A stretch of 64,000 nucleotides of DNA from the NCBI GenBank assembly GCA_039028155.1, contig JBCCIS010000005.1:1-64000 (forward strand), written 5' to 3'. Every line of letters starts with the position of its first letter. Positions within the stretch are counted from its first letter, which is position 1. The position numbers and the translations under genes were made by a program. Below are positions 1 to 64,000 of this stretch, piece after piece. The notes below the pieces were generated by a model, which saw only the letters and a program-made list of their open reading frames with translations, ran no database searches and was not told where the DNA came from. The DNA is from Pseudomonadota bacterium. Its GTDB lineage: Bacteria; Pseudomonadota; Alphaproteobacteria; SP197.

Positions 1-627
1 AAAAAGACCGACGGCCTGAGTCTCTTCTATACGCGTCTTGACCGCGACCACGTGACGGCGACCGAGATCCCCAAGCTCGGTCGCCATGCGGTTGATTCCA
101 ACATCGTCTATTTCGATGATCTGCCGGTCCCCGAAGACGACTTGATCGGTCGGGAAGGCGAAGGTTTCTCGATGATCCTTCACGGTCTTAATCCGGAACG
201 CATTCTCATCGCCGCCGAAGCGGTCGGTCTGGGACGGGCGGCGCTTCACGCGGCGACGGCGTATGCGAAGGAGCGCGTCGTCTTCGATCGCGCGATCGGC
301 ATGAACCAGGGTATCCAGCATCCGCTGGCGCACTGCTGGATGAACCTTGAGGCCGCCTTCCTGATGACCCTGCAGGCCGCGGCTCTTTACGATGCCGGCA
401 AAACCTGCGGTGCCGAGGCGAATAGTGCGAAGTACCTGGCGGCGGAGGCGTCGTTCAAGGCGTGTGAGACCGCGATCCAGACGCTGGGCGGCATGGGATA
501 CGCGAGGGAATACAACGTCGAACGGTATCTACGTGAAGCGCTGATCCCCCGCATTGCACCCGTCAGTCCTCAGATGATCCTGAACTTCATCGCCGAGAAG
601 GTTCTCGGCCTGCCGCGGTCCTATTGA
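1..627 (+). CDS. Acyl-CoA dehydrogenase, C-terminal part (5' end outside window)
   Basis: The reading frame is open from the first base and stops at 625-627, so this is the 3' part of a gene that starts upstream. About 208 residues are visible. They cover the end of the middle beta domain (SNIVYFDDLPVPEDDLIG) and the all-alpha C-terminal domain of acyl-CoA dehydrogenases, with the family features ERILIAAEAVGLGRAAL, FDRAIGMNQGIQHPLA and QTLGGMGYAREYNVERYLR. Such enzymes are FAD-dependent and introduce a 2,3 double bond into an acyl-CoA, passing electrons to ETF. Substrate cannot be told from this part. It converges on tonB and is not linked to the iron genes. Confidence 0.92.
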   Translation, partial: KKTDGLSLFYTRLDRDHVTATEIPKLGRHAVDSNIVYFDDLPVPEDDLIGREGEGFSMILHGLNPERILIAAEAVGLGRAALHAATAYAKERVVFDRAIGMNQGIQHPLAHCWMNLEAAFLMTLQAAALYDAGKTCGAEANSAKYLAAEASFKACETAIQTLGGMGYAREYNVERYLREALIPRIAPVSPQMILNFIAEKVLGLPRSY

Positions 628-757
628 TCACGGACTTGCGTGAACGCGGCATGATGTCTGCGGCAGACTTTGCTGTCGAGACGTGGATGTTCTGTAAGCG
701 GGCAACCCGCCGTCAAAGACACTGAACTGAGCACTGCCTACGCCGACGGTTCCGCCG

Positions 758-1717
758 TCACTTGAGAAAGAATTCGACGGGAACGAGCAGTTTGATGCGG
801 TCGCCTTCGACCTCAGGCGGCGGCGGTGGAAGCGGTTCGGCGCGACGGATGAGGGCGAGAACCTCGTCGTCCAGGCGCTGATGGCCGGAGCTATCGTGAA
901 TCCGGAAGGCGTGTACCTCTCCCGCTCGACCCATCTCGAGATAGAGCAGTACCGTACCTTCCTGGTTGCGGCTTTGCGCCTCGCGCGGATAGGTCTTGTG
1001 CTTCTCCAGCCAGGCCAGGAGATAGGCCATGTAGTCGGCGGCGCTGCCTTCGTAGCCGCCGCCCGAGACGTCGTCTGCGTGGCCGGCGTCGGGGCTGTCC
1101 TGCGATCCCGCTTGGCCGGCCGAGCCGGCAACCGATGGCGCGTCCTCAGAGATCGTTGGTTCGGCGTCGCTTTCGACCTCGGCCGGCACAGGCGCGCTGA
1201 CTTGCGGTGCCGGCGTTGCCTCAGCCAAGGATGCCACGGTGGTCGGCGCCTCGAGCGGGATCGGCGGAACCGGCACGGCCTCGGCGACCTCATCAGGTTT
1301 GACGGTCGCTGTCAGATCGGCCGCTTCCACGATCGCGTCGGTCGCGATGACCGCAGCTTCGTCAACGGGTTCCGCGACGTCCGCCGCGGCGTCGACCGCC
1401 ACGATGGCGTTGGGCTCGACGGGTTCGGTAATCTCGACTGTCTCATCGACAGGCAGCGTCTCCGCGGTCGTCTCCACGACCTCAACGACCTCGGCTTCCT
1501 CGACGACGGCCTCCTGCGCCTCGAGAGGCGGCGCGGGTGTGGCGACGCTTCCGGGCGCGCCGCCGGTCGGGCCGAGCGAGACATCGATGCCGCCGATGCC
1601 AGACGCCACGGCACCGGGTGGCTCGGGTTCCCAGAACATGGCGGCGGCGACTCCTGCATGAACCAGGACCGCCAACATGACGGCGATCAGGAGTTGACGC
1701 ACGGTGACATGCATCAA
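758..1717 (-). CDS. tonB: Energy transducer TonB
   Basis: A 319-residue protein with one N-terminal membrane anchor (residues about 7-28), a long middle part rich in Pro, Glu, Val and Ala (about 30-215), and a C-terminal TonB domain with YMAYLLAWLEKHKTYPREA and GTVLLYLEMGRAGEVHAF. This is the layout of TonB, which spans the periplasm and passes proton-motive energy from ExbB/ExbD to outer-membrane receptors. It is the last gene of a minus-strand operon exbB-exbD-exbD-tonB and its start overlaps the end of the second exbD by four bases. Likely clients are the siderophore receptor at 6.2-8.6 kb and the heme receptor at 11.2-13.3 kb. Confidence 0.93.
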   Translation of the reverse strand: MMHVTVRQLLIAVMLAVLVHAGVAAAMFWEPEPPGAVASGIGGIDVSLGPTGGAPGSVATPAPPLEAQEAVVEEAEVVEVVETTAETLPVDETVEITEPVEPNAIVAVDAAADVAEPVDEAAVIATDAIVEAADLTATVKPDEVAEAVPVPPIPLEAPTTVASLAEATPAPQVSAPVPAEVESDAEPTISEDAPSVAGSAGQAGSQDSPDAGHADDVSGGGYEGSAADYMAYLLAWLEKHKTYPREAQSRNQEGTVLLYLEMGRAGEVHAFRIHDSSGHQRLDDEVLALIRRAEPLPPPPPEVEGDRIKLLVPVEFFLK

Positions 1718-2124
1718 AGCGGTTCCGGCACGGTCAGCAGTTTCAGTTTCTCGACACCGGCGTCGCGCAAAAGCTCCATGACCGCGACGATCGATGTCGC
1801 CTCCGCCCGCCCGTCCGCCTTGAGCCGCACGATGAAGTCGGCACCGGCAAACTCAGTTCGCTCGCTGATCACCGCGACGAGGACGGCCTCGGTCACGATC
1901 TCGCCGTCGAGTGCCACCTGACCGCTGGCGTCCACCACGACCAATGCCTCGCGCCTGACGTCGGATCCGTTGCTCGCCGAGTAGACGGGTTCGATGTCGA
2001 ACGGATCCGTCACGGTCAGTTGTCCGGCGATCATGAAGAAGATCAGGAGCAGAAAAACGATGTTGATGAGCGGCAGAATGCGCTCATCGCCCATGGCTTT
2101 CGATTGACTGCGCTGAAACCGCAT
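1714..2124 (-). CDS. exbD: ExbD-family protein, second copy, pore Asp replaced by Asn
   Basis: A 136-residue ExbD/TolR protein with a short cytoplasmic N-terminus, one membrane helix (about 17-35, LPLINIVFLLLIFFMIAG) and a periplasmic domain. The start ATG at 2124 was chosen because the frame further upstream runs inside the preceding exbD and shows no ExbD sequence. In ExbD/TolR the helix carries an essential aspartate after Pro-Leu-Ile; here the codon at 2062-2064 is AAC, giving Asn21. The neighbouring copy keeps the Asp. This protein probably works only together with that copy in a mixed motor. Confidence 0.88.
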   Translation of the reverse strand: MRFQRSQSKAMGDERILPLINIVFLLLIFFMIAGQLTVTDPFDIEPVYSASNGSDVRREALVVVDASGQVALDGEIVTEAVLVAVISERTEFAGADFIVRLKADGRAEATSIVAVMELLRDAGVEKLKLLTVPEPL

Positions 2125-2128
2125 ATCC

Positions 2129-2584
2129 CTAACGTTCGCTGTCTCGGATGAACGACAGATCCCTCGCGCCGATCTCGGCGAGATGGTCAAGCAACGACAC
2201 CGCATCCTGTAGTGCGACGCCGGCGGCCGGTTTGATCAGGACGCGTTGCTGCGGATTGTCGGTGAGCCGTTTGCCGACTGCTTGCTTCAGGTCGTCCAAC
2301 GTCACGGTCTGGCCCGATAGACGCAGACCGTCGGTTCGAATCTCAACAAGCAGAGCGCCTTCCATCGACGTGTTCGCGCCCGCGCGCCCAGGCGCGTTGA
2401 GGTCGATTGCGCGCCACTCAAGCAGAGACGACGCGAGCATGAAGAAGACAAGCAGAATGAACACGACGTCGATCAGCGGCGTCAGACTGATCAGCGCGCG
2501 GCGCCTGCCGGTTTTCAGGGTGTGCCTAGTCGCCAGCTGCGAAGGCAGCCGACCCGATACGTTCGGGCCCACTTTGCTCTCCAT
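2129..2584 (-). CDS. exbD: ExbD-family biopolymer transport protein, first copy
   Basis: A 151-residue ExbD protein: cytoplasmic N-terminus of about 30 residues, membrane helix TPLIDVVFILLVFFMLAS (about 35-53) and a periplasmic domain ending in IGARDLSFIRDSER. Asp39 is the proton-carrying aspartate of the family. The ATG at 2584 lies 59 bases inside the end of exbB, a large overlap; no later ATG precedes the helix, but a GTG four codons on is possible. It differs strongly from the second ExbD, so the two are old paralogues rather than a recent copy. It works with ExbB and TonB in energising outer-membrane transport. Confidence 0.9.
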   Translation of the reverse strand: MESKVGPNVSGRLPSQLATRHTLKTGRRRALISLTPLIDVVFILLVFFMLASSLLEWRAIDLNAPGRAGANTSMEGALLVEIRTDGLRLSGQTVTLDDLKQAVGKRLTDNPQQRVLIKPAAGVALQDAVSLLDHLAEIGARDLSFIRDSER

Positions 2585-3323
2585 GTGTCCGCGCCTCGGA
2601 GACTTCCGACAGGTCCTCCGTGAAGACGCGGGTGACAATGCTGTCGAGATCGAAGGCGACGCGATCGACGCGGCGTTCAAGCCAGTTAAGGATCATGACG
2701 ACGGGGATCGCCACGGCCAGTCCGGCGGCCGTCGTCAACAGCGCTTCCCAGATGCCGCCCGAAAGGACCGCCGGATCGACCTGATTGCCGGCTGCGGCGA
2801 GGTTCTGGAATGCATCGATCATGCCCAGAACCGTCCCGAAAAGACCGAGCAGCGGCGCGAGCGAAGCGATGACCTCGAGCGGCCGGAACAGACCGCGTAG
2901 CGCCTCCAAGACATCGCCGCCATAACGCACGACTTCTTCGCGCACTCTGGTTTCGTCGATGCCGCGTTGTTGGCCGCGGATGGCGCGCGCCAGAGTCTGG
3001 GCTACGGGGTTGCGCGCGCCACTCAGACGCGCCAGCGCCTCGTCGGGCCGGCCCGCCTGATAAAGCGCGAGAGCGCCAAGCGCCAGTTTGCGATCGCCCA
3101 GGCGCGCGCGGTGGAACTGCCAGAGCTTGGCGAAGATGATGCCAAGCGCGACCACGGACATGACGAGCAGGATGACGACAACCGGCCCGCCTGCCTGCAC
3201 CAGCTCCTGGATACCGGCCAGAACCGGGTTGCCGGCAGTACCGGCTGCTTCACTGGCAGCCGTCGCCATGCCGTCCGCCGGGGCAGTGGTCAGGGACTCT
3301 GCGTTGACTTCCGTTTCATCCAT
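2526..3323 (-). CDS. exbB: MotA/TolQ/ExbB proton channel protein
   Basis: A 265-residue inner-membrane protein with three hydrophobic segments (about 45-67, 150-172 and 195-215) and the MotA/TolQ/ExbB signature region LEVIASLAPLLGLFGTVLGM followed by GGIWEALLTTAAGLAVAIP. ExbB forms the pentameric stator around two ExbD helices. The N-terminal 40 residues before the first helix are rich in Ala, Thr and Glu and look like a short extension. It is followed with overlap by two exbD genes and tonB, so the whole motor is encoded in one operon. TolQ is excluded as first choice because tonB, not tolA, is linked. Confidence 0.92.
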   Translation of the reverse strand: MDETEVNAESLTTAPADGMATAASEAAGTAGNPVLAGIQELVQAGGPVVVILLVMSVVALGIIFAKLWQFHRARLGDRKLALGALALYQAGRPDEALARLSGARNPVAQTLARAIRGQQRGIDETRVREEVVRYGGDVLEALRGLFRPLEVIASLAPLLGLFGTVLGMIDAFQNLAAAGNQVDPAVLSGGIWEALLTTAAGLAVAIPVVMILNWLERRVDRVAFDLDSIVTRVFTEDLSEVSEARTHGEQSGPERIGSAAFAAGD

Positions 3324-3347
3324 ATCGCGGCTTTCCCTGGTCGGGCC

Positions 3348-3761
3348 TTACTTAATGAAGGCGACGGAGCCGAGCGATGTCGGCGCGACGACGTCCAGGC
3401 AGTCTTGGCGCGGCCCGTTGTTGTCATGGCACGCGAGGACGTCGTTCAGCAGGACGCGGCCAACCTCGCCACACTGCTGATCGGCGAAGTCGAAGACCTT
3501 CAGGCTCGTCTTCCCAGCCTTCAGCGGCGCCGTCTCGACCGCCAGCCGGTTGGCGACGATGCCGTCGTTGTCGAGCAGCACGAGGTCCAGCTTCAAACTA
3601 TCGAACGCCGCACCGGCGCCGTTGTGAAGCATCAGATACGCCCGACAGGCATCACCGTTCGGTTCAAGCTTGTTAAGCTCGACCGTGACGATCGGATCGC
3701 CAGCATTGGCCGAAACACCGAACAACGCGAATGCAGCGCTTAAGACGAGCAATCGTAACAT
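3348..3761 (-). CDS. Secreted protein of unknown function heading the tonB-exbBD operon
   Basis: A 137-residue protein with a signal peptide (MLRLLVLSAAFALFGVSANA, cleavage near residue 20) and a periplasmic part with two Cys pairs (GDACRAYLML, DQQCGEVG, LACHDNNGPRQDCLDV). The ATG at 3761 is chosen because it starts the signal peptide; a longer open frame upstream has no such feature. It ends 24 bases before exbB on the same strand and is the first gene of the unit, just behind a Fur-box-like site. Small secreted proteins of this kind recur beside exbBD-tonB in alphaproteobacteria, but I know of no assigned function. A periplasmic accessory of TonB transport is a guess from position. Confidence 0.75.
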   Translation of the reverse strand: MLRLLVLSAAFALFGVSANAGDPIVTVELNKLEPNGDACRAYLMLHNGAGAAFDSLKLDLVLLDNDGIVANRLAVETAPLKAGKTSLKVFDFADQQCGEVGRVLLNDVLACHDNNGPRQDCLDVVAPTSLGSVAFIK

Positions 3762-3777
3762 CAAAACTGCCACTTGC

Positions 3778-3801
3778 GGATAAGAATTAGTCGCATTTGA
3801 G
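3778..3801 (-). promoter_or_regulatory. Fur-box-like site upstream of the exbB-tonB operon
   Basis: On the minus strand this reads CTCAAATGCGACTAATTCTT followed by ATCC, close to the proteobacterial Fur pattern of AT-rich NAT triplets in inverted order (compare ATGCGAATnATTCTCAT). It lies 17-40 bases upstream of the ATG at 3761, where a promoter of the operon would be. The match is by eye. Confidence 0.5.
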
Positions 3802-3925
3802 ATCCTTTGTAACGGCGAGCGGGACCGACCGCAACCGTTCCATCCTGGGTGATGGCGGGTGTGACCGGCCATCCAGTTGCCAAGGTGACGACGGGTAGAA
3901 CGGCGCTCTTTTTGATCTCTCGATG

Positions 3926-4264
3926 TCATGGTCTTGGCATCGTCATCAGGGCGGCCGCAATGCCGCTTGGAATGACGGCGAGCGTTCCTGCTAGGGCCAA
4001 GCGCGGCGCGAGCGGCAGAAGAACGACAAAGGCCAAACCGCTCGCGGTCAGCACACAGAACCAAAGCACCAAGCCCGTCGACCAACCGGCCGCCGCGCTA
4101 CAGGCAACGAGAGAGGTGGTCAGAAGGGTCGCGCCGGCCAGACGCAGCATCGCGCGCCGACCCTGCCCGACCGGACGCTGCCAGAGCTGCCGGTGATGTC
4201 GATCCATCGCCAGGGCCAGGCAGGCGAAACCGGCATAGGCGCACGAAAGGGCAAGCAGGGTCAT
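3926..4264 (-). CDS. DUF3325 family small membrane protein
   Basis: A 112-residue protein with about three or four hydrophobic segments: MTLLALSCAYAGFACLALAM, a middle segment after the basic RHHRQLWQRP stretch, and two near the C-terminus. Length, start sequence and position after a PepSY-domain membrane protein fit DUF3325, a family found in siderophore uptake loci. Its ATG at 4264 overlaps the end of the PepSY gene by four bases (ATGA), so it is translationally coupled. The role is not known; it probably forms a membrane complex with the PepSY and DUF3649 proteins and may help reduce or release ferric iron. Confidence 0.75.
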   Translation of the reverse strand: MTLLALSCAYAGFACLALAMDRHHRQLWQRPVGQGRRAMLRLAGATLLTTSLVACSAAAGWSTGLVLWFCVLTASGLAFVVLLPLAPRLALAGTLAVIPSGIAAALMTMPRP

Positions 4265-5847
4265 TCCACCAACTCCACCTGTTCGGGTGAAGGTCGCGTG
4301 GCCGGCCGTGGCAGGTTGGCGGCAGCGGTTGGGCGCACCTTCCGGTTCAGCGTCCACGCGGTGCTGGCGAACGCGACTCCGAAACCAAGGACGGTCAGGT
4401 CAAAACCGGCACGCTGCCAGCTTCCGGTCGCGATGGCGTCCGCGAGATGGCGGTTGGTGGTGACGGCGTTGAGCGCCGGCAGCAAACCAAAGAGAGCGGC
4501 GTTCAACCACAACCCGTCAATCCAGGCGCGGTTCAGTGGGCGTAGCATCAAGACGACCGCGACAACCAGCCACGCCAGAAAGAAACACTCGACCTCACGA
4601 TCGGCTCGGCTGGCCATGTCGAGAGGCAGCAAACGGTTGGCCCAGAACAGGGCGGCGATGCCGGCGGGAAGGCCTAAAATGGCGGCCAGATTCAGTTTGT
4701 CGACGGTGCGGAGGCCAAAACCTGGCGCTCGCCCTTCCGCGATCGTGCGGCGGCGGCGCGCGACGGACCACAGAATCAACCCTGTCGCGACGACGCCGGT
4801 GCCGGCGAGGCCCGAAAGGAACAACAGTCCACGCAGGACGGGCTCGGCAAACCGGCCCAGATGCAGGCCATAAAAGAACAAGGCAAAACGGGTCGCCGTA
4901 CTCCGCGCCATCTGCGCGTCGACGAGTTCACCATCGGAACCGTTGAACACGACGCCCTCGGCACGATGGCTCAAGGTCTCGGTACCGCTGCGATACACGA
5001 TCACGCGTGAAGCGGCATCGTCAGGATGATCGATAACGATGCGGCCGGCCTGGCCGCCGTCCCACAGCCGGCTGGCGGCCGCCAGCATCGGCGCCAAGGC
5101 GGCAAGTGGTGCGGCTTGTCCGGACGCATCGGTGGCGTCTGTCGTCACAACGCCGCTATCCTGAAGAAAGGCGCTGCGGTCCCCCGAGTACGCGACGTCG
5201 ACACCCCAGGGCATGTAGAGGAAGAGCAGGGGCACGATGCCCGTGTACGTGATCAGGATATGATAGGGCAGGGCCATCACGCCCATGGCGTTGTGTGCGT
5301 CGAGCCAGGAGCGTTGACCCTTGCGCGGGCGGAATGTGAAGAAGTCCCGGAAGAACCGGCGATGGGTGATGATACCGCTGATGATCGCGACCAGCATGGT
5401 GACCGCGCAGAACCCGACGATCAGGCGGCCCCAAATCGACGGCACCAAAAGATCGAAGTGGAAGTAGTAGAGACTCTCGCCGCCGTACGTGCTGCGGACG
5501 TCGATGGGTTTGCCGGTCACGGGATCCAGCAGTTCGCGCCCGAAGGTCGGACCGCTGCCGGGTTCGCGGCGAAAAACGATCTCGGTCGTCGGGTTTCTCT
5601 CTGTCGGCAAGTCGATGACCCATTGCCACGCGCCCTGACCGATCTCCTGGAGCCTGTCGATCGCCCGATCCGCGGCTTCGGACGGCGCGATCCGGACCAT
5701 GCGCAACTCGGGGCGCATCCAAAGACTGATCTCCTGGCGGTAATAGCTCGCGGTGCCGGTCAGGAAGATCGCGAACAACAGCCAGCCGACCAGCAGACCG
5801 GACCAGGTGTGCAGCCACGCCATGGATTGGCGGAACGTCGCCTTCAC
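4261..5847 (-). CDS. PepSY-associated transmembrane protein (PiuB/FoxB-type, probable siderophore-iron reductase)
   Basis: A 528-residue inner-membrane protein. It opens with SMAWLHTWSGLLVGWLLFAIFLTGT, the first helix of the PepSY-associated TM family, and has further helices near the middle (RLIVGFCAVTMLVAIISGIITH) and C-terminus, with large periplasmic parts between. GTG at 5847 is chosen because a GGAGA stretch lies just upstream and the start shares GTGA with the stop of the preceding gene. FoxB and related proteins of this family reduce ferric siderophores at the inner membrane. His residues in HTW, ITHRRFF, HNAMG and YHILITYTG are candidate heme ligands. Placed between DUF3649 and DUF3325 genes behind a siderophore receptor. 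Confidence 0.85.
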   Translation of the reverse strand: MKATFRQSMAWLHTWSGLLVGWLLFAIFLTGTASYYRQEISLWMRPELRMVRIAPSEAADRAIDRLQEIGQGAWQWVIDLPTERNPTTEIVFRREPGSGPTFGRELLDPVTGKPIDVRSTYGGESLYYFHFDLLVPSIWGRLIVGFCAVTMLVAIISGIITHRRFFRDFFTFRPRKGQRSWLDAHNAMGVMALPYHILITYTGIVPLLFLYMPWGVDVAYSGDRSAFLQDSGVVTTDATDASGQAAPLAALAPMLAAASRLWDGGQAGRIVIDHPDDAASRVIVYRSGTETLSHRAEGVVFNGSDGELVDAQMARSTATRFALFFYGLHLGRFAEPVLRGLLFLSGLAGTGVVATGLILWSVARRRRTIAEGRAPGFGLRTVDKLNLAAILGLPAGIAALFWANRLLPLDMASRADREVECFFLAWLVVAVVLMLRPLNRAWIDGLWLNAALFGLLPALNAVTTNRHLADAIATGSWQRAGFDLTVLGFGVAFASTAWTLNRKVRPTAAANLPRPATRPSPEQVELVE

Positions 5848-6158
5848 AGCCGTTCTCCAAACCAAACGAGCGACAACAGGGCGGCCGCCACCAAACAAGC
5901 GGACCCAATCCCCAACCATGCGCGCCATGCGGCCCTAACGGCGAAGGCCCAGATCCAGACGGCAACCCAGATTGGCGCGCTGACAAGCATGCCCGTCTGA
6001 ACCGCCTCTGCACGTGACGCTGGCATGACGAGCGCCAACAGCACCGCGCAGAGCGACGCGAACGCATACCCGCCGACCGTGGCGGCCAGGGTTCGTGAGA
6101 CGATCGCGCCCTTGGTTGTGGCCTTCGAAGAACGGGCGCGGGCTTGCGCGCCCGTCAC
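5844..6158 (-). CDS. DUF3649 family small membrane protein
   Basis: A 104-residue protein with basic N-terminus and three hydrophobic segments; the stretch SRTLAATVGGYAFASLCAVLLA is characteristic of DUF3649 (iron uptake-associated) proteins. GTG at 6158 is chosen because it overlaps the receptor stop as GTGA and gives the usual distance of about 19 residues before the SRTLAA segment; a second GTG at 6101 is possible. It is coupled by another GTGA overlap to the PepSY gene. Function unknown; the fixed order receptor, DUF3649, PepSY, DUF3325 points to a membrane complex acting on iron brought in by the receptor. Confidence 0.75.
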   Translation of the reverse strand: MTGAQARARSSKATTKGAIVSRTLAATVGGYAFASLCAVLLALVMPASRAEAVQTGMLVSAPIWVAVWIWAFAVRAAWRAWLGIGSACLVAAALLSLVWFGERL

Positions 6159-8632
6159 CACTCGAATGTCAAACCGGCAAGGATTGAGCGCCCGATACCA
6201 TAAAAGCAACGGTCGGCACTTAGACAAGATGCGACATAGGTCTCGTCGGTGACATTGGAGGCGTTGAGCGAAACCTCCATGCCGGTCAGCTGGCTGTCGA
6301 CTTGCCCGAGGTCATAGCGCGCGGAAGCGTCGAACAATGTGACCGCCGGTACGTTAAACGTGTTGGCGGTATCGCCGACAGAGCTGCCGATATAGCGGAC
6401 ACCGGCGCCAAGCTCCAACCCGTCCAGGCTGTTGCCGTCAAACGCATAGCCGCCCCAGAACGAGGCCGTATGCTCGGGAATGCCGGTCAGCCGATTGCCG
6501 AGGTCGGTGCCGTTGCTCTCCGTAACTTTCTGGTCGAGGTAGGTGTAGGAAGCGATGAAGCTCCACCCGCTGTCCAAGGTCGCAACGGCTTCCAACTCGA
6601 CACCCTGCGACCGTACTTCACCGGCTTGAACTTCGAAGCCCGGGTTGTTCGGGTCGGGCGTCAAGACGTTTTGCTGAGTCAGCTCGAAAACCGACACAGT
6701 CGCAATCAGGTTCTCGCCCGGTGGCTCATACTTGATGCCGGCTTCATACTGCTGGCCGGTGGTCGGTACGAAGGGGTTGCCGGAGAAGTCCACACCGATC
6801 TCAGGCACGAAGGATTCGGAGTAGCTGACATAGGGTGTGAGACCGTTGTCGAAGGCGTAGCCCACGCCGCCCCGACCGGAGAACTTGTTGTCATCTTGCG
6901 AGGTGATGCCGCCGGTCAGGTTGTTGGTGGTCTTGCTCTCGGCCCAGTCCTGCCGCCCACCGAATGTGAAAATCCAGTTCTCGAACTTGATCTGGTCCTG
7001 GGCGTAGAGACCGATCTGCTCGGTACGAAAGTCGAGATTCTGAAAGACCGGCGGTTGAGGGATGGTCTGATAGTAGACGGGATCATAGAGGTCCAGCGTC
7101 GGCGCCGCGCTGAACCGGCGCAGCGTATCGCTATTGTTGCGCTGCAGGTCGATGCCAAAGAGAAACGTGTGGGAAAGCGCACCGGTGTCAAAGACCGCCT
7201 GTGCCTGCGTGTCCAGGGCGTAGGCGTCAGAGTGTTCGACGGCACCGAACGCGCTTCGGTTGGCGGTCCGCTCATCGGCCTGAAGCGAGCTGATGAAGAC
7301 CGACTCGAAGTCCAGGTCGTTATGGGTATAGCGGGCGTTTTGCCGGAACGACCAGGTGTCGTCGAACTGGTGCTCGAAAACGTAGCCGAGCGCATAGAAC
7401 TCGCGGATCCATTTATCGTAGTTGGGATCTCCGGCGAAGCGGTCGCGCGGGATCTTGCCGAACTGCGAATCAAAAACAGTGCCGACGGACGGTAGATACT
7501 TCACGAAGCCGCCGTCGATATCGTCATGCTGATAGGCGGTCAGAATGGTCAGCGTCGTATCGGGTGTTGCACGCCAGGTGAAACTGGGCGCGAACGCCTC
7601 ACGTTTGCGGCCCGTGAATTGGGTTTGTGCATTCTGGTCGGAGAGAATGCCGACGAGCCGGTAGGTTAGGTCCGCGTCATCCGTCAAGGGACCGCCGAGA
7701 TCGACACCCAGTTCAATCGTGTCGAAGGTGCCGCCGCGAAGCATGACCTCCCCCTGGGCTTCGTCAGGCGGTAGTTTCGAGATGCGGTTGACGATGCCGC
7801 CAGGCTGGTTCTGGCCATAGAGAACGGATGCCGGTCCGCGCAGCACCTCAAGCCGCTCATAAAAGAACGGATCGAAACTGCTCACTGCGAACTGCGTCCC
7901 CTGGACACGCAGACCGTCCCAGTATTCGTTATCGGAGGCGCCAGCAGTGCCGTCGCCGCCAAAGCCGCGAATGGCAATGTTGTCGCCGCCTAGCCCCGAT
8001 GAATCGCCACGCGTACCGGTTGTCACGCCGGCGGTGTAGGCCAACGCGTCGCCGACCGTTCGGGCGCCGAGCGCGTCGATTTGGTCTTCGGTGATGACGC
8101 TGATCGATTGCGGCACCTCGCTGATCGGAGTGTCCGTCTTCGAGCCAGTGGAGCTGCGATCGGCGACGAAGCCGTCGACGGGTCCGAAGGCGGTCTGGCC
8201 CTGTCCCTCGACCGTGATCGGATCAAGCATCAGAACGTCATCATCACTTTGACCGCGTTGCCGGATACTCACCGTCGTGCCATCGACGATGCTGTAGGTC
8301 AGGTCGGTTTGTGACAGCAACAGCCTGAGCGCCTGGTTGGATGTCATGGTGCCCCGGACATCTGGCGCGTTGGCGTTTCGGATCAGGGCGCCGTCTGCGG
8401 TCACCTGAAGGCCGGATTGCTGACCGAACAAGGCGAGCGCGCTGGTCAGTGGTTGCGCGGGGATATCAAACGTCTGCAGCGCGTCAAGCTCAGCCGATTG
8501 TGCTGTGGGCTCGGGTATCTCGGCGGACGCCGCCTGGGTTTCGGTCGCCAAGAATGTCGTCGCGATCGCAATGCCGACGATTGCGGTTCGCCGTGCGATT
8601 GCCCACGCAGCGTTTCCGGTTCTGATGCTCAC
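6155..8632 (-). CDS. TonB-dependent siderophore receptor with N-terminal signalling domain
   Basis: An 825-residue outer-membrane receptor. After a signal peptide (ending ATETQA) comes a secretin/TonB N-terminal domain (about 45-125: FDIPAQPLTSALALFGQQSG, LRLLLSQTDLTYSI), then the TonB box region, the plug (VPQSISVITEDQIDALG, RGPASVLYGQNQPGGIVN) and a 22-strand barrel ending in the aromatic ILAGLTFEW. The signalling domain marks a transducer of the FecA/FpvA class that controls an ECF sigma factor through FecR; both partners are encoded just upstream. GTG at 8632 is chosen for its GGGGGAAC ribosome site and because it starts the signal peptide. The siderophore cannot be named from sequence. 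Confidence 0.92.
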   Translation of the reverse strand: MSIRTGNAAWAIARRTAIVGIAIATTFLATETQAASAEIPEPTAQSAELDALQTFDIPAQPLTSALALFGQQSGLQVTADGALIRNANAPDVRGTMTSNQALRLLLSQTDLTYSIVDGTTVSIRQRGQSDDDVLMLDPITVEGQGQTAFGPVDGFVADRSSTGSKTDTPISEVPQSISVITEDQIDALGARTVGDALAYTAGVTTGTRGDSSGLGGDNIAIRGFGGDGTAGASDNEYWDGLRVQGTQFAVSSFDPFFYERLEVLRGPASVLYGQNQPGGIVNRISKLPPDEAQGEVMLRGGTFDTIELGVDLGGPLTDDADLTYRLVGILSDQNAQTQFTGRKREAFAPSFTWRATPDTTLTILTAYQHDDIDGGFVKYLPSVGTVFDSQFGKIPRDRFAGDPNYDKWIREFYALGYVFEHQFDDTWSFRQNARYTHNDLDFESVFISSLQADERTANRSAFGAVEHSDAYALDTQAQAVFDTGALSHTFLFGIDLQRNNSDTLRRFSAAPTLDLYDPVYYQTIPQPPVFQNLDFRTEQIGLYAQDQIKFENWIFTFGGRQDWAESKTTNNLTGGITSQDDNKFSGRGGVGYAFDNGLTPYVSYSESFVPEIGVDFSGNPFVPTTGQQYEAGIKYEPPGENLIATVSVFELTQQNVLTPDPNNPGFEVQAGEVRSQGVELEAVATLDSGWSFIASYTYLDQKVTESNGTDLGNRLTGIPEHTASFWGGYAFDGNSLDGLELGAGVRYIGSSVGDTANTFNVPAVTLFDASARYDLGQVDSQLTGMEVSLNASNVTDETYVASCLSADRCFYGIGRSILAGLTFEW

Positions 8633-8694
8633 AATGTTCCCCCGCCACGGTGTGTCTGGCGAGACACCCCCGGTGAGCCCGCACAGCATTTGTA

Positions 8695-8715
8695 TGCGAA
8701 TGCCTCTCATTCGCA
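8695..8715. promoter_or_regulatory. Perfect inverted repeat, Fur-box-like, upstream of the siderophore receptor
   Basis: TGCGAATG - CCTCT - CATTCGCA: two perfect 8-base arms with a 5-base spacer, 63-83 bases before the receptor GTG. The arms equal those of typical Fur sites (GCGAATGnnnnnCATTCGC). Confidence 0.6.
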
Positions 8716-8801
8716 CTTTCCACTAGACACAACGCTTGCGAGCTGGGCTTTTCTAAAAAAAGTTCCTAACGGCTATCGTTCTGATTTGGCGGGCTATTTC
8801 A

Positions 8802-9875
8802 TCACGGTGCTGACACGACGAGGATCCAGGGTGTGATCTGGTGGACGCTTGCGCCATGGGTGTGAGCAAGGCCGCGCAAGGCGTCGACCGGGTCGGCGAG
8901 GTTGTAGACGCCGGTAACGGGGAGTTCGGCGAACGCGCCGTCGGTGACGATGATCGTGCCGTCGAAGAACGGCCGGAGCCGATCGACAACCTCCCCCATG
9001 GGCTGATCCTGCGCGACCAGTTGGTTTTGACGCCACGCCGCTATTTGGACCGCCGGTATGTCGCTTCGGATGACATTGCCGTTCCACGTAACGCGAACAC
9101 GTTGGCCTGCCGCGAGCGTTTCGGATACCGGCGGCGTGACACGGTCGTTGTCGACGCGGACAACGCCGTATGCGACCGCGATCTCAGCTTCGTCGTTGTC
9201 GCTCCGCACATTGAACTGTGTGCCCAGCACGGTCGCTTGGACGTCGCGTGTGGTGACACGGAACGGCCTGTCCGCATCAGACACGACATCAAAGAAGGCC
9301 TCGCCGGCGAGCAAGCGAACATCGCGGCCCGTGTCGTCATAGGTGACGGTAATCGCGCTGTCGGGCGCCATGGTGACCGCACTGCCATCTGCCAATGCTA
9401 TCGTGGTCACTTCCGAGCTACCGGTGATGTGGTCGGCCTCTAGACGCAGGACGATCGACGGAACGGCAAGGATGGCGATGCACGCCGCAATCGCCAATGT
9501 CGCTACTCTGAGGCCTAGCTTCCGTCGCCTCGTCGGCTGATCTCTGCGCACCGCAACGTCCCGGCGTTGGCCAGGAGATCTCGCAGTGTTCGCGACCGCG
9601 GCGTCTGTTTGTGGTTGCTGCTGCAGCACGTCTGCAGCGCGGCTTTCGGCAACGAACGATGCCCACGCATCCGACGTCTGAGGTTGGGCCACGCCGATCG
9701 CGCGTACCGTCTTCTGTGTCGTCGCCCATGCCGCTGCGTTGACCGGACTATCGCCCAGCCAACGTTCAAAGCGGCTCAACAGCGAGGGGTCGTCCGGTTC
9801 CTCCTGTAGCAATATGAGCCAGTCCGTGGCCTCCTTCGAGGCTCGCTCCTCGGCTGACATCGTCTCAGCGGTCAT
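8802..9875 (-). CDS. FecR-type anti-sigma / sigma regulator
   Basis: A 357-residue protein with the DUF4880 N-terminal domain that binds sigma factor (about 8-50, ATDWLILLQEEPDDPSLLSRF and PVNAAAWATTQ), one membrane helix (about 110-130), the periplasmic FecR domain (about 140-240: ADGSAVTMAPDSAITV, RDVRLLAGEAFFDV, FRVTTRDVQATVLGTQFNVR) and a C-terminal secretin/STN-like part. FecR proteins take the signal from the receptor's N-terminal domain and release or activate the ECF sigma factor. It lies between the sigma gene (129 bases upstream) and the receptor gene (169 bases downstream), on the same strand. Confidence 0.92.
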   Translation of the reverse strand: MTAETMSAEERASKEATDWLILLQEEPDDPSLLSRFERWLGDSPVNAAAWATTQKTVRAIGVAQPQTSDAWASFVAESRAADVLQQQPQTDAAVANTARSPGQRRDVAVRRDQPTRRRKLGLRVATLAIAACIAILAVPSIVLRLEADHITGSSEVTTIALADGSAVTMAPDSAITVTYDDTGRDVRLLAGEAFFDVVSDADRPFRVTTRDVQATVLGTQFNVRSDNDEAEIAVAYGVVRVDNDRVTPPVSETLAAGQRVRVTWNGNVIRSDIPAVQIAAWRQNQLVAQDQPMGEVVDRLRPFFDGTIIVTDGAFAELPVTGVYNLADPVDALRGLAHTHGASVHQITPWILVVSAP

Positions 9876-9918
9876 GCGATTCCTGCAGCATGGTTGGCAG
9901 CCTGAACCTAGCGTCGAT

Positions 9919-9939
9919 CTGCCTCGCGGCGTGAGGCAG
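9919..9939. other. Hairpin in the fecI-fecR spacer
   Basis: CTGCCTC - GCGGCGT - GAGGCAG: perfect 7-base arms in the 129-base gap between the ECF sigma gene and fecR. In most such pairs the genes abut. The hairpin has no T-run on the minus-strand side, so an attenuator or processing site is possible but unproven. Confidence 0.35.
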
Positions 9940-10004
9940 CGTTCCCCGACAATTCATAGACGTTTCCAGCGCCGCGTTTTCCAGTCCAAAAGTTCGGGCC
10001 GTCA

Positions 10005-10553
10005 TCATGACGCCTGACCAAGTCGCCGTTTACAGTGCTCGACCCCATCGGCAACAAGGATGTGGGCAAGCGAGACCGAAATGCCGAGGAACGCAGCGAT
10101 TTCGCGCAGTTTGCAGCCGCCGAAACGATGCATCTCAAGTGCTATCCGGGTGCGTTCCGGCAGTTCGGCGATGGCCTCCATGACGATGCGGTAGTCGTCC
10201 TTGTGCAGCGCGACCATCTCCGGTGTCGGTTCGCCAGCTGCGGTTCTGCCGGCGACGCTGTCGAAGTCATCGCCGGTCATGACACGGTTCTCGCGCGTCA
10301 TGGTGCGCCGACCATCGAGCGCAAGGTTGCGCACGATCCGGTAGAGGTACCCGACCGGCTCCTCCAGAAGTCGGCGGTTTGCCGCTGCGTCAAATCGTAA
10401 CCAGGCCTCTTGCACCAGATCCTCCGCGTGCGCACGGTTGCCAATGATGCCGTTCGCGTAGTCGACGAGAGCATTGCGATGCGTAACGAAGAGGTCGAGA
10501 GGCGTTGTCTTTTGGCGCAAGACCACGAGTTCCTTTTCGCCTGCCTTTGACAT
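10005..10553 (-). CDS. ECF RNA polymerase sigma factor, FecI-like
   Basis: A 182-residue sigma-70 family protein with region 2 (FVTHRNALVDYANGIIGNRAHAEDLVQEAWLRF, about residues 22-54, with the aspartate of DLVQE) and region 4 (LPERTRIALEMHRFGGCKLREIAAFLGISVSLAHILV, about 130-168). No region 3 and the length are typical of the iron-responsive ECF group. It is the first gene of fecI-fecR-receptor on the minus strand and is divergent from hemP; a Fur-like site in between could govern both. Expected to direct transcription of the siderophore receptor unit. Confidence 0.92.
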   Translation of the reverse strand: MSKAGEKELVVLRQKTTPLDLFVTHRNALVDYANGIIGNRAHAEDLVQEAWLRFDAAANRRLLEEPVGYLYRIVRNLALDGRRTMTRENRVMTGDDFDSVAGRTAAGEPTPEMVALHKDDYRIVMEAIAELPERTRIALEMHRFGGCKLREIAAFLGISVSLAHILVADGVEHCKRRLGQAS

Positions 10554-10867
10554 GACCTCGGTGCAAGTCGGCTTGCCTTGGTCACACAGATCGTGGGGTC
10601 TTTGTTAAGAATCGTTCGCAACTGTTCGTACCGCACGAACGGACCGGGGGGCAACAAGACACTCCGCACGGGCGAGAGGTTGATTGTGGTTTCGGTTAAG
10701 GAATCGCCGTCTAATGCGCTCAAACACCGTTGAAATCAGCTTTGTGATGTGGTGTCAAAATTGCCCAACTACGAATGAGAATGAGTTGCATTTGCTTTTG
10801 CGATCACGTTACGATGACACCCGCTTGGGTTTGACGCGCCGCTGAGAAGAGCGCGAGGAGTTTGTTT
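10554..10867. other. Divergent regulatory region between the FecI-like sigma gene and hemP
   Basis: A 314-base stretch without a gene. It holds a Fur-box-like motif at 10773-10795 and the hemP ribosome site GAGGAG at 10855-10860. Base composition falls towards AT at 10740-10800. I see no small gene or clear RNA in it. Confidence 0.6.
10773..10795. promoter_or_regulatory. Fur-box-like site upstream of hemP
   Basis: Plus strand GAATGAGAATGAGTTGCATT; on the other strand AATGCAACTCATTCTCATTC. This is a good match to Fur sites found before heme uptake genes, and resembles the sites at 3778 and 8695. It lies about 75 bases before the hemP ATG. Confidence 0.6.
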
Positions 10868-11062
10868 ATGCAGGACCGTAGCGGTTCGTCGCGGTTGCCT
10901 GACGGTGAGGTTGGCGATGTCGATGCCACCAACACCGGCGGCGTTCGCCGCATCGCGAGCACTGTCCTGTTCGATGGCGCCAACGAACTCATTATTGAGC
11001 ACGATAGCGACAGCTATCGGCTGCGTTGTACGGCTAAGGGTAAACTGATCCTGACGAAGTAG
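10868..11062 (+). CDS. hemP: Hemin uptake protein HemP
   Basis: A 64-residue protein whose C-terminal half is the HemP signature: STVLFDGANELIIEHDSD followed by SYRLRCTAKGKLILTK. HemP/HmuP proteins are found at the head of heme uptake loci and are needed for, or activate, expression of the heme receptor in several proteobacteria. ATG at 10868 is seven bases after GAGGAG; a TTG two codons earlier is open but has no better site. It stands alone in front of the heme receptor with a 114-base gap, behind a Fur-like site. Confidence 0.93.
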   Translation: MQDRSGSSRLPDGEVGDVDATNTGGVRRIASTVLFDGANELIIEHDSDSYRLRCTAKGKLILTK

Positions 11063-11176
11063 CCGTGTTGACGAACCAAAAACTGTCCAAGCCAGCCACC
11101 GATTGCCCACGAGGCTCAAGGCAGCCAGCCAGGATGCGCGCTTCAAAGAAGCGAGTGAGCAGAGCGGGGAACTGGT

Positions 11177-13330
11177 ATGACTTTTGGAAAGGTGGGCTGC
11201 GCCGTGGCAACGGTCGTTGTGACGGCGCTTTATGCATCGTTGGCCGTCGCTCAGACAGCCGAGGATGCAACGGTCGCACAGGAGGAGGGGACGGATGATG
11301 GCGGTGCATCGCTGCCCATTCTTCTCAACCCGATTTCGGTGACCGCGACGCGCAATCCGATCGAGGCGTTCGAGTATCCGGGCATGGTCTCGGTCATCGG
11401 CAGGGAGGAAATCGAGACGCTCCAGCCGTCAACGCCTGACGACATCCTGAAATGGGTGCCGGGCGTTCAGTTCCTTGGCGGGCCGAGGCGGACCGGCGAG
11501 GTGCCGGTTATCCGGGGTTTCTCCGGGCCCGACACCGTCGTTCTGATTGATGGCGCGCGCCAGAACTTTGGATCGGCCCATGATGGGCGTTTCTTCATCG
11601 ATCCCAGTCTGATCCAGCAGGTCGAAGTGCTGCGTGGTCCGGCCTCGGCGCTCTATGGCAGTGGCGGTACGGGCGGTGTGATCGAGTTCAGGACACTCGA
11701 CGCCGCCGATTTTTTGTCGGGCGGTGACACCTATGGCGGCACTGTTTCCGGCGGTTTTCAGACGGTCAACGACGAATGGGTCGGTACGCTGACCGCCTAT
11801 ACGGCGCCGACCGACCAGTTCGACATTCTGGGCTCTATCACCAAACGCGATTCCGGCGATATCAAACTCGGCGACGGCAACACGTTGGCGAACACCGACG
11901 ACGACATTATCGCCGGGCTGGCGACCGGCGGGTTCAACTTTGCCGACTATCACCGCATCGAGGGGTCCTACATCACTTTCCGGAACGATGCGCAGGAGCC
12001 GAACAACGGGCAGGGTGCAGGCGGCCTCGGCATCGTCGACAAAGACATACGGTCAAGCACCTATCAGGTCAGCTACGACTACAGCAATCCAATGGACAAC
12101 CTGCTTGACCTGGACGTCATCGCCTACTTCACCGAAACACAAGCTGACGAACTCAGGCTCGATAACCTCGGTATCGGGCCGGCCGGCCAGACAGTGAAAC
12201 GCGATGTCGACACCTACGGCTTTCGGATCGATAACCGCACAAGCTTTGATACGTCAGACGACGTCGCCAACATCTTTACCTATGGCGTCGAGTTCTACCA
12301 CGACAAGCAGTTCGGCGCGTCCGGATCGGGTACCCGGGCCGGTGTGCCGAACGCGGAAGATTATTTCTATGGTGTGTTTCTGCAGTCGGAGACCACGATC
12401 ACCGAGCCTTTCGGCACCATTCCCGGCGAGCTGCTTATCGTGCCGGGCATCCGCTATGACGACTACGAGGTCAACAGCTCGCTTGCGGCCGGTAACAGCG
12501 ACAGCGAGTGGTCGCCGCGTCTGGGCGTAAGCTACCTGCCCAATGACTGGCTGATGGTGTTCGGGAGCTATTCGGAGGCGTTTCGCGCGCCGACCTTTAA
12601 TGAACTCTATTTGACGGGGACGCATTTCAATATCGTGATCCCCGGCATCCCGACCATCACGAACAATTTCATCCCAAACCCGGATCTCAAACCGCAGCGT
12701 ACGCGCACCTGGGAGTTTGGCGGCGGTTTGACGTTCGAAGATGTTCTCACGGAGGACGACGGCATGTGGGTCAAGGGTTCTTACTATCGGACCTACGCCA
12801 AGGACTTGATCAACCTCTCGGTCACTCAGCCAGCCCCGTTCGTCGACTGTAATCCGTTCATTCCCGGTGCCTGCAACGGCACGACAGAAGCCGACAACAT
12901 CGGCAACGCCAAGCTCTGGGGCACGGAGGTGGAAGGTGTCTACGAAAACGATCGCTTCCTCGTGTCGCTGGGGTTCTCGACGATACGCGGCAAGGACGAG
13001 GACACCGGCGCCTATGTGGGAAGCCTGCAGCCCGACACGTTCACCGTCATCACGGGCCTGAAGCTGCCGGAAGTGAATTCGATCGTCGGCTGGCGCATGC
13101 TCGCTGCCGATGGCTTCGACAAGGTCAATACCCCGGGGCAAGAACGCGGAGGCTATGCGGTGCATGACTTCTATGCCGCTTGGCAGCCGCCTGAAGGCCT
13201 GCTCCAAGGGTTCCGTGTCGACGTCGGCGTTGATAATGCGTTCGACAAGTCCTACAGCAGGGTCTTCACAGGTTCGGTTGAGGCAGGGCGCAACTATAAG
13301 GCTCTCGTCAGTTACTCCATGATCTGGTGA
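11177..13330 (+). CDS. hmuR: TonB-dependent heme/hemoglobin receptor
   Basis: A 717-residue outer-membrane receptor with signal peptide (cleavage near residue 25, SLAVAQ), TonB box NPISVTATRN, plug (PGMVSVIGREEIETLQ, VPVIRGFSGPDTVVLIDGAR, LRGPASALYGSGGTGGVIEF) and barrel. The heme-receptor pair of motifs is present: FRAPTFNELY and NPDLKPQ, with a single His (residue 483, GTHFN) between them, the place of the conserved heme-ligating His of HmuR/HemR/ShuA. It has no N-terminal signalling domain, unlike the siderophore receptor. It is followed at once by hmuT, so it forms one unit with the hemin ABC transporter. Confidence 0.92.
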   Translation: MTFGKVGCAVATVVVTALYASLAVAQTAEDATVAQEEGTDDGGASLPILLNPISVTATRNPIEAFEYPGMVSVIGREEIETLQPSTPDDILKWVPGVQFLGGPRRTGEVPVIRGFSGPDTVVLIDGARQNFGSAHDGRFFIDPSLIQQVEVLRGPASALYGSGGTGGVIEFRTLDAADFLSGGDTYGGTVSGGFQTVNDEWVGTLTAYTAPTDQFDILGSITKRDSGDIKLGDGNTLANTDDDIIAGLATGGFNFADYHRIEGSYITFRNDAQEPNNGQGAGGLGIVDKDIRSSTYQVSYDYSNPMDNLLDLDVIAYFTETQADELRLDNLGIGPAGQTVKRDVDTYGFRIDNRTSFDTSDDVANIFTYGVEFYHDKQFGASGSGTRAGVPNAEDYFYGVFLQSETTITEPFGTIPGELLIVPGIRYDDYEVNSSLAAGNSDSEWSPRLGVSYLPNDWLMVFGSYSEAFRAPTFNELYLTGTHFNIVIPGIPTITNNFIPNPDLKPQRTRTWEFGGGLTFEDVLTEDDGMWVKGSYYRTYAKDLINLSVTQPAPFVDCNPFIPGACNGTTEADNIGNAKLWGTEVEGVYENDRFLVSLGFSTIRGKDEDTGAYVGSLQPDTFTVITGLKLPEVNSIVGWRMLAADGFDKVNTPGQERGGYAVHDFYAAWQPPEGLLQGFRVDVGVDNAFDKSYSRVFTGSVEAGRNYKALVSYSMIW

Positions 13331-13358
13331 GGCCGACTTCGTGGTGAAGGAGAAACGA

Positions 13359-14273
13359 GTGGAGAGACCGAGAACATGGTGCAATAGGGCCTTACCACCA
13401 TGGCTCATCGCCATAGCGATCGCCTTGCCAGTCTCGCTCATGTCTGGCGCCGGTTGGACAGACGACGGGGCAGACAGCACCGGATCTGATGTCGCCAGAA
13501 TCGTATCGATTGGCGGTTCGGTTACCGAGATCGTCTATGCGCTTGGCGCCGAGGACGGGCTTGTTGCGGTCGACAGTACCAGCCTTTATCCGCAATCGGC
13601 CCAGGACCTGCCGGATGTCGGTTACATGCGTCAGCTTGCCGCCGAGCCGATCTTGGCGCTTGGCCCGACGCTGCTGCTCGCCGTTGACGATGCGGGACCG
13701 CCGACCGTTCTCGATCAGCTGCGCGAAGCCGGCACGCCGCTTGTTGTTGTTCCCGATGAGCCGTCGCCGGAAGGCGTCGCGGAGAAAGTGCGGGTAGTTG
13801 CCAATGCCTTGGGCATGGAAGGCGAGGGCGCAACGATGGCGGAGCGACTGACGGCCGACTTCGCGGCGCTGCGCGACTGGGTCGCGACCACGAAGACAAA
13901 GCCCAAGGTCCTCTTCCTGTTGTCGGTCGGCAATGGCGCGCCCCTTGCGGCCGGTCGCGAAACGTCGGCGGCCGGGATCATCGAGCTTGCCGGTGGCGCA
14001 AACGCCATCGATGGTTTCGAGGGTTATGAACCCTTGTCTCCCGAAGCCACCGTGACTGCCGCGCCGGACGTCGTGTTGGTAACCGGACGTACCTTTGATC
14101 TGCTGGGCGGTCAGGAAGCGATCCTGTCGCGGCCCGAGATTGCCGCCACGCCGGCCGGTCAAAACGGCGATATCGTGGTGATGGACGGTCTGCTGCTGTT
14201 GGGATTCGGTCCGCGAACGCCCGAAGCCGCACGCGAGCTTGCCTTGGCATTGCACCCCGACCTGCAAGAGTGA
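13359..14273 (+). CDS. hmuT: Hemin ABC transporter, periplasmic binding protein HmuT
   Basis: A 304-residue cluster A (helix-backbone) binding protein. After the signal peptide come RIVSIGGSVTEIVYALGAED, VGYMRQLAAEPILALGPTLLLA and, at the C-terminus, LLLLGFGPRTPEAARELALAL, which are HmuT/BhuT features. It carries heme from the receptor to HmuUV. GTG at 13359 is chosen because AAGGAG lies six bases before it; a GTG 18 bases earlier has no such site. The stop overlaps the next gene by four bases (GTGA). Confidence 0.92.
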   Translation: MERPRTWCNRALPPWLIAIAIALPVSLMSGAGWTDDGADSTGSDVARIVSIGGSVTEIVYALGAEDGLVAVDSTSLYPQSAQDLPDVGYMRQLAAEPILALGPTLLLAVDDAGPPTVLDQLREAGTPLVVVPDEPSPEGVAEKVRVVANALGMEGEGATMAERLTADFAALRDWVATTKTKPKVLFLLSVGNGAPLAAGRETSAAGIIELAGGANAIDGFEGYEPLSPEATVTAAPDVVLVTGRTFDLLGGQEAILSRPEIAATPAGQNGDIVVMDGLLLLGFGPRTPEAARELALALHPDLQE

Positions 14274-15385
14274 CGGCGGGCCAAACCGATACGGCTGGGA
14301 TGAACATTGCACACGACCCCGTCGCTGCAAGCACGAGAAGGCGCAGGCGCGTTGGCGTCTTTCTTGCCGTGTTGGGCGTGGCGCTGTTGCTCACCATCGT
14401 TGTAGCGGCCGGCTATGGGGCGGTGGCAATCCCGCCGGAACGGGTGGTCGCGATCCTGGCTGGGTGGTTGGGCTTCGCGTCGGCGAGCGAAACCGGCGAC
14501 ACCGATAGCATTGTGTTGCTTGCGATCCGCTTGCCGCGCGTCTGCCTTGGGTTGTTGGCCGGCGCGGCGCTCGCGGTCGCCGGTGCGGCGCTTCAGGGAT
14601 TGTTCCGCAATCCATTGGCCGACCCCGGCCTGATCGGGGTATCGAGCGGCGCGGCGGTAGCGGCCGCGGCGGCCATCGTTCTCGGCGGATCGGCGGTTGC
14701 GTTCCTTCCAGCCGGCAGCTTGACCTATCTCATACCCGTCGCCGCGTTCGCCGGCGGCCTGATCATTACGTTCGTGGTCTACCGTATCGCGTCGCGTGAC
14801 GGGCGAACTGAGGTTGCAACGCTTCTGCTGGCCGGCATCGCGCTCAATGCGATCTCCGGGGCCGGGATCGGTCTTCTGATATTCTTAAGCGACGATCAGC
14901 AGTTGCGAGACTTGAACTTTTGGCTGCTCGGAAGTCTGGGTGGCGTAACCTGGGAACGCCTGCTGCCGGCGGCGCCGCTTATGCTGGTGCCGACAATTCT
15001 GCTGGCGATGTTATGGCGTCACCTCAACGCGTTCTTGCTCGGCGAAACCGAGGCGCTGCATCTTGGTTTTGACGTCGAGCGGACGAAGCGTTGGATCGTC
15101 GTGCTGGCGGCGCTTGCCGCTGGCTCATCGGTCGCGTTGACCGGGATTATCGGCTTCGTCGGCTTGGTCGTGCCGCATCTGATCCGCCTGGTGATTGGCC
15201 CCGATCATCGCAGTCTGCTGCCGGCATCCGTGTTGCTTGGCGCTATCCTGCTTCTGTTGGCCGACCTTTTGGCGCGCACGATCGTTCTGCCGGCGGAACT
15301 GCCAATCGGCATTCTGACAAGCCTGATAGGCGGTCCCTTCTTCTTGTGGCTTCTGGTGCGCCGGCGCGGCATGGGCATGTGGTGA
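14270..15385 (+). CDS. hmuU: Hemin ABC transporter permease HmuU
   Basis: A 371-residue FecCD-family permease with eight or more hydrophobic segments. Family features are RLPRVCLGLLAGAALAVAGA followed by LQGLFRNPLADPGLIGVSSG, and near the C-terminus GFVGLVVPHLIRLVIGPDHR. The start GTG at 14270 overlaps the hmuT stop; an ATG at 14300 is the alternative and would shorten the cytoplasmic N-terminus by ten residues. It forms the membrane channel for heme with HmuV. Confidence 0.93.
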   Translation: MTAGQTDTAGMNIAHDPVAASTRRRRRVGVFLAVLGVALLLTIVVAAGYGAVAIPPERVVAILAGWLGFASASETGDTDSIVLLAIRLPRVCLGLLAGAALAVAGAALQGLFRNPLADPGLIGVSSGAAVAAAAAIVLGGSAVAFLPAGSLTYLIPVAAFAGGLIITFVVYRIASRDGRTEVATLLLAGIALNAISGAGIGLLIFLSDDQQLRDLNFWLLGSLGGVTWERLLPAAPLMLVPTILLAMLWRHLNAFLLGETEALHLGFDVERTKRWIVVLAALAAGSSVALTGIIGFVGLVVPHLIRLVIGPDHRSLLPASVLLGAILLLLADLLARTIVLPAELPIGILTSLIGGPFFLWLLVRRRGMGMW

Positions 15386-16194
15386 TGTTGCGGGCATCGG
15401 ATATCAAGGTTTCGATCGGAGATGCGTCGATCCTGCGCGATGTTTCGCTAGACGTGCGCCCGGGCGAGATTGTCGCGGTCATCGGACCGAACGGCGCCGG
15501 CAAGTCGACATTGCTGCACGTGCTGTCGGGCGCGCGATCGCCCAATGCCGGTTTGGCGTCGTTGGATGGTCTTCCCGTGCAGCGGTGGCGCCCACATGAT
15601 CTCGCCCTGCGCCGCGCGGTCTTGCCGCAGACGCCACTCTTGACCTTCCCGTTCCGCGTCTTCGACGTTGTCATGCTGGGCCGCAGTTGCCATGCCGGCC
15701 GTTCCAGACGAGAGGATGACATTGCGATTGCTCAGTCGGCCCTGAAGGAGGTCGACATGGTGCACTTGGCTGAGCGGATCTATCCGACTCTATCCGGGGG
15801 CGAACGCCAGCGCGTGCAACTGGCTCGCGTCCTCGCACAGGTTTGGCGTCAGAGCGGGGTTGATGGTGACGCCGGCGATACCCGTTACATCCTGCTGGAC
15901 GAGCCGACGAACAACCTGGATATCGGGCATCAACAGACAATCATGGAGACCGCACGGCGATTTGCCGATGACGGATTCGGCGTGCTCGCCATCCTCCATG
16001 ATCCCAATCTCGCGGCGATCCATGCCGACAGAATCTGTGTGCTGAGCGAGGGCGCGCTGGTCGCCGACGGCCCGCCTTCGGCGGTCATGACTCAAGATCT
16101 GCTGCAATCCATCTTCAAGTTGCCGGTAACCGTTCTACAACATCCAGAGAACGGTCGGCCGATCTTCCTTCCGCTATCGTCAACACATCATTAG
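15385..16194 (+). CDS. hmuV: Hemin ABC transporter ATP-binding protein HmuV
   Basis: A 269-residue ABC ATPase with Walker A GPNGAGKST (34-42), a Q-loop in VLPQTPLLTFPF, signature LSGGERQRVQLARVLAQ (about 135-152), Walker B YILLDEPTNNLD (about 168-179) and a switch His in ILHDPNL. The IGHQ stretch after Walker B is typical of heme importers (HmuV/BhuV). ATG at 15385 shares one base with the hmuU stop (TGATG); the open frame runs further upstream inside hmuU but shows no homology there. Confidence 0.93.
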   Translation: MLRASDIKVSIGDASILRDVSLDVRPGEIVAVIGPNGAGKSTLLHVLSGARSPNAGLASLDGLPVQRWRPHDLALRRAVLPQTPLLTFPFRVFDVVMLGRSCHAGRSRREDDIAIAQSALKEVDMVHLAERIYPTLSGGERQRVQLARVLAQVWRQSGVDGDAGDTRYILLDEPTNNLDIGHQQTIMETARRFADDGFGVLAILHDPNLAAIHADRICVLSEGALVADGPPSAVMTQDLLQSIFKLPVTVLQHPENGRPIFLPLSSTHH

Positions 16195-16204
16195 GGAGAA
16201 GCGC

Positions 16205-16516
16205 ATGTTTTTCGCCATGAACCGGTTCCAGGTGCGCCTGGGCCATGAGGAGGAGTTCGAGGGTGTCTGGAAGAACCGCGACTCCCGCCTGAAGGACGTG
16301 CCGGGGTTTGTCGAGTTCAACCTGCTGCGCGGTCCGTCCAACGACACCTATACGCTGTTTGCTTCCCACACCCTGTGGGCGTCACGTGACGACTTCGTAG
16401 CGTGGACCAAGTCTCAGGCTTTCCGGGACGCTCACCGCTCGGCCGGTGAGCACCGCCACATGTACCTGGACGGGCCGCATTTCGAAGGCTTCGACAGTGT
16501 GCATCACATCAAGTGA
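16205..16516 (+). CDS. IsdG-type heme-degrading monooxygenase
   Basis: A 103-residue ABM-fold protein, ten bases after hmuV behind an AGGGAGAAGC ribosome site. It resembles the heme-degrading IsdG/HmoA group: ferredoxin-like fold, KNRDSRLKDVPGFVEFNLLR, and Asn6, Trp67 and His77, which fall at the positions of the IsdG catalytic Asn-Trp-His set. These enzymes hold heme in the dimer, ruffle it and open the ring with reductant and oxygen to free iron. As the last gene of the heme uptake operon it would release iron from imported heme in the cytoplasm. A plain antibiotic-biosynthesis monooxygenase is the less likely option. Confidence 0.88.
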   Translation: MFFAMNRFQVRLGHEEEFEGVWKNRDSRLKDVPGFVEFNLLRGPSNDTYTLFASHTLWASRDDFVAWTKSQAFRDAHRSAGEHRHMYLDGPHFEGFDSVHHIK

Positions 16517-16585
16517 CGCCATCGACATCCTGCTGGCGGGCAACCACCAAGGGCCTTTTCGTCCGGGTCCAGATTTCAGTTTCGC

Positions 16586-17272
16586 CTAAGCTTGGCTGCA
16601 TGAGTTGGCCGGGAAGTCCGACGCCTGTTTCATGATGTCGCCCGCTCTTGACGGAAAGATCAGTGACAACACGGTTGCGACCGCCATTCTGGCATCCAAC
16701 GGGGTCATGTAGTCCGGAGAGTAGTAGAGCCGGCTCCACATGCCGTCGGTCATCGTCTCAAGGGTGTGCGCGACGGTTCTCGGCGTCCAGATCGTTCCCT
16801 CGAACAGGTCCTTGGCGTCTTCGCAAAGCGACAATTGAACCGCCTGCCGCTCAGTGTCGAAGCGGGCCGACATTTGGGCGAGGTCGCTGTTTCTGGACGC
16901 TTCGTTCCAGAGCGAGTTCCAGAACACCAGGTTCTGCCGTTCCATCAGGTGTGGGGCCAATGCCGCGAACACCAGCGCCGTGATCCGGTCGACCGGGTCG
17001 GGACCGGCGGCGTCCAGCGTCTCCATCCAGAACGTTCTGTACTCCTCCAGTCGGTGACGGAACGTCTCGACGAGCAGCGAGTCCTTGCTCTTGAAATAGA
17101 AGACCGCGGTGCCTTGGGACAGGCCCGACGCCTTGGCAACCGTGGCCAGTGTCGTGGCCGAAAGCCCGTGTTCGACGATGGATTCGATGGCCGCATCCAT
17201 CAACTGCTTGCGCCGTCGATTGGCGTTTTCGGTGTTCTCGCCTCGCGGACGGCCGACACGCGCTTTTGCCAT
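16586..17272 (-). CDS. TetR-family repressor, BetI-like
   Basis: A 228-residue TetR protein. The helix-turn-helix is at about 40-60 (TTLATVAKASGLSQGTAVFYFKSKDSLL), and the helical ligand domain resembles the BetI C-terminal family (LVFWNSLWNEASRNSD). ATG at 17272 with AAAGG before it is preferred to a TTG six codons upstream. It is divergent from the amine oxidase gene; the 181-base gap holds a perfect 12-base palindrome that is its likely operator. The inducer is unknown; control of the amine oxidase is inferred. Confidence 0.88.
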   Translation of the reverse strand: MAKARVGRPRGENTENANRRRKQLMDAAIESIVEHGLSATTLATVAKASGLSQGTAVFYFKSKDSLLVETFRHRLEEYRTFWMETLDAAGPDPVDRITALVFAALAPHLMERQNLVFWNSLWNEASRNSDLAQMSARFDTERQAVQLSLCEDAKDLFEGTIWTPRTVAHTLETMTDGMWSRLYYSPDYMTPLDARMAVATVLSLIFPSRAGDIMKQASDFPANSCSQA

Positions 17273-17387
17273 GGCAGCCTTTGGTTCCAATGCCGATTGA
17301 ACGGGTGCGAGTGACGATCATGCGGGACTGATATCGCCACCACGGATACTACCAGAAATCCCATTGACCGTATGCCTATTTTTTTGA

Positions 17388-17399
17388 TTGAGCGCTCAA
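17388..17399. promoter_or_regulatory. Palindromic operator candidate TTGAGCGCTCAA
   Basis: A perfect 12-base palindrome in an AT-rich setting, between the TetR/BetI-like gene and the amine oxidase gene. TTGAnnnnTCAA palindromes are typical operators of BetI-like TetR regulators. Confidence 0.65.
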
Positions 17400-17453
17400 A
17401 TTAATTATGTGACCCTGGAACACGGTCTTTTCTTGGCTCGGTAGGAGGACGGT

Positions 17454-18713
17454 GTGTCATCGGATTGCGACGTCATCATCGTTGGCGCCGGCGCGGCAGG
17501 TCTCGCGGCAGCCAAGGAACTGACGCGCCAAGGTTTGACGTACACGGTCATCGAGGGATCGCATCGCATTGGGGGTCGCGCCTATTCCGAAGAGATTGCG
17601 CCTGGCGCCTGGTTCGATCTGGGGTGCGCCTGGCTGGTCGGCGGCGCCGTCAACCCGTTCGTCCCCATTGCCGATGCCCTGGACATTGAGCTGGGTAAGG
17701 ACAAGAACACCCTGTTCGAACTTGATAACCACCGCTTCTACAGAAACGGCGAGCCTTTGAACGAGCAGCAACGCGCCGCCTGCGTTCGCTACTACGAGAC
17801 CAGTGACGAAGCGGTGTCTGCCGCCGCCGATGATGAGCGGGATGTGGCGATTTCCGATGTCATCGATATCGAGCACGAGTACGCGACGCCACATGTGGGC
17901 GCTCTGGCGACGTCGTGGGGCATGGATGTCGATCTTGTGTCGACCACCGATTCGGCGAGCTCCGTCGGTGAGCTCGGCTACCCCGTTCTCAATGGCTACG
18001 GCAACCTGGTTGCCGCATGGGGCGCCGATGTACCGGTGTCGCTCAACACGCGCGCCGAACGTATCGATTGGTCCGGGCCAGGCGTGACGGTCGAAACGCC
18101 GAAGGGCACCATTAGAGGACGCGCCGCGCTCTGCACCGTATCGACCGGGGTCCTGGCGTCGGGCGAGATCACGTTTGCGCCCGGTCTGCCGGACTGGAAG
18201 TCAGAAGCCATTCACAATCTGCCCATGGGGACGGAAAACAAAATGGGCGTCCATTTTGAAAAGGACGTCTTCGGGCCGGACGGTCGTGGCCATTACACGA
18301 GCTGGCACGACGATGGCGATATGGCGAAGGTCCACGCCTGCGTCATGGGTAACAACATCGCGTCGGTTTTTGTCGGCGGCCGCTTCGGCGTGTGGTTGGA
18401 GAAGCAGGGTCAACAGGCCGGTCACGATTTCGCGGTCGACAGGTGCGCCGACATTTTCGGCAACGACATCCGAAAACACGTCACCCGCTCCATCGTGACG
18501 GCCTGGGAAAGCGAGCCCTGGACCCGGGGCTCTTGGGCCTGCGCGCGCCCCGGTCACGGCCACCAGCGCACCAACCTGAAGCGTGCCATCGACGAGAGAC
18601 TGTTCTTTGCCGGCGAGGCGACGGTCTATGGCGGGCAAGGCACTTGCGATGGGGCTTTCGTGTCCGGCATCGAGACGGCGCAGGTGATTGCCGCGACGCT
18701 GGGCGTCAACTAA
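17454..18713 (+). CDS. FAD-dependent amine oxidase (monoamine oxidase family)
   Basis: A 419-residue flavoprotein with the N-terminal dinucleotide motif VIIVGAGAAGLAAAKEL and GGRAYSEE typical of flavin amine oxidases, and the C-terminal FAD-binding part RLFFAGEATVYGGQGTCDGAF. No signal peptide, so cytoplasmic. Such enzymes oxidise amines to imines with oxygen, giving aldehyde, ammonia and peroxide; the substrate (polyamine, methylated amine or amino acid) is not evident. GTG at 17454 follows GGAGG by a few bases. Controlled probably by the divergent BetI-like repressor. Confidence 0.9.
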   Translation: MSSDCDVIIVGAGAAGLAAAKELTRQGLTYTVIEGSHRIGGRAYSEEIAPGAWFDLGCAWLVGGAVNPFVPIADALDIELGKDKNTLFELDNHRFYRNGEPLNEQQRAACVRYYETSDEAVSAAADDERDVAISDVIDIEHEYATPHVGALATSWGMDVDLVSTTDSASSVGELGYPVLNGYGNLVAAWGADVPVSLNTRAERIDWSGPGVTVETPKGTIRGRAALCTVSTGVLASGEITFAPGLPDWKSEAIHNLPMGTENKMGVHFEKDVFGPDGRGHYTSWHDDGDMAKVHACVMGNNIASVFVGGRFGVWLEKQGQQAGHDFAVDRCADIFGNDIRKHVTRSIVTAWESEPWTRGSWACARPGHGHQRTNLKRAIDERLFFAGEATVYGGQGTCDGAFVSGIETAQVIAATLGVN

Positions 18714-18789
18714 GTCGTCATCGATGGTGTCCCCGGTTTGCCGAAGCGACACCCCGTTGGCAGGCTCGCCAGTGGTAGGCGGTGGCCTA

Positions 18790-19683
18790 CTAACCGATCA
18801 ATTGCTTCATGTGCTCCTTATGAGCGTGGCAGGCCGCGAGTATCCAATCGACAAAGACGTCGAGTGCGCGTCGCTGAGGCGATGGGCGCAGCGCCAGGAT
18901 AAACTGATTACCCTCGATGGTCCGGGCAAAAAGGCGCACGAAGCGTCCGTGAACAAGATCGTCACCATAGACCATGGCATCACCCATCAACACGCCGCGG
19001 CCCGCGATAGCTGCTTCGTACAGGCGATCGTGCGAAAAGTAGATCTCCGTACTCCGAGCTCTGACGTCCCTAACGCCGGCGGCGTCGAACCAACGCTGCC
19101 ACCAGTCGTCGCTGTCGTCGTGCAGCAGGCAATGGCGCGCCAGATCGCTCGGCCGCGCGAGCGGCTCGGGACCTTGAAGCAGCATGGGCACGCACATGGG
19201 GAAAACGGTCTCTGCGAACAGAAGATGGCGGTCGCGACCGAACCGCTGTCTAAAACCATAAAAGATCAGACCATCGAGTTCTTCGCTGTCGTCCTGCAGT
19301 CTGAGATCAATCTGGATATCCGGATGCAGGCGGTGGAACTCCTCCAGGCGTGGTGCAAGCCATCGTTTCGCGAAGGCAGTTTCGCTGCCGATGTGGAGCG
19401 TGTGCCGCCCCGAACGCCGCCGCGCGCGCTCGACGCCCCGATCCATGGCGGTGAAAGCGGTCGCGACGTCGTCGTGCAACTCGCGACCGGCGCTGGTGAG
19501 TCTGACTTTACGATGCAAGCGCTCGAAGAGCTCCACGCCAAGCTCGCTTTCCAGGCGCTTGATGTGGCGTGTGATGGCGACCGGCGTCACCGCAAGTTCG
19601 GCGGCCGCGTCCTTGAAGCTCTCGTGTCGCGCAGCAGCCTCGAAGGCGCGGAGGGCATGAAGATTGAGTGTCTTGCTCGTCAT
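18790..19683 (-). CDS. LysR-family regulator, GcvA-like
   Basis: A 297-residue LysR protein with helix-turn-helix at about 18-60 (LNLHALRAFEAAARHESFKDAAAELAVTPVAITRHIKRLESELG) and a C-terminal effector domain. The sequence style (Leu-pro-less LNxLRAFEAAARH, VAITRHIK) is that of the GcvA group. ATG at 19683 is chosen; a GTG four codons upstream is also open. It is divergent from the PhyH gene and probably controls that four-gene unit. Confidence 0.9.
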   Translation of the reverse strand: MTSKTLNLHALRAFEAAARHESFKDAAAELAVTPVAITRHIKRLESELGVELFERLHRKVRLTSAGRELHDDVATAFTAMDRGVERARRRSGRHTLHIGSETAFAKRWLAPRLEEFHRLHPDIQIDLRLQDDSEELDGLIFYGFRQRFGRDRHLLFAETVFPMCVPMLLQGPEPLARPSDLARHCLLHDDSDDWWQRWFDAAGVRDVRARSTEIYFSHDRLYEAAIAGRGVLMGDAMVYGDDLVHGRFVRLFARTIEGNQFILALRPSPQRRALDVFVDWILAACHAHKEHMKQLIG

Positions 19684-20007
19684 CACGATGGACACCGTTC
19701 ACGCGGAGTGCGGGCCCGTCACCTTGTGCTCCAAGGCCGATTTTTCCGCTTCGGCAGGCAGCATACGATTAATCCTGGGTTAACTGAAGTCTCGATTAGT
19801 CATTTGTCACCGCAGACACGTCCGTCCGAACATTGCTCTCGACCGCTGGCCGGGACGCGAGGATTGCGGCCGGATTGCGCTTGGCAAGGCGATCAGGGTC
19901 GTAGCTCCACATCGGCGGACGTCGAAGCACAAACCGGCGTCTGATTGTGAAGCACTTTACGAACTACAACCCAACGTCTCAGAGCATTATAGAAGGAGAA
20001 CCGTTAC
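19684..20007. other. Divergent promoter region with a direct repeat
   Basis: A 324-base gap between the LysR gene and the PhyH gene. It contains two copies of CGATTA(A/G)T at 19766-19773 and 19793-19800, spaced 27 bases start to start, and a local AT-rich patch, fitting LysR binding near a promoter. The PhyH ribosome site AAGGAG is at 19993-19998. No gene is seen. Confidence 0.4.
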
Positions 20008-20886
20008 ATGCCGTTGACCTATCTTGATCGAACTGCTGGCGCCGAAACGGTTTCTGGTGTCTTGCATCGCGAAGGGGCGGTTGCGGTCAACAATCTCATT
20101 GATCCGGAGCTGGCCGACGCGGTTACTGCCGAACTACGTCCGAAGCTCGACGCCGAGGGATTCAACTCGGCAGGCATCTTTAACGGCGATCTCACCCGCC
20201 GTATCGGTGGCGTGCTGGCGACGGCGCCGAGCGCCGCCAAGCTGGTCGACCATGACCTGGTGATCGAGGTGCTCGACGACATCCTTCTGCCCTTCGCCTC
20301 GACCTACCGGATCAGCAGTCTGTCGCCGATCGAGATCTTGCCGGGCGAGAAACACCAAGCGCTCCACCGCGACGACACCGTCTACCCGATCGACATTGCC
20401 GGCATGGAGTTGACGGTCGGGGTCATGTGGGCGCTCTCCGACTTCACCGAGGAGAACGGCGGCACCCGCGTGGTCACGGACAGTCACCGCTACTTGCGGT
20501 CTTGGCATCTTCCCGATGTGTCCGGCTGGGAGGCCACCGTGATGCCGAAGGGCTCGGCGGTGTTCTATCTGGGATCGACATGGCATGGCGGCGGTGAGAA
20601 CCGCAGCAACGCGCCGCGCCTGGGGATCGTCAACACCTATTGCCTGGGTTGGCTGCGCCCGGAGGTCAATCAGTACCTGTCGACGCCGCCGGAGATCGCG
20701 GCCCGCTATGGTCCGCGCGTGCGGGCGCTGCTCGGCTACATGCCCCATGGCGCGACCGAGGATCTGTGCGGCGGGTTCCGCGGCGAATGCGAGGCCTGGG
20801 TCGATACACCGCCGCGAGAGACGTGGCGAAGCCCGCGCGGTCAGGGTGCGACAGAGGAGAATGCAAAGGCGCAAGGCGGGGGCTGA
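20008..20886 (+). CDS. Phytanoyl-CoA dioxygenase (PhyH) family oxygenase
   Basis: A 292-residue Fe(II)/2-oxoglutarate oxygenase. The metal-binding motif is visible as HRDD in KHQALHRDDTVYP (about residues 117-125), with the distal His and an Arg for 2-oxoglutarate in STWHGGGENRSNAPR. The family hydroxylates or demethylates small molecules; ectoine hydroxylase is one member, but the typical ectoine motif is not evident and no ectoine genes are near. It is the first gene of a plus-strand unit with a binding protein, a methyltransferase and a TMADH-like enzyme, with 75-90 base gaps. Confidence 0.88.
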   Translation: MPLTYLDRTAGAETVSGVLHREGAVAVNNLIDPELADAVTAELRPKLDAEGFNSAGIFNGDLTRRIGGVLATAPSAAKLVDHDLVIEVLDDILLPFASTYRISSLSPIEILPGEKHQALHRDDTVYPIDIAGMELTVGVMWALSDFTEENGGTRVVTDSHRYLRSWHLPDVSGWEATVMPKGSAVFYLGSTWHGGGENRSNAPRLGIVNTYCLGWLRPEVNQYLSTPPEIAARYGPRVRALLGYMPHGATEDLCGGFRGECEAWVDTPPRETWRSPRGQGATEENAKAQGGG

Positions 20887-20964
20887 TCCGACCAGCGATA
20901 GATAGTTCCGCGACGTAAAATCCGAAGTGCCAATCAAGGCCAACAACAAACCGAGGAGGTTGAT

Positions 20965-22137
20965 ATGTCACGTAAACCATTGATGGAGACGGCCCGTTTT
21001 CATGACCTGTTGTGCGCGGGCAAACTGACCAGGCGCGACGCCAAACGCGTCATGGCCTCGTTCGGTGTTGCCTCGTTGACCATGCACACCACGGCAGGGG
21101 GCGCGCTCGCCCAGGATGCCGACGAGGACCACCCGGTATTCTTTACTTGGGGCGGCTATGACGAGCCGGAGTTCATGGTCCATTACACCGAGAAGTACGG
21201 CCGTGAACCGAACTACGCCTTCTTCGACGACGAAGATAACGCCTTCGCCAAGATGAGAAGTGGATTCAATCCGCACGTGACCTTCCCCTGCGGCCCCTCG
21301 CTCACACGCTGGTACGACGCGGGCTTTCTGGCGCCGATCGAGACCGACCGGCTCTCCAATTGGCCGAACGTCATGCAGGTTTTCAAAGATGTGCCAGGTT
21401 CGACGGTGGACGGCGCGCGGGTCTATGTGCCCGAAGACTGGGGCCAGACCTCGATGGCCATCCGCACCGACCTCGCGCCGGAGTACGCCGATCCTGAGAA
21501 CCAGACTTGGAAAGCGTTGTGGGACGAAAAGTACTCGGGCCGCCTTGCGATCTCCAACGTCTCCTACGAAGCCTTCGCGATCGCGGCCCTTGTCCTGGGG
21601 ATCGTCCCTTGGACCATGAACGAGGACGAACGCATCCAATGTGAGAATCTCCTGCGCGAACAGATCCCGCTCAACCGCTTGCTCCAGGCCTCGTTCACGG
21701 AGACTGTGCAAGCGATGGCCTCGGGCGAGCTCGTCATTACCGCGTCCGACAACGGTATCGTTGCGGGACTTGCGGAGCATGCCGAATCAGAAGGCACCGA
21801 TATGGAGATCACGTGGACCCGGCCCAAGGAAGGTGCGATCACGTGGCACTGTGGCCTCTCGATCCATCCCGCCGCGATGGAGGACGGCTTTTACGAGATG
21901 GCGCATGAGATCATCGACTCATTCATTTCGCCAGAGGCTGGTCATTACGAGATCACCAACTGGTACTACGGTCACTCCAACATCAGGTCCTATGACGGGC
22001 TCTCTGAGGAGTTCCTCCAGTCGATCGGTCAGACCAGTCACGTCGAGGAGTTCCTGGCCAACGCCCAGTTCCAGCAGACCATGAACGAGCCTGAAGTGCT
22101 CGCACTCCGCTGGGAGGAGTTGAAGGCAGGGTTCTAA
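20965..22137 (+). CDS. Periplasmic binding protein, spermidine/putrescine (PotD) type, Tat signal
   Basis: A 390-residue solute-binding protein, with [41 protein letters not shown] and [10 protein letters not shown] as family features of PotD-like class 1 binding proteins. The N-terminus has [20 protein letters not shown], a twin-arginine type signal ending near ALAQD. No permease or ATPase gene is adjacent, so it is either an orphan that serves a transporter elsewhere or a sensor. Ribosome site GAGGAGG. The ligand is likely a cationic or methylated amine, from the neighbouring amine enzymes. Confidence 0.85.
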
Positions 22138-22226
22138 GGTTCGGTCTCAACCGAGCCAGGAACCACAAGGCACGCGCCGGTGGCTTCGCGGTTGTCGTTC
22201 AAGGCGACCGCGAACCACTGGACGCG

Positions 22227-23036
22227 ATGATCATGGGCATTGGATCGATGGAAAATAAAACAGACGAAGATCTCTATGACGATGGCTACACCGCTTTTCT
22301 TTGGGAAGTATGGGGTGATGGCTATCTATCGCCCGGTGGTCCGGAGGAGGTCGGCCGCATTGTCGAGGGTCTGCACATGGATGGAGCCCGCGTGCTCGAT
22401 ATAGGCTGCGGGTCTGGCGCTATCACACTCGCGCTCGCGCTGGACCACGGTGCGGCTGATGTCACAGGCATCGACGTCGAAGCACCAGTCTGCGAGGCCG
22501 CGCGCAAGCGTGCGGATGGCGCAGGTGCCGCCGATCGCATCACGATCCGGCAGGTCGAACCGGGTCCGCTCGATTTTGCCGATCAGCAGTTCGATGTTGT
22601 CTTCTCCAAGGATGCGATGATCCACATCGCCGACAAGACCTTGCTCTTTGCGGAGGTGTTCCGGGTCCTGAAGCCCGGCGGCTGGTTCGCCGCCTCCGAT
22701 TGGCTCATCGCCCACGACGGCACGCCCAGTCCTGAGATGGCGCGCTACGTCGAACTCGAAGGGCTCGATTTCGCGATGGCGTCACCGGCCCGCTACGAGG
22801 CGGCACTTAAGGATGCGGGTTTCGCCAACATCAGTCTGGTCAATCGCAACGGCTGGTATGCGGAAGAGGCAAGACGCGAGTTCGACTTCCTGACCGGCGG
22901 TAAACGTGCCGACCTGGCGCGTAAACACGGCGAAGAGATCGTCTCTCATATGGGAGAGATCTGGGAAGCGATGCTTCAGGTCCTTGAGTCGGGCGAGCAT
23001 TGCCCTCACCACCTGCGCGGTCAGCGTCCAGGCTAG
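22227..23036 (+). CDS. SAM-dependent methyltransferase, phosphoethanolamine N-methyltransferase-like
   Basis: A 269-residue class I methyltransferase with motif [18 protein letters not shown] (about 52-68), [24 protein letters not shown] and [15 protein letters not shown]. The start region [19 protein letters not shown] and the C-terminal HHLRGQRPG resemble phosphoethanolamine and glycine/sarcosine type N-methyltransferases. Substrate unknown; an amine is likely. Start at 22227 is the first ATG; one at 22248 is possible. It sits in the PhyH-binding protein-methyltransferase-TMADH unit. Confidence 0.85.
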
Positions 23037-23119
23037 ATCGTCGGATGCCGGTGACCGCGCCGTTCGGTGCGTTCGTGACGGCCAACTCTTGAACACGCCA
23101 ACAACAGAAAGAAACACTC

Positions 23120-25225
23120 GTGAGCCGCGATCCCCGTTACGACATTCTATTTGAACCGCTGCAGATCGGTCCCGTCACCGCGCCCAACAGGTTCTATCAG
23201 GTCCCCCATTGCAACGGCATGGGCCGGGTTTATCCCAACGCCATGATTGGCATGCGTGGCACGAAGGCGGAAGGCGGCTGGGGCATCGTCTGTACCGAGC
23301 AGTGCGACTTCCTGGCAAGCGGCGATGCCTCGCCCTATGCCGAGACCAACATGTGGGACACCGGCGACGAGGTCTATCTCGGCCGCATGGTCGAGGAGGT
23401 GCATCGGTACGGCAGCCTCGCCGGTATCGAGCTTGTCCATAACGGCCACGACACCCCGAACCTCTACAGCCGCGAGATCCCGATCGGCCCGATGCACCGC
23501 CCCGCGAATTGGAGCCTGGCCCCCATTCAGGCGCGTGCCATGGACAAGGCCGACATCCGCGACTACCGCCGCGCGCACAAGGAAGCCGCGATCAGGGCGC
23601 GCGACATCGGCTTCGACATTGTCATCGTCTATGCCGGTCACGACGGCACGGTACCCAGCCACTTCCTCGCCAAGCGCCACAACCAGCGAACCGACGAATA
23701 CGGTGGCAGTCTGGAAAACCGCCTTCGCCTTTACCGCGAACTGCTTGAGGAAACCAAGGAAGCGGTCGGCGGCGACACGGCGGTCGTGGTGCGCTTCGCC
23801 GTTGACGAGATGATGGGGCCGGACGGGCTGGAGTGGCACGCCGAGGGCCGCGAGGCGGTCGAAATGCTGGCCGAGATGCCCGATCTGTGGGACGTCAATG
23901 TCAGCGACTGGGACAATGATTCGAAGACGTCACGGTTCGCGCCGGAAGGGTACCAGGAAGAGTATGTCGCCTTCGTCAAGCAGGTGACGAGCAAGCCGGT
24001 CTCCACGGTCGGGCGATACACCTCGCCTGATGCCATGGTCTCGGCAATCCGCCGCGGCATCGTCGACCTGATCGGGGCGGCCCGACCGTCGATCGCCGAT
24101 CCGTTTCTGCCCCGGAAGGTCGAGGAAGGCCGGCTCGACGACATCCGCGAGTGCATCGGCTGCAATGTCTGCGTCGGCTGGACCCAGATGACCGCGCCGG
24201 CGCGCTGCACCCAGAACCCGACCTTCAGCGAGGAATGGCGCAAGGGTTGGCATCCCGAGTACCTGCCGCCCGCGGAGACGGAAGATCACGTCCTGATCGT
24301 CGGCGCCGGGCCTGCGGGTCTTGAGGCGGCGCGTGCGGCCGGCCTGCGCGGTTTCCACGTAACGCTGGCCGAGGCCGAAGAGGAACTGGGCGGCCGTGTC
24401 ACGCGCGAGAGCAAGCTGCCGGGCTTGGCGGCATGGGCGCGCGTGCGCGACTACCGCGTCGGACAGATCCAGCGCATGGCCAATGTCGAGGTTTACCGGG
24501 AAAGCCGGCTCTCGGCAGATCAGGTTCTGGAACTAGGGGCCGACCATGTGGCGATTGCGACGGGCGCCACCTGGCGGCGCGATGGCTACGGCCGCCACCT
24601 GACGTCACCGGTTCCCGGCACCGACGGCGCGCACGTCCTGACACCCGACGATATCATGGCCGGCCGGCGCCCGTCCGGATCGAAGGTCCTGGTGTTCGAC
24701 GACGACCACTATTACATGGCCAGCATCATCGCCGAGCTGCTGAGCACGGAAGGCTATGAGGTGACCCTCGCAACGCCCCAGGCAACCATCGCCGCATGGA
24801 TGAAACACACACTGGAACAGGGTGCCAACCAAGATAGGCTCATCGACGCCGGCGTTGACCTGTTGCCCAACGCGACCGTTCTGGCGATCGACACCGGGAA
24901 GGTCCTGCTTGTCGACTCGTTGCGGCGGCGCGAGGCCGAGCGACCGGCCGACGGCGTGGTCATGGTGACATCGCGCGTGCCCGAAGACGGTCTCTATCAC
25001 GAGGTCCTCGAGGTTCTAGGCAGCACGCCCGATGCCGGCATTCGTACGCTGCGCCGGGTTGGCGATTGCCAGGCGCCCGGCATCATCGCGACGGCAAACT
25101 ACGAGGGCCATCGTTATGCCCGCGAGCTCGGCGCGGAGATTGATCCCGTGACCGTGCCATTCCAGCGCGAGCGGCATGTCATCGAACCGGCGATGCCCGA
25201 TATGACATCCTGTTCGGGCCAGTAA
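23120..25225 (+). CDS. Trimethylamine dehydrogenase-like FMN / 4Fe-4S flavoprotein
   Basis: A 701-residue protein of the TMADH/dimethylamine dehydrogenase/DgcA group. The N-terminal TIM barrel starts DPRYDILFEPLQIGP and FYQVPHCNG, where Cys31 corresponds to the Cys that carries 6-S-cysteinyl FMN in TMADH. The Tyr/His pair in IVYAGHD is kept. Cys345, 348, 351 and 363 form the 4Fe-4S motif (CIGCNVCV). The C-terminal half has a dinucleotide fold (DHVLIVGAGPAGLEAARAAG). It probably demethylates an N-methyl compound and passes electrons to ETF. The last ten or so residues are unlike the family because the stop falls inside a degraded second copy. GTG start. Confidence 0.9.
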   Translation: MSRDPRYDILFEPLQIGPVTAPNRFYQVPHCNGMGRVYPNAMIGMRGTKAEGGWGIVCTEQCDFLASGDASPYAETNMWDTGDEVYLGRMVEEVHRYGSLAGIELVHNGHDTPNLYSREIPIGPMHRPANWSLAPIQARAMDKADIRDYRRAHKEAAIRARDIGFDIVIVYAGHDGTVPSHFLAKRHNQRTDEYGGSLENRLRLYRELLEETKEAVGGDTAVVVRFAVDEMMGPDGLEWHAEGREAVEMLAEMPDLWDVNVSDWDNDSKTSRFAPEGYQEEYVAFVKQVTSKPVSTVGRYTSPDAMVSAIRRGIVDLIGAARPSIADPFLPRKVEEGRLDDIRECIGCNVCVGWTQMTAPARCTQNPTFSEEWRKGWHPEYLPPAETEDHVLIVGAGPAGLEAARAAGLRGFHVTLAEAEEELGGRVTRESKLPGLAAWARVRDYRVGQIQRMANVEVYRESRLSADQVLELGADHVAIATGATWRRDGYGRHLTSPVPGTDGAHVLTPDDIMAGRRPSGSKVLVFDDDHYYMASIIAELLSTEGYEVTLATPQATIAAWMKHTLEQGANQDRLIDAGVDLLPNATVLAIDTGKVLLVDSLRRREAERPADGVVMVTSRVPEDGLYHEVLEVLGSTPDAGIRTLRRVGDCQAPGIIATANYEGHRYARELGAEIDPVTVPFQRERHVIEPAMPDMTSCSGQ

Positions 25226-25281
25226 GGATCGGTCCGGTCACCGCCTATCTTCGCGAGGTCAAGGTTGCGGGTGGCTGGCTT
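25192..25281 (+). pseudogene. Remnant of a second TMADH-like gene
   Basis: From 25192 the plus-one frame reads DARYDILFGPVRIGPVTA, nearly the same as the start of the preceding gene (DPRYDILFEPLQIGPVTA). It then jumps to VKVAGGW, matching TKAEGGW found about 40 residues further on in the intact gene. The rest is missing. The start of a tandem paralogue was therefore fused, out of frame, to the end of the intact gene and then lost by deletion. Confidence 0.75.
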
Positions 25282-25725
25282 TCACACGCACTGAAGTTTC
25301 GACAAGCGTTGAAGTACGCCGACCAAAACCTCGGCTTCCTGAGCTGACAGGTCTTGCGTCAGTCTATGGTTGTAATCGGCCGCTTCCGACTTCAGGTCCA
25401 GGAACGCGCGGGTGCCCGCGGCGGTTAGCTCCAGGTTTTCGCGGCGTCTGTCGTCAGGGTCTGTCTTACGCGCGAGAAACCGACGTTGCGCGAGCTTTTG
25501 GACCGCACGGCTGATCTCGGTCTTGTGCATCTTGGCGCGCGCACAGATCTCGTTGGCGGTCATCGTGCCGTAGCGGCCGAGATGAAACAGCACCCGCCAT
25601 TCCGACCGGCTCATGCCGTAGCGTTCCCGATAGGTATCGCGGAACTCCAGACTGCACGCCTCCGCAGCCTGGTTGAGCAGATAGGGCAGGAACTCGATGA
25701 GGTCGAAATCGGTCTTCTTGCTCAT
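25282..25725 (-). CDS. MarR-family regulator, divergent from hmgA
   Basis: A 147-residue MarR protein with winged helix at about 35-100 (MSRSEWRVLFHLGRYGTMTANEICARAKMHKTEISRAVQKL and the wing DPDDRRRENLELT). ATG at 25725 is chosen; the open frame further upstream covers the operator region and shows no homology. It is divergent from hmgA with a 71-base gap full of short palindromes. Probably the repressor of the homogentisate operon, relieved by a pathway intermediate. Confidence 0.9.
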   Translation of the reverse strand: MSKKTDFDLIEFLPYLLNQAAEACSLEFRDTYRERYGMSRSEWRVLFHLGRYGTMTANEICARAKMHKTEISRAVQKLAQRRFLARKTDPDDRRRENLELTAAGTRAFLDLKSEAADYNHRLTQDLSAQEAEVLVGVLQRLSKLQCV

Positions 25726-25747
25726 CCAGGAATCATAAATCTTGTTA

Positions 25748-25761
25748 GTTGCAAATGCAAC
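25748..25761. promoter_or_regulatory. MarR operator candidate between marR and hmgA
   Basis: GTTGCA-AA-TGCAAC, perfect 6-base arms. It is followed at once by two further small palindromes, CTGTTACAG (25761-25769) and TAGTTACTA (25770-25778), in an AT-rich 71-base gap. Either the first dyad or the tandem set could bind the MarR protein. Confidence 0.6.
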
Positions 25762-25796
25762 TGTTACAGTAGTTACTAAATGAGCGAGGGCATGTG

Positions 25797-27164
25797 ATGA
25801 ACGAGCAAAGTTCTTCCCAGGTGATGCGCCAGGCATCCGGTCCTGGCTGCGCGCCGGACGGTTACATGGCGGGTTTCGGCAACGAGTTCGAGACCGAGGT
25901 GCTGCCTGGCGCTTTGCCGCAAGGCATGAACAGTCCGCAGAAATGCCCTTACGGTCTCTACGCCGAGCAACTGTCGGGCACGGCCTTCACCGCGCCTCAC
26001 GGTCACAACAAGCGTGCGTGGTGCTACCGAATCCGGCCGTCGGTGAGACATACCGGCCGGTTTGACAAGATAGACCTGCCATACTGGGCGTCGGCGCCCT
26101 CCGTCGATCCCGACGTCATCAGCCTTGGCCAGTACCGTTGGGATCCTCTGCCGCATACGCGTGAGGCCCTGACCTTTGTCAGCGGCATGCGCACAATGAC
26201 GACGGCCGGTGACGTCAACACCCAGGTCGGCATGGCCGCCCACGTCTATCTCGTTACCGCGTCGATGGAGGACGAGTACTTCTATTCGGCCGACAGCGAG
26301 CTTTTGGTCGTTCCACAGGAAGGCCGTCTGCGTTTCGCAACAGAACTGGGCATCTTCGATCTGGCACCACGGGAGATCGCCATCCTGCCGCGCGGCGTGC
26401 TGTTTCGCGTCGAGTTGGTCGACGGTCCGGCACGCGGTTTCGTCTGCGAGAACTACGGTCAGGCTTTCGACCTGCCATCGCGTGGACCCATCGGTGCCAA
26501 CGGTCTGGCCAATCCCCGTGACTTCAAGACGCCTGTTGCCGCCTTCGAGGACCGTGATGTCAAGTCACGCGTGATCGTCAAGTGGTGTGGCGCGTTCCAC
26601 CAGACCTCTATCGATCACGCACCGCTCGACGTCGTCGCCTGGCACGGCAACTACGCGCCCTGCAAGTATGACCTCAGCACCTTCAGCCCGGTTGGCTCAA
26701 TCCTCCACGATCACCCGGACCCGTCGATCTTCACGGTGCTGACGGCGCCGTCCGGTATCGAGGGCACCGCCAACATCGACTTCGTCCTGTTCCGCGAGCG
26801 CTGGATGGTCGCCGAGAACACGTTCCGTCCGCCGTGGTATCACAAGAACATCATGTCGGAATTCATGGGCAACATTTGTGGCGTCTACGACGCCAAGCCC
26901 GAAGGGTTTGTTCCCGGTGGCGTGTCGCTCCACAACATGATGCTGCCGCATGGCCCCGATGCCGACGCCTTCCTCGGCGCATCGACGGTGGATCTGAAGC
27001 CTGAAAAACTCGATAACACCATGTCCTTCATGTTCGAGACCCGCTTTCCCCAGCAATTGACTGCCTTCGCCGCACGCGAAGCACCGCTTCAGGCGCGTTA
27101 TCAGGACTGCTGGGATGGCTTGAAGAAGCGCTTCGACGGCACGCCGGAGGGCGATTGGACATGA
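25797..27164 (+). CDS. hmgA: Homogentisate 1,2-dioxygenase
   Basis: A 455-residue protein that matches HmgA through its length: [13 protein letters not shown] and [20 protein letters not shown] near the start, [15 protein letters not shown], and in the C-terminal part the iron ligands in [16 protein letters not shown] and the nearby His ([12 protein letters not shown]). It opens the ring of homogentisate to maleylacetoacetate with Fe(II) and oxygen. ATG at 25797 is preferred to the GTG one codon before it. First gene of the operon hmgA-fahA-MBL-monooxygenase-DUF2783-maiA. Confidence 0.97.
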
Positions 27165-27174
27165 GGCAGCGTCC

Positions 27175-28422
27175 ATGAGCCTTCGAAGAAGCTGGGTGTC
27201 GTCGGCCAATGACCCGGAAGGTCTCTTTCCCCTGAACAATCTGCCGTTCGGCGTATTCTCCAACGGCCACCCGGCGCGCTGCTGCACGGCGATCGGCGAT
27301 CAGGTGCTCGACCTCGCAGCGCTTGAAATCGCCGGTTTGTTGCCGGCGATGGGATTTGGCGAACCGGCGCTCAACACCTTCATGGCCAAGGGCAATGAGG
27401 CCTGGGTTTCCGTCCGCGAGACCCTGATCGCCCTGTTGTCGGAAGGGTCCGAGGTTCAAGAGGCTGTGACGACGGCATTGCATCCGATGGCGGAGGTAGA
27501 CCTGCACCTGCCTTTCCGGGTTGCCGAGTACACGGACTTCTATGCCGGCCAACACCATGCTTCCAACGTCGGCACAATGTTCCGCGGCCCGGAAAACGCC
27601 CTGCCGCCAAACTGGCTGCACATTCCGATCGGCTATAACGGCCGGGCGTCGACGGTCGTCGTAAGCGGCACCGACGTGGTGCGGCCTCTGGGTCAACTCA
27701 AAGCGCCGGACGCGGACGCGCCGTCGTTCGGGCCATGCAAACGCCTGGATATCGAACTGGAAATGGGCGCCGTTGTCGGGCTGCCCTCGACCATGGGCGA
27801 ACCGGTCACGGTCGAGCGGGCCGATGCGATGATCTTTGGTTACGTGCTGCTCAACGACTGGTCGGCGCGTGACATCCAGGCCTGGGAGTACCAACCGCTC
27901 GGCCCGTTTCAGGCCAAGGCGTTCGCAACCTCGATCAGCCCGTGGGTGGTGACCAAGGCGGCGCTGGAGCCGTTCCGCGTTGCGACCCCCGAACGCGAGA
28001 AGCCGCTGTTGCCGTACCTCCAGGAGGAGGGGCCGATGCTCTATGACATCAAGCTTCACGTGACCATGCAGCCAAAGGACGCCGAACGACCTACCACCAT
28101 CTGCAACACGAACTATCGCGAGATGTACTACTCCTCAGCCCAGCAGCTTGCCCATCACGCCAGCTCCGGCTGCGCCATGAACACCGGCGACCTATTGGGC
28201 TCGGGCACGATTTCCGGCGCCGACAAGTCCAGCTTCGGTTCGCTGCTGGAACTGTCGTGGGGTGGCAAGGACCCGCTGACGCTCGACACCGGCGAGATAC
28301 GCAGCTTTGTTGAAGACGGTGATACCCTGACGCTGAGCGGCTATGCCCGGGGTGACGGGTATCGCGTGGGTTTCGGGACGTGCACCGGCACCATCCTGCC
28401 GGCCCCCGACATCAAGACATAG
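27175..28422 (+). CDS. fahA: Fumarylacetoacetase
   Basis: A 415-residue protein of full family length. Features: an N-terminal SH3-like domain with LPFGVFSNG, then DFYAGQHHASNVGTMFRG, the metal-binding region DIELEMGAVVG, LNDWSARDIQAWEYQPLGPF, and SSGCAMNTGDLLGSGTISG. It hydrolyses fumarylacetoacetate to fumarate and acetoacetate, the last step of homogentisate breakdown. Ten bases after hmgA. It differs from the short FAH-family protein at 37.1-38.0 kb, which belongs to the meta-cleavage pathway. Confidence 0.97.
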   Translation: MSLRRSWVSSANDPEGLFPLNNLPFGVFSNGHPARCCTAIGDQVLDLAALEIAGLLPAMGFGEPALNTFMAKGNEAWVSVRETLIALLSEGSEVQEAVTTALHPMAEVDLHLPFRVAEYTDFYAGQHHASNVGTMFRGPENALPPNWLHIPIGYNGRASTVVVSGTDVVRPLGQLKAPDADAPSFGPCKRLDIELEMGAVVGLPSTMGEPVTVERADAMIFGYVLLNDWSARDIQAWEYQPLGPFQAKAFATSISPWVVTKAALEPFRVATPEREKPLLPYLQEEGPMLYDIKLHVTMQPKDAERPTTICNTNYREMYYSSAQQLAHHASSGCAMNTGDLLGSGTISGADKSSFGSLLELSWGGKDPLTLDTGEIRSFVEDGDTLTLSGYARGDGYRVGFGTCTGTILPAPDIKT

Positions 28423-28435
28423 GGAGACAGGGATC

Positions 28436-29386
28436 ATGTCCGTTGCATTCGCCTCGCAAGGCGACCTGGAAGAAAAGACAATCAGCTTCACCGAGGTCGG
28501 CGCGGGGCTTTGGGCATTCACCGCCGAGGGGGATCCCAACTCCGGCGTCATTATCGGCGATGACAGCGTCATGGTCATCGAGGCCCAGGCGACGCCGCGT
28601 CTCGCCAATCTGGTGATCGAGAAGGTCCGCAGCGTGACCGACAAGCCGATCAGCCATCTGGTCATGACGCACTATCACGCCGTGCGCGTGCTCGGCGCCT
28701 CGGCCTACAACGCCGATCAGATCATCATGGGCGAAAAGACGCGCGCCATGGTCGCCGAACGTGGTCAGGAAGACTGGGACAGCGAATTTCAGCGCTTTCC
28801 GCGCCTGTTCCAGGGCCATGAGAGCATTCCAGGTCTCACCTGGCCCACCACCACATTCAATGACCGTATGACTGTCTTTCTGGGCAAGCGCCGGATCGAG
28901 CTCATGCATCTGGGCCGCGCCCATACGGCCGGTGACATCGTTGTCCATGTACCCGACGAGAACGTTATGTTCACCGGCGATATCGTGGAATACCACTCGG
29001 CCTGCTACTGCGGCGACGGCCACTTCAGCGACTGGGGCACGACGCTCGACAGGATCAAGGCTTTCGACCTCTCGGCCATCTCGCCGGGGCGTGGCGACGC
29101 CTTGGTCGGGTCCGAGATGGTCAATGCGGCGCTCGACAACACCCGCGATTTTGTCGAGAGCACCTACCGCCCCGCGGTGCAGGTTGCCGCGCGCGGCGGT
29201 TCGCTAAAGGAAGCCTGGGATGCCGTGCGCGCGGTCTGTGACCCCAAGTTCGCCGACTACGCCATCTACGAGCATTGCCTGCCGTTCAACGTGTCACGGG
29301 CCTATGACGAGGCCAACGGTATCGACACGCCGCGCATCTGGACCGCGGAGCGCGATCTGGAGATGTGGGCGCAACTGCAGGGCTGA
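28436..29386 (+). CDS. MBL-fold protein with degenerate metal site, in the homogentisate operon
   Basis: A 316-residue metallo-beta-lactamase fold protein. The usual HxHxDH motif is here HYHAVR (79-84), so the Asp and third His of the second metal site are Val and Arg. His163 (RAHTAGD) and Asp182 (FTGD) are kept, but the last His of the family is Arg219 (PGRGD). At most one metal could be bound in the normal way. ATG at 28436 follows GGGAGACAGGG; the open frame upstream overlaps fahA. It sits between fahA and the FAD monooxygenase and must have a role in aromatic breakdown, perhaps a thioester or lactone hydrolase or a binding protein; this is not established. Confidence 0.88.
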   Translation: MSVAFASQGDLEEKTISFTEVGAGLWAFTAEGDPNSGVIIGDDSVMVIEAQATPRLANLVIEKVRSVTDKPISHLVMTHYHAVRVLGASAYNADQIIMGEKTRAMVAERGQEDWDSEFQRFPRLFQGHESIPGLTWPTTTFNDRMTVFLGKRRIELMHLGRAHTAGDIVVHVPDENVMFTGDIVEYHSACYCGDGHFSDWGTTLDRIKAFDLSAISPGRGDALVGSEMVNAALDNTRDFVESTYRPAVQVAARGGSLKEAWDAVRAVCDPKFADYAIYEHCLPFNVSRAYDEANGIDTPRIWTAERDLEMWAQLQG

Positions 29387-29407
29387 TGGTGCAAGGGGCA
29401 CGACACC

Positions 29408-31033
29408 ATGACTCGTTATGAATACGTACCCTTTGACTATGTTGCGCCGCCGGGTCTGATCACGCCGGAACCGCGCCATCCAGTGGCGATTGTCGGGGCA
29501 GGCCCGATCGGGCTCGCCATGGCCATCGACTTGGCGCAACAGGGCGTGGCGAGCGTGGTTCTCGACGACAACAACGTTGTCTCAATTGGCTCACGCGCCA
29601 TCTGCTGGGCCAAGCGCACGCTCGAGATCTTCGACCGGCTTGGTGTCGGCGAGCGTATGCTGGATAAGGGGGTGACGTGGAAGGTCGGCCGACTGTTCCA
29701 TGGCGATGACGAGGTCTACACCTTCGACCTGCTGCCGGAGGAGGGACACAAGTACCCCGCCTTCATCAACCTGCAGCAGTACCATGTTGAACAGTACCTG
29801 GTTGAGCGCGCGCGCGAGTTCCCCGATCTCATCGAATTGAGGTTCAAGAACAACGTCACCGCTCACGAGGATCGCGGCGACCATGTCGTGCTCACCGTGG
29901 AAACGCCTGACGGGTCCTATCAGCTGGAGGCGAGTTATTACATCGCCTGTGACGGTGCGAAATCTCCGACCCGTCAGCGGATGGGGCTGGCGTTTGAAGG
30001 GCAGACCTTCGAAGAGCATTTCTTGATCGTCGATGTCGAGATGGAGCAAAGCCCGTTCGAGACCCAGGAGCCGGAGCGCTGGTTCTGGTTCGATCCGCCG
30101 TTCCATTCCGGCCAGTCCGCGCTGCTGCACAAACAGCCGGACAATATCTATCGCATCGATCTGCAGCTTCGCCCGGATACCGACCTGGAGGCCGAAGCGC
30201 GCGAAGAACACGTGCTGCCGCGTATCAAGGCCGTGGTCGGTGACACGCCGTTTACGCTCGACTGGATGAGCATCTATCAGTTCCGATGCGCCATGATGGA
30301 GCGCTTCGTGCATAACCGCGTGATCTTTGTCGGCGACAGCGCCCATGTGGTCTCGCCCTTCGGCGCGCGCGGCGGCAATGGGGGCATTCAGGATGTCGAC
30401 AACCTCGCCTGGAAGCTGGTTGCCGTGCTTGAGGGCAGGGCGCCGGAGGCGCTATTGGAGACTTATGATTCCGAGCGCCGCCACGGTGCCACCGAGAACC
30501 TGCTGAACTCCTCGCGCGCGACCCACTTCATGACGCCGAAGTCGCCAATCGAGGCTCTGTTTCGCGGTGAGGTCCTGCGGTTGGCCCGCGACATGCCGTT
30601 CGCCCGCAAACTGATCAACTCCGGGCGCCTCTCGGTGCCGTGTTCGCTTGCCGGTTACGAGCTTCAGACTGACGGCGATGCGCCGGTGCCTCCCGGCAGC
30701 GCCATGCGCGATGCGCCGCTGTCCGGATCTCGTGGCGACACGTGGCTCATCAGCGAGGCCCAGGGCGCTTTCACGCTGGTCGGTTTTGGCGACGTGACGC
30801 TGCCGGTGGTGGACGGCGTGCGACGCATGGGCGTTGGCAAGGACGGCGTCGACTACCCGGTCTTTGGTGACAAAGGTGGCTTCTGCGCCGACCACTACGG
30901 TGACGGACGCGCCTACCTCTTCCGTCCGGATGGCCACGTGGCCGCCGTCTTTGAAGCACCGGACACGGCACAGGTGTCGATGGCTTTGGCACGGGCATCC
31001 GGTGAAACCCTGATGCAGGAGGTCGCGGAATGA
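29408..31033 (+). CDS. FAD-dependent aromatic monooxygenase (MhpA/MhaA-like)
   Basis: A 541-residue class A flavin monooxygenase: GxGxxG motif VAIVGAGPIGLAMAIDLAQQG (about 28-48), the middle DG-type motif ACDGAKSPTRQRMG, and the second FAD motif FVGDSAHVVSPFGARGGNGG (about 310-330). It resembles 3-(3-hydroxyphenyl)propionate hydroxylases. Placed in a homogentisate operon and followed with a 4-base overlap by a DUF2783 gene, it fits the two-component 3-hydroxyphenylacetate 6-hydroxylase MhaAB of Pseudomonas putida, which makes homogentisate. Phenol hydroxylation of a related acid is the alternative. Confidence 0.88.
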   Translation: MTRYEYVPFDYVAPPGLITPEPRHPVAIVGAGPIGLAMAIDLAQQGVASVVLDDNNVVSIGSRAICWAKRTLEIFDRLGVGERMLDKGVTWKVGRLFHGDDEVYTFDLLPEEGHKYPAFINLQQYHVEQYLVERAREFPDLIELRFKNNVTAHEDRGDHVVLTVETPDGSYQLEASYYIACDGAKSPTRQRMGLAFEGQTFEEHFLIVDVEMEQSPFETQEPERWFWFDPPFHSGQSALLHKQPDNIYRIDLQLRPDTDLEAEAREEHVLPRIKAVVGDTPFTLDWMSIYQFRCAMMERFVHNRVIFVGDSAHVVSPFGARGGNGGIQDVDNLAWKLVAVLEGRAPEALLETYDSERRHGATENLLNSSRATHFMTPKSPIEALFRGEVLRLARDMPFARKLINSGRLSVPCSLAGYELQTDGDAPVPPGSAMRDAPLSGSRGDTWLISEAQGAFTLVGFGDVTLPVVDGVRRMGVGKDGVDYPVFGDKGGFCADHYGDGRAYLFRPDGHVAAVFEAPDTAQVSMALARASGETLMQEVAE

Positions 31034-31236
31034 CCACGCAGACATTTGGCGACGACAGGCTCGGTAGCGAAGGCGACAACGTTTATGCCGCGCTGATGAG
31101 CATTCACGAAGGACTGAGCGAGGCCGAAAGCCATGCTTTGAACGCACGGCTCGTGCTGCTCATGGCCAACGAGATCGGCGATGGCGAGCGGCTGACCGCG
31201 CTGTTCGAAACCGCGCGATCCTACAGCGATGGCTGA
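31030..31236 (+). CDS. DUF2783 small protein, probable coupling partner of the monooxygenase (MhaB-like)
   Basis: A 68-residue protein with the DUF2783 pattern: NVYAALMSIHEGLSEAESHA followed by LNARLVLLMANEIGD. It starts four bases inside the monooxygenase gene and ends eight bases inside maiA, so its dose is tied to both. In the MhaAB 3-hydroxyphenylacetate hydroxylase a small coupling protein of about this size is needed so that NADH use leads to hydroxylation. That this protein plays the same part is inferred from family and place. Confidence 0.8.
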   Translation: MTTQTFGDDRLGSEGDNVYAALMSIHEGLSEAESHALNARLVLLMANEIGDGERLTALFETARSYSDG

Positions 31237-31864
31237 GCCCACGCTCTATGACTTCTGGCGCAGTTCGGCGAGCTACCGGGTGCGCATCGCACTCAACCTG
31301 GCGGGCATCGCCTACAAGACCGTCTCGGTCGATCTCGTGGCGAAAGACAATCGTGCGCCCGAGCACATGGCGCGCAACCCTCAGGGATTGGTGCCGGTGC
31401 TGGAGCTCGACGGCAACAGGTTTACCCAATCGCTGGCGATCATCGAATACCTGAATGAGGCACGCGGTCTGGGCTGGCTGCCCGACGATCCGGCCGAACG
31501 CGCAGGCGTCCGCGCGCTAGCCTATAGCGTCGCCGTCGACGTTCATCCGGTCTGCAACGTTTCTGTCGCCGCCCATGTGTCTGAACTGACGGGAGGCACC
31601 AAGGGTACGCGCAAGGCGTGGTCACGACACTTCATCGGGCCTGGCTTGGCCGCGTTCGAGCAGCTCTTGGCCGGCTTCGAGCAGGCGCCTTATTGTGCCG
31701 GCGCCACAGTCTCGCTCGCCGATATCTGCCTGGTGCCCCAGGTCTACAATGCCGAGCGATGGGACATCGATTTCGAACCATTGCCGCGGATCCGCGCGGT
31801 CACGCAAGCCTGCCGGGCGCATCCTGCCTTCGCGGCGGCGGACCCCGATGCGGTAAAGCCTTAA
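31229..31864 (+). CDS. maiA: Maleylacetoacetate isomerase
   Basis: A 211-residue zeta-class glutathione transferase. The N-terminal thioredoxin-like domain has the family motif RSSASYRVRIALNLAGI (about 10-26), then NPQGLVPVLELDG and QSLAIIEYLNE; the helical domain has VSLADICLVPQVYNAERW. It converts maleylacetoacetate to fumarylacetoacetate with glutathione. Last gene of the operon; it converges on tctA with only 12 bases between the stops. Confidence 0.95.
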   Translation: MAEPTLYDFWRSSASYRVRIALNLAGIAYKTVSVDLVAKDNRAPEHMARNPQGLVPVLELDGNRFTQSLAIIEYLNEARGLGWLPDDPAERAGVRALAYSVAVDVHPVCNVSVAAHVSELTGGTKGTRKAWSRHFIGPGLAAFEQLLAGFEQAPYCAGATVSLADICLVPQVYNAERWDIDFEPLPRIRAVTQACRAHPAFAAADPDAVKP

Positions 31865-31876
31865 CCTGATACCGAT

Positions 31877-33394
31877 CTAGCGCTGCTGAGTGTCGTGCAG
31901 GTCGCTGTCGACGTCTCTCAGCCTGTTGCGCCTCTCGACGACCAGGGTGCGGATGTGCAGCGCGATCACCAGCAGGATCAGGGCGAACAAGATGGCGGCG
32001 ATTGGCCGGTCAACGAAATCGATCGGGTCGTTCACTCTCGCCATGGCGCTTCGGAGTTTCACCTCCATGATGCCGCCCAGCACCATGCCCAGGATGATCG
32101 GCACCACCGGCAGATTGAGCCGCTTGAGGATCAGTCCAAAGACGCCCAGGCCGGCGGCGATCGCGCAGTCGGTGATGGAGTTGCGAAGGCTGTAAACGCC
32201 GACAAAACTCAATGTCAGAATGATCACGCCCAGGAAACGCGTGGGTACGCGGATGATCTTGATCAGCTGGTTGGTCGAGAACAGCAGGAACACCAGGACG
32301 ATGACGTTGAGCGCCAGCATCGCAATGTAGAGTGCGAAGACGAAGTCGATCTGGTTCTGGAACAGTTGCGGGCCGGGAATGACGTTGTGCACATAGAACA
32401 CCGACAACATCATGGCGGTCAGCGCTTCGCCAGGTATGCCAAGCGCCAACAGCGGGATCATGGCAGCGCCCGGCACCGCATTGTTCGCGGCCTCGGCGGC
32501 GATTAGTCCCTCGGGCGATCCCTTGCCGAATTTGTCGGGGTCCTTCGACGTCTTCTGCGCGTAGGTATACGACATGAACTGGGCGGTGAACTCACCGACG
32601 CCGGGGATCATGCCCATCAGAACGCCGAAACTTGAGGCGACCGACGCGACACGCTTGTGGCCGAGCAGTTCCTTCAAGCCAGAGAAGATCGCCCCTTGGA
32701 CCGGTTGGGTGTCCGGGTGGTCGTCTTTCTGGACCAGCAGCAGGAACGCCTGCGAGACGGCGAAGAGTCCCAGGACCACGACGATCAGATCGATCCCAGA
32801 AGCCAGCCACGTCTGGTCGAAGGTGTAGCGGTGGGTATACTTGACCGGCTCCAGGCCGACCGTGTTCAGGAAAATGCCAAAGGCAGCCAGCATGCCGGCG
32901 GCGAAGATCTGTCCACGATGGGCCAGTACGACCAGGATGATGCCGAGCAAGGCGGCCAGAAAGATCTCGCGGCTGCCGAAATGCGGGGCGATCAGGGCCA
33001 GCACCGGCGATAACACGATCAGACAGATGATCGCGAAGACGCCGCCGAAGAACGAGGCGGAATAGGCCAGCGCCAGGGCACGTCGCGCCTGGCCGCTCTT
33101 CGTCATTGGATAGCCGTCATAGGTTGTCAGCGCGTTGACCGCGGTGCCCGGCGTGTTGATCAAAATCGCCGGCAGCGCCCCGCCATACATGGACGAGCCG
33201 TAGATGCCCAACAGGATCGTGAGGCCGACGAGGGGATCGAGCGAGAACGTCGCGGGCAGCAGAATGGCGATCGCGACAGCGGCACCGACGCCCGGGATCG
33301 CACCGATGATGACACCACCGATGGAGCCGATAAGGAGGGCGGCGAGCACATCCCATCGGGCAAGCAGTTCAACTCCTGAAAGCAAAGCGTCCAT
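31877..33394 (-). CDS. tctA: Tripartite tricarboxylate transporter, large membrane subunit TctA
   Basis: A 505-residue membrane protein with about twelve hydrophobic segments and the TctA signatures GAIPGVGAAVAIAILLPATF, YGSSMYGGALPAILINTPGT (about 65-85) and, near the middle, MGMIPGVGEFTAQFMSY and NAVPGAAMIPLLALGIPG. With TctB and TctC it forms a secondary uptake system for organic acids. The order tctC-tctB-tctA is on the minus strand behind the sulfatase and hpa genes, so the load may be an aromatic acid. Confidence 0.95.
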   Translation of the reverse strand: MDALLSGVELLARWDVLAALLIGSIGGVIIGAIPGVGAAVAIAILLPATFSLDPLVGLTILLGIYGSSMYGGALPAILINTPGTAVNALTTYDGYPMTKSGQARRALALAYSASFFGGVFAIICLIVLSPVLALIAPHFGSREIFLAALLGIILVVLAHRGQIFAAGMLAAFGIFLNTVGLEPVKYTHRYTFDQTWLASGIDLIVVVLGLFAVSQAFLLLVQKDDHPDTQPVQGAIFSGLKELLGHKRVASVASSFGVLMGMIPGVGEFTAQFMSYTYAQKTSKDPDKFGKGSPEGLIAAEAANNAVPGAAMIPLLALGIPGEALTAMMLSVFYVHNVIPGPQLFQNQIDFVFALYIAMLALNVIVLVFLLFSTNQLIKIIRVPTRFLGVIILTLSFVGVYSLRNSITDCAIAAGLGVFGLILKRLNLPVVPIILGMVLGGIMEVKLRSAMARVNDPIDFVDRPIAAILFALILLVIALHIRTLVVERRNRLRDVDSDLHDTQQR

Positions 33395-33404
33395 GCCGGC
33401 CGCC

Positions 33405-33944
33405 TTAGAAGTACGTCAGCATGAATGAGCGCAGACCGTCCGGCAGGGCCTCGTAGAGTTCCCCGCCGGGTACCTTGACCTGAAGGAAACTCTTGAACAC
33501 GACGACGATGGCGACGCCGCTCAGCATCGCCCCGCCAATCGGCCGCCAGCCGCGATAGCCCAATCGGAACGCGAGCAAGCCGGTGAAGACGACGGTGGTC
33601 GGAAGATAACCCGCGCGCGGCACGAGCATCACGTAGGCCATGAACCACAAAGCGTATTCGATCGAGCGTATCCAGAACGCGACTTCCGTCCAGCGGCCGG
33701 GTAGGCGCGGCGAGACGGCCGAACTGATCAAATGCAGCAGCGCGAAAAGAGTCATTGCCACCAGCGAGATGGCTGGCCAGAACCCGGGCTGTGCGAAGAG
33801 CTTGGTGCGCTTGGTCCACTCCGTCTCCTCACCAAGGTTCGCCAGCAGGAACACCGAGAAGACAAGGAACACAACGGCGAAGACCAGGTCGCCCGGGCGC
33901 CGATAACGCTTGAAGAGATCCTGTAGTGTTTGGAAACGCGCCAC
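33405..33944 (-). CDS. tctB: Tripartite tricarboxylate transporter, small membrane subunit TctB
   Basis: A 179-residue protein with four hydrophobic segments (starting near LVFAVVFLVFSVFLLANLG) and the TctB pattern KLFAQPGFWPAISLVAMTLFALLHL. GTG start at 33944 with AGGGGGTGA before it. It ends ten bases before tctA, so the two are cotranscribed. Confidence 0.9.
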   Translation of the reverse strand: MARFQTLQDLFKRYRRPGDLVFAVVFLVFSVFLLANLGEETEWTKRTKLFAQPGFWPAISLVAMTLFALLHLISSAVSPRLPGRWTEVAFWIRSIEYALWFMAYVMLVPRAGYLPTTVVFTGLLAFRLGYRGWRPIGGAMLSGVAIVVVFKSFLQVKVPGGELYEALPDGLRSFMLTYF

Positions 33945-34059
33945 GGGTCACCCCCTAAACCACGTGTTCTCCCTATCGCAGGCGCACACTCTTTGCGGTG
34001 ATCGGCCTGATCGAAAGGCAGCCGGCCTCAACGCGAGGCCGGCTCCGTTGGCTGTTTGC

Positions 34060-35004
34060 TTAGTCGCCCAGCATGCCTTCGATGGTGCCCATCGTCTGGA
34101 TGTCTTGCTCGATCTGCGCCGAGGTTTCGTCCGCATCCATCCAGTAGATCAGCGCGCCGGTCTCAGCGGCCAGTGTCTGGGCCCGCTCGGACAGCACCGT
34201 TTCCTTTGCGACGGCGATGATCTTCTCACGCACGTCGGCCGGCACGTCCTTGTGCACGAAGAGGCCGTTCCACAGCGCAATGTCGAGACCGGGCTCGAGC
34301 TCGGCGACCGTCGGCGTATCGGGTGTCAGGCTGATGCGCTCACCGCCGATTGAGGCCAGCACCTTGATCTGGTCCATGCACGGCAGAACGAGTTGCAAGG
34401 TCGTGTTCATGACATCGACATCGCCGGACGCCAGCGAGTTGCAGTCCAGCATGTCGAATGCGGCATCGGAGCCGAATTCGAAACCCTTGGAATCGGCAAG
34501 CGCGAATGTCACCTGTGTCGGGATCAAAGGCGCGCCAAAGTGCCCCAGCGCGACGTCGTTATCCTGGGCATAGGCCGCCAGGCCATCGATATCGTCATAG
34601 GGTGCGTCGGCACCGGCGACGATGACGAACGGATAGGTCAGGAAACTGCCCAAGGGTTCGAACGGATTGGGATTGAGTTCGGGGATGCCGATATCGGGTC
34701 CGATTACCGGAATCGCGATGATGAAGGAACCGACGGTGTAGCCGTCGGCCGGTGCGTTTGCCACCTCGACCGCACCCGGGAAAGGACCGCCACCGCCGCC
34801 GGGTTTGTTCACGACCGCGGCCGGCACGCCATAGGCGGCCTGAAAGTCCTCGGCGATCATGCGCGTCAAGACGTCCTCCAGGTCGCCCGGGGGCCACGGC
34901 ACGACGAACTCAACGGGTTTTTCCGGATATTCAGCCACCCCCATGCCCGGGGCTAACGCTGCAGCGGTGGCCAGCAGGCCAGCGGCAAAAGCTCTTTTCA
35001 ACAT
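34060..35004 (-). CDS. tctC: Tripartite tricarboxylate transporter binding protein TctC (Bug family)
   Basis: A 314-residue secreted binding protein with signal peptide (cleavage near GMGVAEYPEKP), then the Bug motifs VEFVVPWPPGDLEDVLTR and VVNKPGGGGG, and ADGYTVGSF. Bug proteins catch small carboxylates in a closed pocket with little charge pairing. It lies 80 bases after the sulfatase gene on the same strand and 115 bases before tctB. Confidence 0.93.
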   Translation of the reverse strand: MLKRAFAAGLLATAAALAPGMGVAEYPEKPVEFVVPWPPGDLEDVLTRMIAEDFQAAYGVPAAVVNKPGGGGGPFPGAVEVANAPADGYTVGSFIIAIPVIGPDIGIPELNPNPFEPLGSFLTYPFVIVAGADAPYDDIDGLAAYAQDNDVALGHFGAPLIPTQVTFALADSKGFEFGSDAAFDMLDCNSLASGDVDVMNTTLQLVLPCMDQIKVLASIGGERISLTPDTPTVAELEPGLDIALWNGLFVHKDVPADVREKIIAVAKETVLSERAQTLAAETGALIYWMDADETSAQIEQDIQTMGTIEGMLGD

Positions 35005-35084
35005 CTCAGTCTCCCTTTTTTAAAGCTCTTTGGTTTGTGATTCGCATTGATGCTTCAAAATCACGACGGCCCTGAACAGGACCA

Positions 35085-36662
35085 CTACCAAACGCCGAAC
35101 AAGTAACCTCTTTCGTGCGCCCTACCGGTGTTGGCGGCAATCACGTCATCGGGGATCGTCGTGCGCAGCCGGCGGTGCCGTGTCCAGTCGAACAGACGCT
35201 CATGCATGTCTGCGCGCACGCGGTCATGGCCGGGATCGCGGCCAAGGTCATTCAGCTCGTGCGGGTCGGTCGTCAGGTCGAACAGCATCGGTGGGTTCTT
35301 TTCGAACAGCACATACTTCCAGTCGCGCGTGCGAACCATGTAGCCGCGCGCGTCCTGTGGCTCGAGGCCCAGGTCAAGTCGCGCCTCGCGCATCGCAAAG
35401 CAGCTGTCGCAGAAGACGGCGTCACGCCAGTCGCCAGACCGCTCGCCGCCAAGCAACGGCATCAGGGACCGACCCTCCAGGCGATGAGGAGCCGGTTCGC
35501 CGCCGGCGATGTCCAGAAAGCTCGCCGCCAGATCGATCGCTTCGACCAAGGTGTCGTCGATGGTGCCGCGCGTCGCGTCTGCGGTGCTTCGGGGATCGGC
35601 GACGATCAAGGGTATGCGGACCGACTCCTCATGGAACAGATCCTTCTCACCCAGCCAGTGGTCGCCCAAATAGTCGCCATGATCGGATGTCACGACCACG
35701 ATCGTGTCCTCGGCGAGCCCCTTTGTTCGCAGAAAGTCCACCAGTCTGCCGACATGGTGGTCGATCTCGGTGATCAGGCCCATATAGGTCGGGATCACGG
35801 TGCGGCGGACGTCCTCGCGCGCAAAGCACTGGCTTTCCGGATGGTTCATGAAGGCGGCGTAGACGGGATTGGGCTCGACCCGTTCGGCATCGTCACGGTT
35901 GGCCGGTGACACATCGTTTGCGTCGTACATCGCATGCCAGGGGTCCGGCGCGATGTAGGGCCAGTGTGGTTTGATGTAGGAGAGGTGCAGGCACCAGGGG
36001 TCGTCGCCGACGTCTTCGATGAACGCCATGGCGCGATCCGTCATGAACGCGGTTTCGGAGTGCTCCGCCTTGACGCGCGCGGGCAAGCGGGCGTTGCGCA
36101 TGAGCCAGCCCGACAACACCTCGCCGTCAGGTCCCTCGGCGGAATTGGCGATATCCTGCCAGGGGTTTTCCGCGTTGTAGCCGAGGTCCCAGAGATAGCG
36201 GTTATAGGTCGCGTCAGGGTCGAAGGCCGGGGCCGGCTGAAGGCCGTCGTCGCGCTCCCATGGTTCGAAACCACCTTGGCGCGCCAGGAGACCGGCGCCT
36301 TCGTCGGCGTCGACGCCCAGGCGCTCGAAGGTTGCGCGATCGTGCTTCACATGGGTCTTGCCGGCGAGCGCGACGCAGTATCCAAGCGGTCGCAGGTAGT
36401 CACCGATAGTGCATTCGTCGATGCGCAGCGGATAGTTGTTGTAATAGGCGCCGTGGCTGAACGCATAGCGGCCGGTATAGAAACTCATGCGTGAACCGCC
36501 GCATACCGGCGCCTGCACATATGCCCGCGAAAAGTTCACGCCGCGTGCGGCGATACCGTCGATATTGGGTGTCCGGATCGCCGGATGGCCGGTGCAGCCC
36601 AGGTAGTCGGCGCGCAACTGGTCGGCCATGATAAAGAGGATGTTGGGTTGCGCCTTGCTCAC
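35085..36662 (-). CDS. Cytoplasmic sulfatase-family hydrolase linked to hpaR
   Basis: A 525-residue protein of the sulfatase / alkaline phosphatase superfamily: NILFIMADQLRADYLG (metal Asp), the formylglycine site APVCGGSRMSFYTGR with Cys54, KTHVKHDRATF, HWPYIAPDPW and VVTSDHGDYLGDHWLGEKDLF with the second metal Asp/His. No signal peptide, so it acts inside the cell. The CxxxR site has Gly at the third place instead of the usual Pro or Ala. Its start overlaps hpaR by four bases (ATGA), so it is part of the hpa operon. It could be an aryl sulfatase, choline-sulfatase-like enzyme or phosphonate monoester hydrolase; a sulfated hydroxyphenyl acid is favoured from context. Confidence 0.87.
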   Translation of the reverse strand: MSKAQPNILFIMADQLRADYLGCTGHPAIRTPNIDGIAARGVNFSRAYVQAPVCGGSRMSFYTGRYAFSHGAYYNNYPLRIDECTIGDYLRPLGYCVALAGKTHVKHDRATFERLGVDADEGAGLLARQGGFEPWERDDGLQPAPAFDPDATYNRYLWDLGYNAENPWQDIANSAEGPDGEVLSGWLMRNARLPARVKAEHSETAFMTDRAMAFIEDVGDDPWCLHLSYIKPHWPYIAPDPWHAMYDANDVSPANRDDAERVEPNPVYAAFMNHPESQCFAREDVRRTVIPTYMGLITEIDHHVGRLVDFLRTKGLAEDTIVVVTSDHGDYLGDHWLGEKDLFHEESVRIPLIVADPRSTADATRGTIDDTLVEAIDLAASFLDIAGGEPAPHRLEGRSLMPLLGGERSGDWRDAVFCDSCFAMREARLDLGLEPQDARGYMVRTRDWKYVLFEKNPPMLFDLTTDPHELNDLGRDPGHDRVRADMHERLFDWTRHRRLRTTIPDDVIAANTGRAHERGYLFGVW

Positions 36663-37129
36663 GACGGTCTGCTTTCGGTGCTCAGGCTATCGGTCAGGTC
36701 GTCGAGAATGTCCATCAACCGCGCATAGGTCTCGCGGCCAATGCGTTGTTCCATTTCTCGATAAACCCGTTCCGATTCCTTCGACATCTCGGCAAAGAGC
36801 GCCTTGCCGTCCGGCGTTATCTCCAGGTCGACCAGGCGCCGGTCAATGCCGGAGCGATGTTTCACGACCAGACCACGCGCCTCCATGTCATTCATGATGC
36901 GTGACAGGCTTGGCATGCGCAGCGTGATGAGCCGCGACAACGCGCCGGCATCCATGCGTTTGTGTTCGGCCAGCGCACGCAGCACGCGCCACTGCTGATC
37001 GGTAACGCCGTGGGCGTTGAGATTGGGCCGGAATTGATCCATCACCGCTTCACGCGCCTGCAGGAGTTTTAGCGGAAGCGAGCGTTCGATAGGGCGCATG
37101 CCGTTTGGCCTGGGACTAGGCTTGTTCAT
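36659..37129 (-). CDS. hpaR: MarR-family regulator HpaR
   Basis: A 156-residue MarR protein of the HpaR group: RSLPLKLLQAREAVMDQFRP at the start, then VTDQQWRVLRALAEHKRMDAGALSRLI and RIMNDMEARGLVVKHR with the wing SGIDRRLVDLEI. HpaR represses homoprotocatechuate catabolic genes. ATG at 37129 lies 14 bases inside the preceding FAH gene; a TTG two codons earlier is less likely. Encoded within the operon it is expected to control. Confidence 0.9.
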   Translation of the reverse strand: MNKPSPRPNGMRPIERSLPLKLLQAREAVMDQFRPNLNAHGVTDQQWRVLRALAEHKRMDAGALSRLITLRMPSLSRIMNDMEARGLVVKHRSGIDRRLVDLEITPDGKALFAEMSKESERVYREMEQRIGRETYARLMDILDDLTDSLSTESRPS

Positions 37130-37976
37130 CGGCAACCGTGTTGGTCAGCGTTCCGATGCCCGGGACCTCGACCTCGACCGTATCACCGGGCTTCAGAAAC
37201 TGTGGCGGGTCAAGGCGAATGCCGGACCCGGTCGGCGTGCCTGTGGAAATCACGTCGCCGGGATGGAGCTCCATGAACGTCGAGATGTAGGCAATCAAAC
37301 GGGAGAACGGGAAGAGGAGATCGGCGGTATGCCCGTTCTGGCGCTCTTCGCCGTTGACCCGGGTAATGACGTTGAGGTTGTCGAAGGCGGGCGTCTCATC
37401 ACGCGTGGTGATCCAGGGCCCGAGGGCTCCGGACCGCTCGAAGTTTTTGCCCTGGGTGACGTTGAACTTGCCGTGGCGCATCCAGTCGCGAATGGAGCCT
37501 TCGTTCATGATGGTCAGGCCAAACACATGATCTTCGGCCTTGTCCTCCGGAATGCGGCGGCCGGCCTTGCCGATGACCATGACGATTTCGCCTTCATAGT
37601 CGAACTGCTCGGACTCCGGCGGCCGCAGGATTGGCTCGTGATGGCCGGCCAGCGAGCCCGGCGTACGCATGAACAGACTGGGATACGACGGCTGGTCGGA
37701 GCCGTCCTTGTACTCGGCATTGCGGTCAACATAGTTGACGCCAACGCACAGGATCTTGCCGGGTCGGGGGACCGGCAGGTCAAAATCAATGGCATCGAGC
37801 GCGAGGTCAGGCTCCGTCGTGGTGAAGGTTTCAACCTCTTGAAGATCGCCGGAAGCAATCAATCCGGCGAGTTCACCGTGTCGATCGCCAAGGCGCCGCG
37901 TCAGGTCGACGATGCCGCCATCGTTCACCAGACCATAGCCCGGCCGGCCGTCGATACGGTAACTGACAAACCTCAT
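37116..37976 (-). CDS. Fumarylacetoacetate hydrolase family protein (HpaG-type isomerase/decarboxylase)
   Basis: A 286-residue FAH-fold protein: PRPGKILCVGVNYVDRNAEY, SPE-like FDYEGEIVMVIGKAGR with the metal acids, FGLTIMNEGSIRDWM, FNVTQGKNF and the C-terminal HPGDVISTGTPTGSG. In the homoprotocatechuate pathway a protein of this family performs decarboxylation and isomerisation of 5-carboxymethyl-2-oxo-hex-3-ene-dioate (HpaG). Here it is a single domain rather than the fused double form. Its ATG overlaps the aldolase stop by four bases. A hydratase role for the same fold (HpaH) cannot be ruled out. Confidence 0.88.
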   Translation of the reverse strand: MRFVSYRIDGRPGYGLVNDGGIVDLTRRLGDRHGELAGLIASGDLQEVETFTTTEPDLALDAIDFDLPVPRPGKILCVGVNYVDRNAEYKDGSDQPSYPSLFMRTPGSLAGHHEPILRPPESEQFDYEGEIVMVIGKAGRRIPEDKAEDHVFGLTIMNEGSIRDWMRHGKFNVTQGKNFERSGALGPWITTRDETPAFDNLNVITRVNGEERQNGHTADLLFPFSRLIAYISTFMELHPGDVISTGTPTGSGIRLDPPQFLKPGDTVEVEVPGIGTLTNTVADEQA

Positions 37977-38896
37977 TCGGCGGCGTCCCGTCCGGTTTCA
38001 AGCAAGCCGGCGTTCGCCAGCACCCGATCCAGGCGCTGTTCGAGTTCCGGCGTCGCCGGCGCCATGGGCAGGCGGTGCTCGTTGGTCGGGATGATGCCGA
38101 GCCGGCGCATCATGTATTTCATCGCGATAGGGTTGGTGTCGAAGAAGACGGACTTGTTGATCTCAAGCAGGTCCTGATGCATGCGGCGCGCGCCGGCCAG
38201 ATCGCTGTCGAAGACGGCCTGGCACATGGCGGCCAGCGCGCCGGGGCGCAGATTGCCGACGGCGTTCATCAGACCTTTCGCACCGACCGCCATCATGGGG
38301 AATGACAGCTCCTCCAGGCCGACAAAGATGCGGAAGTCATCGCCGAACTCGGCCAGGCATTCGCTACAGAAGCCGAGATCGTTGACCGCGTGTTTCATGC
38401 CGACAAAGGTTGGCGACGCCGCGCTTAGCGCGCGCAATGTATCGAGGGTGACGCTGACCGCCGTGCGGCCGGGAATGTGATAGACCATCCACGGCAGGTC
38501 GATGCCCTTCACAACTTCAAGGTAATATTCGATGAGGCCGCGCTGCGGCGGTTTGGCGTAGTAGGGCGTAACGATGAGCAACGCGTCGGCGCCGGCTTGG
38601 ACGGCGTGTTCGGTGAGTGACCGTGTCTCAGCGAGCGACTGCGAGCCCGTGGCCGCGACCACCGGTACCTTACCGCCGCTGGCTTCGATGCCGACATCCA
38701 CCAGGCGGTTGCGTTCCTCGACCGTCAGGCTCGACGGTTCGGCGGTCGTTCCGTTCACCAGGACCCCGTGGGAGCCGTTCTTGACCTGGAAGTCGACCAA
38801 CCCGGCATAGGCGTCCAGGTCGACCGCGCCGTCGCGGAACGGCGTGATAAGCGGTGGTATCGAGCCGGCCAGAAAGTCGCGGTCCAGGTCGATCAT
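37973..38896 (-). CDS. DapA-family aldolase in the hpa operon
   Basis: A 307-residue class I aldolase of the dihydrodipicolinate synthase family: PPLITPFRDGAVDLDA, GVLVNGTTAEPSSLT, the Tyr in MVYHIPGRTAVS and the Schiff-base Lys in FVGMKHAVNDLG. Lysine biosynthesis is unlikely in this setting. At the start of the hpaG-hpaR unit it could cleave 2,4-dihydroxyhept-2-ene-1,7-dioate to pyruvate and succinate semialdehyde, the step done by the unrelated HpaI elsewhere. Divergent from hpaF. Confidence 0.88.
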   Translation of the reverse strand: MIDLDRDFLAGSIPPLITPFRDGAVDLDAYAGLVDFQVKNGSHGVLVNGTTAEPSSLTVEERNRLVDVGIEASGGKVPVVAATGSQSLAETRSLTEHAVQAGADALLIVTPYYAKPPQRGLIEYYLEVVKGIDLPWMVYHIPGRTAVSVTLDTLRALSAASPTFVGMKHAVNDLGFCSECLAEFGDDFRIFVGLEELSFPMMAVGAKGLMNAVGNLRPGALAAMCQAVFDSDLAGARRMHQDLLEINKSVFFDTNPIAMKYMMRRLGIIPTNEHRLPMAPATPELEQRLDRVLANAGLLETGRDAAE

Positions 38897-38926
38897 TGGT
38901 GGGCCTCCCGTGATTGTTGCTTGATC

Positions 38927-38954
38927 ATTACCATGTTATTGTTATCATGTAAAT
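38927..38954. promoter_or_regulatory. Imperfect dyad, HpaR operator candidate
   Basis: In the AT-rich 80-base gap between the aldolase gene and hpaF lies a dyad of the form ATTnnCATGnTA - spacer - TAnCATGnnAAT, with CATG cores at 38932-38935 and 38946-38949. It is well placed to control both directions. Confidence 0.5.
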
Positions 38955-38976
38955 GACATTGGGAGGTGATCACGCC

Positions 38977-39375
38977 ATGCCGCATCTGACCGTTGAGTAT
39001 TCCGCGAACCTTGAGGACGAGGTCGACATTCCCGGCCTGGTCCGTGCGATCCACGAGACGGCGCTGACCTGTCCGACATTCAAAAAGGCGGCGGTCCGAA
39101 CCCGGGCCGAGCGCCGGGACATCTATGAAATCGCCGATAGCGACCCCCAGAACGCCTTTATCGCGGTGGGCGTGAGAATCCTGGAGGGCCGGCCCGACGA
39201 GACGAAGGCGACCATCGGTGAGATGTTGTTCGAGACGCTGACGTCCGCTCTGAACGATGTCTACGAACGCCGTCCAATCGGCATCTCGCTCGACATCTCC
39301 GAGATCTCCAACACGTTCAACTACAAGAAGAACAACCTGCACGACATCATGGCGAAGAAAGAGGCCGCCGCATGA
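38977..39375 (+). CDS. hpaF: 5-carboxymethyl-2-hydroxymuconate delta-isomerase
   Basis: A 132-residue protein of the tautomerase superfamily. It starts MPHLTVEYSANLEDEVDIPGL, with Pro right after the Met as the catalytic N-terminal proline, and continues with AVRTRAERRDIYEIAD and EMLFETLTSAL, ending NTFNYKKNNLHDIM, all as in CHMI (HpaF). ATG at 38977 follows GGGAGG; an earlier open start would bury the proline. First gene of hpaF-hpaE-hpaD. Confidence 0.95.
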   Translation: MPHLTVEYSANLEDEVDIPGLVRAIHETALTCPTFKKAAVRTRAERRDIYEIADSDPQNAFIAVGVRILEGRPDETKATIGEMLFETLTSALNDVYERRPIGISLDISEISNTFNYKKNNLHDIMAKKEAAA

Positions 39376-40919
39376 GGAACGACGCAGTAGCCGATAGGCA
39401 GGGTGCGCTCGCCGCAAATCTGACGGCCCTGGAGACATACCTGGCGGGGACGCGTCGCGACGGCATCGGCCATGTAATTGCCGGCGAGCGTGTCGACAGC
39501 ACAGCGACGTTCCAGACCGTCAGCCCCGTCGATGACAAACCGATCTGCGATGTCGCGCGCGGTACCGCCGCCGATATCGACCGTGCGGCAACGGCGGCGC
39601 GCGAAGCGTTCGACGCGTGGTCGCAGGTCCCCGGCAAGAGGCGTCGCGAGATCCTGCATGCCATCGCCGACACCATTGTCGCCCATGCCGATGAGATCGC
39701 GGTGCTGGAAAGCTGGGATACGGGTCAAGCCATTCGCTTCATGGCCAAAGCTGCCCTGCGCGGCGCTGAAAACTTCCGTTTTTTTGCCGATCGCGCACCG
39801 GAGGCCGCCGACGGCCTGTCGCTGCCGACCCAAAGCCACATCAACTACACGGTGCGCCAGCCGCTCGGCCCGGTCGGCGTCATCACGCCGTGGAACACGC
39901 CGTTCATGTTGTCGACCTGGAAAATCGCACCAGCGCTGGCCGCCGGCTGTACGGTCGTACACAAACCGGCCGAATGGAGCCCATTGACGGCGACCCGGCT
40001 GGTCGAGTTGATGCACGAGGCCGGCCTACCCGCGGGCGTCGCGAACACCGTGCACGGCCTGGGCGAAGAGGCGGGCAAGGCGCTGACGGAGCATCCGGAC
40101 ATCAAGGCGATCTCTTTTGTTGGCGAGTCGGCGACCGGCTCGGCCATCATGGCCCAAGGGGCGCCGACCCTGAAACGCGTGCATTTCGAGCTGGGTGGGA
40201 AGAACCCGGTGATTGTCTTTGATGACGCCGATCTCGATCGCGCGCTCGACGCGGTCGTCTTCATGATCTACAGCCTCAACGGCGAACGCTGCACGTCGTC
40301 AAGCCGCGTGCTGGTGCAGCGTTCCATCCACGACGCATTTGTCGCCCGTATCGCCGAACGGGCGGAGGCGATCCGTGTCGGCAATCCGCTTGATCCGGCG
40401 ACGGAACTGGGTCCGTTGATCCATCGCCGCCATCTCGACAAGGTCACGTCCTATTTCGACATCGCGCGCGAGGACGGCGTCAATGTCGCCGCCGGCGGCC
40501 GGGCGCCGGAAAGCGCGCCGACTCAAGGCTATTATGTCGACGCGACGCTGTTTTCCGGTGCCAGCCCGGATGCCAGGGTGGCGCAGGAGGAGATCTTTGG
40601 TCCGGTGCTGACGACCATCCCTTTCGAGGATGAGTCGGATGCACTCGCCATCGCCAACGGTGTTCGTTACGGCCTGGCAGGCTATGTCTGGACACGCGAC
40701 AACGGGCGCGCGTTGCGTGTCGCGCATGGTTTGGACGCCGGCATGGTCTGGGTCAACTCGGAGAACGTTCGTCATCTGCCGACGCCCTTCGGCGGCATGA
40801 AGGCCTCTGGCATCGGCCGCGACGGTGGCGATTACAGCTTCGATTTCTACATGGAGACCAAGAACGTCGCGCTTGCCATGGGCGATCACGCGATACCACG
40901 ACTCGGCTTGGGGGGCTGA
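39372..40919 (+). CDS. hpaE: 5-carboxymethyl-2-hydroxymuconate semialdehyde dehydrogenase
   Basis: A 515-residue NAD-dependent aldehyde dehydrogenase: GPVGVITPWNTPFMLSTWKIAPALAAG, the catalytic Glu in HFELGGKNPV and the catalytic Cys in NGERCTSSSR, then QEEIFGPVLTTIPF. Among aldehyde dehydrogenases the start ATG overlapping hpaF by four bases and its place before hpaD identify it as HpaE. It oxidises the ring-cleavage aldehyde to 5-carboxymethyl-2-hydroxymuconate. Confidence 0.95.
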   Translation: MRNDAVADRQGALAANLTALETYLAGTRRDGIGHVIAGERVDSTATFQTVSPVDDKPICDVARGTAADIDRAATAAREAFDAWSQVPGKRRREILHAIADTIVAHADEIAVLESWDTGQAIRFMAKAALRGAENFRFFADRAPEAADGLSLPTQSHINYTVRQPLGPVGVITPWNTPFMLSTWKIAPALAAGCTVVHKPAEWSPLTATRLVELMHEAGLPAGVANTVHGLGEEAGKALTEHPDIKAISFVGESATGSAIMAQGAPTLKRVHFELGGKNPVIVFDDADLDRALDAVVFMIYSLNGERCTSSSRVLVQRSIHDAFVARIAERAEAIRVGNPLDPATELGPLIHRRHLDKVTSYFDIAREDGVNVAAGGRAPESAPTQGYYVDATLFSGASPDARVAQEEIFGPVLTTIPFEDESDALAIANGVRYGLAGYVWTRDNGRALRVAHGLDAGMVWVNSENVRHLPTPFGGMKASGIGRDGGDYSFDFYMETKNVALAMGDHAIPRLGLGG

Positions 40920-40923
40920 CACC

Positions 40924-41778
40924 ATGGGCAGCATTGTTCAGGCGGCCAAGATTACGCACGTCCCGTCGATCTGGATGTCGCACACCATCGAACGGTTTCA
41001 TGGCATCCGCCAAAGCGCGATCGACGGCTTGGTCGAGCTTGGCCGACGGGCCAAGGCATCGGGTGTTGAGACATTCGTCGTTTTCGACGTCCACTGGATC
41101 GTCAACCAGGGTTTCCACGTCAACGCTAAGGCGCGACACGAAGGGTGCTTCACCAGCCACGAACTGCCGCACATGCTGGCCGATCTGGACTATGCCTATG
41201 ACGGTGACCCGGAGCTTGCCAATGCTATCGCCACCGCAGTCGAAGCGGCGGATCTGCGCGCAATGGCGCACGACACGCCGAACCTGGCGTGCGAATACGG
41301 CACGCTGGTTCCCATGCATTTCATGAACCAGGGGAGCTTTGCACGTGTCGTGCCGGTTGCTGCCAACCAGTACGCCTCGATCGACGAAGGCCGTCGCATG
41401 GGGGAGGCCGTCGCACGGGCGATTGCCGCCAGCGGCCGAAAGGTCTCGGTCCTGGCCAGCGGGTCGCTCTCCCATGAGTTCTGGCCGAACGCGGTGTCGG
41501 CCGACGGACTCAACAAGGTCAACGGCGAATTCAACCGGCAGGTCGACCTGCGCGTGCTCGATCTTTGGCAGCAACGTGCCTGGTCGGAGTTTCTGGAGAT
41601 GCTGCCGACCTATGCCACGCGCTGCAACGGCGAGTGCGCCATGATCGACACCGCCATGCTGTTCGGTGCGCTCGGCTGGACGGAGTACCAGGGCGGTGCG
41701 GAGATTATCACGCCCTATTTCGGCAGCTCGGGCACCGGCCAATGCAACGTGGCTTTCGATCCGCCGCCAGCGTCGTAA
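40924..41778 (+). CDS. hpaD: 3,4-dihydroxyphenylacetate 2,3-dioxygenase
   Basis: A 284-residue class III (LigB-type) extradiol dioxygenase: an N-terminal metal region at VPSIWMSHT, FVVFDVHWIVNQGFHVN, CFTSHELPHML, the mid His region LACEYGTLVPMHFMN and the GSLSHEFWP motif near residue 180. It opens 3,4-dihydroxyphenylacetate (homoprotocatechuate) between C2 and C3. The open frame begins upstream inside hpaE, but ATG at 40924, five bases after the hpaE stop, starts the homology. Confidence 0.95.
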   Translation: MGSIVQAAKITHVPSIWMSHTIERFHGIRQSAIDGLVELGRRAKASGVETFVVFDVHWIVNQGFHVNAKARHEGCFTSHELPHMLADLDYAYDGDPELANAIATAVEAADLRAMAHDTPNLACEYGTLVPMHFMNQGSFARVVPVAANQYASIDEGRRMGEAVARAIAASGRKVSVLASGSLSHEFWPNAVSADGLNKVNGEFNRQVDLRVLDLWQQRAWSEFLEMLPTYATRCNGECAMIDTAMLFGALGWTEYQGGAEIITPYFGSSGTGQCNVAFDPPPAS

Positions 41779-41801
41779 TCACGTGTCGATCGTCCGACGC
41801 G

Positions 41802-44800
41802 TCACCAGTGGAATCGAAGGCCGCCCTGGAACGTGTGGGAGACACCGTCGGTACTGAGGCTGGTCCCGTAACCGGCGAAGACGGAGAGGTTTTCGGTCGT
41901 GGCGATGGACAGGCCGCCGCCCAGGTCTAGGCTGTCCCGGCTTGATTCGACGCCAGCGACCGAGAAGGTCGGGCCGGCAATAGCGCCCGCCAACGACCCA
42001 TTGAAGCTGACGGACCTGTCGAGGAACTCGTGGGACCACAAGGCGTAGGCCCAGGGCACGAGCTCCGTACCGTCGTTCAGCATGTCCTGATGGGTCAGGC
42101 GCAGGCCCAGGCTCGAGCGCAGGCTCTCGCGCGAAAAACCGTTGGTCGTGATATTGAGGCTTCCCGCCCCGGTTTCCTGAAATCCATCCGACTCGAAATC
42201 GCTGTAGCGAAGTCCCACAAGTGGCTGGATCTGGGTATCGTCGGCGATGTCATAGAGAACGCTCGCCTCACCGTAGGCGGCGATGACATGGCTGTCGTAG
42301 CTGGCAGTCGCCGTGCGCTGAATGGCGCCGAACGCGATCGGCCGTTCGCTGTCGGCGTCCTGCACACCCAGGCTGACGATGCCGTCAAGGCCGACAAAAC
42401 CGTCGAAGTAGCTGCCATAGGCGCCGACCTCGTAGCTATCGATGTCGACCCGGGCGTTGTTGCGCGAAGAGAAATCGCCGGTGGTCCAGGATGTTCCCGC
42501 GGCCACGCCCAAAAGCAGGGTGTCGGAGACCTGCGCGTCAATACCGCCGGCAATGCCCTGAATGTCGAAGTCCGTGCCGGCCGCGTTGCCGTCGCCGTCA
42601 AGGTCGCCAGTGACGTAGTAACCCTGGAACCACAGCCCGCCGCCATCGGCGATTTGACTGGCACCGCTGGCAAAGTCGATGGCCAAGCCATTGTCCTGCG
42701 CGGCGAGACCGACACCGTCGAGCAGGCCGCGTTGTGTGACCCAGTAGTTGTTGATGCGCGTCCCAATGGTCGTGTTGAACTGATCGTGGGTTTGGATCGC
42801 CAGTTCCGTCGTCGACGGATAGACGTCACCGCTGACCGCATCGAGGGCGTTGCGGTAGGCGTCAGGTTCTAGACTGAACAGGCTGCCGACGACGGTCGCA
42901 TAGTCGCCCGTGGCGCTCGGCGCGGTGAGATCGACATAGTTGGCGATGGCGAGCTGATTGGGAGTCGCAGCAAAGGTCGTAAAGGGCGCGACCGCGATGG
43001 CGAGCTGGACCGTCGATGCGTTGTGCACCAGCGAGGGCGTGACGAAAGCGCTGTTCGAGACGACACCGTCGAACGTGCCAGCGACCGTCGCGGCGTCGAC
43101 GATCGTGTAGACCGTTCCCGGCGCATAGGTGCCTGGTGCGGCGGTCACGACGACCGTGCCGCCGTTCAGCGTTGCCGTGCCGCCAACCGACAGCTGGTCG
43201 CTGGTTCCCGCCGGTTCGATATCGACGTTGTAAACCGCGCCCGCGGCGTGGGTGTAGTTGTTGGTGATGGTGAGTGTCGCAGGGCCCGCGCCGGGTGAAA
43301 TCTGGCCGTTATTGGTGACCGAGCCGCCGATCGTCCCGTTTCCGCCCAGTATGCCCGCGGGGCCGATCGTTGTCGGGCTGTTGAGCGTGCCGGTGATCCG
43401 AAGCGTGCCGCTCGTGATGGTGGCGTTGTTGAAGCCCGACGTTCCGGAGAGGGTCCAGTCGGTACCCTGCATGGTCAGCCCTTCGAAGTTCTGAAAGTTG
43501 CTGTCCTCGGTCCCCGTCCCTTCGAGGAACAGTTGGTCATTACCGCCGCGTCCGTTCACATTGCCGTTCAGGACCGAACCTGTTTGAAGCGTCAGCGTGT
43601 CGCCGGCATTGCCGAAGCGGATCGCCGTTCCAGCGCCGGAAATGGTGCCGGCGTTGGTGATGTTGGTGACACCGTTGTTGACGCGCAGGCCTTCGGTGTT
43701 GCCGGAGATCGTGGCGCCAGCCAGGTTGGTGACGGTGCCGCCGTTGTTGAGAAAAACGCCGAACTGGTTACCGGTGATCGTGCCTTCGTTGGTCAATTGC
43801 CCGGAGCCGCCGCCGCCGGTTATGAAGACGCCGCGTGTCGTGCCAGAAATCGTCGAGCCCGCGCCGTTGACCACAGTGCCACCGCCGCGCATTTCCACAC
43901 CTGATCCGTTGTTGCCGGTGATCGTGGCGCCGGCGAGGTTGTCCAGTGTGCCGCCGTTGTCGACCCGTGCGCCGATGGTGCCGCCTGTGATCGTGGCGCC
44001 TTCGTGATTGGTAAGACTGCCGCCGCGATCCAGGAAGACGCCGATGGTGCCGGCGTCGACCGTGCCGAGGTTGTCGACGGTGCCCGCCGAGCCGCTGATC
44101 TGGATGCCTTCCCGGATGGCGCTCTGAATAAGGCCTGACAGCGCGTTGGTGACCGTGCCGCCACTGTTCAGGAGAACGCCTTCAAGCCGCGAGTCGATGG
44201 TGCCCGCATTGTTGACGGTTCCTGCGCCACCCTGAATCTGAATGGCTTCGCGCGCCGTGCTGGTGATCGATGCACCCGCATCGTTGGTGACACTGCCGCC
44301 GCCAAGCAGGAGGATCGTTTCGCGTTGACCAAGCAGTGTTCCGGCATTCACCACCGTGCCGCTGCCGCCTTGGATCTGAATGGCTTCTCGCGTCGTGCTG
44401 GTAATGGACGCGCCGGTCTCGTTGGTGACGCTGCCGCCGCCGGTCAGCAGTACACTTTCTCGGCGGGCCAGCACGGTGCCGGCGTTGATCACCGTGCCCG
44501 GTGCGTTTCGGATTCGGATCGCCTGCAGGGACACAGCCGTGACACTCGAGCCCGCGCTGTTGGTCACGCTGCCGCCGGCGCTCAGATCGACACCTCTGTT
44601 TTGCCCGGTGATAAAACCGCCGTTGGTCAGTTCCCAGGGTCGCGAACCGCCGACAATCGCGTTGCCGCCCGATCCCGGCGGGTTGCTCGTGTCGACGGTG
44701 ACGCCCGGATTAACGATGGCACTTGTGCCAGGGTCACCGCCTGCCAGTGTGTCGAGGTTCTGCGTGGTCGTTTGATCGGTCGAAATGACGACCGTCTGCG

Positions 44801-44912
44801 CGCGGGCCTTATGGTCCTCAAGAACGACGGGGACGAGCCACACAAAGAGGCCTATCGACGGACAGGCGAAGCGGACGAGTTTGCGCAGCGCGCGGATCGT
44901 TAGTGATCCCAT
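41802..44912 (-). CDS. Autotransporter with repeat-rich passenger
   Basis: A 1036-residue type V secreted protein. Signal peptide to about ARAQ (39), a passenger of beta-helical repeats (Asn-Ala/Leu-Gly-Thr-Ile and GGxVTN patterns, about 60-560), a PEP-like stem (YTHAAGAVYNVDIEPAG, VVVTAAPGTYAPGTVYTIV), then the autotransporter barrel (about 770-1036: LWFQGYYVTGDLDGDG, SYEVGAYGSYF, QIQPLVGLRYSDF) ending in the aromatic RFHW. Between about 130 and 275 there are near-exact 46-residue units (GGGSVTN..GASITST.REAIQIQGG). It could be an adhesin or surface protein; no catalytic motif is seen. It ends 23 bases from hpaD, facing it. Confidence 0.92.
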   Translation of the reverse strand: MGSLTIRALRKLVRFACPSIGLFVWLVPVVLEDHKARAQTVVISTDQTTTQNLDTLAGGDPGTSAIVNPGVTVDTSNPPGSGGNAIVGGSRPWELTNGGFITGQNRGVDLSAGGSVTNSAGSSVTAVSLQAIRIRNAPGTVINAGTVLARRESVLLTGGGSVTNETGASITSTTREAIQIQGGSGTVVNAGTLLGQRETILLLGGGSVTNDAGASITSTAREAIQIQGGAGTVNNAGTIDSRLEGVLLNSGGTVTNALSGLIQSAIREGIQISGSAGTVDNLGTVDAGTIGVFLDRGGSLTNHEGATITGGTIGARVDNGGTLDNLAGATITGNNGSGVEMRGGGTVVNGAGSTISGTTRGVFITGGGGSGQLTNEGTITGNQFGVFLNNGGTVTNLAGATISGNTEGLRVNNGVTNITNAGTISGAGTAIRFGNAGDTLTLQTGSVLNGNVNGRGGNDQLFLEGTGTEDSNFQNFEGLTMQGTDWTLSGTSGFNNATITSGTLRITGTLNSPTTIGPAGILGGNGTIGGSVTNNGQISPGAGPATLTITNNYTHAAGAVYNVDIEPAGTSDQLSVGGTATLNGGTVVVTAAPGTYAPGTVYTIVDAATVAGTFDGVVSNSAFVTPSLVHNASTVQLAIAVAPFTTFAATPNQLAIANYVDLTAPSATGDYATVVGSLFSLEPDAYRNALDAVSGDVYPSTTELAIQTHDQFNTTIGTRINNYWVTQRGLLDGVGLAAQDNGLAIDFASGASQIADGGGLWFQGYYVTGDLDGDGNAAGTDFDIQGIAGGIDAQVSDTLLLGVAAGTSWTTGDFSSRNNARVDIDSYEVGAYGSYFDGFVGLDGIVSLGVQDADSERPIAFGAIQRTATASYDSHVIAAYGEASVLYDIADDTQIQPLVGLRYSDFESDGFQETGAGSLNITTNGFSRESLRSSLGLRLTHQDMLNDGTELVPWAYALWSHEFLDRSVSFNGSLAGAIAGPTFSVAGVESSRDSLDLGGGLSIATTENLSVFAGYGTSLSTDGVSHTFQGGLRFHW
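44220..44460 (-). repeat. Tandem coding repeat of 138 bases in the autotransporter passenger
   Basis: Two units of 46 codons follow each other, each with GGGSVTN, GASITST and REAIQIQGG, and a weaker third unit continues. The DNA copies are close enough for slippage or recombination to change copy number. Confidence 0.7.
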
Positions 44913-45575
44913 CGCACCGCGCTCGCCTCAAATAGAATCGCCAATGTAAAGTGCACGCAAACGCAATCTTCTTCTTATTTAGTATTAGACGAATTCGTAC
45001 AACAAAGAAGGGAGGTTTAATACACAACTTATAATTTAGACTGTGTGATTGACTACTTAAATGTGAATGCAAGCAAATGGTGTATCGCTCATCGACATGG
45101 CTCTAGGCAGTGCAGAATTCCCCGTTTTGGACCGCTGTGTGATGACATGCAGTTCATCGAGCGCACTTGTTTACGCGTGTAACAGGCCAGTGCCAGCCTG
45201 CCGCGGGGCCTCATGATACGGGCGGATAACGAAGGGTCTCGCTCGAGCGGATCAACTTCGCTCACGCAGACGCGAGCCGTCGGCCGTGCAGGTCTGGAAT
45301 GTCCCGTTGGCGCCGGGACATGATGTCAGCCTGCCACGACGCCACAGGTCCGATGTCAAAAAAGACAGCGTCATCGGTCAGTGTCATACCACCGATGGCC
45401 TGCTGCCCGGCCGGCCTGAGACCGACCGGGATGGGCCATTGATATCGCGACGCCATGTCGTTGATCGTGGTTGCACGATCGTCGCAATCCCAGGCAGTGA
45501 CCGCTTCGCGTGCAGGCACCCGCTTACCGGCCTCATAATCCGCTTAAGCGTGGCGTCGGCGCTAGCGCGACGGCC
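44913..45575. other. AT-rich intergenic region upstream of the autotransporter
   Basis: A 663-base stretch. From about 44930 to 45090 the sequence is strikingly AT-rich for this genome (runs such as TTCTTCTTATTTAG and TATAATTTAG), and contains the likely autotransporter promoter on the minus strand. The remainder is of normal composition. A frame of 85 codons on the minus strand at 45262-45519 has no recognisable family and no good ribosome site, so I do not call it a gene. Confidence 0.6.
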
Positions 45576-45950
45576 TTAAGTGCCGCAATAGGCGATGAAA
45601 TCTATCTCGACTTTGGCATCGATGGTGAGGTCCGAGACCACGGTGATTCGTGCTGGCGGGCGCTTGTTGAAGTGTTTGGCATAAACGGCGTTAAAGGTGT
45701 CGAAGTCCGCCGCGTCGGTAAGAAAGACCGTGGACTTGACGACATGCTCCAGTGCAATACCGGCTTCGCCAAGCACATCGACCAGATCGGCGATAATCTT
45801 CTCGGTTTCCGGCCCGACACCGCCCGGGACAACTTCTTCGCCTTCGCCAAATCCCACCATTCCCGAAACGAACACAAAATCGCCGGCGCGAATGGCCGCC
45901 GACAGCGGCAGTCCTTCGGGGTTGCTCGCATTGAATGCTTGAATGCCCAT
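45576..45950 (-). CDS. RidA family enamine/imine deaminase
   Basis: A 124-residue YjgF/RidA protein: PLSAAIRAGDFVFVSGMVGF, GPETEKIIADLVDVL, VVKSTVFLTD and the active-site Arg in RPPARITVVSDL. RidA-type proteins hydrolyse 2-aminoacrylate and related imines released by PLP enzymes. It follows the SelA-like PLP gene by 35 bases on the same strand, so it probably removes an imine product of that enzyme. Confidence 0.92.
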   Translation of the reverse strand: MGIQAFNASNPEGLPLSAAIRAGDFVFVSGMVGFGEGEEVVPGGVGPETEKIIADLVDVLGEAGIALEHVVKSTVFLTDAADFDTFNAVYAKHFNKRPPARITVVSDLTIDAKVEIDFIAYCGT

Positions 45951-45985
45951 GGCAGCCTCTCCTTATCTCCAGTGTTGATGGGGCT

Positions 45986-47443
45986 TCAATCGCCAAGCCC
46001 CGCGTGTTTACAGACGATCTCCGTTGCCTTGACCAAGGCCTGTGCCGCCAAGGCGGCGCGTTCGTCGATCAAACCACCGTCGCGGTCGAGCAGACCGAGC
46101 CCCGGATTGAGCAGCATGCTGCCGGCATAGATGGTCGCCGGTTCGACACCCATCGCTTCGGTCGCAAGAAGGATCGGGTTTGTGTTGGCGTAGAGATCCT
46201 CCAGCGTAAAGAGGGGGATCCCGAAACCGTCGCCGTCCCAGGTCTTCTGATAGTTCAGCTCCGTACCGCCCATGTGATAGGACTTCGTGAACATCAGTCC
46301 GTCGCGGAACCGGGACGGCTCAAGTTCCTTGAACGCGTCGACCATGATCTCATGAAAACGGTCGACGGGATTGCGCACACGATCGGGGTCATCGCGCAAC
46401 AGCTCGAGATAGGCCAGAAGCCCGACGACACTGTCGCGGCCGGGATCGGCGGCGGAGAACGTCGCCTTGCCGTGGGAGGAGACGTGTCCGAAGCGTTGGC
46501 CGCCAAGACCGAGTGCCTTGCGAATGGTGAGCATCTCCTCGGCCTTGCCGACGATCAGGCCGGCACACGGCGAGCGGCCGGCTTTGTCCATGCTCCACAG
46601 CATGATACTGGCTCCGGCGTCCTCTGGTGAGAAACCCACACCCGGCACGCAGCTAGCCGCATCGACCAGGAACGGCACGTCGTAGCTCCGGGCGAGCTCG
46701 CCGATCTTGCGCATCAGGGCGGGACGTCCTTTATCGTCTCTGGCGCCGTGGCCCCATCCAGGTGTGTCGTAACCCACCGTGTGGAAGCCACTAATGGTCG
46801 AGGCGTTGCGCTCGCAGGCCCGACTCATGTTTTCGATGGTGCCGTCGACGTCAACGTCGGTCAGGAACGGCACGACGTTTTGGCGCACGCCATGGATCTC
46901 ATAGCGGGCACCGGCAAATCGCACAAAGAGCGTATCCAGGTTGGCCAGCGATTTCGCTTCCATGCCCAGTTCGCCGCCGCTGACGGTGCGATCAATGTTG
47001 ACGTTCTTGTACTTGGGCGGGAACGGTCGCCCGTAGGCCATGCCCCATTCGACATCTTCGCCATAAGTCGCGACCATCCGCGCCCGATAGGCATCGCCCC
47101 GGCGCATGAAGGGCGGCGCCATCAACCCCTCGATCGCTACCCTCAGTCCGGCTTCGCAACTGTTGACGACGGCGCCATCATAATCATCGCCGAATAGATC
47201 CTTGATGACGTTGCGCAGTCTGTCCTCGACAGTGCGAACCGGTAGAATTTCCGTCTGGTTCGCCTCGACAATGGCATTCAATACATAGTCGGGCAGCCGG
47301 GCAGGGCAGGCGGAGGAGCCGGAATAAAGGCCGATCTCACCCTTGAGCTTGTCGAGTTTGAGTTTTGCACCGTAGGCCTCGGCTTCGGACACGATCTGCG
47401 GAAACTGTTCGTAGATTTGCTGATACCAATCGTGGCGATACAT
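45986..47443 (-). CDS. Fold-type I PLP enzyme, SelA-like
   Basis: A 485-residue PLP-dependent protein. SCEAGLRVAIEGLM and FLVDAASCVPG fit the cofactor-binding parts of the large aminotransferase fold, and the Lys in WSMDKAGRSPCAGLIVG corresponds to the PLP Lys of SelA-type proteins (DKxxGxxxAG). It is not SelA itself: no selenocysteine genes are near. A lyase, racemase or beta-eliminating enzyme for an amino acid is likely. It lies between an amino acid ABC transporter and ridA on the same strand, which suggests breakdown of an imported amino acid through an enamine. Confidence 0.78.
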   Translation of the reverse strand: MYRHDWYQQIYEQFPQIVSEAEAYGAKLKLDKLKGEIGLYSGSSACPARLPDYVLNAIVEANQTEILPVRTVEDRLRNVIKDLFGDDYDGAVVNSCEAGLRVAIEGLMAPPFMRRGDAYRARMVATYGEDVEWGMAYGRPFPPKYKNVNIDRTVSGGELGMEAKSLANLDTLFVRFAGARYEIHGVRQNVVPFLTDVDVDGTIENMSRACERNASTISGFHTVGYDTPGWGHGARDDKGRPALMRKIGELARSYDVPFLVDAASCVPGVGFSPEDAGASIMLWSMDKAGRSPCAGLIVGKAEEMLTIRKALGLGGQRFGHVSSHGKATFSAADPGRDSVVGLLAYLELLRDDPDRVRNPVDRFHEIMVDAFKELEPSRFRDGLMFTKSYHMGGTELNYQKTWDGDGFGIPLFTLEDLYANTNPILLATEAMGVEPATIYAGSMLLNPGLGLLDRDGGLIDERAALAAQALVKATEIVCKHAGLGD

Positions 47444-47510
47444 TGCTGTCTCCCTGGCAAATTGCGTTCGCCGGCGCTTTGCGTGACGTTAGTCGCGTGG
47501 CTGACGTCAC

Positions 47511-48206
47511 CTATCCGACGTAGTTGAGATGTCTGTTCAGATGCGCTTCAAGGCGCTCGAAGCCGATCCTGACGATTTGGACTATGGCCCAGTAGATGGC
47601 GGCTGCCGCGACCAGCGGTGTGAACGGATCGTACGTCGTTGACACCGCCGCATTGGCCGCCGCCAACAAGTCGATCATGGTGATGGCGCCGAGCGCGGCC
47701 GTGCCCTTTACGAAAAGTATCACCTCGTTCATGTAAGCCGATAGCCCGTAGCGTATGGCAAGCGGGAACGTGATCTTGAAGAACACGAGGCGCCGCGGCA
47801 GGGCGATTGAGCGGGCCGCATCAGTCAGGCCTGGCGGCACCGCCTTGAAGGCACCGCGCAGAATCTCCACCGTAAAGCCCGCGTGATTGAGCGTGAAACC
47901 CAAGACCGCGCAGAAATAGGCCTCAGAAAAGAAGTTCCACAGGACGGTGTCGCGGATAAACCCGATCGTCGCGAAGCCGTTGTAGATCATGTAGAGCACG
48001 ACAAGCGCGGGAACGCCGCGAAAGAACATGGAGAAGAACCACGAGAGACCGGCGATGATCGGGTTCTTCGACGACCGTCCCAGCGCGATCGGCGTTGCGA
48101 TGATGATGCCGAAGACGAGGCACGGCACGAGGACGCTCAACGTCACGCCGGCGCCATGCAAGAGGGCCGGAAGGATGCGCCACGCAAGTTCGGGATTGAA
48201 CTCCAT
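47511..48206 (-). CDS. Polar amino acid ABC transporter permease (HisM/HisQ family)
   Basis: A 231-residue permease with five hydrophobic segments, the family start LAWRILPALLHGAGVTLSVLV, and the coupling-loop motif (EILRGAFKAVPPGLTDAARSIALP). The ATG shares one base with the stop of the other permease (TGATG). It forms the membrane pair with the product of the upstream gene. Confidence 0.93.
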   Translation of the reverse strand: MEFNPELAWRILPALLHGAGVTLSVLVPCLVFGIIIATPIALGRSSKNPIIAGLSWFFSMFFRGVPALVVLYMIYNGFATIGFIRDTVLWNFFSEAYFCAVLGFTLNHAGFTVEILRGAFKAVPPGLTDAARSIALPRRLVFFKITFPLAIRYGLSAYMNEVILFVKGTAALGAITMIDLLAAANAAVSTTYDPFTPLVAAAAIYWAIVQIVRIGFERLEAHLNRHLNYVG

Positions 48207-48898
48207 CAGCGGCCCTCGTCACTTTGCCCACGGTTGACCCAACGTTCAAACCGCTCGGCGCCATACATCGTGACGGAACTGAAGATGATGTAGGCGAAAC
48301 CGACAAAGAGGTAGAAGACGAAGGGGTCCTTGGTGACGGCCGCCGCCACATCGGCAATACGAACCAGATCGGCAAGACCGACCATGGACACCAGCGCGGT
48401 ATCCTTAAGCACGACCATCCAGATATTGGTCAGGCCCGGCAGGGCAAGCCGCAGAGCCTGGGGCAGAATGATGAGCGGCCACATGAGCCAGGCGTGCAAA
48501 CCCAACGCGCGTGCCGCGTCGAATTGGCCCGTGGGAACGTTGATGATGGCGCCTCGAAAGGCTTCCCCAACGTAGACCGCATAAACGATTGCGAGACCGG
48601 CGATACCGGCCACAAAGGGCGAGATGTCGTAGCGCACGCCAAAGACATCGTTCACCAGTAGCGGTGCGTTGTAATAGATGAAGAACACGACGAGGATCGA
48701 TGGGACGCCCATAAGGGCGGATGCGCTCACCCGCCAAACGCCTTTAACGACGGTGTTCTTGGAGAGGGCTGCAAAGCTCAGAAAAATACCGAGAATGAGA
48801 CTCAGCACAAAGCTGTAAGTGGCGAGCTGAACGGTGATGGAGGCGCCGGCGAGCAGTTCGTCGCCATAGCCGGAGTCGTCAAAGCTTAGCGCCTCCAT
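48206..48898 (-). CDS. Polar amino acid ABC transporter permease (HisM/HisQ family)
   Basis: A 230-residue permease with GASITVQLATYSFVLSLILG at the start and the coupling loop GEAFRGAIINVPTGQFDAARALGL. ATG at 48898 is preferred to a GTG one codon earlier. It follows the binding protein gene by 35 bases. No ATPase gene is found in the operon or elsewhere in the window, so the ATPase is shared or lies outside. Confidence 0.92.
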   Translation of the reverse strand: MEALSFDDSGYGDELLAGASITVQLATYSFVLSLILGIFLSFAALSKNTVVKGVWRVSASALMGVPSILVVFFIYYNAPLLVNDVFGVRYDISPFVAGIAGLAIVYAVYVGEAFRGAIINVPTGQFDAARALGLHAWLMWPLIILPQALRLALPGLTNIWMVVLKDTALVSMVGLADLVRIADVAAAVTKDPFVFYLFVGFAYIIFSSVTMYGAERFERWVNRGQSDEGR

Positions 48899-48936
48899 CA
48901 CCTGACCGTCACAGCAAGAGTAATGCTACGTACGAC

Positions 48937-49731
48937 TCAGAGGCACTTCGTCTCTTCTTCCAGCAATTGAACGCCGGGAAGATACTTCATGCGGATCTCG
49001 GTGTAGGTGCAGTCGTCAATAATCGACTGGATCGCTTCATTGACCCGGCTGACGAGGTCGGTTTCGCCCTTTTGCACCGCCCAGCTCATACCTTCTCTGG
49101 TGCCGGACGCCCAAAAATCGTCTTCACTAAGCTTCCAGTCTCCGCCGTCAGTTGTGCTGATCAGCAAGACGTCCCAGTTGATCTTGTGGCCAAAGACAGC
49201 GTCAATGCGGCCAGCCTTCAGGTCGAGCACCATCTGGTCGTTGTTCTCGAAATAGACCGGCGTGGCGTCGGGCAGGTTGTCCTCTACATACTTGGCGTGT
49301 GACGAACCTTTGTAGACGCCGACGCGCATGCCGCTCATGGCATCGTTGTCGTAACCCTTGTCCCAATCGGCGGGCACGACGAAGCCTTCCGGGCTGAAGA
49401 TCAATGGAACGGTAAACTCTGTTGCCTCAAGGCGTTCCGGCAGTGGCGTCAACTGCGAGACGATCATATCGATCTTGCCGGTGGTCAGCGAAGGCAGCAG
49501 GCCGTCGAAGTCCATCGCCACGATTTCACAGTTCGCGCCCATGCGTGCGCAAACTTCGCGTGCCAGGTCGGGCTCGATGCCGGACAAGCTACCATCCGTT
49601 CCCATAATACTGAACGGTGGATAGGTACCCTCGTTGCCAAGAACGAGGTCCTCTGCGGTAGCGGGTTGCACCGCGAATAGTCCGACAAGTCCCGCGGCAG
49701 CCAGTAGTCTCAAAGCCCCTCGTTGCTTCAT
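48937..49731 (-). CDS. Polar amino acid ABC transporter binding protein (HisJ/ArgT type)
   Basis: A 264-residue secreted binding protein of family 3: signal peptide (cleavage near QPATAED), then LVLGNEGTYPPFSIMGTDGSLSGIEPDLAREVCARMG, MIVSQLTPLPERLEATEFTVPL and RVGVYKGSSHAKYVED. The acidic pocket region and Arg in the family pattern suit a cationic or polar amino acid. First gene of the unit binding protein-permease-permease-PLP enzyme-RidA; ribosome site AGGAGG. Confidence 0.93.
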   Translation of the reverse strand: MKQRGALRLLAAAGLVGLFAVQPATAEDLVLGNEGTYPPFSIMGTDGSLSGIEPDLAREVCARMGANCEIVAMDFDGLLPSLTTGKIDMIVSQLTPLPERLEATEFTVPLIFSPEGFVVPADWDKGYDNDAMSGMRVGVYKGSSHAKYVEDNLPDATPVYFENNDQMVLDLKAGRIDAVFGHKINWDVLLISTTDGGDWKLSEDDFWASGTREGMSWAVQKGETDLVSRVNEAIQSIIDDCTYTEIRMKYLPGVQLLEEETKCL

Positions 49732-50113
49732 GTTCGCCTCCTGGATTCGATGGGGTCAACCGAGCGTTGATCCCTGAGTTGCAGCTTGCTGTTCACGCAG
49801 TGCAAGCAAGCTTCGTTTGCTAGGTCAGCACGTGGAGACCAGACCCTAGCGCCTTCGCCCCCTGGTCACCGCGTCAGACACATGCATCATTCGTAGCGGT
49901 TCTGAGGCGTGAAATAGCAAACTCTGCACTTAAACTTTGAGACTCTCGGACGTTACGTCGGATCGCGTGGCTTTGGCTCGTCAACTGTGAACAGGTGGCG
50001 AGCGCATTACATCGGCGATCATCGAAGTGACGACGACGCGGGCTGAGTCGAGCGCGAAATCCGCAGGTTTCGGAACGTTTATGGGGTGGTCCCCGGCCCT
50101 AAAGGGCGAGCGT
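49732..50113. other. Promoter region of the amino acid ABC operon
   Basis: A 382-base gap between the binding protein gene and the 3' end of the LysR gene. It contains the inverted repeat TCAAC-CGAGC-GTTGA at 49756-49770, 25-39 bases before the binding protein ATG, a candidate LysR or repressor site, and some weaker repeats near 49790-49815. No small gene is supported. Confidence 0.45.
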
Positions 50114-51088
50114 CTATTCGGCTGCAGTTTCGATCTTGGGTTGGGGGACAGCCTGGTTGACGGGCAGCAGCGATAGGAACTGGCTGACCATGGGGTCCTG
50201 GCGCGCATTTTTGTGCACGATCGCCGTGATGGTCGACACGGTCGTCAGCGTCGCCGGCAGAAGGCGGCGCAGCAATCCCTTGTCTTCCCATGTTCTGGCA
50301 AAATGACCGGGAACGAAACCCACATAAGAACCGCCGAGCACCAGAAGCAATATGCCTTCTGTCTGATTGGCGCTGGATGCCACCGACAGGTTCCAGCGGC
50401 TGATCGCTTGGCCTTCTGCTTCCGAATAGGCATGGCGTACCATGCGGAAACGGCTGACACTCGCCAGATCAATCTCTGATTCCGGACAGTCAAACGCTTC
50501 GTGGCCCGGGCCGCAATAGAGATAACTCACCTCGGTCGCCAGCGGGATCTCGACGATGCGGGGCGCACGGCCCTGTTTTACCGTGACGCCAATGTGCAGC
50601 CGCCGATCCTGCACGGCCCGAACAATCTCGTCAGCGGTGCCGACGACAATCTTTAACTGAACATTCGGATGCAGCTTGGAAAAGCGCGATATCGCGCTTT
50701 GCATGCCCATCTCGTCCATTGTGACGAGAGTATCGATGAATCCGATGTGAATCTCGCCAGCGAGTTCAAGATGCAGTTCATTCACCGTCGAGCGGAACTC
50801 CTCCACGGCGGAAAAGAGTTGCGTTGCCGCGTTAAAGACCGATTGGCCTTCTGGTGTCAGCGCAAAGCCGCCTCGTCCGCGTGAGCAGAGCCGTGCGCCA
50901 AGTCTCGTCTCCAGATCGCAGATATGGCGGCTGATCGTCGAGCGGGTGATACCCAACTCGTTCTCCGCGGCCGTAAACCCCTGGCACTCAACGACAACCT
51001 GGAAAATCCGAAGAAGGCGAAGTTCGAAATCCGAGACTTGTCCGAGAAAGATCTTGTGTGGCCAGCTCATCAAACGGTTGTCTTTCAT
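50114..51088 (-). CDS. LysR-family transcriptional regulator
   Basis: A 324-residue LysR protein with helix-turn-helix (FELRLLRIFQVVVECQGFTAAENELGITRSTISRHICDLETRLG, about 20-65) and an effector domain (GEIHIGFIDTL, LHIGVTVKQGRAPRIVEIPL). ATG at 51088 is a choice; one six codons later is equally possible, and the frame stays open further upstream without homology. It has an aminotransferase gene upstream and the ABC operon downstream, both on its strand, and may control both. Confidence 0.88.
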   Translation of the reverse strand: MKDNRLMSWPHKIFLGQVSDFELRLLRIFQVVVECQGFTAAENELGITRSTISRHICDLETRLGARLCSRGRGGFALTPEGQSVFNAATQLFSAVEEFRSTVNELHLELAGEIHIGFIDTLVTMDEMGMQSAISRFSKLHPNVQLKIVVGTADEIVRAVQDRRLHIGVTVKQGRAPRIVEIPLATEVSYLYCGPGHEAFDCPESEIDLASVSRFRMVRHAYSEAEGQAISRWNLSVASSANQTEGILLLVLGGSYVGFVPGHFARTWEDKGLLRRLLPATLTTVSTITAIVHKNARQDPMVSQFLSLLPVNQAVPQPKIETAAE

Positions 51089-51277
51089 CAAGCTGATAGA
51101 CGTGCCGCGACCTCCGATGTGCTGCCAAAGATGGTCGCCTTTCTCCTTGATCATAGCACTTGAAACGGTCTTTGCACGGCACAATGCGTGCTGCCGCCAA
51201 GCCCAATTCGCTGCAGTGCAGCAAGAAACTGCCGGTTGTCATGCCTTCACGTTGATCCGGCATGACTCCGATGAGGT

Positions 51278-52420
51278 TTAGCGTGTGCTGTCACGCAACG
51301 CCGACAAGGCGGTCTCGACGTCCTCCGAGTTGTTGTAGAGATGAGGCGAAAAGCGGATGAAGTCGCGCCGCAAAGACGAGACGACGGAACGCTGTTTGAG
51401 GGCAGCCGCAAGCTCGCGGCTGTCTTGTCCGGGAAAACGCGCGGCGACCGTTGCCGAACGTTGCGCCGTGTCAGCCGGGGAGAGTATCTCAGCGCCTGTC
51501 TCCTCAAGACCAGCCCATAGTTCATCGGCAATGGTTCGATTGTGCGAGGCAATCGTGTCGATACCGATGTTGAGCAGGTGGTTGATGGCCTCGGCGGCGC
51601 CAAGGGCGGTCCCGTACGCCATCGTGCCATACTCGAACCGCTTCGCGGTGTCGGGATAGTCAACCCGGTCAGCCTGGAAATCCCACATGTCGTTGTGGCT
51701 ACGCCAACCGATAATGCCCGGATTGGCCTGTTGCAGTTCCGGCGAGACATACATGACGCCGGTTCCGAAGGGGCCGCACGTCCATTTGTAGGTCGACGAA
51801 ACCGCGGCATCAAAACCCTGGCTTTGCGCATCAATCGGGATCTGACCGGCCGATTGCGTGGTGTCGACAACAAGCAACGCACCATGTTTGTGGGCGAGAT
51901 CGGCGAAATGTTTGAGATCGTGGACCTGTCCCGTGCCGTACTCGGCGTGGGACAGGCAAACGACAGCCGTGTTGTCGTCGATCAGAGCCTCGATCGACTC
52001 CGGCGCAACGTAGTAGTTTTTGCCGCGCGCCCATCGAAGCTCCGCGCCGGTCGTCTCGGCAACACGCATCCAGGGATAGATTGTGCTGGGGTGGCAGACG
52101 TCGGTCGCGACAATGGTGCTGCCTTTCGGTGGAGCGACTGCCCACGCGAGCGACGCCATCAGTGGCGTCTCCCCGGATGAGATGGCGACGCTCTGTTCAT
52201 CTGTGCCGAACAGTTTGGCTGCGGCTTGACCCAATCCTTCAAGGATCTGCAGTTCGTCTTGTTCGTTGAAAGCGACGGTGCCTTCTTCGGCCAAGGCCTT
52301 CTGCCACTGAACGATGGATTGTGCTGCTCCCTTGTGCATCAGCCCCACTGACGCAGCATCGAAGTAGGCAAACTTGCTGGCAGGCGGATAGACATCCAAC
52401 GATCCAAGCCGTGATGTCAT
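51278..52420 (-). CDS. Class V aminotransferase-fold PLP enzyme
   Basis: A 380-residue protein of the class V family (cysteine desulfurase / isopenicillin N epimerase-like): VAISSGETPLMASLAW, CLSHAEYGTGQVHDLKHFADLAHKHGALLVVDTTQSAG with the PLP Asp, and the PLP Lys in SSTYKWTCGPFGTG. C-terminal RRDFIRFSPHLYNNSEDVE binds substrate carboxylate in this family. The substrate is not known. It stands alone before the LysR gene. Confidence 0.88.
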   Translation of the reverse strand: MTSRLGSLDVYPPASKFAYFDAASVGLMHKGAAQSIVQWQKALAEEGTVAFNEQDELQILEGLGQAAAKLFGTDEQSVAISSGETPLMASLAWAVAPPKGSTIVATDVCHPSTIYPWMRVAETTGAELRWARGKNYYVAPESIEALIDDNTAVVCLSHAEYGTGQVHDLKHFADLAHKHGALLVVDTTQSAGQIPIDAQSQGFDAAVSSTYKWTCGPFGTGVMYVSPELQQANPGIIGWRSHNDMWDFQADRVDYPDTAKRFEYGTMAYGTALGAAEAINHLLNIGIDTIASHNRTIADELWAGLEETGAEILSPADTAQRSATVAARFPGQDSRELAAALKQRSVVSSLRRDFIRFSPHLYNNSEDVETALSALRDSTR

Positions 52421-52502
52421 GGTTTTCCTCCCGTTGATGCTAAGGCCGTATGGTTTGATCGAAGGTCGCTATTGAAGCTGATTCGGGGACGCAAATGCAT
52501 AG

Positions 52503-52810
52503 TCAGGTCAGAAACAAGACGTGCAGATCCATGCAACCGACGCGCGTCGCACGTGCCGAACGCTTGCGCAAAATGCCGATCGACCCGCTGTACCCGGCGA
52601 TGATTGGACCAAATCAAGAGTGATGCGGTCGCAACGACCAAGCGAAGCGAGGACGCGATCGTGGCGGCAGGGCGTTATGTCGAGCAGCGCGGCGTGACAG
52701 CGCGGATCGATCCGAGTTCGTATGGACGGCTTGTCGTCGCCGATAGTGCTTGGGCAGTCTTTAGTTATGGCGTATCCGGTAGAGATCTTGCCAATCGGCA
52801 TCAACGTCAT
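52503..52810 (-). pseudogene. Decayed TsaA/TrmO-like methyltransferase gene
   Basis: From an ATG at 52810 the frame reads MTLMPIGKISTGYAITKDCP, then PSIRTRIDPRCHAALLDI and RVLASLGRCDRITLDLVQ, which follows the start of TrmO-type proteins (PIGxIxTxY..DCP, IDPxYxxAL.DI, RxDRxxLxxQ). Near 52596 the family sequence continues in another frame as GILRKRSARATRVGC, resembling the family motif GxxAxRSPxRPNPIG but worn. The C-terminal half is missing. Confidence 0.5.
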
Positions 52811-53030
52811 GCCGGGCGTATCGGCCGCCCCGGGAACGGGAGGTCCGGGTATTGGCTATGTCTCTATTGGAGTGGGTCTGAACATACTTTTCCTTACCAT
52901 TCGATTGCGATCTCATGGATTGAAAGCGTCGACTATGCGGAGGTGGACGTGCCACATCGCTGGAGTACTCCTTGATGACGTTTCTTGAGTTACTCTCTTG
53001 CCCGGCATCGTCAGCTGCGTGCGGGCCCGC

Positions 53031-53046
53031 ATTGGCTGAGGCCAAT
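53031..53046 (+). promoter_or_regulatory. Hairpin over the hyuA ribosome site
   Basis: ATTGGC-TGAG-GCCAAT: perfect 6-base stem with the ribosome-site bases GAGG at the loop and its edge (53038-53041), ten bases before the hyuA ATG. It could influence translation. Confidence 0.4.
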
Positions 53047-53051
53047 TGACC

Positions 53052-55070
53052 ATGCGTGGCGCCTGGCAGGTCGGTGTCGATATCGGCGGGACGTTCACCG
53101 ATGTCGTTGCCGTTCACGCGGCCGACGGAACGGTCTTGAGCGCGAAGACGCCGAGCCGGCCGGATGATCCGGTAGCGAGCGTCGAAGCGGGGCTGGCAGC
53201 AGTTGGATTGGCATGGGCGGACGTCGCGGACTTGATGCACGGCACGACCATGGCGACCAACGCCATTGTCCAGGACAAGTTGGCGCCCGTCGTCTTGCTG
53301 ACCACCGAAGGTTTCGCCGACACGCTGGCCATCGGCCGGCAGAATCGTCGTGAACTCTACCGTCTTGACGTGCTGCCCAAACTGCCGCCCTTGGTGCCGG
53401 CAGAACGGCGGCTTGAGGTGGCCGAGCGGCTTGATTGGGACGGGTCTGTGTTGTCCGGCCTGAGCGAGGCCGAGACGTCGCGCGCGTGCGACGCGGCAGC
53501 GGCATGTGGGGTTGATGCGGCGGCCGTGGCCTTGCTGCACAGCTATGCCAATCCGGCGCACGAGAAGGCCCTGGGTGCGAAAATGGCGGCGAAAATCGCG
53601 CATGTGACCATGTCCCACGAACTTAATCCGGAGCCGCGGGAGTACGAGCGGACCAACGCGACGGTGTTGAACGCGGCGCTCATGCCGTTGGTCGGCGGTT
53701 ATCTCGACAGGTTGGAGGCCAACGCTGGTGAGACGACGCGATTGCATCTCTTTCACTCCGCCGGTGGCATGGCCGCGGTCGATGCCATGCGCGGCCGGCC
53801 GCTTGGCTTGGCGCTTTCGGGTCCGGCGGCCGGTGTCACAGCGGCCGGTATCGTCGCGCGGGAGCTCGGGCTGGACCGCGCCATTGCCTTCGACATGGGC
53901 GGCACGACGACAGACGCCGCCGTCGTTATTGACGGCGAGGTTCAGATCAACAGCGACCAACGGATTGCCGGTCGACCGATCCGTCAGTTGATGGTCGCCG
54001 TCGAATCCATTGGCGCCGGCGGCGGTTCGATCGCGCGCCTTGACGGTTCGGCGATCCGCGTCGGGCCCGACAGCGCCGGCGCCGACCCGGGACCCGCCTG
54101 CTACGGCGCCGGCGGCGAGACGCCGACGGTCACCGACGCCAACCTGGTGCTCGGCTATATCAACACTGACCGGCAACTGGGCGGCACGGTCACCCTGGAT
54201 AAAGCGTTGGCACGCCGCGCCGTCGGTGGCATAGCCGATGCGTTTGGCGTCGGCATCGAAGAGGCGGCGCTGGGCATTCATCGCGTCGCCAATGCCAGCA
54301 TGGTGCGCGCCCTGCGCCGCGTCACGGTTGAACGCGGTATCGATGCTCGTCAATGCACGCTGCTCGCCTTTGGTGGCGCCGGGCCGATGCATGCGGTCGA
54401 ACTGGCGCGTGCTTGCGGCATTGACCACGTTGTCGTGCCGCGTCTGTCCAGTGGATTCTCCGCGCTCGGCTGCGTGACCGCACGCCTGACCTATGCGGAG
54501 CAGCGGACCGTACGCATGGCGCGCGACGCCTGGAACGCCGCCGACCTGGCGGCGCTGTGCGACGACATGGTGTCCCGGTTGTCGGCACCGTTGACCGCAA
54601 GCGGCGTGGCGCGCGACGCCATCGATGCCACCTGTGTCGCCTTGATGCACTATGCCGGTCAGAGCGACGCGATCGAGGTGCCGTTCGATCGGCCGGCGGA
54701 TCCCGCGACCCTGGCCGCTGATTTCATCGACCGGCATCAGCGGCTCTATGGCTTTGCCACGGATGAGCCCTGGGTGTTGGATACCCTGCGTATCACGGTC
54801 ACGGCGCCACCGCCCCTGGCGTTGTCGGCGCTGTCGCCAACCGCCGATGGGGCGGATACGGAGGCGTCGGACACGACCCTGTGCTGGTTCGATGCGGCCG
54901 GTCCGGTCGAGAGCGAGAGGTTGGCGCGCGATGGTCTTACGGCGGAGAACCGCCATGATGGACCGGTGGTCATCGAAGACGCATGGTCGACGGTGATCGT
55001 GCCGCCGGGATCGACGGTCTGGGCCGACGAACACGGTCATCTGCACATCGATGTCGGAGGCAAGCCGTGA
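53052..55070 (+). CDS. hyuA: Hydantoinase A / N-methylhydantoinase ATP-hydrolysing subunit A
   Basis: A 672-residue protein of the HyuA/acetone carboxylase beta family: VGVDIGGTFTDVVAVHAADG (ATP-binding phosphate loop, about 6-25), DLMHGTTMATNAIVQDKLAP, MSHELNPEPREYERTNATVLNA, FDMGGTTTDAAV and GPACYG.GG later. It opens cyclic amides (hydantoins, 5-oxoproline, N-methyl forms) at the cost of ATP with HyuB. ATG at 53052 is preferred to a TTG two codons earlier. Confidence 0.93.
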   Translation: MRGAWQVGVDIGGTFTDVVAVHAADGTVLSAKTPSRPDDPVASVEAGLAAVGLAWADVADLMHGTTMATNAIVQDKLAPVVLLTTEGFADTLAIGRQNRRELYRLDVLPKLPPLVPAERRLEVAERLDWDGSVLSGLSEAETSRACDAAAACGVDAAAVALLHSYANPAHEKALGAKMAAKIAHVTMSHELNPEPREYERTNATVLNAALMPLVGGYLDRLEANAGETTRLHLFHSAGGMAAVDAMRGRPLGLALSGPAAGVTAAGIVARELGLDRAIAFDMGGTTTDAAVVIDGEVQINSDQRIAGRPIRQLMVAVESIGAGGGSIARLDGSAIRVGPDSAGADPGPACYGAGGETPTVTDANLVLGYINTDRQLGGTVTLDKALARRAVGGIADAFGVGIEEAALGIHRVANASMVRALRRVTVERGIDARQCTLLAFGGAGPMHAVELARACGIDHVVVPRLSSGFSALGCVTARLTYAEQRTVRMARDAWNAADLAALCDDMVSRLSAPLTASGVARDAIDATCVALMHYAGQSDAIEVPFDRPADPATLAADFIDRHQRLYGFATDEPWVLDTLRITVTAPPPLALSALSPTADGADTEASDTTLCWFDAAGPVESERLARDGLTAENRHDGPVVIEDAWSTVIVPPGSTVWADEHGHLHIDVGGKP

Positions 55071-56656
55071 CCGGCCGGGTCGATCCCTTCACCGTCGAGG
55101 TGATCCGCCACGCCATCACGGCGATCGCCGAGGAGATGTCATATGTGGTCATGCGCTCGGCCCGATCGCCGCTGTTGCGCGAGGCCGGCGACCTCTCCTC
55201 CGCCTTGACCGACGCGGATGGCGAACTCATCGCCCAGGGCCGCGACATCCCCGTCCATATGGGCGTCATGGCCGCAACCGTGCGTGAGTTTCTGAAACGG
55301 GTACCGACCGAACAGCTGGCGCAGGGTGACGTCTGGTTCGTCAACTTGCCGGAGGTCGGCGGCAACCACCTGCCTGACGTCAAGGCGATCAGGCCGGTGT
55401 TCTTTGACGGCGATGTGCAGGCGTTTGCCGTCAGCTTGGCGCACTGGGCCGATATCGGCGGCGGTCGTCCTGGCAGCTACGTGCCGCATGCCCGCGACGC
55501 CTGGCAGGAGGGTCTGCGGATTCCACCCACGCGGCTTTTCACCGCCGAGGGACCGGACCGCGAGAAGCTGAACTTCGTCACCGCCAACGTGCGCGGCGGC
55601 ATCGAGCGCGAAGGCGACATCCTGGCGCAGATGGCGGCGACCCGCGCCGCCGATGAGGCCATGCAGGTGCTGTTTGCCGACCATGGCGCCGCGACGGTAC
55701 AGCAGGCGATTGTCGCACTGCACGACCAGTCCGAGGCCGCCATGCGACAGGCCTTGGCGGATCTCCCGGACGGTTCTTACACGGGCGAGGATCTGCTCGA
55801 TGACGACGGAGCGGGCGGTCCGCCGGTGGCCATCCGCGTCACGCTGACGATCGACGGCGATCGGGCCGTTGTCGATTTCTCCGCGTCCGATGACGCCACG
55901 CCCGGGCCGTTGAACGCGACGCCGTTCTCGACCGCGGCCAGCGTCTTCTATGCCTTGAAGGCGGTGGCCGGGCCGGACATTCAGCCGAACGCCGGATGTT
56001 ACCGGCCGCTCGACATCATCACGCGCCCCGGTTCGCTGCTGGAGCCGCCGGTCGACAAACCGGTCGTCGGCGGCAATCACGAGACCACCCAGCGTGTCGC
56101 CGATGCCATCTTCCGCGCGCTGGAGCCTGTCGTGCCGGAACGGTTGACCGCCGGCTGCGCGACGACGTCGGGCCTTTTGTTGTTCGGTGGCCGCGATCCG
56201 CGCAACGGAGAGTGGACGACACTCTATGAAGTCCATGGCGGCGGCGAAGGCGCGCGTCATGACCGCGACGGCATGCCAGTCACGCGTCCGCACATGTCCA
56301 ACGTCATGAACACACCGGCGGAGGTGATCGAGACCAACTATCCGATCCGCCTGGTATGCCAGCGGCTAAGACGAGGGTCGGGCGGTGAGGGCCGTCACCG
56401 CGGTGGCGAGGGCCAGGAGCGCGTCTATGAAATCATCGCCGATGAGATGTGGTTGACCTCCATGGTCGACCGCGCGGTGGTGCCGCCCTATGGCCTGCAG
56501 GGCGGTGAGGCGGGCGCGCCGTACCGCATTACCTTGCGGCGCGCCGACGGCACGGTCGAACGACTGGGCGGCAAGGACGAGGCGCGCCTGACGAAAGGCG
56601 ACAGGGTGACAATTGAAACCAGCGGCGGCGGCGGCTTTGGCACCGCTGATGTCTGA
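55067..56656 (+). CDS. hyuB: Hydantoinase B / N-methylhydantoinase subunit B
   Basis: A 529-residue HyuB protein: VEVIRHAITAIAEEMSYVVMRSARSPLLREAGDLS, GDVWFVNLPEVGGNHLPDV, GGNHETTQRVADAIFRAL, and near the end RLRRGSGGEGRHRGGEGQ and GGGGFG. GTG at 55067 overlaps the hyuA stop (GTGA) after a GGAGG site; a longer frame upstream lies inside hyuA. Subunit with HyuA. Confidence 0.93.
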   Translation: MTGRVDPFTVEVIRHAITAIAEEMSYVVMRSARSPLLREAGDLSSALTDADGELIAQGRDIPVHMGVMAATVREFLKRVPTEQLAQGDVWFVNLPEVGGNHLPDVKAIRPVFFDGDVQAFAVSLAHWADIGGGRPGSYVPHARDAWQEGLRIPPTRLFTAEGPDREKLNFVTANVRGGIEREGDILAQMAATRAADEAMQVLFADHGAATVQQAIVALHDQSEAAMRQALADLPDGSYTGEDLLDDDGAGGPPVAIRVTLTIDGDRAVVDFSASDDATPGPLNATPFSTAASVFYALKAVAGPDIQPNAGCYRPLDIITRPGSLLEPPVDKPVVGGNHETTQRVADAIFRALEPVVPERLTAGCATTSGLLLFGGRDPRNGEWTTLYEVHGGGEGARHDRDGMPVTRPHMSNVMNTPAEVIETNYPIRLVCQRLRRGSGGEGRHRGGEGQERVYEIIADEMWLTSMVDRAVVPPYGLQGGEAGAPYRITLRRADGTVERLGGKDEARLTKGDRVTIETSGGGGFGTADV

Positions 56657-56679
56657 TCGCATAAAGAGTGGAGGAATCG

Positions 56680-57462
56680 ATGAGGTTGGATGGCAAGACG
56701 GCACTGGTGACCGGTGCGGCGCAGGGCATGGGAAGCGCCATCTGCAAGGCGATGGCGGCGGAAGGCTGCGATCTCGTCCTTGCCGCCCGCACCAGGGGTC
56801 CACTGGACGACCTGGCCGAGGAGTTGCGCGCGATGGGCCGCAAGGCGGAGGTCGTGACCTGCGACGTCGTCCAGGAGGATCAGGTCGCGGCCATGGTCGA
56901 GGCCACGCTCAAGGTCTTCGACGGTAACCTCGATATCCTCGTGAACGTGGCCGGCGCGACCGGTCCGATTGAAACGCCGGTTTGGCAGATCGACCAGCAG
57001 GCTTTCGACGATCTGGTACGCACCAATCTGCAGGGCACGTTTCTGCCAATCAAACACGTACTGCCGTCCATGGTGGAGCGGCGCTATGGCAAGATCATCA
57101 ATATCGGCGGCAGCTCGGGCATGCGTGGATACCGCTACCGCGCGGCCTACAGCTCGTCGAAGTGGTCGATCCGTGGCCTGACCCGCACCACCGCGCTGGA
57201 CGTCGGCGAATACAACATCAACGTGAACGCGGTCATGCCGGGCATCGTCGAGACGCCGCGCATGCACAAGCTATGCGAGGAAAAGGCCCGGGTTCGCGGT
57301 TGGACCGTCGATCAGGTCTATGAGGAGTACGTCCAGGACATGGCGCTCAAGCGCGTGACCACGCCCGAGGATATCGCCCACGCCGTGGTGTTTCTGGCAA
57401 CTGATGAGGCTCGCCAGATTACGGGTCAGGAAATCGTTGTCGACGGCGGCTGGGACGTCTAA
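56680..57462 (+). CDS. Short-chain dehydrogenase/reductase
   Basis: A 260-residue SDR with cofactor motif TGAAQGMG (about 11-18), NVAGA, the Ser of GGSSGMRGYRYRAA and the active pair YSSSK (about 152-156). Classical FabG-like family; NAD(P) preference and substrate not evident. ATG at 56680 follows GGAGG and lies 23 bases after hyuB, so it is likely in the hyu operon. Confidence 0.92.
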   Translation: MRLDGKTALVTGAAQGMGSAICKAMAAEGCDLVLAARTRGPLDDLAEELRAMGRKAEVVTCDVVQEDQVAAMVEATLKVFDGNLDILVNVAGATGPIETPVWQIDQQAFDDLVRTNLQGTFLPIKHVLPSMVERRYGKIINIGGSSGMRGYRYRAAYSSSKWSIRGLTRTTALDVGEYNINVNAVMPGIVETPRMHKLCEEKARVRGWTVDQVYEEYVQDMALKRVTTPEDIAHAVVFLATDEARQITGQEIVVDGGWDV

Positions 57463-57489
57463 GCGCGTCCTGGCTGCGATGGCGCACCG

Positions 57490-57503
57490 TTGACCTGGAT
57501 CAA
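57490..57503. promoter_or_regulatory. FNR/Anr-type site TTGAC-CTGG-ATCAA
   Basis: Differs from the FNR consensus TTGAT-N4-ATCAA at one base. It lies 74-87 bases before the start of the DUF2249 gene, a usual place for activation by an FNR/NnrR/Dnr protein. Confidence 0.6.
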
Positions 57504-57576
57504 AGGACCGTTTCTCAGGTGCCGTATGCTTCGAGGGTAAGGGACCATTCCTTTTCCCTTAGTGCAGGAGGTTGCG

Positions 57577-58113
57577 GTGACACCGCCTTTGGTGATCGAC
57601 GGTCAGACCAAGCTGATCGACGCGTGGCTGGCGTGCGAGGATCTACTCGACCGATTTCGCGCCTATAATCCGGCCTTCAGGGAGTTTCTCCGCGTGTTGG
57701 GCGATGAGGATGTGGCGCGCGAACTGTCGCTGGCCGATATCGCCAGCATGGTCGCAAGTCCCGAAGACGAACTGGTCAGCCTGGCCAACGGAAAAGAGGT
57801 CAAGCCCAACCCATCGAAACCAATGATTTCCGATATGGCTCCCGTTTCGTGGTTTGACGACGTCGATGTGAACGAGGCCTGCCTGGTCGACACCCGACCG
57901 ATCTTCGAGAACGGCAAGGAGCCTCTGGCCGTCATTCTTCAGATGGTGGCTGTGGCTGATCGCGATGATATCCTCATTGTCGACGCACCGTTTTGTCCGG
58001 CGCCGCTGCGGCGTCTTCTGGCCCGGCGGGGCTATGAATCCGGTGTGAAAGAGCTCGCCGCCAATCATTGGCGCTGCGCATTCAAGCCGAAGGGCCATGA
58101 GGGTTCGCCGTAA
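57577..58113 (+). CDS. DUF1858-like / DUF2249 protein
   Basis: A 178-residue cytoplasmic protein. The N-terminal part (about 8-70, LIDAWLACEDLLDRFRAYNPAF and LSLADIASM) resembles DUF1858; the C-terminal part (about 95-173, CLVDTRPIFENGKEPLAVIL, ILIVDAPFCPAPLRRLLARRGY) is DUF2249, a TusA-like domain. GTG at 57577 follows AGGAGG by five bases. Such genes occur with denitrification and other anaerobic genes; here an FNR-type site is upstream. Function unknown. Confidence 0.82.
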   Translation: MTPPLVIDGQTKLIDAWLACEDLLDRFRAYNPAFREFLRVLGDEDVARELSLADIASMVASPEDELVSLANGKEVKPNPSKPMISDMAPVSWFDDVDVNEACLVDTRPIFENGKEPLAVILQMVAVADRDDILIVDAPFCPAPLRRLLARRGYESGVKELAANHWRCAFKPKGHEGSP

Positions 58114-58661
58114 TGATGACGAATGGTGACGAGACCACGGCGATGGACGATAGAATGCCGATTGCCGCGGTTCTATCCGACGCCTCCACCTCGGCCGGCC
58201 TCGTCTTGACCAAAGTTGCTCGACATCTGCAACGAAAGGGATGCCGTCTGGCGGGCGCGGTGCAAACCACCGATCCGCAAGAAGCACGTCAAGGCACCTG
58301 CGTTATGACGCTCAGTGTACTGCCGGACGGACCCGAACTGCCGATCTGGCAGGAGCTCGGGCAACATGCCAGGGGCTGTCGTCTGGACCACGAAGCCCTT
58401 GAAGATGTTGTCGGTTTGGTCGATCGCGCTATCGAGTCAACGACCGATGTCCTGATCATCAACAAATTTGGCAAACGCGAAGGCGAGGGCGCTGGTTTTC
58501 GGCAAACGATCGCACGCGCGATCGATCTGAACATTCCGGTTCTGGTTGGCATCAACGAGGCCGAACGGCAGACGTTCGAGAGTTTCGTCGGTGGCGCCGG
58601 TCATGTGTTGCCGGCGCGCCTCGACGATGTTCTGCTGTGGTACGATAGGGCCTCTACCTGA
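58113..58661 (+). CDS. DUF2478 family protein
   Basis: A 182-residue protein with the DUF2478 pattern: GLVLTKVARHLQRKGCRLAGAVQT, a region with RGCRLDHEALE, and LIINKFGKREGEGAGFRQTI, giving a look of a nucleotide-binding fold. ATG overlaps the stop of the DUF2249 gene by one base (TAATG), so the two are coupled and share the FNR-type site. DUF2478 genes are linked with molybdenum and nitrate respiration genes in other bacteria; the function here is not known. Confidence 0.8.
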   Translation: MMTNGDETTAMDDRMPIAAVLSDASTSAGLVLTKVARHLQRKGCRLAGAVQTTDPQEARQGTCVMTLSVLPDGPELPIWQELGQHARGCRLDHEALEDVVGLVDRAIESTTDVLIINKFGKREGEGAGFRQTIARAIDLNIPVLVGINEAERQTFESFVGGAGHVLPARLDDVLLWYDRAST

Positions 58662-58840
58662 AGTCGAGATAGTGCGGGTACGGCCTGAAACGGCTGTTTC
58701 CCAATGCTGGCGTCCGCGCATACAAATGAAACAATAAACCTCGGGCGCTGACACCGAACTGAAAACCGCGATCACAATCTTCCCTACCGTAGGACACGTT
58801 TCCGTGCGCATGCCGCACCTTCTTACGGATGGAGATTGCC

Positions 58841-59635
58841 ATGACCCGTTGCACATCAGCTCTTATCGTTCTTGCCGCCGCAGCAGGACTTTCGCTCGGT
58901 AGCATGTCAACCGCTCAGGCGGCCGAAAACACGTCGGACGAAATCCCGCTCATCGAATGGGACACGAGCTTGGTTACGTTCCAGTTCGACAACGACAAGT
59001 TCCTCGGCCAGCGCTTCACCGCCAAGTGCAAGCCGGCCAATGTCGATGACATGGACGAGGCCGTCTATGGCACCGATGTTTACCCCAGCAACAATTCGAT
59101 CTGCGTCGCTGCCGTGCACGCCGGTCTGGTTGATCGGGACGGTGGCGTCATTACCGTTCAGCTCAATCCGGGCGCCAGCGAGTATGTCGGCAGCAGCCGC
59201 AACGGCATTGATACGCAGAGCCTGCCGGGGACACAGCGCAGCATGGTCTTTGTCACTGGTGCCGAGACCAATAACGTCGATCAGATTCTGCTCGACAACG
59301 TGCAGCGGATCGATTGGGACACCAAGTTCACGCGTACCGGCCTTGCCTATGAACAGCTGCTGGGCCAGCACTTCGTGTTCAGTTGCCCGGAAGCGCCGAA
59401 CAACATGAACTCGCGCCGTGTTGTCGGCACCGACTCCTACGCCTTTGACAGCATGATCTGCCGCGCGGCGGTTCACGCCGGCGCCATCACAACCGATGGC
59501 GGATTGGTCACCGTGCAGATGGATTCGGGCAAGGAACGCCTTGTCGGCAGCATCCGCAACGGCATCGAGACCAAGGACGGCCCGGGCGGCCACCGCACTC
59601 TGTCCTTCGTTGAGGCGCCGACCGCGCAGAACTAA
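58841..59635 (+). CDS. Secreted protein with two LCCL domains
   Basis: A 264-residue protein with signal peptide (cleavage near AQAAE, about 28) followed by two LCCL domains, about 40-135 and 145-258. Each has the LCCL core: GTDVYPSNNSICVAAVHAGL with GGVITVQ and YVGSSRNGI, then GTDSYAFDSMICRAAVHAGA with GGLVTVQ and LVGSIRNGI. Two Cys per repeat fit the family disulfides. LCCL domains are known mostly from secreted eukaryotic proteins and bind lipids or sugars in some cases; bacterial ones are little studied. ATG at 58841 follows GGAG. A strong terminator follows, and it is a single-gene unit. Confidence 0.88.
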   Translation: MTRCTSALIVLAAAAGLSLGSMSTAQAAENTSDEIPLIEWDTSLVTFQFDNDKFLGQRFTAKCKPANVDDMDEAVYGTDVYPSNNSICVAAVHAGLVDRDGGVITVQLNPGASEYVGSSRNGIDTQSLPGTQRSMVFVTGAETNNVDQILLDNVQRIDWDTKFTRTGLAYEQLLGQHFVFSCPEAPNNMNSRRVVGTDSYAFDSMICRAAVHAGAITTDGGLVTVQMDSGKERLVGSIRNGIETKDGPGGHRTLSFVEAPTAQN

Positions 59636-59662
59636 CGTTCTCGCCAGTATTGTATCAGCGGG

Positions 59663-59704
59663 GGCTTCGGTCTGGCAGTGCGCCGGACCGAAGCCTCGGC
59701 TTTT
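59663..59704 (+). terminator. Rho-independent terminator after the LCCL gene
   Basis: GGCTTCGGTC - 13-base loop region - GACCGAAGCC, perfect 10-base stem (59663-59672 and 59686-59695) followed by TCGGCTTTT. The LacI gene converges on it, so it may end that transcript too. Confidence 0.8.
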
Positions 59705-59773
59705 GTGCGCTGTTCTCCGGCTTGCGATCCGGGTTGCCGCCACGGGGCAGACGGTGTCAGGACCTGGCTCGCA

Positions 59774-60790
59774 TCACGATCGCACGTTGACGCCGGACTT
59801 GCGGTCGGTACTCGCGCGTACCACCAACTCCACGGGGACGAGCTTGGTTCGATCACCGTTGCCGCCATTCAGCAGATCGAGCATCAAGGCGACGGCGAGG
59901 TCGCCGAGCTTGTCGGGAAAGACGCGTATGCTGGTCAAGGGTGGGATCGAGCTGGCGGCAAGGACCGTCTCGCCCTCGCCGACGACGCCAAGTTCGTCGG
60001 GAATGGCGATACCCAGATCACTGGCGGCCTGGAGCACCGACAAGGCTTGGCTGTCGGTACTGGCGATGATGACATCGGGCCGGTCGGCCGCGGTCAGGAT
60101 CTCGCGCGCGACGTCATAGGTCTTCTGGCTGAAGAAGTCGTCGCACCAGACGGTACGACCCGACTGGCCGCGTGCTGCGGTCTCCTTCTGGAACGCATGT
60201 TCGACATCGGACTCATAGGAAATGGTCGGTCGTTTGTTCAACAGAAGCGGCCGCTCGTAACCCTGCTCATCGAGGTGGACAAAGAGGTCCTTGATCGCCC
60301 TGGAATGATCGTTATCGACCCAGGGAACGTCTTGGCGGCTCATCCAGCGTCCGACGGTGATGACTGGCAGGTCGCGATCGAGAAACGCGGCGAGGCGGAC
60401 ATCGTTCTCCGCCGGATCGGCGATGATGACGCCGTCAAGCTGTCCGAGAAGCTCACCCTGGTTGACGCCGTTTTCGCCGAGCGCGTTGGGAATCAAAAGA
60501 AACCCGTAACCCAGCTTGCCCGCTGCCGCTGATAAGCCCTCCAGCAAGGCCGGAAAGTAGGGATTGCGATGAAGCAGACTGCATCCGGCAGGAAAACAGA
60601 CGCCCAGAATCATCGACCGCCCGGTCGCCAGGGCGCGGGCGCTGAGACGAGGGCTATAGTCCAGATCTCTGGCGGCCTCCATCACGCGCGCGACGGTATC
60701 GGCTGCCACATGTCGATTGCCCGAATAGACATGGGACACCGTGGTAATCGATACGCCGGCCGCGGCGGCGACGTCATAGATACTGGCCAT
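59774..60790 (-). CDS. LacI-family transcriptional regulator
   Basis: A 338-residue LacI protein: N-terminal helix-turn-helix IYDVAAAAGVSITTVSHVYSG (about 3-23) and hinge, then a periplasmic-binding-like effector domain (MILGVCFPAGCS, DGVIIADPAEND, DVIIASTDSQALSVLQAASDLG). It is divergent from the phospho-lyase/kinase pair across a 188-base gap that contains a TTGACT -35-like element at 60884-60889. It likely controls that pair in answer to its substrate. Confidence 0.93.
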   Translation of the reverse strand: MASIYDVAAAAGVSITTVSHVYSGNRHVAADTVARVMEAARDLDYSPRLSARALATGRSMILGVCFPAGCSLLHRNPYFPALLEGLSAAAGKLGYGFLLIPNALGENGVNQGELLGQLDGVIIADPAENDVRLAAFLDRDLPVITVGRWMSRQDVPWVDNDHSRAIKDLFVHLDEQGYERPLLLNKRPTISYESDVEHAFQKETAARGQSGRTVWCDDFFSQKTYDVAREILTAADRPDVIIASTDSQALSVLQAASDLGIAIPDELGVVGEGETVLAASSIPPLTSIRVFPDKLGDLAVALMLDLLNGGNGDRTKLVPVELVVRASTDRKSGVNVRS

Positions 60791-60978
60791 GGCAAAGGCA
60801 CCTTGCCTCGCAGGCGGTCAAATGTCTAACCGGAGGAAGGTGAGATTCTTGCGGGGCTCGCGACGCTTTTCGTCGCCGGCGGCTTGACTTCACGTATCAG
60901 ACACGAAAGACAGTCAACATTGGCGACATCAACACATCGACAGAACGGACGGCCGCTTGGCGGTTCGGTTATGGGGAA

Positions 60979-62295
60979 GTGGATGAAGGTATGGCGGTAA
61001 GCGCGCGATCACAGGATCTGTTGGACCGGCGGCGCCGTCTGCTCGGACCAAACGTCTCGACGTTTTATGAGGAGCCGGTCCATCTGGTGAAGGGCGAGGG
61101 TGTTTGGGTGTGGGATGCCGACGGCCGCAAGTACCTAGATTGCTACAACAACGTGCCCCATGTCGGACACTGTCATCCAAGGGTGGTCGAGGCCATTTGC
61201 CAACAGGCGGGGACGCTGAACACCCACACCCGTTATCTGCACGAGACAATCCTGGACTATGTCGAGCGGCTATGCGCGACCTTCAGCAAGCCGTTCTCGA
61301 CCATGATCATGACCTGTACGGGATCGGAAGCAAACGACATCGCGCTCCGGATGGGCGAGGCGGTGACCGGCAAGCGCGGCGTCATCGCGACCGATCACAC
61401 CTATCACGGCAACACCACGGCGGTGGCGCAGTTAAGCCGCACCAACCCGCCCAAGACAGGCGATGGATCCCACATCCGCCACGTCCCGGCACCGGACAGC
61501 TATCGACCCCTGGGCGGGGAGGAAGGCGCCGCCCATGCCCGCGCCTTCGCGGCCGCCGTCGATGCGGCGATCCAGGAGCTTGAGGCGTCAGGGCATGGCT
61601 TCTCGTCGCTCATCATATGCCCTTTCTTCGCCAACGAGGGTTTCCCGACCTTGATGGAAGGGTTTCTGGCCGAGACTGAGGCGATCGTGCGCAAGGCCGG
61701 TGGCATCATCATCGCCGACGAGGTGCAACCGGGGTTCGGCCGCATCGGAACGCATATGTGGGGGCACCATAAGATCGGCCTGACGCCCGATATCATCACC
61801 CTGGGCAAGCCCATGGCGAACGGGCACCCAGTGGCCGGTGTCGTCACGACGCCCGACATCATGGCGGCGTTCCGCACGTCGTTTCGCTATTTCAACACCT
61901 TCGGCGGGAACCCCGTGTGCGCCGCCGCTGCGCTCGCCACGCTGGAAGTCGTCCAGGACGAAGGCCTGATGGAGAACGCGCGTGTTGTCGGCGATTATGC
62001 CCGCGAGGGGCTCGCCGCTCTGGCCGGACGCCACGAGGTCATCGGCAACGTCCGTGGCTCCGGTCTCTTCTTCGGCGCCGAGCTGGTGCTTGATCGCGCG
62101 ACCAAGGAACCGGCGACGGCCTATGCGACGACAATTGCCAACGCAATGAGGGACCGGGGCGTTCTGCTCAATGTCCTCGGCATTCACTACAACACGCTCA
62201 AGATCCGCCCACCGCTGCCGTTTACCAAGGAAGACGCCGGTATCCTCTTGGAAGCGCTCGACGACGCCTTGACAAATGTGCCTGTAATCTCATGA
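60979..62295 (+). CDS. Class III aminotransferase-fold enzyme, AGXT2L/phospho-lyase-like
   Basis: A 438-residue PLP protein close in sequence to the AGXT2L1/AGXT2L2 phospho-lyases: YLDCYNNVPHVGHCHPRVVEA, LNTHTRYLHETILDYVERL, TGSEANDIALRMG, IIIADEVQPGFGRIG with the PLP Asp, and the PLP Lys in LGKPMANGHPVAGV, then YFNTFGGNPVCAAAALA. Those enzymes split phosphoethanolamine or 5-phosphohydroxylysine to aldehyde, ammonia and phosphate. Its stop overlaps a kinase gene by four bases, which supports that role over a plain aminotransferase. GTG at 60979; an ATG at 60991 is possible. Confidence 0.88.
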   Translation: MDEGMAVSARSQDLLDRRRRLLGPNVSTFYEEPVHLVKGEGVWVWDADGRKYLDCYNNVPHVGHCHPRVVEAICQQAGTLNTHTRYLHETILDYVERLCATFSKPFSTMIMTCTGSEANDIALRMGEAVTGKRGVIATDHTYHGNTTAVAQLSRTNPPKTGDGSHIRHVPAPDSYRPLGGEEGAAHARAFAAAVDAAIQELEASGHGFSSLIICPFFANEGFPTLMEGFLAETEAIVRKAGGIIIADEVQPGFGRIGTHMWGHHKIGLTPDIITLGKPMANGHPVAGVVTTPDIMAAFRTSFRYFNTFGGNPVCAAAALATLEVVQDEGLMENARVVGDYAREGLAALAGRHEVIGNVRGSGLFFGAELVLDRATKEPATAYATTIANAMRDRGVLLNVLGIHYNTLKIRPPLPFTKEDAGILLEALDDALTNVPVIS

Positions 62296-63239
62296 CGATG
62301 GACCTGATTCAGTTGGCCGCGGCGCGCTGGGAGTTTGCCGAAGACACGCTGGATTTGGTCGCGGAGCGCGAGAACAAGATCTACAGCGCGCTCGATGCGA
62401 AGGGTCGGCGGTTCGCGCTCCGGCTTCACCGCGATGGCTATGTCACCGAGCAGGAGATCCTCTCCGAACTCGCCTGGGCGGATGTGTTAAGCGCCGATGG
62501 TGTCGCGGTGCCGTCACCCTTGGCATCGGCAGAGGGGCGGCTCGTCGAGTGTATCGACGGGCGGTTGTTCAGTGCGCTCACGTGGATGCCGGGTAGGCCG
62601 ATGGGCGAGGGCGGCAAGCCGCTGGCGCTGAGAGACCGCCAGACTGTCTTTCGGAACATCGGTATCGCGTTGGCGCAATTGCATTCGACGTCCGACGGTT
62701 GGTCGCCGCCGGCAACGTTCGTGCGGCGCTCGTGGGACCTCGAAGGTCTGTTGGGCGAGGCACCGGTCTGGGGCCGGTTCTGGGAGAATCCCTTTCTGAG
62801 CGACGACGATCTCAGCGTGATCACGCATGCGCGTGCCGTTACCCGAGCTATGCTCGAGGATATCGGTCCGTCGCTCGACTATGGCCTTATCCACGCCGAT
62901 GCGCTGCGCGAGAACATCCTGGTGGATGGCACCGACGTCATCCTGATCGACTTTGATGACAGTGGATACGGCTACCGCCTGTTCGAGATCGCGACGACAT
63001 TGTTGCGCAACAATGATGAGCCGGATGTCGCCGACCTCACAAAGGCACTGTTGGAAGGCTATCGGACGGTGCGGCCTCTCGATACGACGTACCTGCCGCT
63101 CTTCATGGTGCTGCGTACCTTCACGTATCTCGGCTGGATCGTGCCACGGATCGATGAACCCGAAGGGCACGACCGATGCGCGCTCTTCGTGCGCGAGGCC
63201 GTCGACTTCAGTCGCCGGTTTCTTGAGGAAAACGCCTAG
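62292..63239 (+). CDS. APH-family kinase, HYKK/ethanolamine kinase-like
   Basis: A 315-residue phosphotransferase of the aminoglycoside phosphotransferase/choline kinase fold: ENKIYSALDAKGRRFALRLHR (ATP Lys/Arg region), catalytic YGLIHADALRENILVDG with Asp in place of the Brenner motif, and the metal motif VILIDFDDSGYG. It overlaps the phospho-lyase gene by ATGA. The pair mirrors the vertebrate hydroxylysine kinase and phospho-lyase, and fused kinase/phospho-lyase proteins known in bacteria. It would phosphorylate an amino alcohol such as hydroxylysine or ethanolamine. Confidence 0.87.
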   Translation: MTMDLIQLAAARWEFAEDTLDLVAERENKIYSALDAKGRRFALRLHRDGYVTEQEILSELAWADVLSADGVAVPSPLASAEGRLVECIDGRLFSALTWMPGRPMGEGGKPLALRDRQTVFRNIGIALAQLHSTSDGWSPPATFVRRSWDLEGLLGEAPVWGRFWENPFLSDDDLSVITHARAVTRAMLEDIGPSLDYGLIHADALRENILVDGTDVILIDFDDSGYGYRLFEIATTLLRNNDEPDVADLTKALLEGYRTVRPLDTTYLPLFMVLRTFTYLGWIVPRIDEPEGHDRCALFVREAVDFSRRFLEENA

Positions 63240-63260
63240 CCTCAATGGGCTCCGTGGCCT

Positions 63261-64000
63261 TCATCCACCTCTATGCTTGAAGCTGTCGCGGCGAAAGCTG
63301 TAGAGCGCCGCCGGATCGACGGCGACATCGACCACGGCCGGTTTGCCGCATCGAAGTGCCGCCTCGACCGCGTCACCGACCTCGCCGATGCGCTCGACAC
63401 GGAAACCGGCGGCACCGTAGAGCTCGGCAGCCTTGTCGAAGGGCGGGCTGCTGACATCGGCGCCGATATAGCGCTCGCCAAAGAAGTCGCGCTGATAGGC
63501 CTTTTCCGCGCCCCAGCACGTGTTGTTCATGACCACGGTGACGGTGTTGATGCCGTGGTCGACGGCAGTGCTGAGTTCGGAGATGGTCATGCCGAAGCCG
63601 CCATCGCCCATCAGGCTGACGACCGGGCGCTCTGGACGACCGAGCTTGATGCCGAGACCACAGGCGAACGAGAAACCTACCAGGCCGAAGTCGAGAGGTG
63701 TGAAGAGGCTGGGCGGTTCCCAATAGTTCAACGCGTCGGTCGCCTGCAGACACAGTGTGCCGGCATCCAGCGTAATCGCGGCATCGCGCGGCAACACGTC
63801 GCGTAGGACCTTAAAGAGCCCGGATGGCTGGATCGGGTGGGTGTCGGTGGCCGCATCAGCGTCCCGTTTGTCCAAGTAAGCAGTGCGCTCTGTCGAGAAC
63901 TGGTCGGTCCACGCCTCGACTTCGTCGCGCCTTTCCCGATTGGCAACAGCGTCGCGCAGCTGTCGCGCAGCCGTTGGTGCGTCCGCCCAGATGCCGACGG
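63261..64000 (-). CDS. Thiamine pyrophosphate enzyme, C-terminal part (5' end outside window)
   Basis: The frame stays open to the last base, so the gene begins beyond the window. About 246 residues are visible, with the TPP-binding domain of acetolactate synthase-like enzymes: ITLDAGTLCLQATDAL, DFGLVGFSFACGLGIKLGRPER, the metal/TPP motif GDGGFGMTISELSTAVDHGINTVTVVMNN, and KPAVVDVAVDP near the end. The first visible residues (GIWADAPTAARQL) belong to the domain linker. Substrate cannot be set from this part. It converges on the kinase gene with 21 bases between. Confidence 0.9.
   Translation of the reverse strand, partial: VGIWADAPTAARQLRDAVANRERRDEVEAWTDQFSTERTAYLDKRDADAATDTHPIQPSGLFKVLRDVLPRDAAITLDAGTLCLQATDALNYWEPPSLFTPLDFGLVGFSFACGLGIKLGRPERPVVSLMGDGGFGMTISELSTAVDHGINTVTVVMNNTCWGAEKAYQRDFFGERYIGADVSSPPFDKAAELYGAAGFRVERIGEVGDAVEAALRCGKPAVVDVAVDPAALYSFRRDSFKHRGG

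Follow-up and report, generated by a model that had tools for sequence, protein, structure and literature searches.

A single exbB gene is followed by two exbD genes whose products differ at the position of the essential pore residue, the first ExbD having aspartate and the second asparagine, and this order is kept in 109 distinct gene pairs from Alphaproteobacteria and Gammaproteobacteria. We hypothesize that exbB-exbD(Asp)-exbD(Asn)-tonB encodes a Ton motor of the composition ExbB5-ExbD(Asp)1-ExbD(Asn)1 (5:1:1) with one proton carrier, a reading to which we give a probability of roughly 0.6. In models of MotAB, TolQR, and ExbBD, the two aspartates are taken to be equivalent and to act in turn. 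One gene supplies both subunits of the dimer in these systems, which makes it hard to test whether one aspartate suffices.

Two ExbD genes in one Ton operon

The window, i.e., the whole stretch of 64,000 nucleotides analyzed, contains the operon on its minus strand. From about 10.6 kb down to 0.76 kb, the order is sigma factor, FecR, siderophore-type receptor with an STN domain, DUF3649, PepSY-TM, DUF3325, a small protein without a known family, exbB, exbD (Asp39), exbD (Asn21), and tonB (Table 1). The first exbD overlaps exbB, 4 bases lie between the two exbD genes, and the stop of the Asn-type exbD overlaps the start of tonB. The pair is linked to the Ton system by the adjoining tonB and by the TonB-dependent receptor encoded in the same operon, and the ExbB retains the residues matching E. 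coli Thr148, Glu176, Thr181, Pro190, Asn196, and Arg200. The small protein encoded upstream of exbB had no match in Pfam or NCBIfam. Since a similar protein is encoded upstream of exbB at another locus (L044, 2642-3217), the small protein may be an accessory component conserved with this Ton operon.

The first-pass annotation had connected the operon with heme. This holds for the neighborhood, where genes for heme uptake run divergently on the plus strand (11177-16194) and encode a heme-type receptor (TIGR01785) together with the ABC transporter components (substrate-binding protein, permease, and ATPase), but not for the operon's own receptor, which is of the siderophore type and comes with FecI/FecR.

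Table 1. Features of the Ton operon in the window, with the evidence for each assignment
Feature	Position	Strand	Evidence
tonB, 319 aa	758..1717	-	PF03544, 56.5 bits; TIGR01352
Second ExbD (Asn type), 136 aa	1714..2124	-	PF02472; AlphaFold; Foldseek; 109 orthologous pairs
Asn codon AAC (Asn21), at the pore aspartate site	2062-2064	-	Sequence
First ExbD (Asp type), 151 aa	2129..2584	-	PF02472; AlphaFold; Asp in all first copies
Asp codon GAC (Asp39) of first ExbD	2468-2470	-	Sequence
exbB, 265 aa	2526..3323	-	PF01618, 102.6 bits; residue check
Small secreted-looking protein, upstream of exbB	3348..3764	-	No Pfam or NCBIfam match; similar protein at L044
DUF3325 protein	3926..4276	-	PF11804
PepSY-TM protein	4261..5928	-	PF03929
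DUF3649 protein	5844..6158	-	PF12365, 23.6 bits (cut-off, 21.2)
TonB-dependent siderophore-type receptor with STN signalling domain	6155..8716	-	PF00593, PF07715, PF07660; TIGR01783 above cut-off
FecR-type anti-sigma regulator	8802..9875	-	PF04773
Probable ECF (FecI-type) sigma factor	10005..10553	-	Judged from translation alone

The sequence confirms the position, strand, and pore residues of the two ExbD genes as first annotated. The transmembrane helix reads ISLTPLI-D39-VVFILLVFFML in the first copy and RILPLI-N21-IVFLLLIFFMI in the second. Both proteins belong to PF02472, with scores of 68.4 bits (Asp copy) and 61.6 bits (Asn copy) at a gathering cut-off of 25.4 bits, and both are far under the curated cut-offs of all three NCBIfam equivalogs, ExbD_1, ExbD_2, and TolR. 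They are 32% identical across 73 aligned residues and hence, as the first-pass annotation had argued, too different to result from a recent duplication. AlphaFold models both copies with a single transmembrane helix and a periplasmic alpha/beta domain, and Foldseek matched them to periplasmic structures of ExbD and TolR. The Asn copy is predicted to retain the ExbD fold: its model (mean pLDDT, 77) places the helix at residues 16 to 35 and matches the E. coli ExbD-TonB structures 8p9r and 8vgc with TM-scores of 0.84 to 0.85 by target length. The Asn copy is an ExbD homologue but not a self-sufficient motor subunit.

Conservation of the Asp/Asn pair

Scanning bacterial genomes with the Asn copy as query gave 22 loci. 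Further loci came from searches of relatives, of the class and phylum, and of the gammaproteobacterial class, and in every ExbD reading frame we scored the residue at the aligned position. The first-pass annotation depended on Asn being conserved among orthologues of the second copy, and this is strongly upheld: in all 109 pairs the first copy has the transmembrane aspartate essential in the ExbD/TolR family, and the second has Asn. The pairs come from about 50 families, with 29 family codes in the class of the window genome (to which its own genus is added) and 21 elsewhere in the phylum, and also from named genera such as Phaeobacter, Leisingera, Methylophaga, Marinobacterium, Kordiimonas, and Halochromatium. 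The Asp/Asn ExbD pair is thus common to many marine and other proteobacteria and is not peculiar to the window genome. By a rough reading that combines the search list with the scored residues, about 45 of 289 sampled alphaproteobacterial genomes have it. The distribution is patchy, since among the genomes sampled from the window's own family, the pair occurs only in the window's genus. Small alphaproteobacterial genomes retain the pair too, both at loci L009, L027, L076, and L132 (genomes of about 0.8 to 1.6 Mb) and in genomes G038, G169, G023, and G254 (0.8 to 1.4 Mb).

The same paralog class includes four exceptions, two Asp-then-Asp pairs (L097 and L099) and two Asp-then-Ser pairs (L215 and L216); these aside, the second copy is nearly always Asn. 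In the Ser-type copies, from the gammaproteobacterial genomes G879 and G767, the motif is TPLV-S-VIFLL, which is nonacidic at the pore position and retains Thr at -4. The Asp in the second copy of two lineages shows that Asn is not strictly needed everywhere. Tandem exbD genes do not imply Asn, because 11 tandem pairs from other branches, ten of the DLTPMLD type and L013, have Asp in both copies; a further 92 single ExbD proteins in the scored set have Asp.

Several loci have apparently deviating arrangements. An Asn-type gene without an adjoining Asp-type gene occurs only at L044 in genome G668, where it directly follows exbB; this single case probably reflects gene loss or faulty assembly. 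G668 also carries an Asp/Asn pair at another locus, with one TGA flagged inside the match of its first copy. L081 lies at a contig edge and still contains the C terminus of the partner, and the apparent Asn-then-Asp order at L140 is an effect of open reading frame calling, the true order being Asp then Asn. At L071 the Asp-type exbD stays open for about 350 nt past the Asn codon of the following gene, which lies in a different frame, owing to a frameshift or a long overlap, and L050 has an unreadable base.

The gene order is similarly conserved. exbB lies upstream of the pair at 85 of 86 loci, and tonB lies downstream at 76 of the 85 loci with room for it. The distance from the stop of the first copy to the Asn codon has a median of 61 nt, which puts the start of the second gene only a few bases from the end of the first. 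An ExbB/MotA-type partner with pore threonines, a trait of the 5:2 rotary motors, was found in every case (Thr148, Thr181, and Pro190 in 87 of 87).

Within the 109 pairs the second copy differs from the first at several sites besides the pore residue (position 0). Position -4 is Thr in 98 first copies and Leu, Ile, Val, or Met in 108 second copies; an acidic residue (Asp or Glu) at -8 or -7 occurs in 4 first and 95 second copies; and position +13 is Ser or Thr in 105 first copies and Gly in 93 second copies. Since positions -4 and 0 share a helix face, this face has lost both of its polar groups in the Asn copy. The remainder of the helix is conserved, but the initial description of an otherwise preserved helix misses the loss of Thr at -4. 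By this pattern, the Asn copy is a distinct subunit with a signature of its own. We rejected charge complementarity of the cytoplasmic N termini as evidence for pairing: the mean charge differs (+2.8 in first and +0.1 in second copies), but partner charges do not covary (Spearman 0.17, positive; P = 0.08), and the difference therefore gives no support.

In a tree of 222 sequences calculated without the Asp/Asn residue, a single branch separates all 96 second copies from the rest, apart from one misplaced long row (the first copy of L155), and the first copies and other ExbD/TolR proteins likewise cluster; this is a quick tree from few columns with many weak forks, and its finer order is unsure. 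Because the second copies form one clade even when the scored residue is left out, the Asn copy is an ancient paralog and not the product of a recent mutation. Over about 76 substitutions per site of summed branch length in this clade, the tree requires only three changes of the residue, to Asp or Ser. The Asn codons among orthologues are AAC (62) and AAT (47), both of which are a single base change (AAY to GAY) away from Asp. By this measure, Asn is under strong selection against Asp. A return to Asp seems possible but rare, as in an earlier tree L097 was nested among Asn copies and L099 was paired with the Asn copy of L091; L097 and L099 may be such returns to Asp/Asp.

A proposed motor with one proton carrier

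Does the pair form the working Ton motor? The window genome is 97.4% complete, and family searches found TolR and the Asp/Asn pair as its only ExbD-type proteins, next to 4 receptor plugs, 2 TonB proteins, and three matches to the MotA/ExbB family (TolQ, the operon ExbB, and one weaker match). Four near-complete genomes, G043, G119, G173, and G121, likewise have only TolR and the Asp/Asn pair, with 1, 6, 2, and 8 receptors, respectively, and they too encode TonB. As the only non-TolR ExbD proteins in receptor-bearing genomes, the Asp/Asn set would have to be the working Ton motor unless TolQR powers all receptors; this gene content supports, indirectly, a functioning motor in the window genome and these four genomes. 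Several gammaproteobacterial genomes contain canonical ExbD sets alongside the pair, which need not be the working motor there. The complete-looking genome G210 (L252, L261, L271, and L272) has the pair and TonB, and a PF07715 search found no receptor plug.

We infer the mixed dimer from the single exbB, the near-invariant gene order, the tight coupling, and the distinct, co-inherited paralogs; its 1:1 ratio, activity, and step size are inferred as well. In the proposed motor, the axle inside the ExbB pentamer would be an ExbD heterodimer in which proton transport falls to the Asp-type helix alone. The helix of the Asn copy would be permanently neutral, imitating an always-protonated subunit, and this copy would act as a structural and periplasmic partner, keeping an ExbD periplasmic domain of the TonB-binding kind. 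In current models the two aspartates alternate, each proton driving 36 degrees (PMC12215075, PMC12905483), and they occupy different environments (PMC12215075). With a mixed axle, each 72 degrees of rotation would consist of a half-cycle driven by a proton and a passive one. Since only every second 36-degree step could be proton driven, the motor would, on the simplest prediction, use one proton per 72 degrees and five protons per turn instead of ten. In favor of the neutral role, the Asp-to-Asn change D22N in MotB is treated as protonation mimetic (PMC9389320). E. coli ExbD D25N is inactive (PMC11658791), and a review considers the ExbD aspartate absolutely required (PMC12905483), which counts against a one-Asp motor; however, with one exbD gene both subunits become Asn in such a mutant. 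We found no report on dominance of MotB D32N in the open-access literature searched. The full claim, that natural Ton motors with an obligate Asp/Asn heterodimer, a single proton carrier, and one proton per 72 degrees are widespread, is more tentative, and we would give it somewhat less than an even chance.

Alternatively, the two copies could form separate homodimers, with Asp/Asp as an ordinary motor with ExbB and the Asn dimer in a nonmotor role such as TonB holder, peptidoglycan contact, or assembly factor. Both copies retain the periplasmic domain, and the DLTPMLD-type tandems with Asp in both copies illustrate that tandem genes need not mean a one-Asp mixed dimer. Yet each operon has one exbB, the Asn copy has a pore-like transmembrane helix with strongly conserved packing residues that a protein outside the pore would not need, and order, coupling, and co-occurrence are near exceptionless; we consider separate homodimers unlikely. 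Slightly less probable still is that the Asn copy acts as a brake or tuner, exchanging with the Asp copy to give a mix of Asp/Asp, Asp/Asn, and dead Asn/Asn dimers that limits proton leak or torque. Strong selection for Asn against Asp is what one would expect if neutrality is the function, but adjoining genes with near-fixed spacing offer no evident way to vary the ratio, and about 31% identity together with copy-specific helix signatures suits obligate pairing better than free exchange.

It is improbable that another residue of the Asn copy carries protons, so that both subunits carry them by different routes. The acidic cluster at -8/-7 of the Asn copies would be the candidate; this site, however, is at the cytoplasmic helix end, away from the Thr ring, many canonical ExbD/TolR proteins also have a nearby acid and yet need Asp25, and Glu14 of E. 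coli ExbD contacts ExbB (PMC12215075). Loss of the essential aspartate, taken alone, would resemble the decay of a paralog kept by chance, but the near-invariant Asn and helix residues across the sequence divergence of the clade, the intact frames, and the maintenance in small genomes make this very improbable, and the conservation data already contradict it.

Relation to known systems and significance

The 5:1:1 motor would share with the ExbB5-ExbD2 complexes of E. coli and Serratia (6tyi, 7ajq, and 9ddo) the ExbB pore threonines, an ExbD with one transmembrane helix and a periplasmic domain, and TonB. It differs from the E. coli complex with its identical subunits in having two ExbD genes, one with Asn for Asp and without Thr at -4. 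The Myxococcus gliding motor AglRQS also combines one MotA/TolQ-like protein with two MotB/TolR-like proteins; AglQ and AglS, however, are both described with the conserved aspartate, and it is reported as unknown whether they combine into mixed dimers (PMC9389320). Heterologous pairs of tolR-like or vWA transducer genes have the same layout, beside one tolQ-like gene, but in the vWA pairs each monomer is reported to have one conserved aspartate, and the accessible part of the report mentions no Asn copy (PMC12204202).

Two exbD genes in one operon, as here, appear in the accessible parts of reports on Ruegeria TM1040, whose heme cluster contains exbB-exbD1-exbD1a-tonB (PMC5225302), and Stenotrophomonas, with tonB1-exbB1-exbD1a-exbD1b (PMC11002078). 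Compared by description, these parts call the second gene only a duplicate or a peculiar observation and leave the residue undiscussed. Relatives of Ruegeria do have Asp/Asn pairs, in Phaeobacter, Leisingera, and Tritonibacter plasmids (L192 to L194). An Asn-type ExbD copy was not described in the open-access literature searched, some of it seen in part and with subscription papers and preprints outside its scope, and we provisionally regard the Asp/Asn pair as new to the literature.

The natural pair bears on whether this class of rotary motors needs both aspartates. Presumably, evolution has split two roles into two genes and placed the neutrality of one subunit under selection in Alpha- and Gammaproteobacteria. 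Each ExbD subunit can be separately mutated, tagged, and counted in tractable bacteria such as Phaeobacter, making proton stoichiometry, step size, and the differing aspartate environments seen by cryo-EM directly testable; L097 and L099, with Asp in the second copy, are good natural comparisons. If our hypothesis is true, members of the 5:2 motor class can run on one titratable site, with asymmetry built into the axle.
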